Shown here: positions 1-40,508 of the stretch, piece after piece | Position numbering within the stretch: the first letter of the stretch is position 1 | Layout of the letters: every line of letters starts with the position of its first letter | NCBI GenBank assembly: GCA_018829185.1 | Contig: JAHJUI010000008.1 | Span: forward strand, 1 to 40,508 | Length of the DNA stretch: 40,508 bases | Direction of reading: 5' to 3' | From: Nanobdellota archaeon | GTDB taxonomy: Archaea; Nanobdellota; Nanobdellia; SCGC-AAA011-G17; PNOQ01 | Program-made: the position numbers and the translations under genes | Notes under the pieces: generated by a model | The model's input: only the letters and a program-made list of their open reading frames with translations | What the model was told of the DNA's origin: nothing | The model's database searches: none

Positions 1-219
1 GTTAAAAGAAAATATGGCTCTGTTTTGAGAAACAAAACTTTTGCAACCCAAAAAGTGGAATTAGTAAGTAAATTAATTGCTTACAATTTAGATAGAAAGC
101 AATTAATTTTTAATTACTTTTTTAAGGGTTGCACCAGAGCTTGGTTATGGGAAAGGCGTCAAATGCGCAACCAAGGGAGCAATCAACTTCCAAAGGTAAG
201 GCGCTACAATAATCAATAA
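1..219 (+). pseudogene. IS5-like transposase, C-terminal fragment cut by window edge
   Basis: The reading frame is open from the first base and begins VKRKYGSVLRNKTFATQKVE, followed by a K-L-I-A-Y-N-L stretch. This is the usual C-terminal end of IS5/IS4-type DDE transposases (K-R-x-F/Y-G, then Q-x-x-E, then Y-N-L). The catalytic D-D-E part would lie to the left of the window, so intactness cannot be judged. The normal family end is near residue 45. The last 25 or so codons, down to TAA at 217-219, run through the 3' end of the convergent membrane-protein gene and are probably read-through of the element boundary. Known: the C-terminal motif. Inferred: the family name. Confidence 0.6.
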
Positions 220-564
220 GGCTATGATAATTGTATGAAAAAACACCCTAGCAAAATGTATCTTTTCTCTTAACATTCCAAAGGTAACTGCCCCATATAT
301 TTTAATAAAAGCAATTAAACCTACAAATAAGTAAATATAATGAATTGGAAAAGATACATCCCAATTAAAATAATTTATAACATATTCTGCATTCAAATTT
401 ATAAAAATAAATAAAAATGTAAATGGAAATACATGCAAACTATCTATAAGCCACCTTCGATGAATATCTCCATGCAAAAAAATCATTTCTAAAACACTTA
501 AAATAATTGACCAGATTATCACAGGAAAAAATACCAATCCTGTTGCAATATAGTCAAAAGCCAT
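145..564 (-). CDS. Four-helix integral membrane protein of unknown function
   Basis: I do not recognise this 139-residue protein. It has four hydrophobic segments, at about residues 11-30, 46-58, 73-95 and 109-130, with a short charged loop (H-G-D-I-H-R-R) after the first. ATG starts at 564. The gene is convergent with the transposase fragment, and its last 25 codons overlap that frame. The IS end therefore probably lies within or at the 3' end of this gene, and the native C-terminus may have been replaced. No conserved catalytic motif is visible. It lies downstream of the TFS gene on the same strand with a 32-bp gap. Confidence 0.6.
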   Translation of the reverse strand: MAFDYIATGLVFFPVIIWSIILSVLEMIFLHGDIHRRWLIDSLHVFPFTFLFIFINLNAEYVINYFNWDVSFPIHYIYLFVGLIAFIKIYGAVTFGMLREKIHFARVFFHTIIIALLIIVAPYLWKLIAPLVAHLTPFP

Positions 565-596
565 AAAATAAATTTGAATTTAAGCCTATATAAATT

Positions 597-929
597 TTAC
601 TTATACTCTCTCCAGCGGTATCCACACTTAGTACATTCAAAAAACCTAGTTTCTGCTTCATCAGAACTTCTAGTTTGAACTAACCAGTAATAAGCTTTAC
701 TATTATTACATTTCTTACATTCTGCTTTTATTTTTGGTAAAGTCTCAATCCTTTTATTTCTAACTTCAATTTCTTGGGCCTTATCTAACTTAACCTTCTC
801 TTTAATTATCAAATTATTTTTAACCCTAGGTGTGTATCCACAATTAGCACATGAAAATTTTTTTTTCTTCTCTTCACCCTTAACAGTTAAAATACTCCCA
901 CATTTTGGACAAAACATTGAATTTGTCAT
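597..929 (-). CDS. tfs: Transcription elongation/cleavage factor S (TFS)
   Basis: This 110-residue protein matches archaeal TFS, the TFIIS/Rpb9-like factor that stimulates transcript cleavage by backtracked RNA polymerase. The N-terminal zinc ribbon uses C7, C10, C27 and C30. The C-terminal ribbon uses C71, C74, C99 and C102, with the signature RSSDEAETRFFECTKCGY around residues 87-103. The paired acidic residues D90-E91 at the tip of the C-terminal hairpin are those that reach the polymerase active site in the family, so cleavage activity should be intact. Its length is typical. The ATG at 929 lies two bases after the stop of the signal peptidase gene, so they are probably cotranscribed. M5 is an alternative start. 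Confidence 0.95.
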   Translation of the reverse strand: MTNSMFCPKCGSILTVKGEEKKKKFSCANCGYTPRVKNNLIIKEKVKLDKAQEIEVRNKRIETLPKIKAECKKCNNSKAYYWLVQTRSSDEAETRFFECTKCGYRWREYK

Positions 930-931
930 TT

Positions 932-1516
932 TTATTTTCCCCCCAAATTGAACATCTCAACAAAAACTAACTTTACCCAACCAAGTTTAGGTATTCTAAA
1001 CAAGGTTTTTCCCAACACTCTATCTTCCGATATTTCTAGTTCAAGCAAACCGGGGTCACTTTTACTATTGTGGTCTCCCTTGGTTTGGAAATAATAATCA
1101 TTATCTTCCCAAGCCTTAACAACCCTATGTATCACTGGATATACAGTTGTTGATTGAAACACAATCACGTCCCCTACTTTTATGTTTTTCGGTTCTGTAC
1201 CCTTTAAGAAAATTATATCCCCCTTAACAAATCCATTCTTGAAAACAAACTCTTCAAAATCTTCCTTATAAATATTATTCTCTTCATACCAGTCTTGATT
1301 TAATTCCCACCATTCATCAAAAGGTTGCTCATGCTCCATACTTCCAGAAACAACAGCTACAATAGGGTAGCTAGTTCCAAACGCTAAACCAATTAATGGA
1401 TAGACTATGAATTTTACAATTAAAAAAGCTAAAATAAAAGCAACTATCCAACTAGCAATAGAATCATCATGCCAAACAAATTTCCAAAATTTCTTTAAGG
1501 CATTTTTAAAACTCAT
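932..1516 (-). CDS. Signal peptidase I, archaeal/ER (S26B) type
   Basis: This membrane-bound serine endopeptidase removes signal peptides from secreted proteins. An N-terminal hydrophobic segment at about residues 21-47 is followed by the catalytic-serine box V-V-S-G-S59-M. The H130 box (Y-P-V-I-H-R-V-V) replaces the lysine of bacterial LepB, as in archaeal and ER Sec11-type enzymes. The acidic box K-G-D148-H-N-x-x-x-D154 follows. The insertion between the Ser and His boxes (residues 61-105) is acidic and aromatic-rich. At 194 residues it is in the normal range. ATG at 1516. Substrates presumably include the secreted proteins encoded at 16.6-34.8 kb (inference). Confidence 0.93.
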   Translation of the reverse strand: MSFKNALKKFWKFVWHDDSIASWIVAFILAFLIVKFIVYPLIGLAFGTSYPIVAVVSGSMEHEQPFDEWWELNQDWYEENNIYKEDFEEFVFKNGFVKGDIIFLKGTEPKNIKVGDVIVFQSTTVYPVIHRVVKAWEDNDYYFQTKGDHNSKSDPGLLELEISEDRVLGKTLFRIPKLGWVKLVFVEMFNLGGK

Positions 1517-1559
1517 TTATCGAAGTCTAGAAAAGAACTCACATAAAAAGGTTTCTATT

Positions 1560-2204
1560 TTATTGCATATAAACATAATCTAAAATTTCTAAATCCTTTG
1601 GCGGAACTTCTCCAAACTCACAATATTTGCAAGTAGGGTCTAAGCCAACCCAATCTTCATCCATTTTATAAATCCTAGCAGCATCTGGTAAATAAACTTG
1701 AACATAAGCATGTCTTTTAACCAAAACAATTCTTGAATCAAGTCCAATACTTTTTAACATAATTGAAAGCAAAATCGCTTCATTTTCACAATCACTACTT
1801 CCGCTTAAAAGCGTTCTTTCAGGAACCTCAATTATTTGTTGATCTGGATCAGGAAGATACTTAATTTCATCTCTAACAAAATAATAAAATGCTTTAGCAT
1901 AACAAACATCTTTCACTTCCTTGCAACTGCTTCCAACTTTTCCAACAACATGTTTCATAAAATCGGATATAACTAAAGACCTAGCATCTTGAATTGAATT
2001 AATCCTATTTTCTCCATCGTAAGAAGGAGCATTTCTCAAAACATCATCCAAACTAACCCTAAAATTTGGTTTAGGGTCAATTTTTACAGCATAATAAGAA
2101 ACTGTCATTAAAACAATCAATAAAATAAGAAAAACAACCAAAATTATTTTCAATGGGCTTCTTTTCCCTTCAATCTCCTCTTCAAACTGTTCCATTAAAT
2201 TCAT
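1560..2204 (-). CDS. Membrane-anchored transglutaminase-like protease/transferase
   Basis: A single transmembrane helix at residues 19-38 leads to an extracytoplasmic transglutaminase-like cysteine domain. The catalytic triad is visible as C139 (S-G-S-S-D-C-E-N-E-A), H165 (K-R-H-A-Y-V) and D189 (V-G-L-D-P-T). This is the papain-like transglutaminase core; many prokaryotic members act as proteases rather than cross-linkers, so the reaction is not determined. A Cys pair (C192, C195) follows the Asp and might bind metal or form a disulfide. The ATG at 2204 is preferred; M4 is possible. The gene lies 43 bp upstream of the signal peptidase on the same strand, so both may act on exported proteins (inference). 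Confidence 0.8.
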   Translation of the reverse strand: MNLMEQFEEEIEGKRSPLKIILVVFLILLIVLMTVSYYAVKIDPKPNFRVSLDDVLRNAPSYDGENRINSIQDARSLVISDFMKHVVGKVGSSCKEVKDVCYAKAFYYFVRDEIKYLPDPDQQIIEVPERTLLSGSSDCENEAILLSIMLKSIGLDSRIVLVKRHAYVQVYLPDAARIYKMDEDWVGLDPTCKYCEFGEVPPKDLEILDYVYMQ

Positions 2205-2360
2205 CTTAACTAAATATTTCTAATTGGAATTTATAAAACTTACAGTTTTCATTCTTACAAAAATTTTTAGGCAATCAAGAGGAATCTAATTTATTTGATC
2301 TCTCTATTATCAAAAAGAAAAAATAGTTTTTCTAAGAAATTTCACTTTGCCATAATTCAA

Positions 2361-2633
2361 TTATTTAAGGTTTTTAATTTCTACAAGAAGGTCTTTATTT
2401 CGTTTTTTCAAACCTTCAACTGCTTTCAATAAGGCTTTAACTGGATCACCGGATTTTACTTCTACTGTTATCTCTGGTTCACTAATCAAGGGATGCTTCA
2501 TATCATATCCAGCAACTTCAACAGTTTTATCTTCCCATAATTCTTTTCTCAAAGCATTACAAAGAGTATGATCTTCTCCAATAATCTCTATTACCACCAT
2601 ATTTTTAGTTTTTTCTAAAATCTTGATTTCCAT
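2361..2633 (-). CDS. rpoL: DNA-directed RNA polymerase subunit L
   Basis: This 90-residue protein is the archaeal counterpart of Rpb11 and of the dimerisation part of bacterial alpha; it pairs with RpoD in the polymerase assembly platform. The family signature is clear: I-G-E-D-H-T-L-C-N-A-L-R (about residues 18-29), then V-A-G-Y-D-M-K-H-P-L (about 40-49), then a C-terminal amphipathic helix. Length is standard. ATG at 2633. It lies 27 bp downstream of the METTL5-like gene, probably in the same transcript. Confidence 0.95.
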   Translation of the reverse strand: MEIKILEKTKNMVVIEIIGEDHTLCNALRKELWEDKTVEVAGYDMKHPLISEPEITVEVKSGDPVKALLKAVEGLKKRNKDLLVEIKNLK

Positions 2634-2660
2634 TTTAATTTAAGTTAAAGGCACTGTATT

Positions 2661-3260
2661 TTAAAGCTTTCGTTTTTCCAAAATCCAACATCCAACCCTA
2701 ACTTTATGCTCTTTTTTCTTATGAAATTCCATACTTTTTTTAATTGGAAAATCAAATCCTATTATTCCATTAACAAGAAATCCATTTTCTTCACATAAAA
2801 CATTAATAAATCCTTTACTTTCTATTTTATGTATGGTATAAATCTTATCAGCAACTTGCATTGCCTTCTCTAAAAACGGCTTATCTGCTTTCCTATTCTG
2901 AACCCCAAAAGGAGGATTCTGAATAACCAAATCTACTTTCTCCTTAAACTCAGAAATATCAATATTCAAAAATTCTACATTGTTAAACCCACAATTAGCT
3001 TTTGCAATTTCAATAGATTCTTCATCTTTATCAACAAAATAAACTTTTTTAGCATTTAGCGCTAAACAACCAATCCCAAAAATACCATTACCACAACCAA
3101 AATCAGCAATTACTTTTTCTTCAATGTCTTCATGTAAAAAAGCATGCCAAAGAATATGTGCAACAATCTCTTCATCTGTAGAATATTGTTCTAACTCTAC
3201 TTTCGGTTTCTCAACCTTTTTTAATTTAGAAAGAAAAATAGCTAATTGTTTTTTGTTCAT
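2661..3260 (-). CDS. METTL5-like RNA N6-adenine methyltransferase
   Basis: This 199-residue class I SAM methyltransferase has the SAM-binding motif I D-F-G-C-G-N-G at residues 53-59 and the target-adenine motif N-P-P-F at residues 115-118. The architecture and the sequence around N-P-P-F-G-V-Q match archaeal relatives of METTL5, which methylates an adenosine in small-subunit rRNA in eukaryotes. A small-subunit rRNA substrate is therefore inferred, not shown. Start ATG overlaps the aMBF1 stop as ATGA (3257-3260), indicating translational coupling. Confidence 0.85.
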   Translation of the reverse strand: MNKKQLAIFLSKLKKVEKPKVELEQYSTDEEIVAHILWHAFLHEDIEEKVIADFGCGNGIFGIGCLALNAKKVYFVDKDEESIEIAKANCGFNNVEFLNIDISEFKEKVDLVIQNPPFGVQNRKADKPFLEKAMQVADKIYTIHKIESKGFINVLCEENGFLVNGIIGFDFPIKKSMEFHKKKEHKVRVGCWILEKRKL

Positions 3261-3718
3261 TTTTTAGCTCTTAATAGGTCAGCAATTGTAATTAATTCAT
3301 CTTTAAAATTAACATCTTTTTTCCCTATTTTCTTTTCATACTTTTCAATCAAACTTATGTTTAAATAAACTTCTAATTTCTTAGCAGTTTTAAAACTTGG
3401 TTTAATATGCCCAGATTCTATGCTATGTATTAAAGATTCCTTTTCAGCAATTTCTTTAGCTAATTCTTCTTGCTTCAGCCCTTTTTTTTCTCTGCCTTCT
3501 TTAACAATTTTAGAGTAACCATCAACTATCCCCTCGGCCAAATCATCTTGTTTAATTCTTGTCTTTTCTTGAATTCTTTTATTCTCTTCATTTACAATTG
3601 TTGGTTGTAAAGGAACTACATTTCCAAACTTAGAACAATTCCCACAAACATGCATAACAACCCCTTCAACAACTGCTTCAATTAATTTTTCCTCTTTGCC
3701 ACACATTTCGCATTGCAT
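3257..3718 (-). CDS. Multiprotein bridging factor aMBF1
   Basis: This 153-residue protein has an N-terminal zinc ribbon (C3, C6, C25, C28), a linker, and an XRE-type helix-turn-helix at about residues 75-125 with the core K-Q-E-E-L-A-K-E-I. This order, ribbon then HTH, defines archaeal MBF1. Studies in other archaea link the family to the ribosome and transcription machinery; its exact role here is unknown. ATG at 3718. It is the first gene of a coupled run with the METTL5-like methyltransferase and RpoL. Confidence 0.9.
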   Translation of the reverse strand: MQCEMCGKEEKLIEAVVEGVVMHVCGNCSKFGNVVPLQPTIVNEENKRIQEKTRIKQDDLAEGIVDGYSKIVKEGREKKGLKQEELAKEIAEKESLIHSIESGHIKPSFKTAKKLEVYLNISLIEKYEKKIGKKDVNFKDELITIADLLRAKK

Positions 3719-3771
3719 TTTAGAATTACCTCAAAATAAGAGATTTAATCGTTACTTAAATATTTTTTGTT

Positions 3772-4443
3772 TCAATCATCAAAACCCAAAATATCAACTA
3801 CTTGAGCATAACCCCTATAACCCTCATAAACTTCTCCATTAATAACTAAAGTTGGTGCAATATCAACACCATATATGTCCCTTAGAGTATTCAAAGCAGG
3901 ATTATTTGTATTTATATCAAAAGCAAAAACTGCTATTTTTTCCCCATATTTGTTGTAAAGGCTATCCAAAAAAACTCCTTGTTCTTCTGAAACAGTAGAT
4001 TTTCCTTTTTCATCATTTTCTTTATTTGTATAAAAGAATAATATAATATTCACGTCCAAATCACATTCGTCCTTAATCTCTTCCAATAATAAATAAGTTT
4101 CAACTTCCACTAATTGATAAAACTCTTTCTGGATTAAAACCATTTCATTTTCTTTTCCTAGCCTTTTTTCCAGTATAGAAATTTGTTTTCCCAAATAAAC
4201 TCTATCTTCCCACAGTTCATCAGATCCTATCTCACAAATATCTCCTTTCTTGATCAAATCATATTTCAATTCAATCCCGAAAAGTCTTGCTCTCAAAACA
4301 TCTTCATTATAAGTAATTTCATTAATCAAATAATTAGAAAACTGCCAACCGATAGCCATACCAACCAAAAAAACTAAAGCAGTAAATACAAAAACTATAG
4401 TATATTTTTTCTTGCTTACTCTTCTTTTATGTTGTTCTACCAT
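3772..4443 (-). CDS. Membrane-anchored thioredoxin-fold protein without CXXC
   Basis: A basic N-terminus and one transmembrane helix (about residues 14-35) precede a helical region and a C-terminal thioredoxin-like domain (about residues 125-223). The fold is suggested by beta-strand I-I-L-F-F-Y-T, the cis-Pro-like I-A-P-T-L-V-I-N-G segment and the final Y-x-G-Y helix. The usual CXXC is replaced by a sequence without cysteines, so it is unlikely to be a redox enzyme. Similar proteins occur in Woesearchaeota-like genomes, to my knowledge without assigned function. ATG at 4443 overlaps the glycosyltransferase stop (ATGGTAG); another in-frame ATG lies at 4455. Confidence 0.7.
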   Translation of the reverse strand: MVEQHKRRVSKKKYTIVFVFTALVFLVGMAIGWQFSNYLINEITYNEDVLRARLFGIELKYDLIKKGDICEIGSDELWEDRVYLGKQISILEKRLGKENEMVLIQKEFYQLVEVETYLLLEEIKDECDLDVNIILFFYTNKENDEKGKSTVSEEQGVFLDSLYNKYGEKIAVFAFDINTNNPALNTLRDIYGVDIAPTLVINGEVYEGYRGYAQVVDILGFDD

Positions 4444-5648
4444 TTCGGTTCCCATCTAAATATAAATCTCACCAAAGCAACCAAAGTAAATACAATGATG
4501 AAAAATATGTATACAAAGAGATAAACAAAATAGTTTATAATATTAACTCTTTTTTCTCCAGTATGTTTCTTAGCTAACTTAAATACAAAGAATGACATAG
4601 CCATAATAAACAACCCAATTAATATTCTTGGATCAGTAAAAAAATTCATTGGGTGGAAATCTCTAAATACAATTTGGAAATTAGACAAACTCCACAAATA
4701 TAAAGATCTGAATAATCTTATAATTATATCAAAGAAAAATTTAACAAAAACAAATACTGAAAAAGCAGTTAAAATTACAATTAAAGGCAAATAAAAAACA
4801 CCTAAATCTCCATACTTTGGACTAAATAATCGCTTATATTTAACAAGATTATAAAAAGTCCCATAATTCCATCTCAACCTCTGTTTAAATAAAGATACAA
4901 AATTATTGGGAACTTCTGTAACAGCATAAGAATCAATAACATGCATAACTTTGTGGTGTTTTTCAACAACTCTTAGCCCCAATTCAAAGTCTTCTGTTAA
5001 GTTATGTTCATCATAATAACCATATTTTTTAAAAATCTCCGCCTTTATAACAGAAGCTGCTGGAGCAACGCTTAAACTATCTATGAAAGTTAATATTTTC
5101 CTACTAAATGCTGCAACAGTATATTCAATTAATTGCATTCTTCTCAAAAAACCCTTTGTTTCAGTTGGTCTAACTGCCGGTATCACAATTGCGACAGAAG
5201 GATCTGAAAAATAACTTAGTGCTTTTTTCAATAAATCCGGTTGCATAAAAGTATCCGCGTCCAAAGTAACTATAATTTCACCTTTAGCCTGTTTAATTCC
5301 AAAATTCAATGGGACTGCTTTTATTCCACCGCTATTTTCTCTAGTAAAAACTTTTATCCTTTCTCCAGCGAAACTTTTAGCAATAGCATAAGTATTATCT
5401 TTACTTCCATCATCTACAATTATCAATTCCAATTTTTCTTTTGGATAATCAATTTCATTAAAAGATTCAATAATTTTGGGTATATTTTTTTCTTCATTAT
5501 AAGCAGGGACAACTATGCTAACCATAGGTTCCTCTTTGAATTCCCTACTTTGCAATTTATTTTTATTTTGAAAATATACCACCAAATAGAAAATTCCTAC
5601 AAAAATGCTTACAAAATATATTATATAGGTTAAAAAAGGCAATTCCAT
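4437..5648 (-). CDS. Membrane-bound GT2 family glycosyltransferase
   Basis: This 403-residue enzyme is a processive-type family 2 glycosyltransferase. An N-terminal transmembrane helix is followed by the cytosolic catalytic domain with I-V-V-D-D-G-S (UDP-sugar), L-D-A-D (metal), T-E-D-F-E-L (catalytic base) and Q-R-L-R-W (Q-x-x-R-W, typical of cellulose/chitin/PNAG synthases). Three or four C-terminal membrane helices follow. The sugar and polymer are not deducible. The start is taken at ATG 5648; an upstream TTG in the same frame is weaker. The stop is TAG (4437-4439), followed after seven codons by an in-frame TAA. Confidence 0.88.
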   Translation of the reverse strand: MELPFLTYIIYFVSIFVGIFYLVVYFQNKNKLQSREFKEEPMVSIVVPAYNEEKNIPKIIESFNEIDYPKEKLELIIVDDGSKDNTYAIAKSFAGERIKVFTRENSGGIKAVPLNFGIKQAKGEIIVTLDADTFMQPDLLKKALSYFSDPSVAIVIPAVRPTETKGFLRRMQLIEYTVAAFSRKILTFIDSLSVAPAASVIKAEIFKKYGYYDEHNLTEDFELGLRVVEKHHKVMHVIDSYAVTEVPNNFVSLFKQRLRWNYGTFYNLVKYKRLFSPKYGDLGVFYLPLIVILTAFSVFVFVKFFFDIIIRLFRSLYLWSLSNFQIVFRDFHPMNFFTDPRILIGLFIMAMSFFVFKLAKKHTGEKRVNIINYFVYLFVYIFFIIVFTLVALVRFIFRWEPKW

Positions 5649-5674
5649 AAAAACAAGCAAATTAACTAAATATA

Positions 5675-6223
5675 TTAAGCTTTCTTTTCTTCCTCAGAAA
5701 CTTCTTTAATTTCTGACACTTCTTCTACTTTTTCTTCAACAACCTTCATTTTCTCAGATAATTGTTCATGGACAACATCAAAATAATCATAAAACTTATC
5801 AGTTAATTTCAATAATTTAGTTCTTCCAAACTTTTCACTTGTAATAAAACCGGCCTCAAGCAAAAAACCAATATGATCATAACTTTTATTGCCCCTCATC
5901 TTAACAACGTCTGATTGAACAGAAGGTTGTTTATATGCTACAATTGCCAAGGTTTCTTGAATCGGAACATTCATTTCAGCATTTTCCAATAATTTTTGTG
6001 TTAAATGTAAATGTTCTTTTTTAATATTTAATTTCCATTTATCTCCTTCATTAACAATTTCTAAAGCAGAGTCCTTACTTTCATATTCTTTTGCTAAAGC
6101 TTCTAACACTCCTTTAACTTTTTCTATAGGAATTATATCACAATGCTGAGAAATTTCATCTAAAGTCAAAAATCTTCCAGTTGTAAATAAAATAGCTTCA
6201 ACCTTCTTTTGTTGATTTTCCAT
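5675..6223 (-). CDS. scpB: Segregation and condensation protein B homologue
   Basis: This 182-residue protein has the two tandem winged-helix domains of ScpB, starting K-K-V-E-A-I-L-F-T-T-G and containing E-T-L-A-I-V-A-Y-K-Q-P in the second domain. A Glu/Lys-rich tail follows. In bacteria a ScpB dimer binds the ScpA kleisin in the SMC complex; archaeal ScpB proteins are known but less studied. No ScpA or SMC gene is in the window. ATG at 6223 is preferred over a TTG at 6271, because the family start is close to this Met and the TTG would overlap aRF1. Confidence 0.85.
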   Translation of the reverse strand: MENQQKKVEAILFTTGRFLTLDEISQHCDIIPIEKVKGVLEALAKEYESKDSALEIVNEGDKWKLNIKKEHLHLTQKLLENAEMNVPIQETLAIVAYKQPSVQSDVVKMRGNKSYDHIGFLLEAGFITSEKFGRTKLLKLTDKFYDYFDVVHEQLSEKMKVVEEKVEEVSEIKEVSEEEKKA

Positions 6224-6257
6224 ATAGTTAGAACTAATTGTTAATTTAAAAACATTT

Positions 6258-7742
6258 CTATACGATTGCAAATCTCAAAATAGCCGCAATTCCACCAAGA
6301 TCTTTTAATTGAACTCCTTCTCTTGTCTCAGTAGAAATCAATCTAACAACTGCCCCAGTATTTTCAGCCTTCTTTTCAAACTCTTCGCTTTTCTTATCAT
6401 CAAATTCTTCAGAAATTAAAATAGTTTCAACAGCACCTAACTTCAAAGCTTCTTCAACTTCTTTTTCCCCATAAGCTGCTTTACCTGTATCTTTTGATAA
6501 CATGTCTAAAAATTTATTCATAATATCTTTTTCTTCAGTTATAGCTTCTTCAGCTAAAATATCTTTACTTTTCTCAACTAGTTCTTGTAAACCAAACTCG
6601 CCAGTATAACTTAAATCTTGAACAGCAATTACCTTATCTTTTAATTCTTGATTCAAATAAGATCCATCTACAAACTCATTTTTTGTATGTCCCGGACCGC
6701 CAACTAAAATTCCTTTTAATTTTGTTTTTACTTCCAAAAATTCTTTATTTGCTGCACTAGCAATTTTATTAAAGAAATCTTTTGCGGCAAGTTCTCTTAT
6801 TCTAGCATAACGGGCTTGACTATTATGTACTAAAACACAATTTGCAATAAAATTCTGGTTTTTTACAGAAATATCAACTAAACTAAAATCGCCTTTCTTT
6901 AGTTCTATAGAATCTACTTTAATTTCTTCTGCATTTTCATTTAATAAACAATCTCCAATTCCCAAATCTTCAGTAGCCTTAGTTTCTCCGTTGGAAAGAA
7001 AAAATAAATGGTCTTTTGAAGCTAAAATTTCATTATCGCTAGTTTTTATTAAAAAAGCTTCATTTTTTTTAACATCCCATCTGTCTAAACATTCAGAAAA
7101 TTCAAATTCTTTTGTAAAAAAATTATAAGATTTTAATAAATCTCCCTTTTTAACATCAGAAATTTTAATTTGGGAATTTTTTAATTGAACTATAGAATCA
7201 AAGTCAATGCATTGCCCCCCCTTAGTTGTTTTTCCAGGAACATTAGAATGAAAATTTGCAGATTCTATAATTGAATTTCCCTTAAGGAATCCAATATTTC
7301 CCTCTCTTTTATCAACAACTATTAATCCAAAAACTTCATCATGATCCATCATCTCCTTAAGTAAATCTAATTGAAAAGTTTGATCACACCTATATGTTCT
7401 GGTCTTCATTGGTTTTGGGGGTTCAATACTCCAAACTTGAATATTTGATTGACCTTCTCTTTCAGAAACATTACCTGCAAAAGCAGCTAAGCCATTAGCT
7501 GGTGTTTTTTTAAATAAACGTAAATGTCTAATCATTCTTTCTAAAGAATCAATAACATGTGTTCTAGTTGTTTTATCTTTAATATTACTTGCAGTACCTT
7601 GCTCTTCTTGTAAATGCTGTATAATTTTAATTAATTCGTAACCAGCTGGAATGTAAACCGAAACAAGCTCCGTGTGTCTACCTCGAATACCTTCTAATTC
7701 CTTTATGAACTTTTTTAGTTCTTTCTTTTCTTTAACTTCCAT
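6258..7742 (-). CDS. prf1: Peptide chain release factor aRF1 with mini-intein in GGQ loop
   Basis: This is the archaeal omnipotent release factor: it reads stop codons in the A site and triggers peptidyl-tRNA hydrolysis. The extein parts total 364 residues, somewhat short for the family (about 410). Domain 1 has T-A-S-N-I-K-D at about residues 50-56, where most homologues have N-I-K-S, and the Y-x-C-D-x-x-F motif at 117-123. Domain 2 has the catalytic G-G-Q at 175-177. A 130-residue intein directly follows the Gln, and the extein resumes S-Q-A-R-Y-A-R. Domain 3 is standard. ATG at 7742. The gene's own stop is TAG (6258-6260), with an in-frame TAA four codons later. Confidence 0.95.
   Translation of the reverse strand: MEVKEKKELKKFIKELEGIRGRHTELVSVYIPAGYELIKIIQHLQEEQGTASNIKDKTTRTHVIDSLERMIRHLRLFKKTPANGLAAFAGNVSEREGQSNIQVWSIEPPKPMKTRTYRCDQTFQLDLLKEMMDHDEVFGLIVVDKREGNIGFLKGNSIIESANFHSNVPGKTTKGGQCIDFDSIVQLKNSQIKISDVKKGDLLKSYNFFTKEFEFSECLDRWDVKKNEAFLIKTSDNEILASKDHLFFLSNGETKATEDLGIGDCLLNENAEEIKVDSIELKKGDFSLVDISVKNQNFIANCVLVHNSQARYARIRELAAKDFFNKIASAANKEFLEVKTKLKGILVGGPGHTKNEFVDGSYLNQELKDKVIAVQDLSYTGEFGLQELVEKSKDILAEEAITEEKDIMNKFLDMLSKDTGKAAYGEKEVEEALKLGAVETILISEEFDDKKSEEFEKKAENTGAVVRLISTETREGVQLKDLGGIAAILRFAIV
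6822..7211 (-). other. Mini-intein (130 residues) in aRF1
   Basis: The insert begins with Cys1 (C-I-D-F-D-S) directly after G-G-Q and ends V-L-V-H-N, followed by extein Ser. Splicing blocks visible: block A (C1), block B (E-I-L-A-S-K-D-H68-L-F-F), block F (L-V-D-I-S-V-K-N-Q-N-F-I-A-N, residues 111-124) and block G (V-H-N then S+1). At 130 residues there is no homing-endonuclease domain, so it is a Hint-only mini-intein, probably no longer able to home. Until it is excised, the catalytic loop is interrupted one residue after the Gln. All expected splicing residues are present, so it should be active (inference). Confidence 0.93.
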
Positions 7743-7798
7743 AATTAAAAAGGTAAAATTATGCGTTTATAAAATTATTGAAAAAAAGAAAAAGAGTT

Positions 7799-8149
7799 TT
7801 ATGAACTTTCTACTTCCTCATCTGGAATAGTATATTCTGGCCTACAATAACCGCTAACCCACCAATCACCAGATTGGCATGGAGGTTGATAGCAAGAATT
7901 ACCTCTTTTAACACAAGGTACACTATATTCTACTCCATCGTTAGTTCTACAAGTCTTACCTTCATAACACGTTACATACCCTAAGCCTATAACTCTCGAT
8001 GAATCAGGAACATCACACTCTTCCCCCGGATTTGCAACAAATCTAGGAGAGTTTTGTGGAGATTCTACAATTCCAGGATAACTCGTACATCCAGAAACAA
8101 TCAAAGCCATTACAGCAAGAAAACTCATGATTAAAATTATTTTATTCAT
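7799..8149 (-). CDS. Small cysteine-rich lipoprotein
   Basis: The 116-residue product starts with a lipoprotein-type signal: short basic N-terminus, hydrophobic core and lipobox L-I-V-S-G-C21. The mature part has eight further cysteines and aromatic residues (C-Y-E-G-K-T-C-R, Q-S-G-D-W-W-V-S-G-Y-C) that probably form disulfides outside the cell. I do not recognise the domain. A Shine-Dalgarno-like GAGGTGA lies just before the ATG at 8149. It lies between aRF1 and ValRS on the same strand. Confidence 0.75.
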   Translation of the reverse strand: MNKIILIMSFLAVMALIVSGCTSYPGIVESPQNSPRFVANPGEECDVPDSSRVIGLGYVTCYEGKTCRTNDGVEYSVPCVKRGNSCYQPPCQSGDWWVSGYCRPEYTIPDEEVESS

Positions 8150-8202
8150 ATTTTCACCTCTAAAATTTTAGAGCTTTTCGTATTTATATATTTTATGGTA
8201 GC

Positions 8203-10563
8203 TCAATTTACAAAGCTTATTTCAAACTTCTTACCAAAACTAATCTCTGCCTTACAAACAGCTTTCAAATCATCTAAAAATTCTTTCAAATCTTTCTCAA
8301 ATTTCTTCTCAATAACTAATTTAACTTCTTCTTTCAAACTTTTATTATTTTTAGTTTTAAATTGTCTAACTTTAGAAATAATTTCAATTGCCTTTTCACC
8401 AGCTTTCAAATCTCCTTTAACATTATACTTTTTAGGCCAAGAAGAAACATGAATACTTTTCTTTTCAAAATAATTTTGATAAATTTCTTCAGTAATGTGC
8501 GGAATAATTGGAGCCATTAATTTAAGTATAGTCAAAAGAGAATTATACAAAGTATATTGAGCGGATTCTTTAGCTTTCTTCCCCCTTTTTTCTTCATTGT
8601 AAAGCCTATCCTTAATAATTTCCAAGTAATAATCACAGAAGGTATTCCAAAAAAACTTCTCTACTTCAGATTTAACTTTAGAATATTCATATTTTTCAAA
8701 AGAGTTAGTAGATAACTCAATAACCTTATCCAATTTTAACAATAACCATTTATCAAAAGCTTCTAAATTCTTAATATTTTTTAACTTATATCCCTTTAAA
8801 TGACCAAAACTAAACTTAGAAGCATTAATTAATTTAACAATCATCCTTTTACCAGCAACTAATTCTTTCTCTTGAAATGGCAAATCCTCCCCTAAACCAG
8901 CAGAAGCTGCCCAAAACCTTAAAGCATCTGCAGGATAATCTTCTAATAACTTAATAGGATCAATAATATTTCCTTTACTTTTACTCATTTTCTTTCCTTT
9001 AGGATCAAGACCCCAGCCAGAGATTATTATGTTTTTCCAAGGAATAGAATTATTATGAAGATATGCCTTTACAACAGTGTTAAATTGCCACTGGGCTATA
9101 ATATCATGCGCAGAAGCTCTCAGATCCATAGGAAACATTTTCTTAAAAAATTTATCATCTTCATTCCACTTACAATTTACCTGAGGTGTTAAAGAAGAAG
9201 TCGCCCAAGTATCTAAAACATCCTCTTCAGGAATAAACTCATCACTACCACATTTACATTTTCTTTTTGGTTTATCCTTTAAGGGATTAACAGGTAAATC
9301 TTTTTTATCAGGCAAAATAATTTCTCCACATTTTTTACAATACCAAACCGGAATTGGAATGCCATAAAATCTCTGTCTAGAAATACACCAATCCCACTGT
9401 AAACCCTTAACCCAATTTTTATATCTGCTTTCCATATGTTTAGGATACCAATTAATTTCATTACTTAATTTTAGAAATTTAGATTTTAAATCAAGATATT
9501 TAATAAACCACTGTTTTGTTAATAAAAACTCAATTTCAGTTCCACATCTTTCATGAACATTAACAACATGTTTTATTGGCTCTTGTTTGATTAGTAAATT
9601 ATTTTTCTTTAAATCATCTATTATAGCTTTTCTAGCTTCTTTAATTTTCATACCTTCGTACTTACCAGCAAGTTTATTCAATCTTCCATCTTTTGTCAAA
9701 CAAACCTTCAAAGGCAGATTATAAGCCAAATACCACTCAATATCTGTAGTATCCCCAAATAAACAGCACATAACAATACCAGAACCTTTTTCAGGGTCTG
9801 CTCTTTCATCTTCTAAAATCGGAACTTCATGATTAAACAAAGGAACTTTTGCTTTTTTTCCTTTATATTTTTTATATCTTTTATCCTTGGGATGATAAAA
9901 CAAAGCAACACAACTTGGTAACAACTCTGGTCTTGTTGTAGCGATAATTAAATCTTTATTATCAACCTTAAAAACAATATCATTAAAAGTACTATCAAAC
10001 TCTTTATCTTCTAATTCAACTTGAGCAATAGCTGTCTGACAAACAGGGCACCACATATAAGGAACTTCTTTTCTATATTCTCTGCCTTTTTCATACAATT
10101 CAATAAAAGATAATTGCGAAACTCTTTGAACTCTCTTATCAATAGTAGAATACAACAAAGACCAATCAACACTTAAACCTAAATCACTCCAAATTTCTTT
10201 AAATTTCTTCTCATACTCTTTTGAAACTTCTAAACACAACTTAATAAATTTTTCTCTTCCTAGTTCCAAAGCATTAACTTTTCTTTGTTTTTCAACTAAT
10301 CTTTCTGTAGGCAATCCATTATTATCAAAACCAAAAGGATAAAATACATTAAATCCATTCATTCTCTTGTATCTTATTATAAAATCAACATGTGGGTAAG
10401 AAAAAGCATGCCCCATATGAATTTCCCCAGAAATAGTTGGTGGGGGGGTATCTACAGAAAAAATTTCTTTCTTTGAATTAGGATTAAATTTGTATAATTT
10501 CTCTTTCTCCCAAAACTTTTGCCATTTTTTCTCAATTTCCCTTAAGTTATATTTATCTTTCAT
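8203..10563 (-). CDS. valS: Valyl-tRNA synthetase
   Basis: This class Ia synthetase charges tRNA-Val. It shows the HIGH-type motif I-H-M-G-H at residues 48-52, the K-M-S-K-S-K-G-N loop at about residue 524, and the conserved W-C-I-S-R-Q-R-F-Y-G-I-P-I-P-V-W-Y block. Two zinc-ribbon-like CXXC pairs are visible, one in the CP1 editing region (W-C-P-V-C) and one further on (C-K-K-C-G...C-K-C-G). At 786 residues it is at the short end and lacks a long C-terminal coiled coil, as in other archaeal ValRS. ATG at 10563 is preferred over TTG at 10572, because a TATA-like TTTTTAAAAG lies about 29 bp upstream, giving an almost leaderless mRNA. Confidence 0.95.
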   Translation of the reverse strand: MKDKYNLREIEKKWQKFWEKEKLYKFNPNSKKEIFSVDTPPPTISGEIHMGHAFSYPHVDFIIRYKRMNGFNVFYPFGFDNNGLPTERLVEKQRKVNALELGREKFIKLCLEVSKEYEKKFKEIWSDLGLSVDWSLLYSTIDKRVQRVSQLSFIELYEKGREYRKEVPYMWCPVCQTAIAQVELEDKEFDSTFNDIVFKVDNKDLIIATTRPELLPSCVALFYHPKDKRYKKYKGKKAKVPLFNHEVPILEDERADPEKGSGIVMCCLFGDTTDIEWYLAYNLPLKVCLTKDGRLNKLAGKYEGMKIKEARKAIIDDLKKNNLLIKQEPIKHVVNVHERCGTEIEFLLTKQWFIKYLDLKSKFLKLSNEINWYPKHMESRYKNWVKGLQWDWCISRQRFYGIPIPVWYCKKCGEIILPDKKDLPVNPLKDKPKRKCKCGSDEFIPEEDVLDTWATSSLTPQVNCKWNEDDKFFKKMFPMDLRASAHDIIAQWQFNTVVKAYLHNNSIPWKNIIISGWGLDPKGKKMSKSKGNIIDPIKLLEDYPADALRFWAASAGLGEDLPFQEKELVAGKRMIVKLINASKFSFGHLKGYKLKNIKNLEAFDKWLLLKLDKVIELSTNSFEKYEYSKVKSEVEKFFWNTFCDYYLEIIKDRLYNEEKRGKKAKESAQYTLYNSLLTILKLMAPIIPHITEEIYQNYFEKKSIHVSSWPKKYNVKGDLKAGEKAIEIISKVRQFKTKNNKSLKEEVKLVIEKKFEKDLKEFLDDLKAVCKAEISFGKKFEISFVN

Positions 10564-10583
10564 TCTAACCAATAAGTTTCATT

Positions 10584-10600
10584 CGCTTTTAAAAACCTTT
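10584..10600 (-). promoter_or_regulatory. BRE/TATA promoter of valS
   Basis: On the minus strand the sequence reads AAAGGTTTTTAAAAGCG, an archaeal BRE-TATA-like element centred about 29 bp before the valS ATG at 10563. That spacing predicts transcription starting within a few bases of the start codon. The call rests on pattern and spacing only. Confidence 0.5.
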
Positions 10601-10602
10601 CT

Positions 10603-11403
10603 TTAATACAAATTCAAAGTTTTGTGCTTCATTGAAAAAGAATAATTCAAAAGATCAATTGCCAACCCATCATTAGCAGCAATTACCTGAACACCCGACT
10701 GTTTCTGAATTTCCCTAGCTTGATAAATTGGATTCATCTCAAGCATTTTCTGGCCAAAATGTTGAATTATTGCAATTCTTGGATTTACCTCTTTCAAAAT
10801 CTTAACAACATCATCACTAGAAAGATGATCATCACTTTTATGTCCAAATGGTTTCAATGTATTCAAAATCAAAATATCAGAATTCCTCAACTCATCAATT
10901 AAATCTCCAAAAAAACCAGTATCCCCCGTATAACTTAAGACAAATTTTGGTGTAAAAAACTTAAACCCTATTGCAGTACTATCTCTATGTTGTGCCTTCA
11001 AGGTTTTCAATTCAATACTCTTACCAAACTGAACATCATTCCCAACTTCCAATGCCATATATTTGTCAATATAGCTTCTATGGCTTTTAGTTAAATAGGG
11101 CCTTTCGCCATCATGCCCATAAATAACAGATTTACTAGCTAACAGAATTCCTGATTTATCTATCCCCCCATGAGTCATTGCATCAATAACTGCATTAACA
11201 TCATTACAATGATCTAAATGAGCATGAGTACAAAGCAAAACATTATTGGCCCTTAAATTAATTCCATATTGTTGGGCTTTAACTAAAGCTCCCGGACCAG
11301 GATCTATATGGAACTGTATTCCATTAACTCTTAAAATTATTCCGCCAGATGATCTAAGCTGTTTATTAACAGCAAATCTTCCACCTCCGGTCCCCAAAAA
11401 CAC
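10603..11403 (-). CDS. MBL-fold metallo-hydrolase, start region possibly frameshifted
   Basis: This metallo-beta-lactamase-fold hydrolase has the zinc motif T-H60-A-H-L-D64-H65, the downstream H in K-A-Q-H-R-D, the D in S-Y-T-G-D-T-G and H in I-Q-H-F-G. It resembles RNase Z-like and cyclic-phosphodiesterase-like archaeal MBL proteins (N-terminal F-L-G-T-G-G-G-R-F); the substrate is unknown. The frame starts at GTG 11403. The usual family start M-K-I-V-F-L-G-T-G would be obtained from ATG 11411 if one A were added to the AAA run at 11406-11408. The gene therefore has either a GTG start or a one-base deletion. Confidence 0.8.
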   Translation of the reverse strand: MFLGTGGGRFAVNKQLRSSGGIILRVNGIQFHIDPGPGALVKAQQYGINLRANNVLLCTHAHLDHCNDVNAVIDAMTHGGIDKSGILLASKSVIYGHDGERPYLTKSHRSYIDKYMALEVGNDVQFGKSIELKTLKAQHRDSTAIGFKFFTPKFVLSYTGDTGFFGDLIDELRNSDILILNTLKPFGHKSDDHLSSDDVVKILKEVNPRIAIIQHFGQKMLEMNPIYQAREIQKQSGVQVIAANDGLAIDLLNYSFSMKHKTLNLY

Positions 11404-11487
11404 TATTTCATTGTCCGCGATAGAGATCCCTCTAAAACACTTAACAGAGCAATTTATTTTAAGATTTCTATTCTTAAAGCGCTAAAT

Positions 11488-11502
11488 CAAAATATTTAAA
11501 TA
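11488..11502 (+). promoter_or_regulatory. TATA element upstream of tRNA-Phe
   Basis: The sequence CAAAATATTTAAATA lies 27-41 bp before the first base of tRNA-Phe. Its centre is where an archaeal TATA box would sit for a transcript starting a few bases before the tRNA. It is supported by position and A/T core only. Confidence 0.55.
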
Positions 11503-11528
11503 CTAACCTTGAAATCATCTTGAATAGC

Positions 11529-11602
11529 GGGACGGTAGCTTAATCTGGGATAGCACTAGACTGAAGATCTAGGGATTGGGGGTTCAAATCCCCCTCGTCC
11601 CA
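11529..11602 (+). tRNA. tRNA-Phe (anticodon GAA)
   Basis: A complete 74-nt cloverleaf. The acceptor stem GGGACGG pairs with TCGTCCC with one G-U at its base. The D-arm begins GCTT and closes TAGC. The anticodon stem CTAGA/TCTAG holds loop CTGAAGA, giving anticodon GAA. The variable loop is GGATT, and the T-arm is GGGGG-TTCAAAT-CCCCC. The discriminator base is A. CCA is not encoded (A is followed by TTC), so it must be added by the CCA enzyme. No intron. Confidence 0.95.
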
Positions 11603-11661
11603 TTCAAACCTTTAGAAACCTTTATTAATGTTAAAGTACAAAAAAATAACAAGGTGATATC

Positions 11662-12195
11662 ATGAAAAAAAAGGGAGCGATTGAACTTTCTATGACCACT
11701 GTCATTGTTATCGTACTTGGTATTGTTCTATTAAGCCTAGGTTTAATTTGGGTAAGAAACATTTTCGGTCAAGTTGGGGGGGTATCTGATGATGCATTTA
11801 ATAGAGCAAATGATCTTATAGGAGATTTAGAATCATTTGAGGGAAGTTTCTTAACTGTAGTTCCAGATGAAATAGAAATCTCTCAAGGTGGCGACGATGG
11901 AATAGGGGTGGTTATCAATAATGAACAAGAAACTTCAATTATTGTTACTATAACTATGTCTAGTAGTGATCCAGAACTAAAATGTGGTTTCCTAGATGGA
12001 AGAGAATTAGTAGGTAGTACAGAACAATTTACTCTAGATTCTGGAAAACATAAAAAATTCACAGCAGGCGTTAAAGATCTTGAAGGAGATTTAAGAACGA
12101 CCAGTTGTAAAATAAAAGTTTTGGGAACCAATGAACCAGATAATGAAAGAACCTTAATTGTAACTGTAAAAAAACAATCTAGTTTGTTTGGGTAA
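11662..12195 (+). CDS. Pilin/archaellin-like secreted protein with class III-type N-terminus
   Basis: The N-terminus K-K-K-G-A-I-E-L-S-M-T-T followed by about 25 hydrophobic residues resembles archaeal type IV pilin-like (class III) signal peptides, with the positive stretch and Gly before the hydrophobic core and an acidic residue just after it. The remaining 140 residues look like a beta-rich exported domain with two cysteines (C109 in E-L-K-C-G and C149 in T-T-S-C-K). It probably assembles into, or is anchored in, the cell surface; a filament is not shown. A Shine-Dalgarno-like AAGGTGAT lies six bases before ATG 11662. Confidence 0.7.
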   Translation: MKKKGAIELSMTTVIVIVLGIVLLSLGLIWVRNIFGQVGGVSDDAFNRANDLIGDLESFEGSFLTVVPDEIEISQGGDDGIGVVINNEQETSIIVTITMSSSDPELKCGFLDGRELVGSTEQFTLDSGKHKKFTAGVKDLEGDLRTTSCKIKVLGTNEPDNERTLIVTVKKQSSLFG

Positions 12196-12226
12196 ACCTT
12201 AAAAACTCTTATTTCTTTTTTATTTT

Positions 12227-13240
12227 ATGTTAACTAGCCTAGATTTATATTTCATGATAAAGGAACTATCTTTCTTAGAAAGCTCTAAATTATCTCAAGT
12301 TTACAATCCAAAGAAAAAACAATTACTTCTCCAATTCCACACAAAAGTAGGGAAAGTAATTCTAAACATAGAAGAAGATAAAATATTTCTAACAGAAGAT
12401 AAAGAACAACAAGAAACAGCAACTAACTTAGCTATGTTTCTAAGAAAAAAGCTTTCAAATGCAGTTGTCAAAAAAATAGAACAAAAAGACTTTGAAAGAA
12501 TATTAATCATAACCTTACAAAAAGAAAAGAAATTCCAATTAATTATAGAATTATTCAGTAAAGGAAATGTAATCTTAATAGATGAAAACAACAAAATACT
12601 TGCTTGTGTTGAAAATCAAAGCTGGAGAGACAGAAACATTAGACCGGGAATAGCCTACGAATTTCCACCAACTCAGAATAATTTCTTAAAACTAACTAAA
12701 AAACAACTAAAGGAAATAATTGAAACCTCAAAAAAATCTTCAATAGTAAAAATCCTAGCTACAGATTTAAACCTTGGAGGAAACTACGCAGAAGAACTTT
12801 GTTTCCTATCAAAAATAGACAAAAATAGTAAAGACATAAATATAGATAAACTACTAAAAGAAATAGAAAACATAAAGGAATCTAAATTAAAACCAAATAA
12901 AGCAATTGATGAAACCTTCCCAATAGATCTAAAAACAAAAACAAATAAAAAATACTTCAAAACATTCTCAGAAGCAATTGAAAGCATAAAAACAACAGAC
13001 TCCGCATATGAAAAAAGGCTAAATCAATTAAATAAAAGATTAGAAGATCAAAAACAACAATTAAGAGATTTAGAAGAAAAATCAATAACCCACAAAAAAA
13101 TCGGAGATTTAATATATCAAGATTATAATAGAATACAAGAGTTAGTAAACAAAGTAAAAGAAACTAAATGGAAATTTGATTCAAAAGAAATATTAGAAAA
13201 AAACCCAAAAGAAAAGAAAATAATAATTGAGTTAAAATGA
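12227..13240 (+). CDS. RqcH/NEMF N-terminal half (NFACT-N, HhH, coiled coil)
   Basis: This 337-residue protein matches the first half of archaeal RqcH (NEMF/Rqc2/FbpA family), which binds stalled large ribosomal subunits and supports Ala tailing. Visible parts: NFACT-N (residues 1-160, with F-S-K-G-N-V-I-L-I-D and R-N-I-R-P-G), a helix-hairpin-helix region (about 165-215) and the start of the coiled coil (about 255-310). It stops at K-E-K-K-I-I-I-E-L-K, exactly where full-length homologues continue into the second strand of the middle domain. The missing half is encoded at 15485-16240. It overlaps mscS as ATGA. Confidence 0.88.
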   Translation: MLTSLDLYFMIKELSFLESSKLSQVYNPKKKQLLLQFHTKVGKVILNIEEDKIFLTEDKEQQETATNLAMFLRKKLSNAVVKKIEQKDFERILIITLQKEKKFQLIIELFSKGNVILIDENNKILACVENQSWRDRNIRPGIAYEFPPTQNNFLKLTKKQLKEIIETSKKSSIVKILATDLNLGGNYAEELCFLSKIDKNSKDINIDKLLKEIENIKESKLKPNKAIDETFPIDLKTKTNKKYFKTFSEAIESIKTTDSAYEKRLNQLNKRLEDQKQQLRDLEEKSITHKKIGDLIYQDYNRIQELVNKVKETKWKFDSKEILEKNPKEKKIIIELK

Positions 13241-14121
13241 TAAGTATAAATTCAGACATACAATTGAAACTTCTTATTTCAATAGTTTCTATAATAGTCC
13301 TATGGATTATTAGAATCTTTATATTAAAAGGAGTATTTAAAAAAACCGAGGATGTTAAACTAAGGTATCAATGGAGAAAAAGTATAGGTTATATTCTTTT
13401 TTTTATTGGGGTTCTAATACTAATTTCTGTTTGGTTTGAGGGTTTTGGTTCAGCTGCAACTTTTTTTGGTTTAGTTTCCGCAGGTATAGCCATTGCTTTA
13501 AAAGATCCCATTGTAAATTTAGTAGGTTGGATTCATATAATTAGTAGAAAACCTTTTGAAGTAGGAGATCGAATTCAAGTAGGTAATTGTTCTGGAGATG
13601 TAATAGATATTTCAGCATTTGACACAAGTGTTTTAGAAATTGGAAATTGGGTAGAAGCAGATCAAAGTACTGGAAGAATTATCCATATCCCAAACGGAAA
13701 AGTATTCATAGACTTCGTAGCAAATTATACAAAAGGATTTGAATATATCTGGAATGAAATACCTGTTTTAGTAACCTTTGAAAGCGATTGGAAAAAGGCA
13801 AAAGAAATTCTTCAAAAAATTGCAATAAAAAATGCTGAACAAATAAGCGAACCTGCTGAAAGAAAAATAAAAGAAACATCAAAAAGATTCATGATCTTTT
13901 ACAAAAATCTTAAACCAATTGTTTACACAAAAGTAGAAAACAGTGGAGTTTTGTTAACAGTAAAATACCTAATAGAAGCCAGAAAGAGAAGGGGGAGTGA
14001 ACAAGGTATGTGGGAAGACATATTAGAAGAATTCAATAAACATAAGGACATAGACTTTGCTTACCCAACAAAAAGAGTTTACGATAATAAACTAAAGGGA
14101 AAAGGCAAATCAAAAAAATGA
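13237..14121 (+). CDS. MscS-family mechanosensitive channel
   Basis: This 294-residue protein has two N-terminal transmembrane helices (about 9-31 and 46-66), then the pore-lining TM3 with the Gly/Ala pattern F-F-G-L-V-S-A-G-I-A-I-A-L-K-D-P (about 78-93). The conserved beta domain follows (P-F-E-V-G-D-R-I-Q-V-G, then I-P-N-G-K-V-F), with a mixed alpha/beta C-terminus. Members release solutes under hypo-osmotic stress. The N-terminus is short and the C-terminal tail is Lys-rich. It overlaps its neighbours by ATGA at both ends, so translation is coupled to the RqcH half-gene and to cysS. Confidence 0.9.
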   Translation: MISINSDIQLKLLISIVSIIVLWIIRIFILKGVFKKTEDVKLRYQWRKSIGYILFFIGVLILISVWFEGFGSAATFFGLVSAGIAIALKDPIVNLVGWIHIISRKPFEVGDRIQVGNCSGDVIDISAFDTSVLEIGNWVEADQSTGRIIHIPNGKVFIDFVANYTKGFEYIWNEIPVLVTFESDWKKAKEILQKIAIKNAEQISEPAERKIKETSKRFMIFYKNLKPIVYTKVENSGVLLTVKYLIEARKRRGSEQGMWEDILEEFNKHKDIDFAYPTKRVYDNKLKGKGKSKK

Positions 14122-15488
14122 AGTTATACAACACTTTAACAAGAAAGAAAGAAGAATTTAAACCAATTAAAAAAACAGTTGGCCTTTACACCTGCGGTTT
14201 AACTGTTTACAACTATGCCCACATAGGAAACCTCAAAACCTATATTTTTGAAGATATCCTAAAAAGAGTTCTCTTATACAACGGATATAAAGTAAATCAT
14301 GTAATGAATATCACAGACGTGGGCCATCTAACCTCTGATGAAGATACCGGAGAAGATAAGATGGACTTAGCTGTAAAAAGAGAACATAAAACACCAGAGC
14401 AAATAGCAGACTTCTACACAAAAGAATTCTTAAGAGACCTGAAACTATTAAACATTATTCCTCCAGATAAAACACCAAAAGCAACTGAGCATATAAAAGA
14501 TATGATAAACTTAATAAAAAAGATAGAAAAAAATGGTTATACTTACATTGGAAAAAACAAAAATGTTTACTTTGACACTTCAAAAGTAAAAGATTATGGC
14601 AAACTAGCCAAATTAAAACTAAATAAACAAAAAACAAAAGAAAAAGATTCAAACAAAAAAAATCAAAGAGACTTCGTTTTATGGTTCTCTGAAACTGGTT
14701 CTAAGTTCAAAGACCATCTCCAAGTTTGGGATTCTCCATGGGGCAAAGGTTGGCCGGGATGGCATATTGAATGTTCAGCCATGTCTATGAAATACCTTGG
14801 GGATCAATTTGACATTCACTGCGGGGGAGAAGATCACATCCCGGTGCACCACACAAATGAAATAGCCCAATCAGAAGCTGCAACAGGAAAACAATGGGTA
14901 AAATATTGGTTACATGGGGCTTTTCTAGTACTAAAAGGAAAAATGTCCAAATCAAAAGGTAATTTCATCAGATTACAAGATTTAATTGGCGAAGGTTATT
15001 CTCCAATGGATTACCGTTACTTTGTCTTAACAGCGCAGTATAGATCAACATTAAAGTTCACAAAAGAAGGCCTAGACAGTGCTAAAAATTCTTTAGAATC
15101 ATTAAAAAACAAAATAAAAGAAATCAAAGAAAACCCAATATCCAAAAAAACAAAAAACAATTACAAAAAAGAATTCCTAAATGCAATAAACGATGATTTA
15201 AACATCCCAATAGCACTTTCGATTCTTTGGACAGCAATAAAAGATAACCAATTAGGAAATAAAGAAAAATTAACTTTAGTAAAAGACTTTGATAAAGTAC
15301 TTGGTCTAAACTTAACAGAATTCAAAAAAGAAACAATCTCAAAAGAAATAGAAGAATTAATTCAAAAAAGAGAAAAAGCAAGAAAAGAAAAAGATTTCAA
15401 ATCAGCAGATAAAATAAGAAATGAATTAAACAAAAAAGGAATAATTCTAGAAGATTCTCAAAATGGTGTAAATTGGAAGAAAAAATGA
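14118..15488 (+). CDS. cysS: Cysteinyl-tRNA synthetase
   Basis: This 456-residue class Ia synthetase charges tRNA-Cys. Features: zinc ligand C25 in Y-T-C-G-L-T-V-Y, the HIGH-type motif A-H-I-G-N at 33-37, the W-H-I-E-C-S-A-M block with a second zinc Cys, the H-C-G-G-E-D-H segment and K-M-S-K-S-K-G-N at about 275. The C-terminal anticodon-binding helices end with the usual A-D-x-I-R-x-x-L motif. Length is normal. Start and stop each overlap the neighbours as ATGA. Confidence 0.96.
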   Translation: MKLYNTLTRKKEEFKPIKKTVGLYTCGLTVYNYAHIGNLKTYIFEDILKRVLLYNGYKVNHVMNITDVGHLTSDEDTGEDKMDLAVKREHKTPEQIADFYTKEFLRDLKLLNIIPPDKTPKATEHIKDMINLIKKIEKNGYTYIGKNKNVYFDTSKVKDYGKLAKLKLNKQKTKEKDSNKKNQRDFVLWFSETGSKFKDHLQVWDSPWGKGWPGWHIECSAMSMKYLGDQFDIHCGGEDHIPVHHTNEIAQSEAATGKQWVKYWLHGAFLVLKGKMSKSKGNFIRLQDLIGEGYSPMDYRYFVLTAQYRSTLKFTKEGLDSAKNSLESLKNKIKEIKENPISKKTKNNYKKEFLNAINDDLNIPIALSILWTAIKDNQLGNKEKLTLVKDFDKVLGLNLTEFKKETISKEIEELIQKREKARKEKDFKSADKIRNELNKKGIILEDSQNGVNWKKK

Positions 15489-16240
15489 AAGTAACATTAA
15501 CTATAAACAAATCAATACCAGAAAATGCAGCATTCTACTATGAACAAGCTAAAAGAGCAAAGAAAAAAACATCTGGCGCAAAAGAAGCTATCGAAAAAAC
15601 AAAAAAAGAAATTAAAAGACTAGAAACAACAAAAGAATATGAAGAAAAAAAGAAAGAATCAAAAAAGAAAATAATAGTAAAAAGAGAATGGTATGAAAAA
15701 TTCCACTGGTTCACAAGTTCAGATGGATTCTTATGTATAGGTGGAAAAGACGCAACTTCTAATGAAGTTGTTGTAAAAAAACATGTAGAAAAAGATGATC
15801 TAGTCTTCCACACTCAAATGCCCGGATCTCCTTTCTTCGTAATCAAAGCAGACAAACCAATCCCAAAAGAAACAAAAGAAGAAGCAGCCATTGCAACTGC
15901 ATCATATTCAAAAGCATGGAAACTTGGAATAGGAAGCACAGAAGTTTTCTCATTCACAAAAGAACAAATAACAAAAGCATCTAAAAAAGGATCTTTCTTT
16001 GTACATGGAAAAAGAGATTACTACAATGTAGAATTAAAATTAGCAATTGGAAACAACAACAAAATAATTGGCGGACCAGTTTCAGCGATTGAAAAACAAA
16101 CAAAAAATTTTATAATAATAAAACCAGGCCATCAAAAATCTTCAGATATAGCAAAAACCATTCAAAAGAAATTAACAGGAGATATAGAACAAATACAAAA
16201 GTTCATACCTTCTGGAAAAACAAGTATTTCAAAAAATTAA
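15485..16240 (+). CDS. RqcH/NEMF C-terminal half (coiled coil + NFACT-R)
   Basis: This 251-residue protein starts M-K-V-T-L-T-I-N-K-S-I-P-E-N-A-A-F-Y-Y-E, which in full-length homologues is the strand and helix directly following the point where the gene at 12227-13240 stops. It continues with the second coiled-coil arm (about 25-55) and the NFACT-R domain: W-Y-E-K-F-H-W-F, F-L-C-I-G-G-K-D-A, D-L-V-F-H-T-Q-M-P-G-S-P. Its products could pair with the N-half through the two coiled-coil arms to rebuild RqcH (inference). The start is taken at ATG 15485 (ATGA overlap with cysS); ATG 15473 is also in frame. Confidence 0.9.
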   Translation: MKVTLTINKSIPENAAFYYEQAKRAKKKTSGAKEAIEKTKKEIKRLETTKEYEEKKKESKKKIIVKREWYEKFHWFTSSDGFLCIGGKDATSNEVVVKKHVEKDDLVFHTQMPGSPFFVIKADKPIPKETKEEAAIATASYSKAWKLGIGSTEVFSFTKEQITKASKKGSFFVHGKRDYYNVELKLAIGNNNKIIGGPVSAIEKQTKNFIIIKPGHQKSSDIAKTIQKKLTGDIEQIQKFIPSGKTSISKN

Positions 16241-16578
16241 ACTTCTTTTATCTCATCTTTAATTTTATTAATTTTGCCTAATTTTTCTTTAAGCCTTAAA
16301 ATCCTAGATTGAACATTCCCTTTTCTCTTATTTAATCCATCTTCATTAGCAACCAACCTAGAAATTTCGTCTCTCAATTTAGATTCTCTTGCCTGGGTAT
16401 TAACCAAAGTAGTTTCAATTGAAGAAATTTGGTTTTGAAGCTTAGATTTATCCTTTTTTAACCTATTCAACTCTTTTGTGATATCCCGTAAAGCTTCTGT
16501 AAGTAATGTTCTCTGCACTTTTGGTTTAGAAGTAGCTTTCTTCTTTTTAACACTCTTTTTTTTAGTTTTCTTAGGCAT
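16237..16578 (-). CDS. Lysine-rich coiled-coil protein, unknown function
   Basis: This 113-residue protein starts with a very basic stretch (P-K-K-T-K-K-K-S-V-K-K-K-K) and continues as one long predicted coiled coil (about residues 25-110) with heptad-like Leu/Ile spacing. No enzymatic motif is visible. The basic tail could contact nucleic acid. It is preceded by GGTGAT before ATG 16578. Its stop overlaps that of the convergent RqcH C-half by four bases (TTAA). It is the last gene of the minus-strand surface block, but its composition suggests a cytosolic protein. Confidence 0.6.
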   Translation of the reverse strand: MPKKTKKKSVKKKKATSKPKVQRTLLTEALRDITKELNRLKKDKSKLQNQISSIETTLVNTQARESKLRDEISRLVANEDGLNKRKGNVQSRILRLKEKLGKINKIKDEIKEV

Positions 16579-16628
16579 CAAATCACCACACTTAAATTTT
16601 AGTTTTTTCCTTTATAAATTTTTCTTTT

Positions 16629-17546
16629 TTATATTTTCTTCATTAAATCATCAATTCTCTTTTTACCTTTGCTATAAGCCTCCTTTTTTACATAACCAGA
16701 CTTATATGCTCTTTCTAAGGCATTTTTTTGTTTATTTAACTTATCTTTTACTTTTATCTTTACTTCAATGGTTTTTTTCTTCTTAGAGTAATCATTATAT
16801 ATTTTATTCAATTTCTTTTTTTGATGTCCTTCAATTTTTTTCAATTTTGTATTATGTAACATCATAAATACAATCAAAATTGCGACAAATACAATCAAAA
16901 TTGGTATCAATGAAATGGTTTTTCCAAATATTTCAACATCAGAGCCCACAGCTAATTTCGCTTTTTCCTTGGAAAAAATTGGGGCTATCTGTCCAGTAGG
17001 TTCAACACCTTTTTCTAAAACAGTCCAAACAACTTCCATTGTTTTTCCAATATACAAAACACTCAAGTCATTCTTTCCATCATTATCAAAATCAAAGTAA
17101 CCTATTTCATTATTAGCTATTCTATACTCAACATCATTTAATTTCAAAGATAAATAAGCTATAGACGCCCACGTTATATCAAAATCATAAGAAGTTGCAT
17201 CAACAAAAACAACTTTTACTTTATCACCCTCAAATGCAAAAAAACTATATGTATTATCTATTTTAAAGTTTAGCAAATGCACTACAGGCATTCGGCCTCC
17301 TCCTCCGCCCCCGCCTCCCCCAGCAGCAGCACATGCCCCACAATCTGCCACACAGGAAGTACAACTCTCGCTACTCTCGCAAGTTCCATCTCCACAAGGG
17401 GCAACAACAGTTAAAGAAACACCACCTTGGACAGTAGCTTTCCCAGTAGGTATTTGATTAACATAAAAATGCATAATAATCGGAACAAAAAGGGATATCG
17501 CGATTAAAAAAAATGTCAATGCTAACGTTATTTGAACTCCTTTCAT
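16629..17546 (-). CDS. Surface protein with Cys-rich motif, Gly linker and membrane anchor
   Basis: The 305-residue product has an N-terminal signal/anchor helix (about 5-27) and then I-P-T-G-K-A-T-V-Q-G-G-V. A compact cysteine segment follows (C-G-D-G-T-C-E-S-S-E-S-C-T-S-C-V-A-D-C-G-A-C, about 51-72), a motif frequent in DPANN surface proteins and likely disulfide-bonded or metal-binding. Next come a pure Gly linker, an extracellular beta domain (about 88-195), a transmembrane helix (about 211-232) and a charged cytoplasmic helical tail. The overall form is a type I membrane protein. ATG 17546 lies four bases after the upstream gene's stop, so the two are coupled. Function unknown. Confidence 0.7.
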   Translation of the reverse strand: MKGVQITLALTFFLIAISLFVPIIMHFYVNQIPTGKATVQGGVSLTVVAPCGDGTCESSESCTSCVADCGACAAAGGGGGGGGGRMPVVHLLNFKIDNTYSFFAFEGDKVKVVFVDATSYDFDITWASIAYLSLKLNDVEYRIANNEIGYFDFDNDGKNDLSVLYIGKTMEVVWTVLEKGVEPTGQIAPIFSKEKAKLAVGSDVEIFGKTISLIPILIVFVAILIVFMMLHNTKLKKIEGHQKKKLNKIYNDYSKKKKTIEVKIKVKDKLNKQKNALERAYKSGYVKKEAYSKGKKRIDDLMKKI

Positions 17547-17550
17547 AATG

Positions 17551-18699
17551 TTATTTCAATTTATTCTTAGATTTAAATAATTTCCTTTTTTTAAATATAA
17601 CGAACAAAATGACTGCTAATAGAACAACCACTACAATTATCATATAAATCAAAAGATTTCCTAATGAAAACAAAGGAGAAACTATTTCTATATTAAATAT
17701 TTTCTCAGAAGTTTGATTTTCATAAAATAAAGTTACCTTTGCTTCGTATGTTCCAGTTTCAAAATCAGCAGAGTCAAAATAAATGGGGATATTTTTTTCT
17801 TCCCAAGGTTCGTAATCAACAGATTGACTTTTCGTTTTCTCACTTTCAACTTCTAATTCAGCATAAGCACTAATTATATCCTTATTCCACATACTTTGTG
17901 TTAAAATTTCCAATTTAGTTACCCTATTCTTTAAAACTTCTTTTTCATTCAAATCTAAAATATTAATTAATAATTCCCCTATTCTAAAAGATTTTTCAAC
18001 ATGTTTTGTTTTTTCATCATAATTTAAATCTAAAATAGCATTATATATTCCAGCCCTATCATTTCCTTCTTCCCAAACTACGTCTGCCTCTCTTTTTTCT
18101 TTAAATAAAATATTACTTTCTTGAAAAGTTAAAGTTGTCAAAGTCTCATTATACTCATCCCGAATTTTTAAATTCCCGTTAGCATTTTCAATAGTTTGTT
18201 TTCCCAAAGATTCCAGAATAATTTTAAAATAAACATTATGATTTATTTCAGCTTCGCTTACCTCGATTAAAACATCCAAATATTTTCCTTCATAAGGTAC
18301 TTTTACGAGCACAACATAACCAACTGCTGCGATGGCACCAATAGTAGTTGTTCCACCTTCAATCTCCTTAGGCAACTCAGAAGCAAGGATTAAGTTTCTA
18401 TGATCACCTGGAGCCAAATCTAAATCTTGTGGCAAAGTAAGTTCTGTTTTAAACAATTTAGTCTCACCAGGTTCTAAAGACATTGCAGCATTTTCTAAAC
18501 TAAAATATTTTTCTAAATCACCAATTACTTGAAATTCTATATTCAAAACTTCGTCTCCATGATTAATAACATTAAATTCTATAATCTCAGATAAACCAGG
18601 TTCAAATTCATATATTTTTTTAGATGGACTAATCCCAACTGCATAAACATTCAAACTAAAAAAAATAATACATAAAATAACACAAATAATCTTTTTCAT
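17551..18699 (-). CDS. Single-pass surface protein with CARDB/NEW3-like beta domains (paralogue 1)
   Basis: A signal peptide (about 1-20) leads to an ectodomain beginning V-G-I-S-P-S-K-K-I-Y-E-F-E-P-G, then tandem beta-sandwich segments of CARDB/NEW3 character, a transmembrane helix (about 350-372) and a short basic tail. The 382-residue protein is clearly related to the one at 23773-25023: same S-P-S/T-P-A opening, F-E-P-G, and a shared mid-region Y-V-V-L-V-K-V-P-Y-E/P-G-K-Y. The pair flanks the small secreted subunits and the transposon. Such proteins are thought to be adhesin or S-layer-associated parts in archaea; the role here is inferred. Confidence 0.7.
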   Translation of the reverse strand: MKKIICVILCIIFFSLNVYAVGISPSKKIYEFEPGLSEIIEFNVINHGDEVLNIEFQVIGDLEKYFSLENAAMSLEPGETKLFKTELTLPQDLDLAPGDHRNLILASELPKEIEGGTTTIGAIAAVGYVVLVKVPYEGKYLDVLIEVSEAEINHNVYFKIILESLGKQTIENANGNLKIRDEYNETLTTLTFQESNILFKEKREADVVWEEGNDRAGIYNAILDLNYDEKTKHVEKSFRIGELLINILDLNEKEVLKNRVTKLEILTQSMWNKDIISAYAELEVESEKTKSQSVDYEPWEEKNIPIYFDSADFETGTYEAKVTLFYENQTSEKIFNIEIVSPLFSLGNLLIYMIIVVVVLLAVILFVIFKKRKLFKSKNKLK

Positions 18700-18746
18700 A
18701 ACAAAAGAAAAAAGTAGAAGAGATATTTAAAAGTTACTATTTAATT

Positions 18747-19322
18747 TTAAACAGTAGTACAGATATATGTAAGCGTTCCAGATTTAGAACCAGTCAATTC
18801 ATCATTAGGAGCTGTTACATTAAGACCAAAGGAAGCAAGATCTGAAGCGTCTAAGGGTTCAAGGCCAGTTAAAACAGTAATTGCGCTCCCCACAGTATTA
18901 GGAACGTTAGCATAAGTAGTAGTGCATGTCCCTGATTGTGTATTATTGCAACGGGCCATCCAGTTAGCATCATTATTTGTAGAATCCCACAAAGCTTCTG
19001 AACCCCAAACAGTTATAGTAAGATTAGTATTGCCATCATTTTCAAGAGTATGCCAATCGTTTACCATTCCATAACCACTTGAATTAGTTGCCTCACTCCA
19101 ATTAGTTGCGCCTCTAGCCAAGGCTGTAAAATTTATATGTGTATCTGCCATCGTACAACTTGCTATACTAGTTACACTAATATTAACTGTAGCATTTGCT
19201 GAAGTAGCAGCACCTGTCAAAGGACTTAAAATATTCATACTTGCCAAAATTCCTACAACAGACGTTAAAATAGCAAAACTTAGTAAAACAGATAATAAAT
19301 TATTTGATATCTTCTTAGCCAC
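18747..19322 (-). CDS. Small secreted surface protein sharing a module with the giant 2099-residue protein
   Basis: The N-terminus M-A-K-K-I-S-N-N plus a hydrophobic stretch ending P-L-T-G-A-A looks like a signal peptide. The mature domain of about 145 residues resembles the last 125 residues of the 2099-residue protein: both have an N/E-F-x-A-L/V-x-R-G segment, E/V-x-N-D-G-N-x-x-I/L-x-I, and end with P-x-D-E-L-x-G-S-K-S. GTG 19322 is preferred as start because AAGGTGAT lies just upstream and the GTG overlaps the stop of the preceding gene. A TTG 18 bases upstream is the alternative. Product 191 residues. Confidence 0.68.
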   Translation of the reverse strand: MAKKISNNLLSVLLSFAILTSVVGILASMNILSPLTGAATSANATVNISVTSIASCTMADTHINFTALARGATNWSEATNSSGYGMVNDWHTLENDGNTNLTITVWGSEALWDSTNNDANWMARCNNTQSGTCTTTYANVPNTVGSAITVLTGLEPLDASDLASFGLNVTAPNDELTGSKSGTLTYICTTV

Positions 19323-19527
19323 CAGAATCACCTTCTTCAATCGGATCTACTACTAACAAAGACACTTGTCCAGCAGCTTTACTTGGTTCAGGAGAAAATT
19401 CTTGTTGATTAGTCTTAAAATTATTCACATCATAAGCCATTTGTGTAACTGCATAAGTACCAATAACAGAAACTAAAACAGCAATTATTACTAGAACAAC
19501 GATAACTTTATCTGACACCTCTTTCAT
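19315..19527 (-). CDS. Short single-pass membrane protein
   Basis: A 70-residue protein with one hydrophobic helix (residues 7-29) and a polar tail containing A-A-G-Q-V-S-L-L-V-V. It has no recognised domain. Its last codons contain the ribosome binding site and GTG start of the next gene, so the two are translationally coupled. It was probably next to the 416-residue protein gene (ending 23773) before the transposon inserted between them. Confidence 0.6.
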   Translation of the reverse strand: MKEVSDKVIVVLVIIAVLVSVIGTYAVTQMAYDVNNFKTNQQEFSPEPSKAAGQVSLLVVDPIEEGDSGG

Positions 19528-19564
19528 AATAAATTTAATATTGAATCAAAGTACTTAAATCTTT

Positions 19565-19573
19565 CGTTTTTTT
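19565..19573 (+). repeat. Target-site duplication, left copy (CGTTTTTTT)
   Basis: Nine bases immediately outside the left inverted repeat, identical to 23766-23774. Low complexity (seven T). Confidence 0.7.
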
Positions 19574-19595
19574 TGCATTGTTGCATTAACGGGTG
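19574..19595 (+). repeat. Left 22-bp terminal inverted repeat
   Basis: Perfect inverse match over all 22 bases to 23744-23765. The match stops at the next inner base on each side, as expected of true element ends. Confidence 0.9.
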
Positions 19596-19614
19596 TTAAT
19601 TAACATAAAAAAAA

Positions 19615-19758
19615 TTATTTCTTCTTAAGTTTGTTCCATCTGGCAGTTTTACACTTCGGACAAATTAAAGGTCTCTCATCTCTCCTTTTCATCCAAGTGT
19701 GGTCACACTTTTCACATTTGTAAACTTCTTCTTTTCCAAACACTTTTGCAATAGCCAT
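19615..19758 (-). CDS. Small zinc-ribbon protein
   Basis: This 47-residue ORF starts M-A-I-A-K-V-F-G-K and contains one four-cysteine ribbon: C15-E-K-C18 and C33-P-K-C36, separated by D-H-T-W-M-K-R-R. The tail is W-N-K-L-K-K-K. Similar tiny zinc ribbons are common beside transposases in archaea; a role in DNA or RNA binding is inferred. It is divergently oriented to the broken transposase and shares a 150-bp control region with it. It lies wholly inside the transposon, so it is element-encoded. Confidence 0.75.
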   Translation of the reverse strand: MAIAKVFGKEEVYKCEKCDHTWMKRRDERPLICPKCKTARWNKLKKK

Positions 19759-19908
19759 AATTTATAGAAATCTTAGAACTATTTAAACCTTACTATTTAG
19801 GTTAACCTAATAGCCGAAACATTTAAATAGTAATATTACCTATTAAGTATACCTAATAAGTAAATATAAAGAGGGCTTTCGCCCCCTAGATTCACCGTCG
19901 CTAAACAA
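19759..19908. promoter_or_regulatory. Divergent control region of the transposon with repeats and a palindrome
   Basis: Between the zinc-ribbon gene and the transposase lie two opposed TATA-like elements (GGTTTAAATAG on minus, near 19780-19790; AACATTTAAATAG on plus, 19818-19830). There is a 14-bp perfect palindrome TTAGGTTAACCTAA (19797-19810) and three near-direct repeats of ACCTA(A/T)TA(A)G at 19805, 19838 and 19851. A small hairpin GGGC-TTTC-GCCC (19873-19884) sits in the transposase leader. These could be operator sites for an element-encoded regulator such as the zinc-ribbon protein (inference). Confidence 0.5.
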
Positions 19909-20840
19909 ATGAAATCCAATCATCTAAAAGAGAACAAGTATAAAAATCTTTGCTGTCCTAATTGTAAAAGTAAACTTGTTAAAAAGAATGGAAGAAGAAA
20001 GACAGAAAACAGAGGTTTAATTCAAAGATATCAATGTAAGAAATGTAATTATAGATTTACTTATGATGATGGATTTTTCAGAATGAGAAACAATCCTAAG
20101 AAAATAACTTGTGCAATTGATTTATTTTATCGTGGAACTTCAACAAGAAAAATTCAAGAACATTTCCAATCTTTTTATCCACACAATTCTCATAATTCTA
20201 CAATTTATCGTTGGGTAATTAAATATTCTTTAATGATAAGTAATTTCACAGATGGCTTAAAATTGAAAGTTGGAAAAGAAATTCAAGTTGATGAGATGGA
20301 ATATCATAGACGTCAAGAACATAAGAAAAAGGGGTTGTCAAAGATTGATTTATTGATTCTATTGATTGTCAAACTCGTTATATGGTAGCTTCTAAGTATG
20401 CTAAGAAAAGAGAGAAGATTGAATTGAAAGAAGTTTTAACAAAAGTAAAATACAAAACAGAAGGCTATGTAACCACAATCACAACAGATGGTTATACTGC
20501 GTATGAGAACCTTGTTAAGAAAACTTGGGGCTATAATAACAAAGAAGGTAAATATAAAATCATACATAATAAAGTTATAGCTTCAAGAGGAGAAGGATTT
20601 AATTTATTTATTGAAAGGTTGCATAATTCTATTCGTGAAAGAACTAAAATCTTTAGGGGATTTCATGGAACAATAGAATCTGCCCATACAATTATGAAAG
20701 GATATGAGATATTTTACAATTTCATAAGAAAACATCAGGCGATAAATTGCTGTCCTTATGAATTGGCTACTGATATTAAATTAACTAACCCCAATAAATG
20801 GGTTGAGTTGATTTGGCTAAGTAGATTACAAAATTATTAA
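19909..20840 (+). pseudogene. DDE transposase with N-terminal zinc ribbon, disrupted by frameshift and nonsense
   Basis: The N-terminus has C-P-N-C-K-S...C-K-K-C-N-Y-R-F, a helix-turn-helix region and then a DDE domain resembling IS6/IS240-type or IS1-like transposases. The catalytic residues are D in I-Q-V-D-E-M, D in T-T-D-G-Y and E in F-I-E-R-L-H-N-S. The first frame runs 19909-20388. The rest of the domain continues one frame over, to 20840. Adding one A to the AAA run at 20340-20342 restores the frame but gives K-D-stop-F-I-D, where relatives have K-D-W-F-I-D, so a TGG to TGA change is also present. Two lesions in four codons suggest decay. A slippage product or a start at ATG 20382 is less likely. 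Confidence 0.8.
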
Positions 20841-20846
20841 ACCCTA

Positions 20847-22694
20847 TCATCTATTCTTAAGTTTTTTATAACCAATACCAGATAGAATTAAAATCATAAT
20901 CACTGCGATTAAAACCCATAACCATGTTAAATCTCCTTTTTCTTCTCCTGCTTCGCTTTCAGGACTTTTTTGAGTTGTTTCTTCTCCTGCTTCGCTTTCT
21001 TGTTGTTGAGAAACAATTTCTTCATGTATTGTTTGTATTGTAAAGTTTGCTTTATTTCTCCATGTTGTATCTATTGAATTTAACTTAACTAAGACATCAT
21101 AATAATTATCTCCAGAAAGTTCAAATTTCTTTTCTTGTCCGACTGAAAGTGTGGCTTCTTGTGTTTCAGAAGAAATACTTATTTTTGCATTTGTTTCAGT
21201 AACATCTTCAACTTTAAATGTGTGAGAAATATTTTCTACTTTAAAAGACACCTTCCAATTTTTATACATTAGTTTTTGATATCCTTTATTTAATTCATCT
21301 TCTTTTGGTCTATAATTAGGATACCCTCCACCACCTGAACTTGAAGAAGTTGTTGTTGTAGCTACGGTACTTACAATTAAAGTTCTTGTTGAACTGTTGC
21401 CCACATTTCCGGCGATATCAGTACAATTTATACTCCATGTATGTGTAGCAACACTTAAAGAAGAATTATACATTCCATTTGTCCCACCACTATTATTTAC
21501 ATTTATTAGTGTGTTAATAATAGAGCCATCAAAAATTAAACTACAATTTGAGATGGTTTGGTCATCTGAGACATTAAAGGTAAAATTATAGGCACTTGTT
21601 GTTGAGGAAGTTGAATCTGCTGGTGCAATTAAAGTGATAATAGGATTAGAACTGTCCAAAGTTATAGTTCTTGTTGAAGTAGTGTTTGAGTTTCCTGCAT
21701 CGTCTATTATTGTTGTATTATAAGTATATGCTCCATCAGGCAAACTTGTCCAATTAATTGTTCTTGTTCCATCTGTGTAAGTTGTTGAATTAACTTGCCC
21801 TGTTGAATTATATAATAAGAAAGTAATATTTTTCTCGTTTGTTTCAGTAACAGAAACATTAACATAAACATTAGACTGAGAAACATTTGCATTATCGCTT
21901 TCTGTTCCTGTTCCATAATCAATTAAAGGGTATGTTGTGTCCAAGGTTATAGTTCTTGTTGAAGTAGAATTACTATTTCCGTAAGTATCATTTACAGTAG
22001 CATTAAAATAATAAACCCCATCAGAAAGCCCTGTAAAATTAATAAATAAAGGTGAGGTTGCAGAAGTGCTCGAATTAATTTGGTCATTTGTTGAATTAAA
22101 TAATCTTGCGATAATTGTATCAATAACTCCATTATCTGTTGCAGTTACATTCACTGCAATATTAGACCTTGAAAGATTTGAATTATCTGTTTCTGAAGGA
22201 GAAACAAATTCTATTGAGGAAGGTTCAGTTGTATCATTAATAGTTACAGAAATATTTGTAGTTTCTGTTCCTGTTGCATTAGTGGTGGCAACACTTAAAT
22301 TATAATTTCCTGGATTAGTTGCAGTTAAATTAAACCAAAAATATTTCCAAGTTAAATTCATAACAAGTCCATCATTATCCCAACTTAAAATGGTGCTTGT
22401 GTTTGTAAATGTATGAACTCCTGCATCAGTTCCATTTGAATCTGCTAAAAAAGAAAATGTATTTGGGAAAGTAATATTTACCTGAGTTATGTTTGCGGTA
22501 TTTAAAGAATCAGTATTATTAACAGTTATGTTATAAACAAATCCAACATCTTCATTTACAGAATAAGATGTTCCTCCTGATGATGTGGTAATAACATGGG
22601 CAGCAAGGACAAAAGATATAGTTAAAACAATTCCTAAAAACAAAATTAAACTCGCAAAAGCTATTCTATCATTCTTTATCACACTCTTTTTCAT
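20847..22694 (-). CDS. Ig-like-repeat surface protein carried by the transposon
   Basis: The 615-residue product has a signal peptide (about 8-32) and an N-terminal beta domain. Four tandem bacterial-Ig-like repeats of about 90 residues follow, each closing with T-S-T-R-T-I-T-L-D or a similar sequence, then a Ser/Gly linker with S-S-G-G-G-G-Y, a further beta domain, an E/Q-rich duplicated stalk (E-S-E-A-G-E-E twice) and a C-terminal transmembrane helix (about 590-610). It is very rich in N-x-T/S sequons, typical of glycosylated archaeal envelope proteins. It lies inside the transposon, so it is cargo or was captured. It has its own promoter (22715-22730). Function unknown; adhesin or S-layer-related is inferred. 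Confidence 0.75.
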   Translation of the reverse strand: MKKSVIKNDRIAFASLILFLGIVLTISFVLAAHVITTSSGGTSYSVNEDVGFVYNITVNNTDSLNTANITQVNITFPNTFSFLADSNGTDAGVHTFTNTSTILSWDNDGLVMNLTWKYFWFNLTATNPGNYNLSVATTNATGTETTNISVTINDTTEPSSIEFVSPSETDNSNLSRSNIAVNVTATDNGVIDTIIARLFNSTNDQINSSTSATSPLFINFTGLSDGVYYFNATVNDTYGNSNSTSTRTITLDTTYPLIDYGTGTESDNANVSQSNVYVNVSVTETNEKNITFLLYNSTGQVNSTTYTDGTRTINWTSLPDGAYTYNTTIIDDAGNSNTTSTRTITLDSSNPIITLIAPADSTSSTTSAYNFTFNVSDDQTISNCSLIFDGSIINTLINVNNSGGTNGMYNSSLSVATHTWSINCTDIAGNVGNSSTRTLIVSTVATTTTSSSSGGGGYPNYRPKEDELNKGYQKLMYKNWKVSFKVENISHTFKVEDVTETNAKISISSETQEATLSVGQEKKFELSGDNYYDVLVKLNSIDTTWRNKANFTIQTIHEEIVSQQQESEAGEETTQKSPESEAGEEKGDLTWLWVLIAVIMILILSGIGYKKLKNR

Positions 22695-22714
22695 ACATTA
22701 ATCAATATATATTA

Positions 22715-22730
22715 TATATATAAAGGTTTT
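22715..22730 (-). promoter_or_regulatory. BRE/TATA promoter of the 615-residue surface gene
   Basis: Minus-strand AAAACCTTTATATATA sits 21-36 bp before the ATG at 22694, giving a near-leaderless transcript. The nested IS481-like element starts five bases further upstream, so the promoter is left intact. Confidence 0.6.
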
Positions 22731-22748
22731 GTTAGTGTTAAGTCCACT

Positions 22749-23609
22749 TCATAACTTAACATAAAAATTAATTGGAAAACCTTTAATCCCTCGATGAAAC
22801 CTCCTTTCATTAAACCAAATTCTCCATTCTTCTAATTTTCCATTAATCCAATGCTTGAATTTGCTTAACAAATTGACAAATTCTTCAGCCAAATTTCTTA
22901 TTGTTCTTTCAACTTTTCCCTTATCCTGCGGATAATAAGGGTGAGCGAAGATTGGCTCGCTTCCAAGATTTTGCCACCAGATTTTCCATTGTTCTCTGAA
23001 TTGGGGGCCATTATCTGAGAGAATCTTTTTAGGTTTAATCTTTGAACTACGCAAAACTGAAGTTAATTCTTCAGTTTTAGGGCAATGATCAAATAATTTT
23101 AAGCATATGATAAATCTTGAATAATCATCAATACAAACAAAAATGTAATATTTTTTACCTTCAAATATGAACTCTTTTAGATCTGCCTGCCAAAGTTCGT
23201 TTGGCTCCTTGGCACGAAAAAACTTCCATGTTTTAGCTTCATATTGATAGCCGTTTAATTTATGCTTCTTCAAAACGTTATTTATCGACGTTCTTGACAG
23301 CTGGAAGTTTTGAACACAAACCTCCATTTCTTCTCTCTGAAAACTAGGCAAATCCATTAATCCTTGCTGTATTCTTGCTGTTCCCCATTTGAACATTGTT
23401 CGCATGAACAAGATTGAGATTTCAACGTCTATTGTTATTTTTCCCTCTCTTGTTCTTGGAATATCTTCAAAATTTGAATTTAGTGTTTCTGAGCTCCAGT
23501 ACCAAACAGTAGTTCTGCTTACTCCAAAAACTTGAGCGACAAGTTTTTTAGGGTTGCCTTGCTTTACTGAATTGGTCATGAGCTTCCGTTCAACTGGATT
23601 GAGTCTCAT
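22749..23609 (-). CDS. IS481-like transposase (integrase-fold DDE)
   Basis: This apparently intact 286-residue protein has an N-terminal helix-turn-helix (about 20-45, V-F-G-V-S-R-T-T-V-W), a second helical domain, then an rve-type catalytic core. The core has the acidic triad in W-Q-A-D-L, L-S-D-N-G-P-Q-F and K-G-K-V-E-R-T. The tail W-F-N-E-R-R-F-H-R-G fits IS481/IS3-type transposases. ATG 23609 is preferred; a GTG at 23636 would add nine residues read from a palindrome. The stop lies inside the left inverted repeat, as is common for compact insertion sequences. Confidence 0.85.
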   Translation of the reverse strand: MRLNPVERKLMTNSVKQGNPKKLVAQVFGVSRTTVWYWSSETLNSNFEDIPRTREGKITIDVEISILFMRTMFKWGTARIQQGLMDLPSFQREEMEVCVQNFQLSRTSINNVLKKHKLNGYQYEAKTWKFFRAKEPNELWQADLKEFIFEGKKYYIFVCIDDYSRFIICLKLFDHCPKTEELTSVLRSSKIKPKKILSDNGPQFREQWKIWWQNLGSEPIFAHPYYPQDKGKVERTIRNLAEEFVNLLSKFKHWINGKLEEWRIWFNERRFHRGIKGFPINFYVKL

Positions 23610-23616
23610 GGCTGTT

Positions 23617-23634
23617 GGGCAGGATATCCTGCCC
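23617..23634 (-). promoter_or_regulatory. Perfect 18-bp palindrome in the transposase leader
   Basis: GGGCAGGATATCCTGCCC lies between a GAGGTG ribosome-binding-like sequence (just upstream on the minus strand) and ATG 23609, leaving seven bases to the ATG. In RNA it would form a stem of about 7 bp. It could gate translation, or be a protein site in DNA. The role is inferred. Confidence 0.5.
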
Positions 23635-23743
23635 ACCTCTTTTTAATGATTATTAATACGAATTTCTAGAAGAACTATTTTTCGGTTCTGTAAAGTGTTC
23701 AGTTGCACGCTTTACTTTACAGTTAGGAAATTTTTTATAAAAG

Positions 23744-23765
23744 CACCCGTTAATGCAACAATGCA
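23744..23765 (-). repeat. Right 22-bp terminal inverted repeat
   Basis: Reverse complement of 19574-19595 with no mismatch. Confidence 0.9.
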
Positions 23766-23774
23766 CGTTTTTTT
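23766..23774 (+). repeat. Target-site duplication, right copy (CGTTTTTTT)
   Basis: Identical to 19565-19573. Its last two bases overlap the TAA stop (23773-23775, minus strand) of the 416-residue protein gene. Confidence 0.7.
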
Positions 23775-25023
23775 AAATATTTCCCAAATTATTATTATTA
23801 CTACTTTTCTTTCTTTTCTTAAAGTAAACAAACCAAAAAACATTAATCCCCACTAAAATCAATACTACCATAAACCAAGTAGATTCTCTCTTAAAAACAC
23901 TAGAAGATTCTCCACTGTAAGCTACTTGTCCTGTTACACCATAGGCAGAAAATTTAATATCATTCAATGAAACTGTAGTTTTCAATTCTTCTTCTTTAGT
24001 ATTTCCATCATAATGTAAAATCAAAGTAGTTTTATACTCTCCTTCCTTTATTCCTGCAGTATCCCAATATGCAATAAGTTCTTGTTTTCCTAAAGCTGCA
24101 ATTGGTTCGGTTGCACTTCTAAACCTAATAACCTCTTTATTGTCTAAAGTATAAACCACCATCTCCGCATAAACTTCTTTTAATTCTTCTGCCCATTTGT
24201 TTTCTAAAAGAATATTAAATTTAGCAATATCCCCTAATCTAAAATCTTCATTAACTCTTATTTCTAAAATAATAATATCTATTTCCCCAACATTAAATAC
24301 TTTTTCTACTTCAGTTGTAGTCTCGCCATCATAAATAGCAACACCTTTTGCAAAATATTTTCCAGGATTAATTTCCCCTATCCAAGTTGCAGTTAAATCA
24401 ATCCTTTCTTGAGATTTAACACTTCCCCCAACAGTATTAATTGTGGTTATCTTTTCATTAGTTGGACCATAAATATCTATGATTCCCTTAACGCTAACTA
24501 TATCTTGTGTACCAAAATTATTTACTGGCATTAAAAAAGAAACATGGTCTGTTTTTCCAGTTTGTACTGTCTTTAATTCAATTGTAGCATATTTTCCAGG
24601 ATATGGAACTTGAACTTGTAATTGATAAGTCAAAGAAACAGATGCTGTAACAATTGCTCCTTCGTGGGCCATTGAAGGGGGTAATTCTTTAATTAAAATT
24701 TTAGTCTCCCTAGTTCCGGGTAGCATTTCATTTGGAAGAGAAAAAGTATATTTAATCGATTTTAATTCTTCATTGGCATTAAATTTTAAATAATTTTTGT
24801 CCAATTTTATCCTATCTGCCAATTCCCCTTCTACAAAAACCGCTATATCCATTTCTTTATGTTCATTGTTCACTATAGAAAACTCAACTTCATATAAAGC
24901 CCCAGGTTCAAAATCTACTATTTTTCTAGCAGGGGTTACACCTAATGCGCTTACATTTTGAGTAAATAAAATAATTACAAATATTAAAAACAGTCCAAAT
25001 CCAAATTTATTCATTAACTTCAT
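23773..25023 (-). CDS. Single-pass surface protein with CARDB/NEW3-like beta domains (paralogue 2)
   Basis: The 416-residue product has a signal peptide (about 1-26), mature start L-G-V-T-P-A-R-K-I-V-D-F-E-P-G, several beta-sandwich segments, then G-V-T-G-Q-V-A-Y just before the transmembrane helix (about 383-403) and a basic tail. It is paralogous to the protein at 17551-18699. It overlaps the 158-residue gene as ATGA (25020-25023). Its stop codon sits on the transposon's target duplication; the coding sequence appears complete. Probably an envelope or adhesin-complex component (inference). Confidence 0.7.
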   Translation of the reverse strand: MKLMNKFGFGLFLIFVIILFTQNVSALGVTPARKIVDFEPGALYEVEFSIVNNEHKEMDIAVFVEGELADRIKLDKNYLKFNANEELKSIKYTFSLPNEMLPGTRETKILIKELPPSMAHEGAIVTASVSLTYQLQVQVPYPGKYATIELKTVQTGKTDHVSFLMPVNNFGTQDIVSVKGIIDIYGPTNEKITTINTVGGSVKSQERIDLTATWIGEINPGKYFAKGVAIYDGETTTEVEKVFNVGEIDIIILEIRVNEDFRLGDIAKFNILLENKWAEELKEVYAEMVVYTLDNKEVIRFRSATEPIAALGKQELIAYWDTAGIKEGEYKTTLILHYDGNTKEEELKTTVSLNDIKFSAYGVTGQVAYSGESSSVFKRESTWFMVVLILVGINVFWFVYFKKRKKSSNNNNLGNI

Positions 25024-25496
25024 TTCTGCTCCAATCTATAATCTCCTTCTTGAATTTCTATTTCTTGTTCTCTTTCTAAAACAACAAACCCTGTTGGACC
25101 CATTAAATTAGAACCAACATTTCCCACATTTTTAATAAAATTCCCCCCAATCGAAAAAGCAACAAAAGAATTTATTGTAAACTTAACTAAATTAGTCTCA
25201 AACGTCTCATTATTTTTATTATAAACTATCTTCCAATAATAATCTCCAAAATCTAATTCATCTGAAACAAACGATCTTTCATCAACTTTTACGTTAATGA
25301 TTAAGTTTTCAAAATTTTTCTCTTCTGAAACCAAAAGATTGTATCCATCATAATCTCCAGTCCAAACAAAATTTGGCTTAGTTTCAGTAATCATCCCTCT
25401 TGGTTTTATCAAAATAACTTTAGACCTTACAAAGAAAATAATCAAAACTATCAAGATCAAAACTACAATCATCCCAATTATTTTTTTATTCATCAT
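25020..25496 (-). CDS. Membrane-anchored protein with FN3-like domain
   Basis: A 158-residue protein: N-terminal transmembrane helix (about 5-25), then a domain with I-K-P-R-G-M-I-T-E-T-K-P-N-F-V-W, D-G-Y-N-L-L-V-S and F-G-D-Y-Y-W-K-I-V, the pattern of fibronectin-III-like folds. Near the C-terminus is M-G-P-T-G-F-V-V-L, a motif recurring in this cluster. ATGA overlaps join it to the giant protein upstream and the 416-residue protein downstream, so all three are made from one message. Confidence 0.65.
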   Translation of the reverse strand: MMNKKIIGMIVVLILIVLIIFFVRSKVILIKPRGMITETKPNFVWTGDYDGYNLLVSEEKNFENLIINVKVDERSFVSDELDFGDYYWKIVYNKNNETFETNLVKFTINSFVAFSIGGNFIKNVGNVGSNLMGPTGFVVLEREQEIEIQEGDYRLEQK

Positions 25497-28400
25497 TCTG
25501 CTAATGTTGCCTCAAAATCAATTGATGAAGATTTACTTCCTGAAAGTTCATCCAAAGGTGAATTAATCAAAATATCCAGTTCTGCTGAATCTGTAGCATC
25601 AGGATATTTTAAGCTAGCAATAGCTAAGGTAGTTACACCAGGTACATTAAACCAAGAAGTTACTGAATTAGCCCAATTAAAAGAATTATCCTCTCCAGTT
25701 TTATTATCTACTTTTGCTTGATAAGAAGCATCTGGTAATGAAACAGTATCAAACAATGAAGAAGTAGCATTTATACTTATATTTATCAAAGCATTCCCAT
25801 CATTTTGAACTAAAAAAGGATTAGGGCTATCACCGGTTGTGTTATAACTAGTTCCCCTATCAACCGCTCCAAATTCCATTAAATTGGTGGGAGCAGTAAT
25901 AGAGAGCAAGCTATTTAAGCTAAAATTCCAACTAGCACTCCATAACCCATAATCGGTTCCATCGGTAGCCCTAACTCTCCAATAATAAATATCATCAATA
26001 TCTAAATCAGCTGCAGGGGTGTGAGTTGTTCCCCCAATCGCAGAAACATTTATTATGCAAGAGCTAAAATCATTATCATTATCAACATTGATTGTATAAG
26101 TAACAGAATCCCCATCGATATCGACTACTGAATTCCATGTAAATGTGGGGGTTCTATCTGTAGTTGAAGTAGTATCGCCAGGAGAACTTAAGGTAACCTG
26201 CGGGGGTGCACTATTGTTATTTGAAATGTTATACTTTGTAAAACTAGTTACATTAAAATAATAAGTGCTAGAAACATTGGTCACAGATCCACATATTGTA
26301 GATGGACAATCAACACCCTCTCTTTGAGATTTTACAGTTGCTGTTGTAATCCAATCAATATTGTAAAACGTTAAATTAGCACTTCTATTTAATCCTATAT
26401 TACTATCTGACTTAACAGTTATTGAATTGTTCAAAATTTGTATATCGTCACTTAAATCCGGCCCAGACCCATTAACTCCTGTTAAAAACCGTATTATTCC
26501 TGAAGTTGAATTTTCAATATAAAGAATATTTCCACCAGAGAAAAAAGAATAATTAGTTATTGTTTGGTCAATCAAATAAGTTACATCAGTTGCATCTCCA
26601 ACTAAAAGATCGTAATCATTAACATTGTTAAATATGTTCTTAGAAATATTATTGTTATTTGGAGCATTTGCGAAAACTTTCCTTAACTCAATTCCATCTC
26701 CTCCAGAGACAAGAACAGTATTCTCATAAATTACATTCCCGTCTGAATTTCCAGCAATATATATCGCATCAGAATCAGTTCCTGTAGTGTTTATTGTATT
26801 CTTAGAAACATTATTATTTGATGCAGCAACTAACCTAATGCCCCATGCTCCAGTATCATCCGTTGTCACAGTATTGTTGTAAACAATATTGTTTAGACAA
26901 CCATCTGCAACATCAATTCCTATTGCAGACGCTCCAGTGGTAGTTACTACATTTCCAGTTACGTTCGTATTAGGTGTCTGCAAGTGGATAGCGTGTGCTG
27001 TACCTCCACTAGTTAATACCGTGTTATTCAAAACTTTATTGTAACCAGCAGAAGAATCAAAGAATATTCCAATGGCATTTGATCCAGTTGTATTTATAGT
27101 ATTATTGAAGACAGTAGAGTTAATTGTACTACCAAAATCAACACCATATTTAGTAGAAGTTCCTGATTCCCCCTCAGTAATATTACAATTTTTTATAGTT
27201 ATATTGTCATAATTTCCATTATTATCAATCCCATAAGTTGCAGCAGTTCCAGCAGTTGCATAAGTTATATCATATCCTGCACAATCCAAAACTACATTAT
27301 TGTCTCCAATGTTAAACGCAGTATTTACACAGGTTAAGTCATCTGTCATTGTATGACTAGAAGTTAATGTGACATTACATCCTGCATTAACTGTTACACC
27401 CCTATAATCACTGATGTTCAGATTTCCTGCGCTATCAATGGCATAAGCAGAATAATTATAGAATCCCTCACTCAAATCAGTGAAATTATTCTCTAATCTA
27501 TAAACATTATTATCATAGCTAGCATTAACTTCTTTCGGAGTCAATGCTCTTGAGTAAATTCTCACCTCATCAATAAGTCCATCAAAAGAATCTGAAATAG
27601 GTAAATGAGGAGTATTACCAATATATACCGGATTAGATGCAACATCTAATTTTCCAAAAACTGTATTCAGCCCAGCAGTGGCTGATTTAACACCATCAAG
27701 ATAAATAAAAGTATCTGTGCCATCATAAGTAAATGCGACATGATGCCAATCGCCATCAGAAATATTTGTATTGTCATAACCCCCACCAAAATTAGAACCG
27801 CTACTATTTTGTATAAAGGCTTCAAGCCTACTTGTTTCACTATCCCATCTCAAATAATAAGTCCTATTTCCCGAACCAACCCAATTAGAAACTATTGTAT
27901 CTTCATCTGCATCAACACCACCTTCCCATTTAACCCAAGCTTCTATTGTTAATTCATCCATCCCCCCAAAAATACTGTTATTGCTACAATTAAGGAAAGA
28001 ATCTCCTGATTTATCAAAATCAATAGCATTTCCGAATTTTCCAGATGTAATATTTGAAGTTGACAATCCATTACCAAATCCTCCAAAATTGCTATTACTA
28101 GAATTATCATAAACCCCAGTGATATTATAAAAGTCCATTGACCAATAACCTATCAAACTATAATTCCAATCAAAGAATGCTGATGTATTTGAAGCATCTG
28201 TAACTGTAACATTAAGGTAAACACTATTTATGCTAATAATAGCATCATCATCTGGAGTAGGACTATCCCAAGTTATTACAGGATGAGTTAAATCAATATC
28301 AAATGAAACACTAGTTGAATTAATATTATTTGTAGTGTCATTTGCCCAAATATACAAAGTGTGGCTTGCTACAGAAGTATCAAATGTAATATTTGCAGTT

Positions 28401-31400
28401 AAAGTTGTATTTGCTCCATTATCTAAATTATACCAAACAGTATCTAACCCACCACCATCCGTAGCAGTATAATTTAGAGGTAAAGAAGTATTGTAAGAAT
28501 AAGTAATATTTTGCGGATGATCTAATGTTAAGTTTGGGGCAGTTGCATCAAGTTCAATAGTAACTCCCCTCAATGAAGTAAAGTTTACATTTCCAAATTC
28601 ATCAATAACATAAGCAGAATAATTGTAAGTAGTTCCATCAACCAAACCTGTAAAATTATGATATAGTCTATTTGCTGTGTTGTTATAAATTGCCAAAATT
28701 TCTTCTGTACTTAAAACTCTATCAAAAATCATTAATTCATCTATAGACCCATTCCAATAGTTTTGATTCCTATTTGGAGAATGCTCTCCAATATAAAGAG
28801 CGTTATTTGAAGTCCGTATTCCTCCGGGCATAATTATACTATCTTTTATTTCAGTATCTAAATATAAAGAGACATTTCCATCAGAAGAATTGTGGGTGAC
28901 TAAAACATGATACCATTTATTTACTGTTGAAAGGGCATTATTTACTGTAAGTACCTGGTGGGTTGTTCCAGTAGAATTTATTAAAACACAACGCATAAAC
29001 TCATTATCGGCATTAGCATTAAGCCACCAATCATCCCATCCTTTACTCGCAACAGTTTTCCATCCACTCGTCCAAGCATTTGGATTTATCCATACAGAAA
29101 TTGTCATATTCCCAGATATTTTTAAATCAGTTGTACTTGAAACCGCAAGACTATCATTTCCATCAAAAGAAAAAGCATTTCCAAACTTTCCGTTTATTTG
29201 CTCTGGATCACCCTCCATTGTTCCATGATGACTATACGTTGAATTATCATAAACTCCAGTGATATTATAAAAGTCCATTGACCAATAACCTATTAAACTA
29301 TAATTCCAATCAAAAAATGCTGACGTTGTTGTGTTATCAACTACTGTAAGGTTCAAATAAACTGCACTTGCACTAATAGTATCGTCATCATCGGGTGTGG
29401 GGCTTACCCATGTTATTTGTGGTGCAATGTTATCATCTTCCCTGCTAACCGGTGAAAGCTCAACAACACTAGACCTAGCTTCTTCTTGATCAAAAGTTGC
29501 ATCATTAGAGTTATACTGCATTTCTGTCCAATTACTTCCATTTACAAGAACAGGTAATGTAAAATCTCTCCTAAAAGCAGTTCCAGTTCCACTAACAGAC
29601 ATTGAATGTCTAATAAAACTTCTGCTTGTATTAATCGGTGTTGGTATATTATTACTTTTCATGGGAGCAGCAATACTTGGATCCCAATTATAAGAAAATC
29701 TTTGAACATTAAAAGGTGCTCCTTCTGGAGATTCAACAACATACCAGTTAGCAAGATTGTTATACCCAAGCAGATAAGACCTAAAAAGAAGTTGGTTAGT
29801 ATCATTAATGTAATAAACTGTTTGAACCTGTCTAATCCCATTACTTGGAGTCAACCAATTAGCTAACACAAAAGATCTACTCATATTAATAACTGCATCA
29901 TCTGGATTCCCGCTTCCAGAAACCAAATCAGATGTGGGACTAGCAGAAACAGTAATTTCTCCATTGTAAACATTATAACTGCTATTCCACTCTACAACTT
30001 CGTACCTAATAATTGACTCTGTTCCCTGACTACCTGAATCTCTCTTAGCAGTAACAGTTATAGAATCAGTAAGATTAACATTGCAAAACACATCTTCCCA
30101 ATCTGCAGTAGAAGTTCCATTTCCCCTATGACCACCATAAACAATCATAGACTGCCCAACATCAGAAACGCCTGAAACAGAAGATGTATTGGATGTTACT
30201 GTCGCAGGAAGAGTAATTTCTCCTCTGCCCCTAACATCAAATTCATTTCCAAGAGATTCTACAACAAACCATGAAATATAAAGCCCAGAAGAAGAAGCAT
30301 TTCTCTCAAATAAAAGTGACGTACTATTGTAAATATAACCAGTAGCTGCACCAGTTGTAGGGGTACTTGGGGTAGAAGTGCCAGCAGTATATACAATTAA
30401 AAAAGCTTTATCTGGATTAACAGTCGCTCCTATATCACTATAAGTAGACGTACCACTGCTATAATGAAAATTTCCATGATAAACCTTAAATCCGTGCCAA
30501 TCACCCGCCTCATTATGTGCATAAGCAGTCTGACTTCCAAAAGTAAATTCTAAATCATGCACTCCAGAAGTTAAAACTTTACTAATTTCAAAACCAGTTT
30601 CATTACAAGAATAATTATAAACAACCACAGAATCATCAATCCAAGAATAATCTAAAACTTCTTCCCCGCATTTTATCTCTAAAAATTTCAAATCTTCTAA
30701 TTCATTTACATTAGACCAAGTAGTCTCGTTAACTGCCTTTACTATTAAATCTGCTTCTCCAATTGTAGTAAATCTTACTGCCCAATTACCCCCAACAACT
30801 GGATAACTTTGAACATTCAAAATTGTTATTTCTAATTCATAAGTTTGATCATCTAAACGTGGAATAATCCACCCTATTTCTTCTATTAAGCCATTTGAAT
30901 CCTTATCAATGTAAGAAATATCTTCAACCAATATCCTTTCCCCCCCAATTAATTCATATAGTTTAATTTTTTCTTTTGATAATTCACTTACTGAAATCTG
31001 GACTGAAACATTTTCATAAGAAATTTCAGAGTAAACATTTATCCTCTTCTTATAATTATTAATCTCTTCTTCTAAAATCTTGGGGCCTTCGGTATAATAC
31101 TCAATTTCAACTTCTTCAACTTCGTCCTCAATAATTATTTCAATAAACTCTTCATGCTCGATCTCCTGAAAAACAACCATACCAAAAACAGATGTAAAAG
31201 ACTTAAACCAAGAATCAACCATATAAAAAACTCTTAAAAACCAATTACCTTCAAAAGATGTGACCACCCCCCCCGTAATTAAATTTGTTTCTTGGATAGG
31301 AATTTGCACACCACCTTTATTCATCTTAATTTCATCTAATTCTATTTTTTCTTTTTCCCCCCCAGTAATCTTTTTTACATCAATGTTTTGTGAACCCCAA

Positions 31401-31792
31401 GGTAATTTAACAGAAACTCCAGTAGTTGGATTTTCTAGCTTGATATTCTTAATCCACTTTACAGACTCTCCAACCACTGCCTGACCTTGGCTCAATTTTT
31501 CAATTATTTCAGGGCTGGCATTAATATTATTTATTGTCTCCTCAGTTTCATTTAAGCTAGTAATATTAATTTCTTCAAATTCCAAAGTCAAATTCTCAGA
31601 AAAATTATTTGACTCCTTTAATTCAAAACCTAAGCTTTCATTAATTTCAGTTAAATCCGTCTCATTCAAATCAATAACCGCAAAACCAACTAAATCAAAG
31701 TCACTATGTATAAAAAATACTCCAATTAATACAAATAGCATTAGCAAAACTAAGTCCAATTTCCAATTTTTCAAGAGTTTACTCTTCTTCAT
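25493..31792 (-). CDS. Giant 2099-residue surface protein with LamG, beta-helix and FN3-like domains
   Basis: An N-terminal membrane helix (about 13-33) anchors a very long ectodomain. In order: an acidic stalk; duplicated beta modules (about 430-760) sharing W-Y/F-V-V-E-S-x-x-x-x-F; LamG/concanavalin-like domain 1 (about 835-1035) and domain 2 (about 1215-1435), both with L-I-G-Y-W-S-M-D and F-G-N-A; a NosD-like right-handed beta-helix (about 1465-1770) opening C-N-V-T-L-T-S and rich in N-N-x-I/V repeats; an FN3-like domain (about 1865-1970); and a C-terminal module (about 1975-2099) shared with the 191-residue protein. Dozens of N-x-S/T sites. Likely a glycan-binding adhesin or cell-wall scaffold (inference from LamG). 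It follows an RHH regulator with a 14-base overlap. Confidence 0.8.
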   Translation of the reverse strand: MKKSKLLKNWKLDLVLLMLFVLIGVFFIHSDFDLVGFAVIDLNETDLTEINESLGFELKESNNFSENLTLEFEEINITSLNETEETINNINASPEIIEKLSQGQAVVGESVKWIKNIKLENPTTGVSVKLPWGSQNIDVKKITGGEKEKIELDEIKMNKGGVQIPIQETNLITGGVVTSFEGNWFLRVFYMVDSWFKSFTSVFGMVVFQEIEHEEFIEIIIEDEVEEVEIEYYTEGPKILEEEINNYKKRINVYSEISYENVSVQISVSELSKEKIKLYELIGGERILVEDISYIDKDSNGLIEEIGWIIPRLDDQTYELEITILNVQSYPVVGGNWAVRFTTIGEADLIVKAVNETTWSNVNELEDLKFLEIKCGEEVLDYSWIDDSVVVYNYSCNETGFEISKVLTSGVHDLEFTFGSQTAYAHNEAGDWHGFKVYHGNFHYSSGTSTYSDIGATVNPDKAFLIVYTAGTSTPSTPTTGAATGYIYNSTSLLFERNASSSGLYISWFVVESLGNEFDVRGRGEITLPATVTSNTSSVSGVSDVGQSMIVYGGHRGNGTSTADWEDVFCNVNLTDSITVTAKRDSGSQGTESIIRYEVVEWNSSYNVYNGEITVSASPTSDLVSGSGNPDDAVINMSRSFVLANWLTPSNGIRQVQTVYYINDTNQLLFRSYLLGYNNLANWYVVESPEGAPFNVQRFSYNWDPSIAAPMKSNNIPTPINTSRSFIRHSMSVSGTGTAFRRDFTLPVLVNGSNWTEMQYNSNDATFDQEEARSSVVELSPVSREDDNIAPQITWVSPTPDDDDTISASAVYLNLTVVDNTTTSAFFDWNYSLIGYWSMDFYNITGVYDNSTYSHHGTMEGDPEQINGKFGNAFSFDGNDSLAVSSTTDLKISGNMTISVWINPNAWTSGWKTVASKGWDDWWLNANADNEFMRCVLINSTGTTHQVLTVNNALSTVNKWYHVLVTHNSSDGNVSLYLDTEIKDSIIMPGGIRTSNNALYIGEHSPNRNQNYWNGSIDELMIFDRVLSTEEILAIYNNTANRLYHNFTGLVDGTTYNYSAYVIDEFGNVNFTSLRGVTIELDATAPNLTLDHPQNITYSYNTSLPLNYTATDGGGLDTVWYNLDNGANTTLTANITFDTSVASHTLYIWANDTTNNINSTSVSFDIDLTHPVITWDSPTPDDDAIISINSVYLNVTVTDASNTSAFFDWNYSLIGYWSMDFYNITGVYDNSSNSNFGGFGNGLSTSNITSGKFGNAIDFDKSGDSFLNCSNNSIFGGMDELTIEAWVKWEGGVDADEDTIVSNWVGSGNRTYYLRWDSETSRLEAFIQNSSGSNFGGGYDNTNISDGDWHHVAFTYDGTDTFIYLDGVKSATAGLNTVFGKLDVASNPVYIGNTPHLPISDSFDGLIDEVRIYSRALTPKEVNASYDNNVYRLENNFTDLSEGFYNYSAYAIDSAGNLNISDYRGVTVNAGCNVTLTSSHTMTDDLTCVNTAFNIGDNNVVLDCAGYDITYATAGTAATYGIDNNGNYDNITIKNCNITEGESGTSTKYGVDFGSTINSTVFNNTINTTGSNAIGIFFDSSAGYNKVLNNTVLTSGGTAHAIHLQTPNTNVTGNVVTTTGASAIGIDVADGCLNNIVYNNTVTTDDTGAWGIRLVAASNNNVSKNTINTTGTDSDAIYIAGNSDGNVIYENTVLVSGGDGIELRKVFANAPNNNNISKNIFNNVNDYDLLVGDATDVTYLIDQTITNYSFFSGGNILYIENSTSGIIRFLTGVNGSGPDLSDDIQILNNSITVKSDSNIGLNRSANLTFYNIDWITTATVKSQREGVDCPSTICGSVTNVSSTYYFNVTSFTKYNISNNNSAPPQVTLSSPGDTTSTTDRTPTFTWNSVVDIDGDSVTYTINVDNDNDFSSCIINVSAIGGTTHTPAADLDIDDIYYWRVRATDGTDYGLWSASWNFSLNSLLSITAPTNLMEFGAVDRGTSYNTTGDSPNPFLVQNDGNALINISINATSSLFDTVSLPDASYQAKVDNKTGEDNSFNWANSVTSWFNVPGVTTLAIASLKYPDATDSAELDILINSPLDELSGSKSSSIDFEATLAE
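28101..28186 (-). repeat. Duplicated LamG entry segment, copy B
   Basis: About 86 bases nearly identical (a handful of mismatches) to 29241-29326, both in the coding region of the giant protein and encoding the start of a LamG domain (F-F-D-W-N-Y-S-L-I-G-Y-W-S-M-D-F-Y). DNA identity this high points to recent duplication or gene conversion. Confidence 0.8.
29241..29326 (-). repeat. Duplicated LamG entry segment, copy A
   Basis: Partner of 28101-28186, in the same orientation and reading frame. Confidence 0.8.
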
Positions 31793-31928
31793 CTTTAATT
31801 TTCTCTAATTCTTTTTTTAAGAAAAATTCAACCTGTTTAGAAAGTATAATCCCCTTTTCTTGGCAGTAATCTCTATATTTATTATAAATCCTAGAATCTA
31901 CTGAAAGTGTTATTCTCTTTTTAGGCAT
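31779..31928 (-). CDS. Ribbon-helix-helix transcriptional regulator
   Basis: A 49-residue protein: M-P-K-K-R-I-T-L-S-V-D begins with the beta-strand of Arc/CopG-type ribbon-helix-helix proteins. Helix one follows (S-R-I-Y-N-K-Y-R-D-Y-C-Q-E-K-G), then helix two (L-S-K-Q-V-E-F-F-L-K-K-E-L). These proteins dimerise and insert the strand into the DNA major groove, usually at palindromes near their own promoter. It overlaps the start of the 2099-residue gene by 14 bases, so it is the first gene of the surface operon and its probable autoregulator (inference). ATG 31928. Confidence 0.82.
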   Translation of the reverse strand: MPKKRITLSVDSRIYNKYRDYCQEKGIILSKQVEFFLKKELEKIKDEEE

Positions 31929-31936
31929 ATTTATAG

Positions 31937-31967
31937 ATACATATTTGTATGTACATGTATTTAAAGG
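31937..31967 (-). promoter_or_regulatory. TATA promoter with overlapping operator-like repeats, surface operon
   Basis: The minus strand reads CCTTTAAATA (BRE/TATA, 31958-31967), then ATGTACATACAAATATGTAT. The run contains TACATGTA (a palindrome) and the inverted pair ATACA...TGTAT, filling the space between TATA and the expected start site. Distance from the TATA centre to the RHH ATG is about 34 bp. Binding there by an RHH dimer would block transcription. Confidence 0.6.
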
Positions 31968-32016
31968 TTTTGGGAATAAATAGAACTAATAAAATAACAA
32001 AGAATTATATTAAAAA

Positions 32017-34815
32017 TTATTTTTTCATATCATTTAAAAAATCTAAAACTGAATTTCCCATTAAAATGAAAAAAGGTTCACTCTTTTTTATCTTAACATC
32101 CCAGTCAATCATATCTTCAAAAACTATCTGATCTTCTATAGTTAACTCTTCTACCCCTTCAATCCTAATATTTGGATCTATCATCTTCGAGACTAATATC
32201 TTCTTTTTTGGCCTTTCTTTAATCCAATAATAATCTTCAAATGAAGGAACTTCAAAAGTTGCCACACCACCCTCAGAATTATAAGATATCATAGAACAAT
32301 CCCTACAAACAAGTAAACCTTTCATTATCACAGGATAAATAAAATTCAATTGTCTTAAAGTTATTTTCGCCGGGACATCTAATTCAAATAAAGAACTAAC
32401 ATCAACTGAGGCATAATTATTAGAAATTTCTACATCATTATTTAAATTCGCACCTTGAGATAAATCAATAGATTCAGAAAACTCTATTTTCCCATAATCT
32501 TCTTTCTCCAAAACAAAATTATCTATATCACTTAGATCAACAGCCGGGTCAGACAAATCTGTAGTTAAGCCATCAAATTCATCATAAAAAATATCTGCTC
32601 CAATTCTTACTCTTCGTTCATCAGAAACCAAAACCCCTGATAAATCTTGGGCATAAACCTTATAATTATAAGTATCAGGAGTCAACCACCCAAAGCCATA
32701 ATCTGAACCATTTAAACCATATTGCATTACATCATAAGAAGCTTTAATTTCATCAATGGTAAGAGCCCTACTATGGATTCTAACCTCGTCAATGGCCCCT
32801 TTAAAATAATCTCTAACATAATAAGGATTAAGATTAGGTGTAGCCCCTATAAATAAGGGAATTTCACTAGTTTCAATACTGCCACTAGCAAATCCAATAT
32901 TATCTAATTTAACGCCATCTAAATAAAGTAAAAGTCTTACCCCCGTATAAACCCCAGCAACATGGTGCCATCGATCATCTTCTATATCTACAGGATTAGT
33001 TACAAAATCAGTTCCACTTGGAGTACGTATATAAAAATCAATTTCATCATTTTTACTATCATATCTTAAAAAATAAGAATTAAAAACACCATTCCATTTG
33101 GAAACTATTGTATCTTCATCCACATCATCATCAGGAGACTTTTTTATCCAAGCTTCAATTGTTAAGGTATCTAAATTATCTAAGGTATCATCATCAGAGA
33201 CAGATATATAATTATATTCCCCATCAAACAAAAAGGCATTTCCATATTTGCCTTCAATTACTTCTGGTTTCTTATAATTTATATGCATTTTATCGCTAAC
33301 CAACTTAGTAGCATAATCTCTATAAGAATGATAATCCCCATACATCCAAACAACATTAAAATTAGAGACATGATTTCTAACAGCAACAGGACGAACATTA
33401 TCTTTATCAGAATTTGAAGTTATATCTTCAAAAACCCAAGAGGCCCCTTTATCCTGTGTAATTGCTTTTTGTATTTCAAAAATTCCATCTATTTCTTTAC
33501 TTAAATAAATAATGTTTGGCTCTTCCTGATCAAAAGAAATCCCCCCAGAGTAATAAGATTGACTTCCAGTATCAACAATCCCCCCCCCGTGATCAGTTAT
33601 TTCATGATTTATCCATTCATTTTTAACAATATCCCAATAAGCATAGACATAGCGGTGATTATTTTGATCTTCTACAATCGCATAAACAATGTAAGGGTTT
33701 CCAGATTTATCTAAAGCTATGTCCCAAATCCAAGCTCTTTCTCCTGAAATGGTTGAATCATAAACTAAACTTAAATCTTCTACTTGTAAGGGCAAATCTT
33801 CTATATTGTTAACAAAAACGCCACCGGGCAAATAAAAAGAATTATTTTTATAATAAATATAATATATATTGTTATTTGGTGTTACATCTGGATGGCCATT
33901 AGTAAACGCAAAGTGGATTTCATCCTTATCATTTGAAACAACTTTAGTATATGGCCTCCCATCGTCACTACTATAAACAATAGTTTCTTCACTCCAATCA
34001 GCCCCATTATAAGTAATATAAGTAGGGTCCCAACCATCGGTGCTACTGCCCCTATAAAAAAGATAAACTAATTCCTCATCTCCTAAATAAACTGGATTAG
34101 GATATGAAAGAAAATTTCCAGATGTTATTGGTTGCGGTTGACTCCAAGCAGAAATATCTTCAGGATTTATTGAGGTTCTAGTCCACATATAAACATAATC
34201 ATAATCGCCATGTTTTACATAAAAAACCATTAAATGTCCGTCAGGCCTGATTAAAATAGAGGGATTAGCATGATCATCAATTTCAAAATTATCATGTAAA
34301 ATATATTCTTCAGTCTCTCCAGTATCATGATCGTAACTCCATATCATAACATCCCCTTCACGATTAATCCAACCAACATAAGTTTTATTATTATAATGTA
34401 TTGCTCTTGCTTCACCAAGCCAACACCAGCCACCATCTTCTGCATCACTAAAAATAGATTTAAGTTCATTATCTGTATGCGAATTCCAATCTAAATTATT
34501 ATCAAATTTCCACCACCCAACTAAACTATCTTCCCAATCAAGAAAAGCAGTATTTCCATTATCCACCATAACATTAACTGGAACCAAACCAGAAGCTTGT
34601 ACAGCTCCATCATATGGTGTAGGATAAACAAAAGTTACTTCAAGAGAAGATATTGGATTGGTAGTATGGTTTTCCACCCCTAAGCTTGCAACAAAAGCAG
34701 ATATTCCTGAAATTTGAGAACTAAATATTATTGCGCCAAAAATAAAAAATGCTACAAAAAAAGTCCAAACATATTTCCCTTCAAGAAGCTGCCTTCGAAC
34801 TATATTCATCACCAT
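32017..34815 (-). CDS. Surface protein: LamG domain split by a BNR-like beta-propeller segment
   Basis: The 932-residue product has a membrane helix/signal (about 17-42). A LamG domain begins (L-V-G-W-W-K-F-D-N-N, about residue 100) but is interrupted. Residues of about 115-505 form a repetitive region with W/Y-rich strands of BNR/sialidase-like propeller type (G-N-P-Y-I-V-Y, I-L-I-R-P-D-G-H-L-M-V-F-Y-V-K). The LamG then resumes (E-G-K-Y-G-N-A-F-L-F-D-G, about 515-695). A C-terminal region of about 235 residues without a clear transmembrane helix follows. It may bind or process glycans; no catalytic proof. Either M1 (34815) or M3 may start; a TATATA lies about 25 bp upstream. Confidence 0.75.
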   Translation of the reverse strand: MVMNIVRRQLLEGKYVWTFFVAFFIFGAIIFSSQISGISAFVASLGVENHTTNPISSLEVTFVYPTPYDGAVQASGLVPVNVMVDNGNTAFLDWEDSLVGWWKFDNNLDWNSHTDNELKSIFSDAEDGGWCWLGEARAIHYNNKTYVGWINREGDVMIWSYDHDTGETEEYILHDNFEIDDHANPSILIRPDGHLMVFYVKHGDYDYVYMWTRTSINPEDISAWSQPQPITSGNFLSYPNPVYLGDEELVYLFYRGSSTDGWDPTYITYNGADWSEETIVYSSDDGRPYTKVVSNDKDEIHFAFTNGHPDVTPNNNIYYIYYKNNSFYLPGGVFVNNIEDLPLQVEDLSLVYDSTISGERAWIWDIALDKSGNPYIVYAIVEDQNNHRYVYAYWDIVKNEWINHEITDHGGGIVDTGSQSYYSGGISFDQEEPNIIYLSKEIDGIFEIQKAITQDKGASWVFEDITSNSDKDNVRPVAVRNHVSNFNVVWMYGDYHSYRDYATKLVSDKMHINYKKPEVIEGKYGNAFLFDGEYNYISVSDDDTLDNLDTLTIEAWIKKSPDDDVDEDTIVSKWNGVFNSYFLRYDSKNDEIDFYIRTPSGTDFVTNPVDIEDDRWHHVAGVYTGVRLLLYLDGVKLDNIGFASGSIETSEIPLFIGATPNLNPYYVRDYFKGAIDEVRIHSRALTIDEIKASYDVMQYGLNGSDYGFGWLTPDTYNYKVYAQDLSGVLVSDERRVRIGADIFYDEFDGLTTDLSDPAVDLSDIDNFVLEKEDYGKIEFSESIDLSQGANLNNDVEISNNYASVDVSSLFELDVPAKITLRQLNFIYPVIMKGLLVCRDCSMISYNSEGGVATFEVPSFEDYYWIKERPKKKILVSKMIDPNIRIEGVEELTIEDQIVFEDMIDWDVKIKKSEPFFILMGNSVLDFLNDMKK

Positions 34816-35059
34816 ATTAATGGGGATAGTAACGAATATATAAAAATAACTATTTATAATTAACAGCCTTTTTCAATACAATAATAGTATGTATTCTTAA
34901 ACAAATAAAATTGGATTTCAAAAATATACCAAACCCTCAAAAATATAAGCTAATAATAAATACGTTAATAGATAAAGCAAATACCATAATAAAAAAGGAG
35001 TAAAAACCAACAGAAACCTTTTTAAAGGGCCTACTTCTCCAAATTTATAAAACAATAAA
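34816..35059. promoter_or_regulatory. Divergent promoter region between surface gene and ribosomal operon
   Basis: This 244-bp A/T-rich gap has TATA-like TTTTTATATATTCG on the minus strand (about 34835-34847) for the 932-residue gene. On the plus strand it has AACCTTTTTAAAGG (35016-35029), about 36 bp before the S19e ATG. I see no ORF or stable RNA between them. Confidence 0.6.
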
Positions 35060-35533
35060 ATGACAGTAAACAATACTAAAACAGATGTTTTAATCAAAAA
35101 AGTAGCAGAAGAGCTAAAAAAAATTCCAGAAATAAAAGCTCCAGAATGGGCCTTATTTGTAAAAACAGGTCATCACAAAGAAAGGCCACCTGTTGAAAAA
35201 GATTGGTGGTTTGCAAGATCTGCTTCAATTTTAAGAAAAGTATACTTATTAGGTCCAATCGGAACAAACAAGTTAAAAGTAAAATATGGTGGTAAAAAAA
35301 ATAGAGGTCACAAACCAGGAAAAACTTACCAAGGATCAGGTAACATAATCAGAAAGATCCTACAACAATTAGAAGCAGCAGAATTAATCGCCCAAAAAGA
35401 TGTTAATGGCCACAAAGGTAGAAAATTAACAGCTAAAGGGAAAAAATTCCTAAATTCATTATCAGATGGAGGAAGAAAACCAAAAACAGATGGAGGAGCA
35501 ACTAAAGCTCCAGCAACAGATAAAGCAACTTGA
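35060..35533 (+). CDS. rps19e: Ribosomal protein S19e
   Basis: This 157-residue small-subunit protein shows the S19e signature: W-W-F-A-R-S-A-S-I-L-R-K-V-Y then G-P-I-G-T-N-K-L-K and G-S-G-N-I-I-R-K-I-L-Q-Q-L-E-A-A (winged-helix fold). The family normally ends shortly after G-R-K-L-T-A-K-G-K. Here 22 extra residues rich in Gly/Lys/Ala/Thr follow, and their codons are also the first codons of the next gene in another frame. It is the first gene of the ribosomal operon. Confidence 0.95.
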   Translation: MTVNNTKTDVLIKKVAEELKKIPEIKAPEWALFVKTGHHKERPPVEKDWWFARSASILRKVYLLGPIGTNKLKVKYGGKKNRGHKPGKTYQGSGNIIRKILQQLEAAELIAQKDVNGHKGRKLTAKGKKFLNSLSDGGRKPKTDGGATKAPATDKAT

Positions 35534-35747
35534 TGAGTCAGTAAAACAATATCTAACAAAAGAAGCAATAACAAGATATGGAAACTTAAAATCTGCTCAT
35601 CCAGAACTTGCGATTCAAGTTGCAGCAATAATCCTTCAAGCAATTAACTCAGGACAAATAAAAGAAAAAATAACTGATGATCAATTAAAAAATATATTAA
35701 AACAATTTCAACAACCAAAAAAAGAATTCAAAATTACAAGAAAATAA
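35466..35747 (+). CDS. PDCD5-family DNA-binding protein
   Basis: The 93-residue product matches archaeal PDCD5 (TFAR19-like): acidic/Gln helix M-E-E-E-N-Q-K-Q-M-E-E-Q, then Y-L-T-K-E-A-I-T-R-Y-G-N-L-K-S-A-H-P-E-L-A and D-D-Q-L-K-N-I-L-K. Archaeal members usually sit in the S19e-L39e-L31e operon, as here. Function is not settled (DNA or chaperonin-related binding in homologues). It overlaps S19e by 68 bases in another frame. A later ATG at 35490 would shorten the overlap to 44 but lose the first part of the normal N-terminal helix. Confidence 0.9.
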   Translation: MEEENQKQMEEQLKLQQQIKQLDESVKQYLTKEAITRYGNLKSAHPELAIQVAAIILQAINSGQIKEKITDDQLKNILKQFQQPKKEFKITRK

Positions 35748-35748
35748 A

Positions 35749-35922
35749 ATGGCAACATATAAAGCACGTGGAAAGAAAAAACGTTTGATCAAAGCTGGAA
35801 CTAGAACTAAATGGGCTCCATTCTGGATAATCCCAAAATGTTTCGGAACTGGCAGAAGGGTACATCCTTCTAGAAAAACTCATGTTAAAAGAAATTGGAG
35901 GAGAACTAAAATAAAAATTTGA
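35749..35922 (+). CDS. rpl39e: Ribosomal protein L39e
   Basis: A 57-residue, very basic protein: M-A-T-Y-K-A-R-G-K-K-K-R-L start, W-A-P-F-W-I-I-P-K centre and N-W-R-R-T-K-I-K-I end, which match L39e (large-subunit exit tunnel). The six extra residues versus the usual 51 are mid-chain. ATG follows the PDCD5 stop by one base. Confidence 0.95.
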   Translation: MATYKARGKKKRLIKAGTRTKWAPFWIIPKCFGTGRRVHPSRKTHVKRNWRRTKIKI

Positions 35923-35930
35923 AAATGTGT

Positions 35931-36182
35931 ATGGCTCAAATATATCTTCCAAATGGATTAGGTAATCCTACACGTTATGCAATAGAAAAAGCAGCAACAA
36001 TTACTGCAACAGAAAGGCTAGGCGAAGAATATACTGCAAGCGATTTAAAATCAGCTAGAGACTTTGTGGCCAGTAGCTTAAGCGTAATTGGTGCGACCCC
36101 TGCAGGAATCGGCCTTAGATTAATAGAAGAAGAAATAGAAAAATTAGCTAAAGATCGGGGAAAGACCCTAAGAAAAAACTAA
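35931..36182 (+). CDS. Unknown small protein in ribosomal operon
   Basis: I do not recognise this 83-residue protein (from ATG 35931; ATG 35925 or TTG 35919 would add two or four residues). It starts M-A-Q-I-Y-L-P-N-G-L-G and is mainly helical: A-I-E-K-A-A-T-I-T-A-T-E-R-L, then D-L-K-S-A-R-D-F-V-A-S-S-L, then E-E-E-I-E-K-L-A-K. There are no cysteines after the start region. It lies between L39e and L31e, two genes that are often adjacent in archaea, and only one base before the L31e ATG. That suggests a ribosome-related role (inference). Confidence 0.65.
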   Translation: MAQIYLPNGLGNPTRYAIEKAATITATERLGEEYTASDLKSARDFVASSLSVIGATPAGIGLRLIEEEIEKLAKDRGKTLRKN

Positions 36183-36183
36183 A

Positions 36184-36642
36184 ATGGCAGATAAGAAAAA
36201 ACCAACAATAAAAGTAGAAAGAAATTATATAGTTAATCTTAGAAAAGAAATAATCAAAGCTCCAAGGCAAAAAAAAGCAAAAAAAGCAATTAGGGCTCTA
36301 AAAGCATTCTTATCAAAACATATGAAATCTGAAGATGTAAAATTAGGAAAGTATCTTAATGAATATTTATGGCAAAATGGACCTAAAAATCCGCCAACAA
36401 GAGTAGAAATAAGAGTTACAAAAGAAGATGAAAAAGTCTTTGCTGAATTAAAATCAGCACCTGAAGAAAAGAAAAAAGATAAAAAAGAAAAGAAAAAAAT
36501 TATTGAAAAGAAAGAAATTGAAAAAGAAAAGCAAGTTGATATGTCTTTAGTAAATAAACAAAAAAAAGTAGCTAAAGAAAAGAAAAAAGAAGAAGTTCCT
36601 AAGGCAGCTGAATTAAAAGAAGAAAAAGAAGAAAAGAAATAA
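36184..36642 (+). CDS. rpl31e: Ribosomal protein L31e with long charged tail
   Basis: Residues 1-92 match L31e (E-R-N-Y-I-V-N-L-R-K, K-A-I-R-A-L-K-A-F-L-S-K-H-M, L-N-E-Y-L-W-Q-N-G and P-T-R-V-E-I-R-V), a protein near the tunnel exit. Residues 93-152 are a Lys/Glu-rich tail not found in typical L31e. Stop TAA shares its last A with the Cbf5 ATG (TAATG), so translation is coupled. The eIF6 gene that often follows L31e in archaea is missing here. Confidence 0.93.
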   Translation: MADKKKPTIKVERNYIVNLRKEIIKAPRQKKAKKAIRALKAFLSKHMKSEDVKLGKYLNEYLWQNGPKNPPTRVEIRVTKEDEKVFAELKSAPEEKKKDKKEKKKIIEKKEIEKEKQVDMSLVNKQKKVAKEKKKEEVPKAAELKEEKEEKK

Positions 36643-39101
36643 TGTCCTTATTACCTTTTGAAAAAATTAAAAGAGAAATTCTTATTAAAAAAGATGCTAC
36701 AACAAATCCAGATCAAGGATGTATTCCAGAAGAAAGATCAATACCTGAATTAATAAATTATGGTTGTGTTACAATTAACAAACCACAGGGGCCAACTTCT
36801 CATCAAATCTCAGATTACGTTCAAAAAATATTAGAAATAAAAAAGGCTGGACATCCTGGAACATTAGATCCAAATGTAACTGGTTGTTTACCTGTAATTT
36901 TAAAAGATGCAACAAAATTAACCCATTCTTTGCTAAAAGCAGGAAAAGAATATATTTGTTTGATGTATATCCACAAAAAAGTTTCTCAAGCTAAAATACA
37001 AAAAGCAATGAAAATGTTTATTGGAAAGATAACTCAACTTCCTCCAATAAAATCTGCAGTTAAACGTCAAGAAAGGCAAAGAGAAATTTATTACTTAGAA
37101 ATTTTAGAGATTAAAGGTCAAAACGTTTTATTTAAAGTGGGATGCGAAGCAGGAACTTACATTAGAAAATTATGCTTACATCCTAATACAGAAATAATTT
37201 CAAAGAATTCCTCGATTTTAGCTAAAGATTTTTTCATTAATCCAGACAAAATATACAGTATGAATAATAAAAAAATCAATCAAAAAAAACCCTCAGAAAT
37301 TCAGAAATTTAATTTTAATGGAAAATTAATAAAAATTACGATGGACTCGGGGATTTCGTTTATAGTCACACCAGAACACAAAATGCTAATATCCACAAAA
37401 GAAGGGTATATAATGAAACAAACAAAGGACTTAAAATCAGATTATATGGTCAAATCATTAAAATATCCTAGCCCAGAAATAAATTTGGCAATATCTGATT
37501 TATTAGATTATGGATACTTAGTAAACCAACCAAAGATAAAAGAAAAAACAAAAAGAGCTTTCATTAAGAAATTTGGAAGTATAAGAAACATGAATAAAGA
37601 ACTTAAATTAGACAGAAAAACTTTCCTAAAAAAATCTAAAAATGCTATTCCTATAAGCCACATCAAAAAAGCAGGGATATATGAATGCACAAAAAGGAGT
37701 ATACATAGTTTCAAAACAGAAAAAGGAATCAAAATAGAATTTAAAAAGTTAAACAAAAATTTAATGTATTTAATTGGATTAATAGCTTCTGACGGCAATA
37801 ACACTAAAGAAAAAGGTACAAAAAGGCACACAAGGCTAAAATTCCATAATAAAAATAAAATATTAATAAAGATATTTGAAGATAAATATAAATTATTATT
37901 CCCTAATTTTAATTTAACAGAAACGAAGAGAAAAGACGGCTTAATTCAATTAGACACCAGCAATAGTTTTTTAGCCACAATTTGTGCAAGTTTAGGAGTT
38001 AAAAGTCCTCAAAAAAGTTCAGATTTAAAAAAAATATCGCACTTAGACAAAAAGCTAATTGCCTCTTTTTTAAAAGGTTACTTCGATGGAGACGGAACAG
38101 CATATTACAAAAGGAAAATAAATAACAAAGGAAGATATAGTAGAATAGATTATTTCACAATTAGCGAAATAAATGCAAAAAGAATTCATCAAATGCTTTT
38201 AAAAATAGGTATTTCAAGCAAAATACATAAAAGAAAAAATAATTCTTACGTAATAATTATAAATAATTTATCATCTAAAAAAAGGTTTATATCTAAAATA
38301 GGATCTAATCATCCAAGAAAAAAAGAAATATTGAGATTAATAAAAAATATTAAGTCTCACACAGAAGATCAAACATACATCGGATTTCATTATAAAAAAT
38401 ATCTAAAAGAAAACGAAAAATCATTAAAAAAATTAGGCGGAAATTTAAATAGGATTCTTAATTCAAATTCTCCCATAACAAAAGAACTTTATAATAAAGC
38501 GAAGAAGTTTGCAAAACTTCCAAAAGAAGATGAATTCTGTATAGAAAAAATAGAAAAAATAGAAAAAATTCAATATAAGGGGCCAGTTTATGATATGACG
38601 GTCCCAAAAACACACAATTTTCTAATAGAAACTGGTTTTATTTCTTCAAATTGCCATGATATTGGATTAGCATTAGAAACAAATGCCCACATGGCCCAAT
38701 TAATAAGGACAAAAGCGGGTCCATTCAATGATAAAAATTGGTTTTCTCTTTACGAACTAAAAGATGCTTATGAATTCTATAAACAAGGAGATGAAAAACA
38801 ATTAAGGAAGATTCTCTTACCCATGGAATTTGCAGTTTCCCATTTACCAAAAATCTGGATTACAGATTCAACAGTAAATGCAATTTGCCATGGACATAAC
38901 TTGGCAATACCGGGAATATCAAAACTCCATTCAAAAATAGAAGAAAACGATCAGGTTGCAGTTTTCTCATTAAAAGATGAGCTAATAGCTCTTGGAAAAG
39001 CAATGATAAACTCAAAAGATATTATGAAACTAGAAAAAGGAATCGCTGTTAACATTCACAAAGTAATCATGAAACCAGAAACATATCAAAATGTTAGTTA
39101 A
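36642..39101 (+). CDS. cbf5: Cbf5 tRNA/rRNA pseudouridine synthase with homing-endonuclease intein
   Basis: Cbf5 is the catalytic subunit of H/ACA RNPs and, in archaea, can also act as a tRNA Psi55 synthase. The catalytic motif is H-P-G-T-L-D76. The extein is about 326 residues, normal for the family, with an N-terminal strand, the TruB-like domain and a C-terminal PUA domain (from about residue 745 of the precursor, I-C-H-G-H-N-L-A-I-P-G). An intein interrupts Y-I-R-K-L / C-H-D-I-G, a core helix-loop near the catalytic site. Only spliced protein should be active. It overlaps L31e (TAATG) and the radical SAM gene (11 bases). Confidence 0.95.
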   Translation: MSLLPFEKIKREILIKKDATTNPDQGCIPEERSIPELINYGCVTINKPQGPTSHQISDYVQKILEIKKAGHPGTLDPNVTGCLPVILKDATKLTHSLLKAGKEYICLMYIHKKVSQAKIQKAMKMFIGKITQLPPIKSAVKRQERQREIYYLEILEIKGQNVLFKVGCEAGTYIRKLCLHPNTEIISKNSSILAKDFFINPDKIYSMNNKKINQKKPSEIQKFNFNGKLIKITMDSGISFIVTPEHKMLISTKEGYIMKQTKDLKSDYMVKSLKYPSPEINLAISDLLDYGYLVNQPKIKEKTKRAFIKKFGSIRNMNKELKLDRKTFLKKSKNAIPISHIKKAGIYECTKRSIHSFKTEKGIKIEFKKLNKNLMYLIGLIASDGNNTKEKGTKRHTRLKFHNKNKILIKIFEDKYKLLFPNFNLTETKRKDGLIQLDTSNSFLATICASLGVKSPQKSSDLKKISHLDKKLIASFLKGYFDGDGTAYYKRKINNKGRYSRIDYFTISEINAKRIHQMLLKIGISSKIHKRKNNSYVIIINNLSSKKRFISKIGSNHPRKKEILRLIKNIKSHTEDQTYIGFHYKKYLKENEKSLKKLGGNLNRILNSNSPITKELYNKAKKFAKLPKEDEFCIEKIEKIEKIQYKGPVYDMTVPKTHNFLIETGFISSNCHDIGLALETNAHMAQLIRTKAGPFNDKNWFSLYELKDAYEFYKQGDEKQLRKILLPMEFAVSHLPKIWITDSTVNAICHGHNLAIPGISKLHSKIEENDQVAVFSLKDELIALGKAMINSKDIMKLEKGIAVNIHKVIMKPETYQNVS
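37173..38651 (+). other. 493-residue LAGLIDADG intein in Cbf5
   Basis: It begins with Cys1 (C-L-H-P-N-T-E-I-I) and ends F-I-S-S-N, followed by extein Cys+1. Block B is visible as V-T-P-E-H-K-M. The endonuclease motifs are L-I-G-L-I-A-S-D-G (about precursor residue 374-382) and F-L-K-G-Y-F-D-G-D-G (about 474-483). Block F is V-Y-D-M-T-V-P-K-T-H-N-F. The residue before the terminal Asn is Ser, not the common His; such variants are known in active inteins. The endonuclease motifs keep their acidic residues, so mobility may still be possible (inference). Confidence 0.93.
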
Positions 39102-40065
39102 AATAAATCAGAAATCAGAAATCCCCTTAATTGGAGTTCTTCCATTTGGAATAATAGATCGTGGAACTAACTTACTTCAAATAAGACCAACATCTGTCTG
39201 CAACCTAAAATGTCCTTTTTGCTCAACAAATGCAAACAATGAAGATTTCCATCCAAACAATTACCTTGTTGATCCAGATTATCTAATCTCTTGGGCAAAG
39301 GAAATTTTCTCATTCAAAGAAATAGAATATGGAGAAGCAAACCTAGATTCAGTTGGAGAAATCTTAACACATCCAGAAATAACAAAAATAGCAAAGGGAA
39401 TCTCAGAAATAAAACAAGTAAAAACAATCTCAATGCAAACAAATGGTAGTTTACTAACAAAACAAAAAGTAAAACAATTAGAACCATATTTAACAAGAAT
39501 CAACTTATCAATTAACGCATTTACTGAAAAAAAAGCAAAATATCTTTCTGGAAGCAAATCTTACAATTTAAACAATATTCTAGAAACAGCAAAAGCAATC
39601 TCAAACTCCAAAATAGAATTATTATTAGCCCCAGTTTGGATTCCAAATGTGAATGATGGAGATATCCTAGAAATCATAAAACTAGCAAAACAACTAAATG
39701 CAAAGCTAGGAATCCAAAAATACGAAACCTATCAATATTCCAGAAAATTAAAAGAAGCTAAACCGATAAACTTTTTTAAATTCTTCAAACAATTAGAAAA
39801 ATGGGAAAAAGAATACAATATTAAACTAAAACTAAGAAAAGAAGATTTCTCAATACATTTAGCAAAGCGATACCCAATTACAATGAAGAAAGGAGAAAAA
39901 CTTCAAGCAGTTATAAAAGCTCCAGGTTGGCAAAAAAACCAAATGATTGCAGTAGCAAAAAACAGAGCAATAACTGTAAACAACTGTAAAAAAGAAATAA
40001 ACGATTTAATAAATATTCAGATTCTTCAAGAAAAAAACAATATTTACATTGCAAAACTTATTTAA
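39091..40065 (+). CDS. Radical SAM protein with TRAM-like C-terminus
   Basis: The 324-residue protein has the cluster motif C37-N-L-K-C41-P-F-C44, and downstream E-Y-G-E-A-N-L-D-S-V-G-E and S-M-Q-T-N-G-S segments typical of radical SAM TIM-barrel enzymes (SAM-binding loops). The C-terminal 60 residues, Y-P-I-T-M-K-K-G-E-K-L-Q-A-V and later V-N-N-C, resemble a TRAM-like RNA-binding beta barrel. A nucleic-acid modification role is plausible, but the substrate is unknown. It overlaps Cbf5 by 11 bases, tying it to the RNA-modification operon. Confidence 0.75.
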   Translation: MLVKINQKSEIPLIGVLPFGIIDRGTNLLQIRPTSVCNLKCPFCSTNANNEDFHPNNYLVDPDYLISWAKEIFSFKEIEYGEANLDSVGEILTHPEITKIAKGISEIKQVKTISMQTNGSLLTKQKVKQLEPYLTRINLSINAFTEKKAKYLSGSKSYNLNNILETAKAISNSKIELLLAPVWIPNVNDGDILEIIKLAKQLNAKLGIQKYETYQYSRKLKEAKPINFFKFFKQLEKWEKEYNIKLKLRKEDFSIHLAKRYPITMKKGEKLQAVIKAPGWQKNQMIAVAKNRAITVNNCKKEINDLINIQILQEKNNIYIAKLI

Positions 40066-40084
40066 AACAACTAAAAGATAGTAA

Positions 40085-40102
40085 CAGAACCTTTTTAAAA
40101 TT
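40085..40102 (+). promoter_or_regulatory. BRE/TATA promoter of the small membrane protein
   Basis: AGAACCTTTTTAAAATTA lies about 60-70 bp before the ATG 40158. It is the same BRE-TATA wording as at 35016. A strong Shine-Dalgarno sequence AAAGGAGGTG (40141-40150) sits seven bases before the ATG, showing that the leader here is translated through SD pairing, unlike the leaderless genes above. Confidence 0.55.
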
Positions 40103-40157
40103 AAAAATTAAGATTAATTTTAAGATTATTATCTTTAAACAAAGGAGGTGAAACTAA

Positions 40158-40472
40158 ATGGCAAAGACATTAGGCGGATAGACATTTTTAATCGGTGTGA
40201 TCCTAGCTGTAATTTTCGGATTTGTTGCGGCAGGAGAATGGCTAGCATGGACTTTAGTTGTTTTAGGTATTATCATTGGACTACTAAATATCGCTGAAAA
40301 GGAAGTAAAACCTTTCTTATTTGCAGGCACAGTATTAGTAATTGTTGCTGCATTAGGCGGTGGAGTATTTGAGAACTGGCTTAAAACAATCTTAGACAAC
40401 ATGTTGTTCTTATTTGTTCCAGCTACAATCGTTGTTGCTTTAAGATCAGTAATGGTTTTGGCAAAGAAATAA
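40158..40472 (+). CDS. Small membrane protein with in-frame TAG at codon 8
   Basis: The strong Shine-Dalgarno places the start at ATG 40158: M-A-K-T-L-G-G-stop-T-F-L-I-G-V-I-L. The frame stays open after the TAG (40179-40181) to TAA 40472, giving 104 residues with about three membrane helices (about 9-28, 31-48, 53-72) and a final hydrophobic stretch. Small membrane proteins opening G-G-W-x-F-L-I-G are common in DPANN-like genomes, so the TAG most likely replaces a TGG Trp codon. It may be a true nonsense variant, recoding, or an assembly error. A GTG at 40197 is an unlikely alternative start because it lacks an SD. Confidence 0.7.
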
Positions 40473-40501
40473 AATTTTTAACTTTTTTCTTTCTTTTTTT
40501 G
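40473..40501 (+). terminator. Oligo-T termination region
   Basis: Right after the TAA stop, T-runs (TTTTT, TTTTTT, TTTTTTT) spread over about 29 bases. This is the usual form of archaeal intrinsic termination, with no hairpin. Confidence 0.55.
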
Positions 40502-40508
40502 TTTTCAA

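What the first reader, a model, noticed from the sequence alone, without database searches (positions are those of the whole stretch)
6822..7211. Mini-intein one residue after the catalytic GGQ of release factor aRF1
The splice site is G-G-Q|C...N|S, the catalytic loop of the only release factor for all stop codons. Unspliced aRF1 should be inactive, so termination in this cell depends on protein splicing that must itself follow translation and termination of this mRNA. I cannot tell from memory whether this exact insertion site has been described.
Basis: partly seen in the sequence, partly recalled or inferred. Interest (0 to 1): 0.75.

Follow-up and report, generated by a model that had tools for sequence, protein, structure and literature searches.

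The report
Self-splicing insert in archaeal release factor
A tiny archaeon carries a self-splicing protein insert (intein) exactly inside the catalytic GGQ loop of its only translation release factor; the same site is occupied in dozens of related archaea, so it is a real, recurrently invaded and seemingly undescribed intein site rather than a one-off oddity.

Summary
Window 6258-7742 (-) encodes aRF1 (TIGR03676, 405 bits). Codons 6822-7211 are a 130-aa class 1-type mini-intein directly after GGQ (Q177|C178 ... H306-N307|S308). It is the only aRF1 found in this 826-kb genome.

It is not unique. Of 262 genomes of the phylum with a detectable aRF1, about 44 (18 of 41 in the same order) have an insert at exactly this residue. 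I collected 71 distinct inteins: 28 minis (130-145 aa) and 43 longer ones (275-520 aa); those examined carry LAGLIDADG motifs. Hosts are Woesearchaeota, Pacearchaeota, Aenigmatarchaeota and Diapherotrites, including a complete chromosome. Intein and host trees conflict at well-supported nodes, as homing predicts. No paper found describes an aRF1/eRF1 intein.

Best reading: an obligately splicing, endonuclease-less descendant of a mobile intein at a new active-site allele. The "must follow termination" paradox is overstated: the intein is complete 187 codons before the stop.

Side discoveries: (1) one genus keeps a free-standing, catalytically dead copy of this Hint domain beside aRF1; (2) some aRF1s have GGW or GGF instead of GGQ, with the Gln methyltransferase Mtq2 undetected in three GGW genomes.

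The parts
6258..7742 (-). aRF1 precursor gene (494 aa, TAG stop), intein-interrupted release factor
   Evidence: TIGR03676 405 bits, eRF1_1/2/3 Pfam domains
7212..7742 (-). N-extein, residues 1-177, ending in GGQ
   Evidence: TIGR03676 positions 1-174 match 7209-7730
7212..7220 (-). GGQ codons, catalytic loop of the release factor
   Evidence: direct reading of the sequence; aligned GGQ in relatives
6822..7211 (-). mini-intein, residues 178-307, Cys1 ... His129-Asn130, no endonuclease domain
   Evidence: family alignment with invariant C1, block-B His, block-F Asp, HN; Hint fold; sub-threshold Intein_splicing and PT-HINT Pfam hits
6261..6821 (-). C-extein, residues 308-494, starting at the +1 Ser
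   Evidence: TIGR03676 positions 174-402 match 6267-6821 in two stretches

Best explanation
This is a class 1-type mini-intein at a new insertion site (call it aRF1-a) between the catalytic Gln of GGQ and the following Ser. The aRF1 mRNA is translated as a 494-aa precursor. The Hint domain folds on the ribosome or soon after, Cys178 and Ser308 carry the two acyl shifts, Asn307 cyclises, and the exteins are joined as GGQ-S, giving a 364-aa aRF1. Only the spliced form can place GGQ in the peptidyl-transferase centre. The element descends from a mobile intein with a LAGLIDADG homing endonuclease that spreads by cutting the highly conserved GGQ codons of intein-free alleles. Here the endonuclease is gone, and the insert persists because a splicing defect would be lethal and precise deletion is rare. 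Shown: insert, junction, Hint fold (model), conservation, allelic endonuclease-bearing relatives, patchy distribution, tree conflict. Inferred: splicing chemistry, precursor inactivity, homing.
For: Exact junction and invariant catalytic residues in 71 distinct inteins. Same site empty or occupied in close relatives; about 44 of 262 genomes occupied. LAGLIDADG_3 in all seven longer allelic inteins scanned, with both motifs visible in most of nine aligned. Purifying selection on minis: pN 0.06-0.24 vs pS 0.24-0.75. Modelled Hint domain between flexible hinges at 171-175 and 309-312, matching solved inteins. Host/intein conflict: exteins pair G202 with G277 and G229 with L106 (both support 100), inteins pair G202 with G229 (99). 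Near-identical hosts L178 and G200 carry very different inteins (distance 0.13 vs 2.71; AU p 0.03). Present in a complete chromosome, CP045477.1.
Against: No splicing has been measured. Block B has Ser in place of the usual Thr in 70 of 71 members. Four of five AU tests on the short intein alignment did not reject host-like grouping. The window intein's own place in the intein tree is unresolved, so the time of endonuclease loss is unknown. The window intein alone is below Pfam's cut-off.
Confidence: 0.92

Rival explanations
1. Functional switch: the intein is kept because conditional splicing (redox, temperature, starvation) gates the supply of active aRF1, so termination can be tuned after translation.
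For: Precedents of conditional splicing (RadA, mycobacterial DnaB; PMC5874633, PMC6195587). Minis largely follow their hosts (Mantel r 0.71) and are under purifying selection. The window intein has extra cysteines besides C1. In genus g26 the Hint domain outlived its place in aRF1 as an adjacent separate gene.
Against: Purifying selection is expected anyway for any obligate intein. Many close relatives do without it. Cysteines other than C1 are not conserved in the family. No expression or splicing data.
Confidence: 0.15
2. A dead or slow insert: the mini-intein no longer splices and aRF1 works unspliced or is supplied by another gene.
For: Divergent Hint domain (at most about 45% identity to any relative).
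Against: All splicing residues intact; pN well below pS in allelic minis; only one aRF1 detected in a 96% complete genome; insertion directly at the catalytic loop leaves no room in the peptidyl-transferase centre (inference).
Confidence: 0.04
3. Assembly or binning artefact.
For: Genome in 27 contigs, likely metagenome-derived.
Against: In-frame and well inside a 40.5-kb contig; the same site is filled in dozens of independent assemblies, including a complete chromosome.
Confidence: 0.01

Closest known systems
Class 1 inteins / Hint superfamily (gp41-1, Spl DnaX, Ssp DnaB mini-inteins)
   Same: Cys1, block-B His, block-F Asp, penultimate His, terminal Asn, +1 nucleophile; Hint fold; best sequence matches in PDB are gp41-1 (1.4e-6) and Spl DnaX (1.1e-5)
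   Different: New host protein and insertion site; block B uses SxxH rather than TxxH in 70 of 71 members
Inteins of other translation factors (aIF5B/eIF5B, threonyl-tRNA synthetase)
   Same: Essential translation proteins interrupted; this genome also has an aIF5B-type intein; eIF5B and ThrRS inteins are listed in PMC5784728
   Different: None found reported in a release factor or in a motif that enters the peptidyl-transferase centre
LAGLIDADG homing-endonuclease inteins of archaea
   Same: Longer allelic relatives carry LAGLIDADG_3, several with an extra HTH_3 domain
   Different: The window copy has lost the endonuclease completely (130 aa)
aRF1/eRF1 release factors
   Same: All three domains, TASNIKD, YxCxxxF-type and GGQ motifs intact in the exteins
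   Different: Interrupted in the catalytic loop

Membership tests
Class 1 intein | N-terminal Cys/Ser and C-terminal Asn followed by Cys/Ser/Thr | tested here: met
   C178, N307, S308; same in 71 sequences, whose extraction partly required these ends
Class 1 intein | Block-B TxxH and block-F Asp, penultimate His | tested here: met
   His245, Asp290 and His306 invariant; the Thr is replaced by Ser
Class 1 intein | Hint fold | tested here: met
   AlphaFold pLDDT about 90 over the domain; Foldseek TM 0.90 to 6riz
Class 1 intein | In-frame insertion that leaves an intact host protein when removed | tested here: met
   364-aa spliced product matches empty homologues
Class 1 intein | Autocatalytic splicing | not testable with these tools
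   Needs biochemistry
Mobile (homing) intein | Homing endonuclease domain | tested here: not met
   130 aa, no LAGLIDADG in the window copy; present in longer allelic relatives
aRF1/eRF1 release factor | Equivalog score and GGQ | tested here: met
   TIGR03676 405 bits, cut-off 234.7; GGQ at residues 175-177

The most novel reading that the evidence does not exclude
The aRF1 intein has acquired a function: its splicing gates termination, and in one genus (g26) the Hint domain was freed from aRF1 and kept as a catalytically dead partner or regulator encoded beside it, even where a fresh mobile intein has re-invaded aRF1.
Probability: 0.2. Interest if true: 0.85.

Novelty: new member of a known kind. 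Interest (0 to 1): 0.66.

Why it matters
The release factor is needed to finish every protein, and GGQ is described as universally conserved (PMC7708063). A self-splicing element that repeatedly settles exactly inside that loop makes all protein synthesis in these cells depend on protein splicing. It offers a natural set of empty, mini and endonuclease-bearing alleles for testing whether inteins in essential translation factors are neutral, addictive or regulatory. The free-standing dead Hint gene and the GGW/GGF release factors found on the way are directly testable surprises.

Tried and rejected
Split intein in G184 and G007: the two aRF1 halves lie at contig ends, so this is an assembly break, not trans-splicing. 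Viral vector: one scan of viral contigs gave nine distant intein/endonuclease-type matches (22-38% identity, partial); I did not examine their host genes, but none covers the whole element. Extending the occupancy count to other DPANN phyla with the genome search failed because only G handles are accepted as centres. AU tests of host-like grouping of inteins were mostly inconclusive because the alignment has only 131 columns.

Full report
OBSERVATION. The minus-strand ORF 6258-7742 (494 aa) is aRF1: TIGR03676 405 bits against a cut-off of 234.7, Pfam eRF1_1, eRF1_2 and eRF1_3. eRF1_2 is split into two pieces at the GGQ motif. Between Gln177 (codon 7212-7214) and Ser308 (codon 6819-6821) lie 130 residues, 6822-7211, that start with Cys and end with Val-His-Asn. 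Taking the insert out gives 364 aa, like the uninterrupted aRF1 of the same family and order (362-382 aa), and restores PGKTTKGGQSQARYARIRE, which reads straight through in same-family genomes. The window genome (826 kb, 27 contigs, 96% complete) has no second aRF1; the other eRF1-family hit, on contig 23, is Pelota-like and has no GGQ.

WHAT IT IS. Pfam sees the insert only weakly (Intein_splicing 24.4 bits), but three lines settle it. First, 71 distinct inteins from the same position share invariant Cys1, block-B His69, block-F Asp114, Phe122, His130 and Asn131 (alignment numbering); 70 of 71 have Ser at block-B position 66; all 71 have Ser as the +1 residue, and 69 follow GGQ and two GGW. 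The extraction asked for Cys after GG and for His-Asn followed by Ser, Cys or Thr, so the end positions are partly selected for; the inner ones are not. Second, an AlphaFold2 model of the precursor (mean pLDDT 86.9) has an all-beta domain at 178-307 between two low-confidence hinges, 171-175 and 309-312. Foldseek matches it to gp41-1 intein 6riz (TM 0.90, rmsd 1.9 A) and the exteins to archaeal aRF1 4af1 and 3agk. Third, seven longer allelic relatives score 57-74 bits for Intein_splicing and carry LAGLIDADG_3.

DISTRIBUTION. In a sample of 279 genomes of the phylum, 262 had an aRF1 match. About 44 of these, 18 of 41 in the order, are split at profile position 174, with total reading frames of about 500 aa (mini) or mostly about 780-1100 aa (counted by me from the per-genome tables; three of the 44, G072, G085 and G184, are cut by contig ends or a frame break). 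Record titles name Woesearchaeota, Pacearchaeota, Nanoarchaeota, Aenigmatarchaeota and Diapherotrites, including the complete chromosome of Candidatus Forterrea multitransposorum (CP045477.1). Among the 71 distinct inteins, 28 are 130-145 aa, one is 275 aa and 42 are 421-520 aa. Three of the seven scanned with Pfam have an additional HTH_3 domain. Nine were aligned, most showing both LAGLIDADG motifs, while one (G197, L085) has Lys in place of the acidic residue of the first motif.

HISTORY. The extein tree and the splicing-domain tree agree broadly within minis (Mantel r 0.71) and within longer inteins (r 0.64), which fits mostly vertical descent after invasion. There are clear exceptions. 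Extein pairs G202+G277 and G229+L106 have support 100, yet the inteins pair G202 with G229 (99) while G277 and L106 carry minis. L178 (mini) and G200 (endonuclease-bearing) have almost the same host protein (0.13) but very different inteins (2.71). G080 and L110 have distant host proteins (1.79) and close inteins (0.39), though L110's extein branch is unusually long. AU tests on the short alignment reject host-like grouping in one of five cases (p 0.03). Together this fits repeated invasion, loss of the endonuclease and replacement at one site. The window's own mini-intein has no close relative (at most 45% identity). G007 of the same family has an endonuclease-bearing intein that is only partly assembled and is closer to other long inteins. 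When the window copy lost its endonuclease is not known. Minis evolve with pN well below pS.

HOW IT WORKS (inferred except where stated). Standard class 1 chemistry: N-S acyl shift at Gln177-Cys178, transfer to Ser308, cyclisation of Asn307, acyl shift to a normal GGQ-S bond. The unspliced protein carries a domain directly at the tip that must enter the peptidyl-transferase centre, so it should not release peptides. The apparent circularity is milder than stated: the intein is complete about 187 codons before the stop, so splicing can precede termination of the same chain, and mature aRF1 is inherited at division. Mtq2, which methylates the GGQ Gln in characterised systems (PMC7708063), has a homologue in this genome (TIGR00537, 130.7 bits).

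RELATION TO KNOWN SYSTEMS. It meets every sequence and fold feature of a class 1 intein that can be tested here; splicing itself cannot be tested. It is not a homing intein as it stands. Literature searches for inteins in aRF1, eRF1 or release factors found none, and two intein surveys do not mention release factors. NCBIfam has exception models for some intein-bearing proteins, but none for aRF1 was returned. The library is open-access only, so absence is not proof. Novelty: new member (new host and site) of a known kind.

A FREE-STANDING RELATIVE. In genus g26 of family f4, four genomes (G029, G123, G131, G306) have a 131-aa reading frame, 53-62% identical between species, homologous to the aRF1 mini-inteins of other genera in the order (27-39%). 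It lies directly downstream of aRF1 on the same strand in G131 and G306, and a few kilobases away in G029 and G123. Cys1 is Ala after the start Met, block-B His is Gln, the block-F Asp is replaced, and the C-terminal His-Asn is Ser/Thr/Asn-Glu in all four. It is predicted as a confident Hint fold (pLDDT 95.9), with pN 0.22-0.32 against pS 0.56-0.71. aRF1 of G029 and G131 is empty; that of G123 and G306 holds a long intein. It groups with the order's mini-inteins (97). The simplest account is that a mini-intein sequence was kept as a separate protein after aRF1 lost it. Its role is unknown; binding to aRF1 is a guess.

RELEASE FACTORS WITHOUT THE CATALYTIC GLN. Family f12 genomes G035, G088 and G308 (with intein) and G242 (without) encode GGW; G009 (family f2, no intein) encodes GGF. 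The codons are TGG and TTC, two or more changes from CAA/CAG. No other aRF1 was found in G035, G088 or G009. Mtq2 is not detected above generic methyltransferase scores in G035, G088 and G308, and is weak in G242 (75.7 bits) and G009 (87.4), while GGQ relatives score 96-146 bits. G308 is only 73% complete, so absence there is weak evidence. The pattern scan of 279 genomes needs a PGK context, so its count is a minimum.

Noticed in passing
L046 (G035), L061 (G088), L230 (G308), L229 (G242), L011 (G009), at the GGQ position: aRF1 proteins with GGW (family f12) or GGF (G009) in place of the universal GGQ; no second aRF1 found in G035, G088, G009; the Gln methyltransferase Mtq2 is undetected in G035, G088 and G308 and weak in G242 and G009.
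   Followed up: partly
L226:2466-2858 (G131), L227:124-516 (-, G306), L099:3296-3688 (G029), L062:640-1032 (-, G123): Free-standing 131-aa Hint protein derived from the aRF1 mini-intein clade, all splicing residues lost, conserved in one genus and adjacent to aRF1 in two genomes.
   Followed up: partly
window 36642-39101 (+): Cbf5 (TruB family) gene with a roughly 490-aa intein containing LAGLIDADG_3, inserted before the Cys of RKL|CHDIG.
   Followed up: partly
G000 contigs C13, C10, C6, C27 (L238, L239, L240, L243): Further inteins in GyrB, an SMC-like protein, an aIF5B-type GTPase and a PEP synthase/PPDK-like enzyme: at least six inteins in an 826-kb genome.
   Followed up: partly
L076 (G085:C56): aRF1 intein reading frame broken between N part (625-aa frame) and C part (261-aa frame) on one contig: frameshift, assembly error or separate genes.
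   Followed up: no
window 19909-20840 (+) and 22749-23636 (-): Two transposase-like genes; the first is split into two overlapping frames (159 and 152 aa), suggesting a broken or frameshifted insertion sequence (read by eye).
   Followed up: no
   Followed up: no

Follow-up and report, generated by a model that had tools for sequence, protein, structure and literature searches.

GG tips are a criterion for membership of the IS6 family of insertion sequences (PMC7986276, PMC6807381), whose members are reported to form cointegrates that are resolved by homologous recombination (PMC7986276, PMC6807381). IS6 elements make target duplications of 8 bp. In the published survey of the family, ISDsp3 is the only member named as bearing cargo (PMC7986276), and it has been argued that the archaeal members may need a family of their own (PMC6807381). 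Transporter insertion sequences (tIS) are characterized by one transposase, short ends and passenger genes unrelated to movement. Tn7-like transposons, which measure 14-29 kb, carry diverse cargo with many defence systems and nested insertion sequences (PMC8649781); the survey of these elements found no homologues in archaea (PMC8649781). IS481 elements combine an rve/DDE transposase with TGT...ACA tips, and most of them make 6-bp duplications. The reported range is 2-15 bp (PMC10045372).

The window, by which we mean the whole analysed stretch of 40,508 nucleotides (contig JAHJUI010000008.1, assembly GCA_018829185.1), belongs to a small archaeal genome (826,748 bases, 96% complete) from an order whose named members, as far as traced by contig, are labelled Woesearchaeota, Nanoarchaeota, Nanoarchaeia and archaeon GW2011_AR20, that is, DPANN archaea. 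It contains a real cargo transposon that is now broken (Table 1). With a probability of roughly 0.9, we regard this element as a decayed member of a family of cargo transposons of DPANN archaea. The family is widespread in these archaea and apparently undescribed: a search of the open full texts of PubMed Central found no description of cargo-bearing IS6-like elements in DPANN.

We could confirm all features that an earlier note on this DNA had listed for the element, namely perfect 22-bp inverted ends with a 9-bp duplication, a zinc ribbon, a broken DDE transposase and a 615-residue Ig-repeat surface protein. The ends are complementary at 22 of 22 positions, and the duplication is exact and lies just outside them. 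Within the window the 22-mer occurs at these two places only, even with up to three mismatches, and 100 shuffles yielded none. The transposase gene is read in two frames of the forward strand (19909-20388 and 20382-20840), with a one-base frameshift and an in-frame stop, and its C-terminal half matches Pfam DDE_Tnp_IS240 (29.1 bits, cut-off 27). Six bases separate its stop from the end of the gene for the surface protein, which has a signal-like N-terminus and a membrane anchor at its C-terminus. TATA-like boxes (read by eye) were found about 28 nt 5' of the start codons of the zinc ribbon, the surface gene and the 70-aa flanking gene.

Table 1. Features of the cargo transposon and of the insertion sequence nested in it (window positions).
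Feature	Position	Strand	Remarks
Left copy of 9-bp target duplication, CGTTTTTTT	19565..19573	.	
Left terminal inverted repeat, TGCATTGTTGCATTAACGGGTG	19574..19595	+	Motif also terminates the 47 delimited elements
47-aa zinc-ribbon protein, adjoins left end	19615..19758	-	Pfam Zn_ribbon_8 below cut-off
Zinc finger and DDE transposase gene, IS6-related, 9-bp clade	19909..20840	+	Broken mid-gene; relatives intact
Cargo: 615-aa Ig-like surface protein	20847..22694	-	Pfam Big_13 Ig-like repeats
Left copy of 5-bp duplication GTTAG, nested element	22731..22735	.	
Nested IS481-like insertion sequence	22736..23721	-	Tips TGTTAAGT / TGTAAAGT
295-aa rve-domain transposase, uninterrupted ORF	22749..23636	-	Pfam rve 1.6e-15
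Right copy of 5-bp duplication GTTAG	23722..23726	.	
Right terminal inverted repeat	23744..23765	-	
Right copy of 9-bp target duplication	23766..23774	.	Final two bases within the stop codon of the 416-aa gene, codon intact

The window genome yielded no further copy of the element, no other transposase of its clade and no intact one, and the exact 22-mer had no match among IMG/VR viral contigs. Since its transposase is broken and no other transposase of the clade was found in the genome, the window copy is probably a fossil, immobile now, and its current mobility is not supported.

Overlooked until now was a second insertion between the ends, an IS481-like element with tips of the TGT...ACA type (TGTTAAGT...ACTTTACA) and, as in IS481, a short target duplication. 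The best NCBIfam family for its transposase is IS481 (transpos_IS481), at 135.6 bits and thus below the cut-off of 224; its 5-bp duplication differs from the 6 bp of most IS481 members and lies inside their reported range. Without this insertion the outer element would measure about 3.2 kb, and the TATA-like box of the surface gene was left uncut by it. As the sole uninterrupted transposase inside the 22-bp ends, the nested protein could be taken for the enzyme that drives them, an idea to which we give next to no credence. Its own ends and 5-bp duplication contradict such a role. A relative in genome G063 (49% identity) stands between like tips with a 5-bp duplication, CTTTA, and without 22-bp ends, from which it follows that the nested element does not depend on the outer ones. 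Moreover, dozens of genomes in which this protein is missing have the 22-bp ends together with the zinc-finger DDE transposase.

The zinc-finger DDE transposase and its ends recur in relatives of the window genome. An order-wide end search (up to three mismatches) gave a match in 24 of 103 genomes, and the reversed control pattern matched none of the listed genomes. Pairing ends without a duplication criterion resulted in 12 pairs with a 9-bp duplication (11 exact, one at 8 of 9 positions), one clear pair without a matching duplication (L097) and a few ambiguous cases (L086, L104). By a transposase-alignment scan of genome contigs, 116 relatives were confirmed and 80 kept, nearly all labelled DPANN archaea. 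Intact transposase genes lie, for instance, at L093:3072-3980 and L080:3822-4718. We delimited 47 elements (1,134-6,922 bp, median 3,664) plus one split over three contigs. The duplication length of the family is 9 bp, for which part of the 47, found with the duplication in the search score, are less independent evidence than the criterion-free pairing. The ends are about 22 bp long, of the type TNCATTGTT...GGG, with the consensus TGCATTGTT, and start with T in 89 of 94 cases. In a class sample, 73 of 378 genomes had a transposase match at E <= 1e-60, a count that includes part of the sister clade described below. The complete genome CP010426 (GW2011_AR20) holds at least three elements; most host genomes are metagenome bins, and the host assignment of some elements rests on binning. 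One typical element (L168) stands on a contig that bears a bacterial label (CSMAG_44); wrong labelling or binning of a DPANN contig is the probable reason.

The check proposed in the earlier note, a search for end pairs around other gene sets, thus found such pairs; they are spaced by 1.1-6.9 kb, have 9-bp duplications and enclose different genes, as its reading of a cargo transposon had implied. Genes without a role in transposition are present in nearly all elements; in the window and its relatives they lie inside one pair of ends and within a target duplication that spans the unit. The smallest element with a full-length transposase measures 1,993 bp, compared with about 1.1 kb that a 300-aa transposase alone would need, and cargo is therefore the rule. 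L083 and L084 have proper ends and duplications and no transposase; they are non-autonomous cargo units, one of which carries a ThaI-like restriction enzyme and a methyltransferase.

Two elements in GW2011_AR20 stand end to end around one 9-bp sequence (L129:1786-5600; G048:C1 ~745,785-749,600). An intact element is followed by its copy of the 9-bp duplication and then by the end of a second, decayed element; the insertion appears to have struck the very edge of an older copy. In L167 a second end sequence (5624, element position 56) was found 56 bp inside the left end. It is the only internal one in the 47 elements, which gives no general support to the idea that cargo capture leaves such sequences behind. 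Both cases, together with the many chromosomal homologues of the surface protein (present in 77 of 103 genomes of the order), would fit a composite origin, in which 22-bp ends from two neighbouring insertions trapped a chromosomal surface gene that never moved as part of a unit. We consider this very improbable, because one 9-bp duplication brackets the whole window unit, 46 of the 47 elements are free of internal end sequences, and relatives of like layout have an empty site as well as a unit-wide duplication.

Movement as a unit is supported for a relative in genome G001, which belongs to another genus: the site is filled in G001 and empty in its congener G002. The element spans contigs C7, C12 and C11 (C7 and C12 overlap by 141 bp, the stretch from C12 to C11 is unassembled), and a matching duplication, CTATCTCAT, is present on C7 and C11. 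Its flanks, secE-nusG-L11 and a small gene adjoining ftsZ, are contiguous in G002. Joined via one duplication copy, the G001 flanks read ...TTTTTAAAGGTTTCTATCTCATTTATTTTC..., and G002 reads ...TTTTTAAAGGTTTCTATCTCTTATTTTTGG..., which defines the empty site at base level. The transposases of the window and G001 are 92-95% identical in amino acids and 87% in nucleotides, in comparison to 66% (protein) and 73% (DNA) for nusG and 57% and 70% for L11. This higher similarity of the transposase between the genera fits a transfer.

Comparison of the same two elements also shows replacement of cargo. They are 80% identical over 1,240 nt and thereafter share the right end only, and no relatedness was detectable between their surface proteins. 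Likewise, L173, L177 (both labelled Woesearchaeota) and L193 (Pacearchaeota) share 90% identity along the first ~1,295 nt, comprising end, leader and transposase, and then have only the last 24-76 bp in common; their cargo is radical-SAM/aminotransferase, ABC-transporter and DUF5667, respectively.

Several further observations concern the mobility part. At a run of eight G (L002 1944-1951) the G001 transposase loses its reading frame, either through real decay or through a homopolymer assembly error. A zinc-ribbon gene occupies the equivalent position in part of the family. Those of the window (19615-19758) and G001 (L002 1500-1700) are only about 45% identical next to their far more similar transposases, and the G001 zinc ribbon is similar to the one in GW2011_AR20; the mobility part, too, appears to be a mosaic. 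In both elements the promoter-like region is followed by a short hairpin ahead of the transposase start (window 19860-19900, L002 1790-1830). The hairpin sequences differ (GGGC..GCCC and AAGGGTG..CACCCTT), and a leader control of the transposase is possible.

The family resembles IS6 in its DDE_Tnp_IS240 domain, which a full-length relative matches at 34.2 bits (Pfam cut-off 27), and in ends with a common internal TGTT motif. The best NCBIfam match is transpos_IS6 with 62-83.5 bits, below its cut-off of 125, and transpos_IS1 reaches 31-64 bits, below a cut-off of 100. The N-terminal zinc-binding domain of IS1 / IS1595 (NF050000, cut-off 28) scored 33.3, 27.8, 27.8 and 22.1 bits in four relatives. 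Unlike IS6, the family has TNCATTG tips, a 9-bp duplication, an N-terminal zinc finger and cargo in nearly all of its members. We conclude that these are IS6-related cargo ("transporter") insertion sequences that depart from what defines IS6 in their tips, their duplication length and their model score. They share the simple build of tIS and differ from them by family-wide cargo in the DPANN elements, up to 5-6 kb, and its evident replacement on a constant backbone. From the Tn7-like transposons, whose diverse, defence-rich cargo and nested insertion sequences they recall, they are set apart by size (median 3.7 kb), by a single DDE transposase and by having no targeting module.

More distant transposases in the same genomes form a sister clade with IS6-like ends (TGAGCTGT... 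or GGTTCTGT...) and 8-bp duplications. Its 13 delimited elements (L227, L228, L231-L235, L237, L239, L240, L243, L246 and L131; 1.7-3.9 kb) bear cargo too, including restriction-modification genes in L233 and L240. In a maximum-likelihood tree, 41 transposases from 9-bp elements lie on one side of a branch (100/98) and the 12 included from 8-bp elements on the other, with a warning from the program about long branches between the two 8-bp subgroups. Duplication length is therefore a character of the transposase clade.

The window element is flanked by two clusters of surface-protein genes that share one strand. The earlier note had it inserted exactly at a stop codon, splitting a probably continuous operon. 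The first part stands, as the duplication reaches into the stop codon of the 416-aa gene without destroying it. For the second part, we looked for an uninterrupted junction of the 416-aa and 70-aa genes, which would be the empty site of this copy. The same family has homologues of the flanking genes, but there the two flanks are not adjacent, and no close relative with the same segment was found. In G004-G008, convergent or unrelated genes come after the 416-aa homologue, and not the 70-aa gene; in the relatives examined, the 416-aa gene is the last of an operon of its own, facing a convergent gene. In G003 and G005 the module of 70-197-382-305-114 aa is conserved, but it follows another 197-aa-like paralogue. 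A former single operon is therefore unsupported, and the TATA-like box of the 70-aa gene further argues against it.

Pfam scans of 123 cargo proteins identified DNA methyltransferase and restriction systems as the commonest class. About 18 elements carry a DNA methyltransferase (N6_N4 11, D12 3, C5 3, one Eco57I-type), and a named restriction enzyme stands beside it in six (MjaI-type twice, MvaI/BcnI, Bsp6I with Vsr, HinP1I, ThaI). The remaining cargo comprises Fic, toxin-antitoxin genes (ParE-type toxins, MazE-type antitoxins), SDH-type proteases, thioredoxin, ABC transporters, aminotransferase, radical-SAM enzymes, SAM methyltransferases, and CAP-domain and other membrane or surface proteins. 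Surface-like cargo was found in the window, in G001 (904 aa with a PRC barrel, L092) and in L137 (460 and 1,103 aa). With cargo this diverse, the proposed specialisation in envelope genes is not borne out; the idea of mobile surface genes finds support in the G001 relative, given its surface-protein gene and the empty site in the congener.

Many cargo proteins match no recognised family, and this, like the broken transposases of the window and G001, would be compatible with a lineage of selfish IS6-like elements in which the cargo is junk, caught passively and of no benefit to the host. We judge this unlikely: complete pairs of restriction and modification genes turn up repeatedly and independently, different backbones carry related methyltransferase genes (those of L160 in the 9-bp clade and L240 in the 8-bp clade are 76% identical), and the majority of cargo reading frames are long and uninterrupted. 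At somewhat better than even odds, we favour the elements as a main shuttle for adaptive genes in DPANN archaea, in which a constant cassette of ends plus transposase has an exchangeable slot that repeatedly takes up genes for restriction-modification, for surface proteins or for metabolism and conveys them across genera and lineages.

We propose that a transposase of about 300 aa, with an N-terminal zinc finger and a DDE domain of the IS6/IS240 type, would act on the ~22-bp ends and, by a staggered cut of 9 bp, insert the unit as a whole. The most likely course is that a dimer or tetramer of the transposase would pair the ends, join them to the target DNA and thus move everything in between; the DDE protein would catalyse the reaction, in a copy-in or cut-and-paste mode. 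The mobility part (left end, zinc ribbon and transposase in the window subtype) stays, while the DNA from the transposase to the right end is swapped for unrelated gene sets. Recombination within the transposase or the ends, or recruitment of the distal end of an adjacent element, would be a plausible, if unproven, route of exchange in view of the tandem elements in GW2011_AR20 and the inner end in L167. A repeat of 2-7 kb would suit the resolution of cointegrates by homologous recombination. In the window, the cargo is a single gene for an Ig-like surface protein, presumably expressed and useful, which has a promoter-like box to itself. In our reading, the transposase gene broke after insertion and the IS481-like element came to lie just upstream of this box.

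The two transposase clades offer a rare natural comparison, one transposase lineage with staggered cuts of 9 and 8 bp, and the elements exemplify how restriction systems in archaea can be carried by small units with a single transposase. For the largely unsettled question of how DPANN archaea, with their reduced genomes and dependence on hosts, acquire genes, the recognisable ends provide a direct handle, since they allow the limits of cargo in draft genomes to be set to the exact base. If the shuttle reading is true, part of the defence and envelope repertoire of the reduced DPANN genomes would be mobile.
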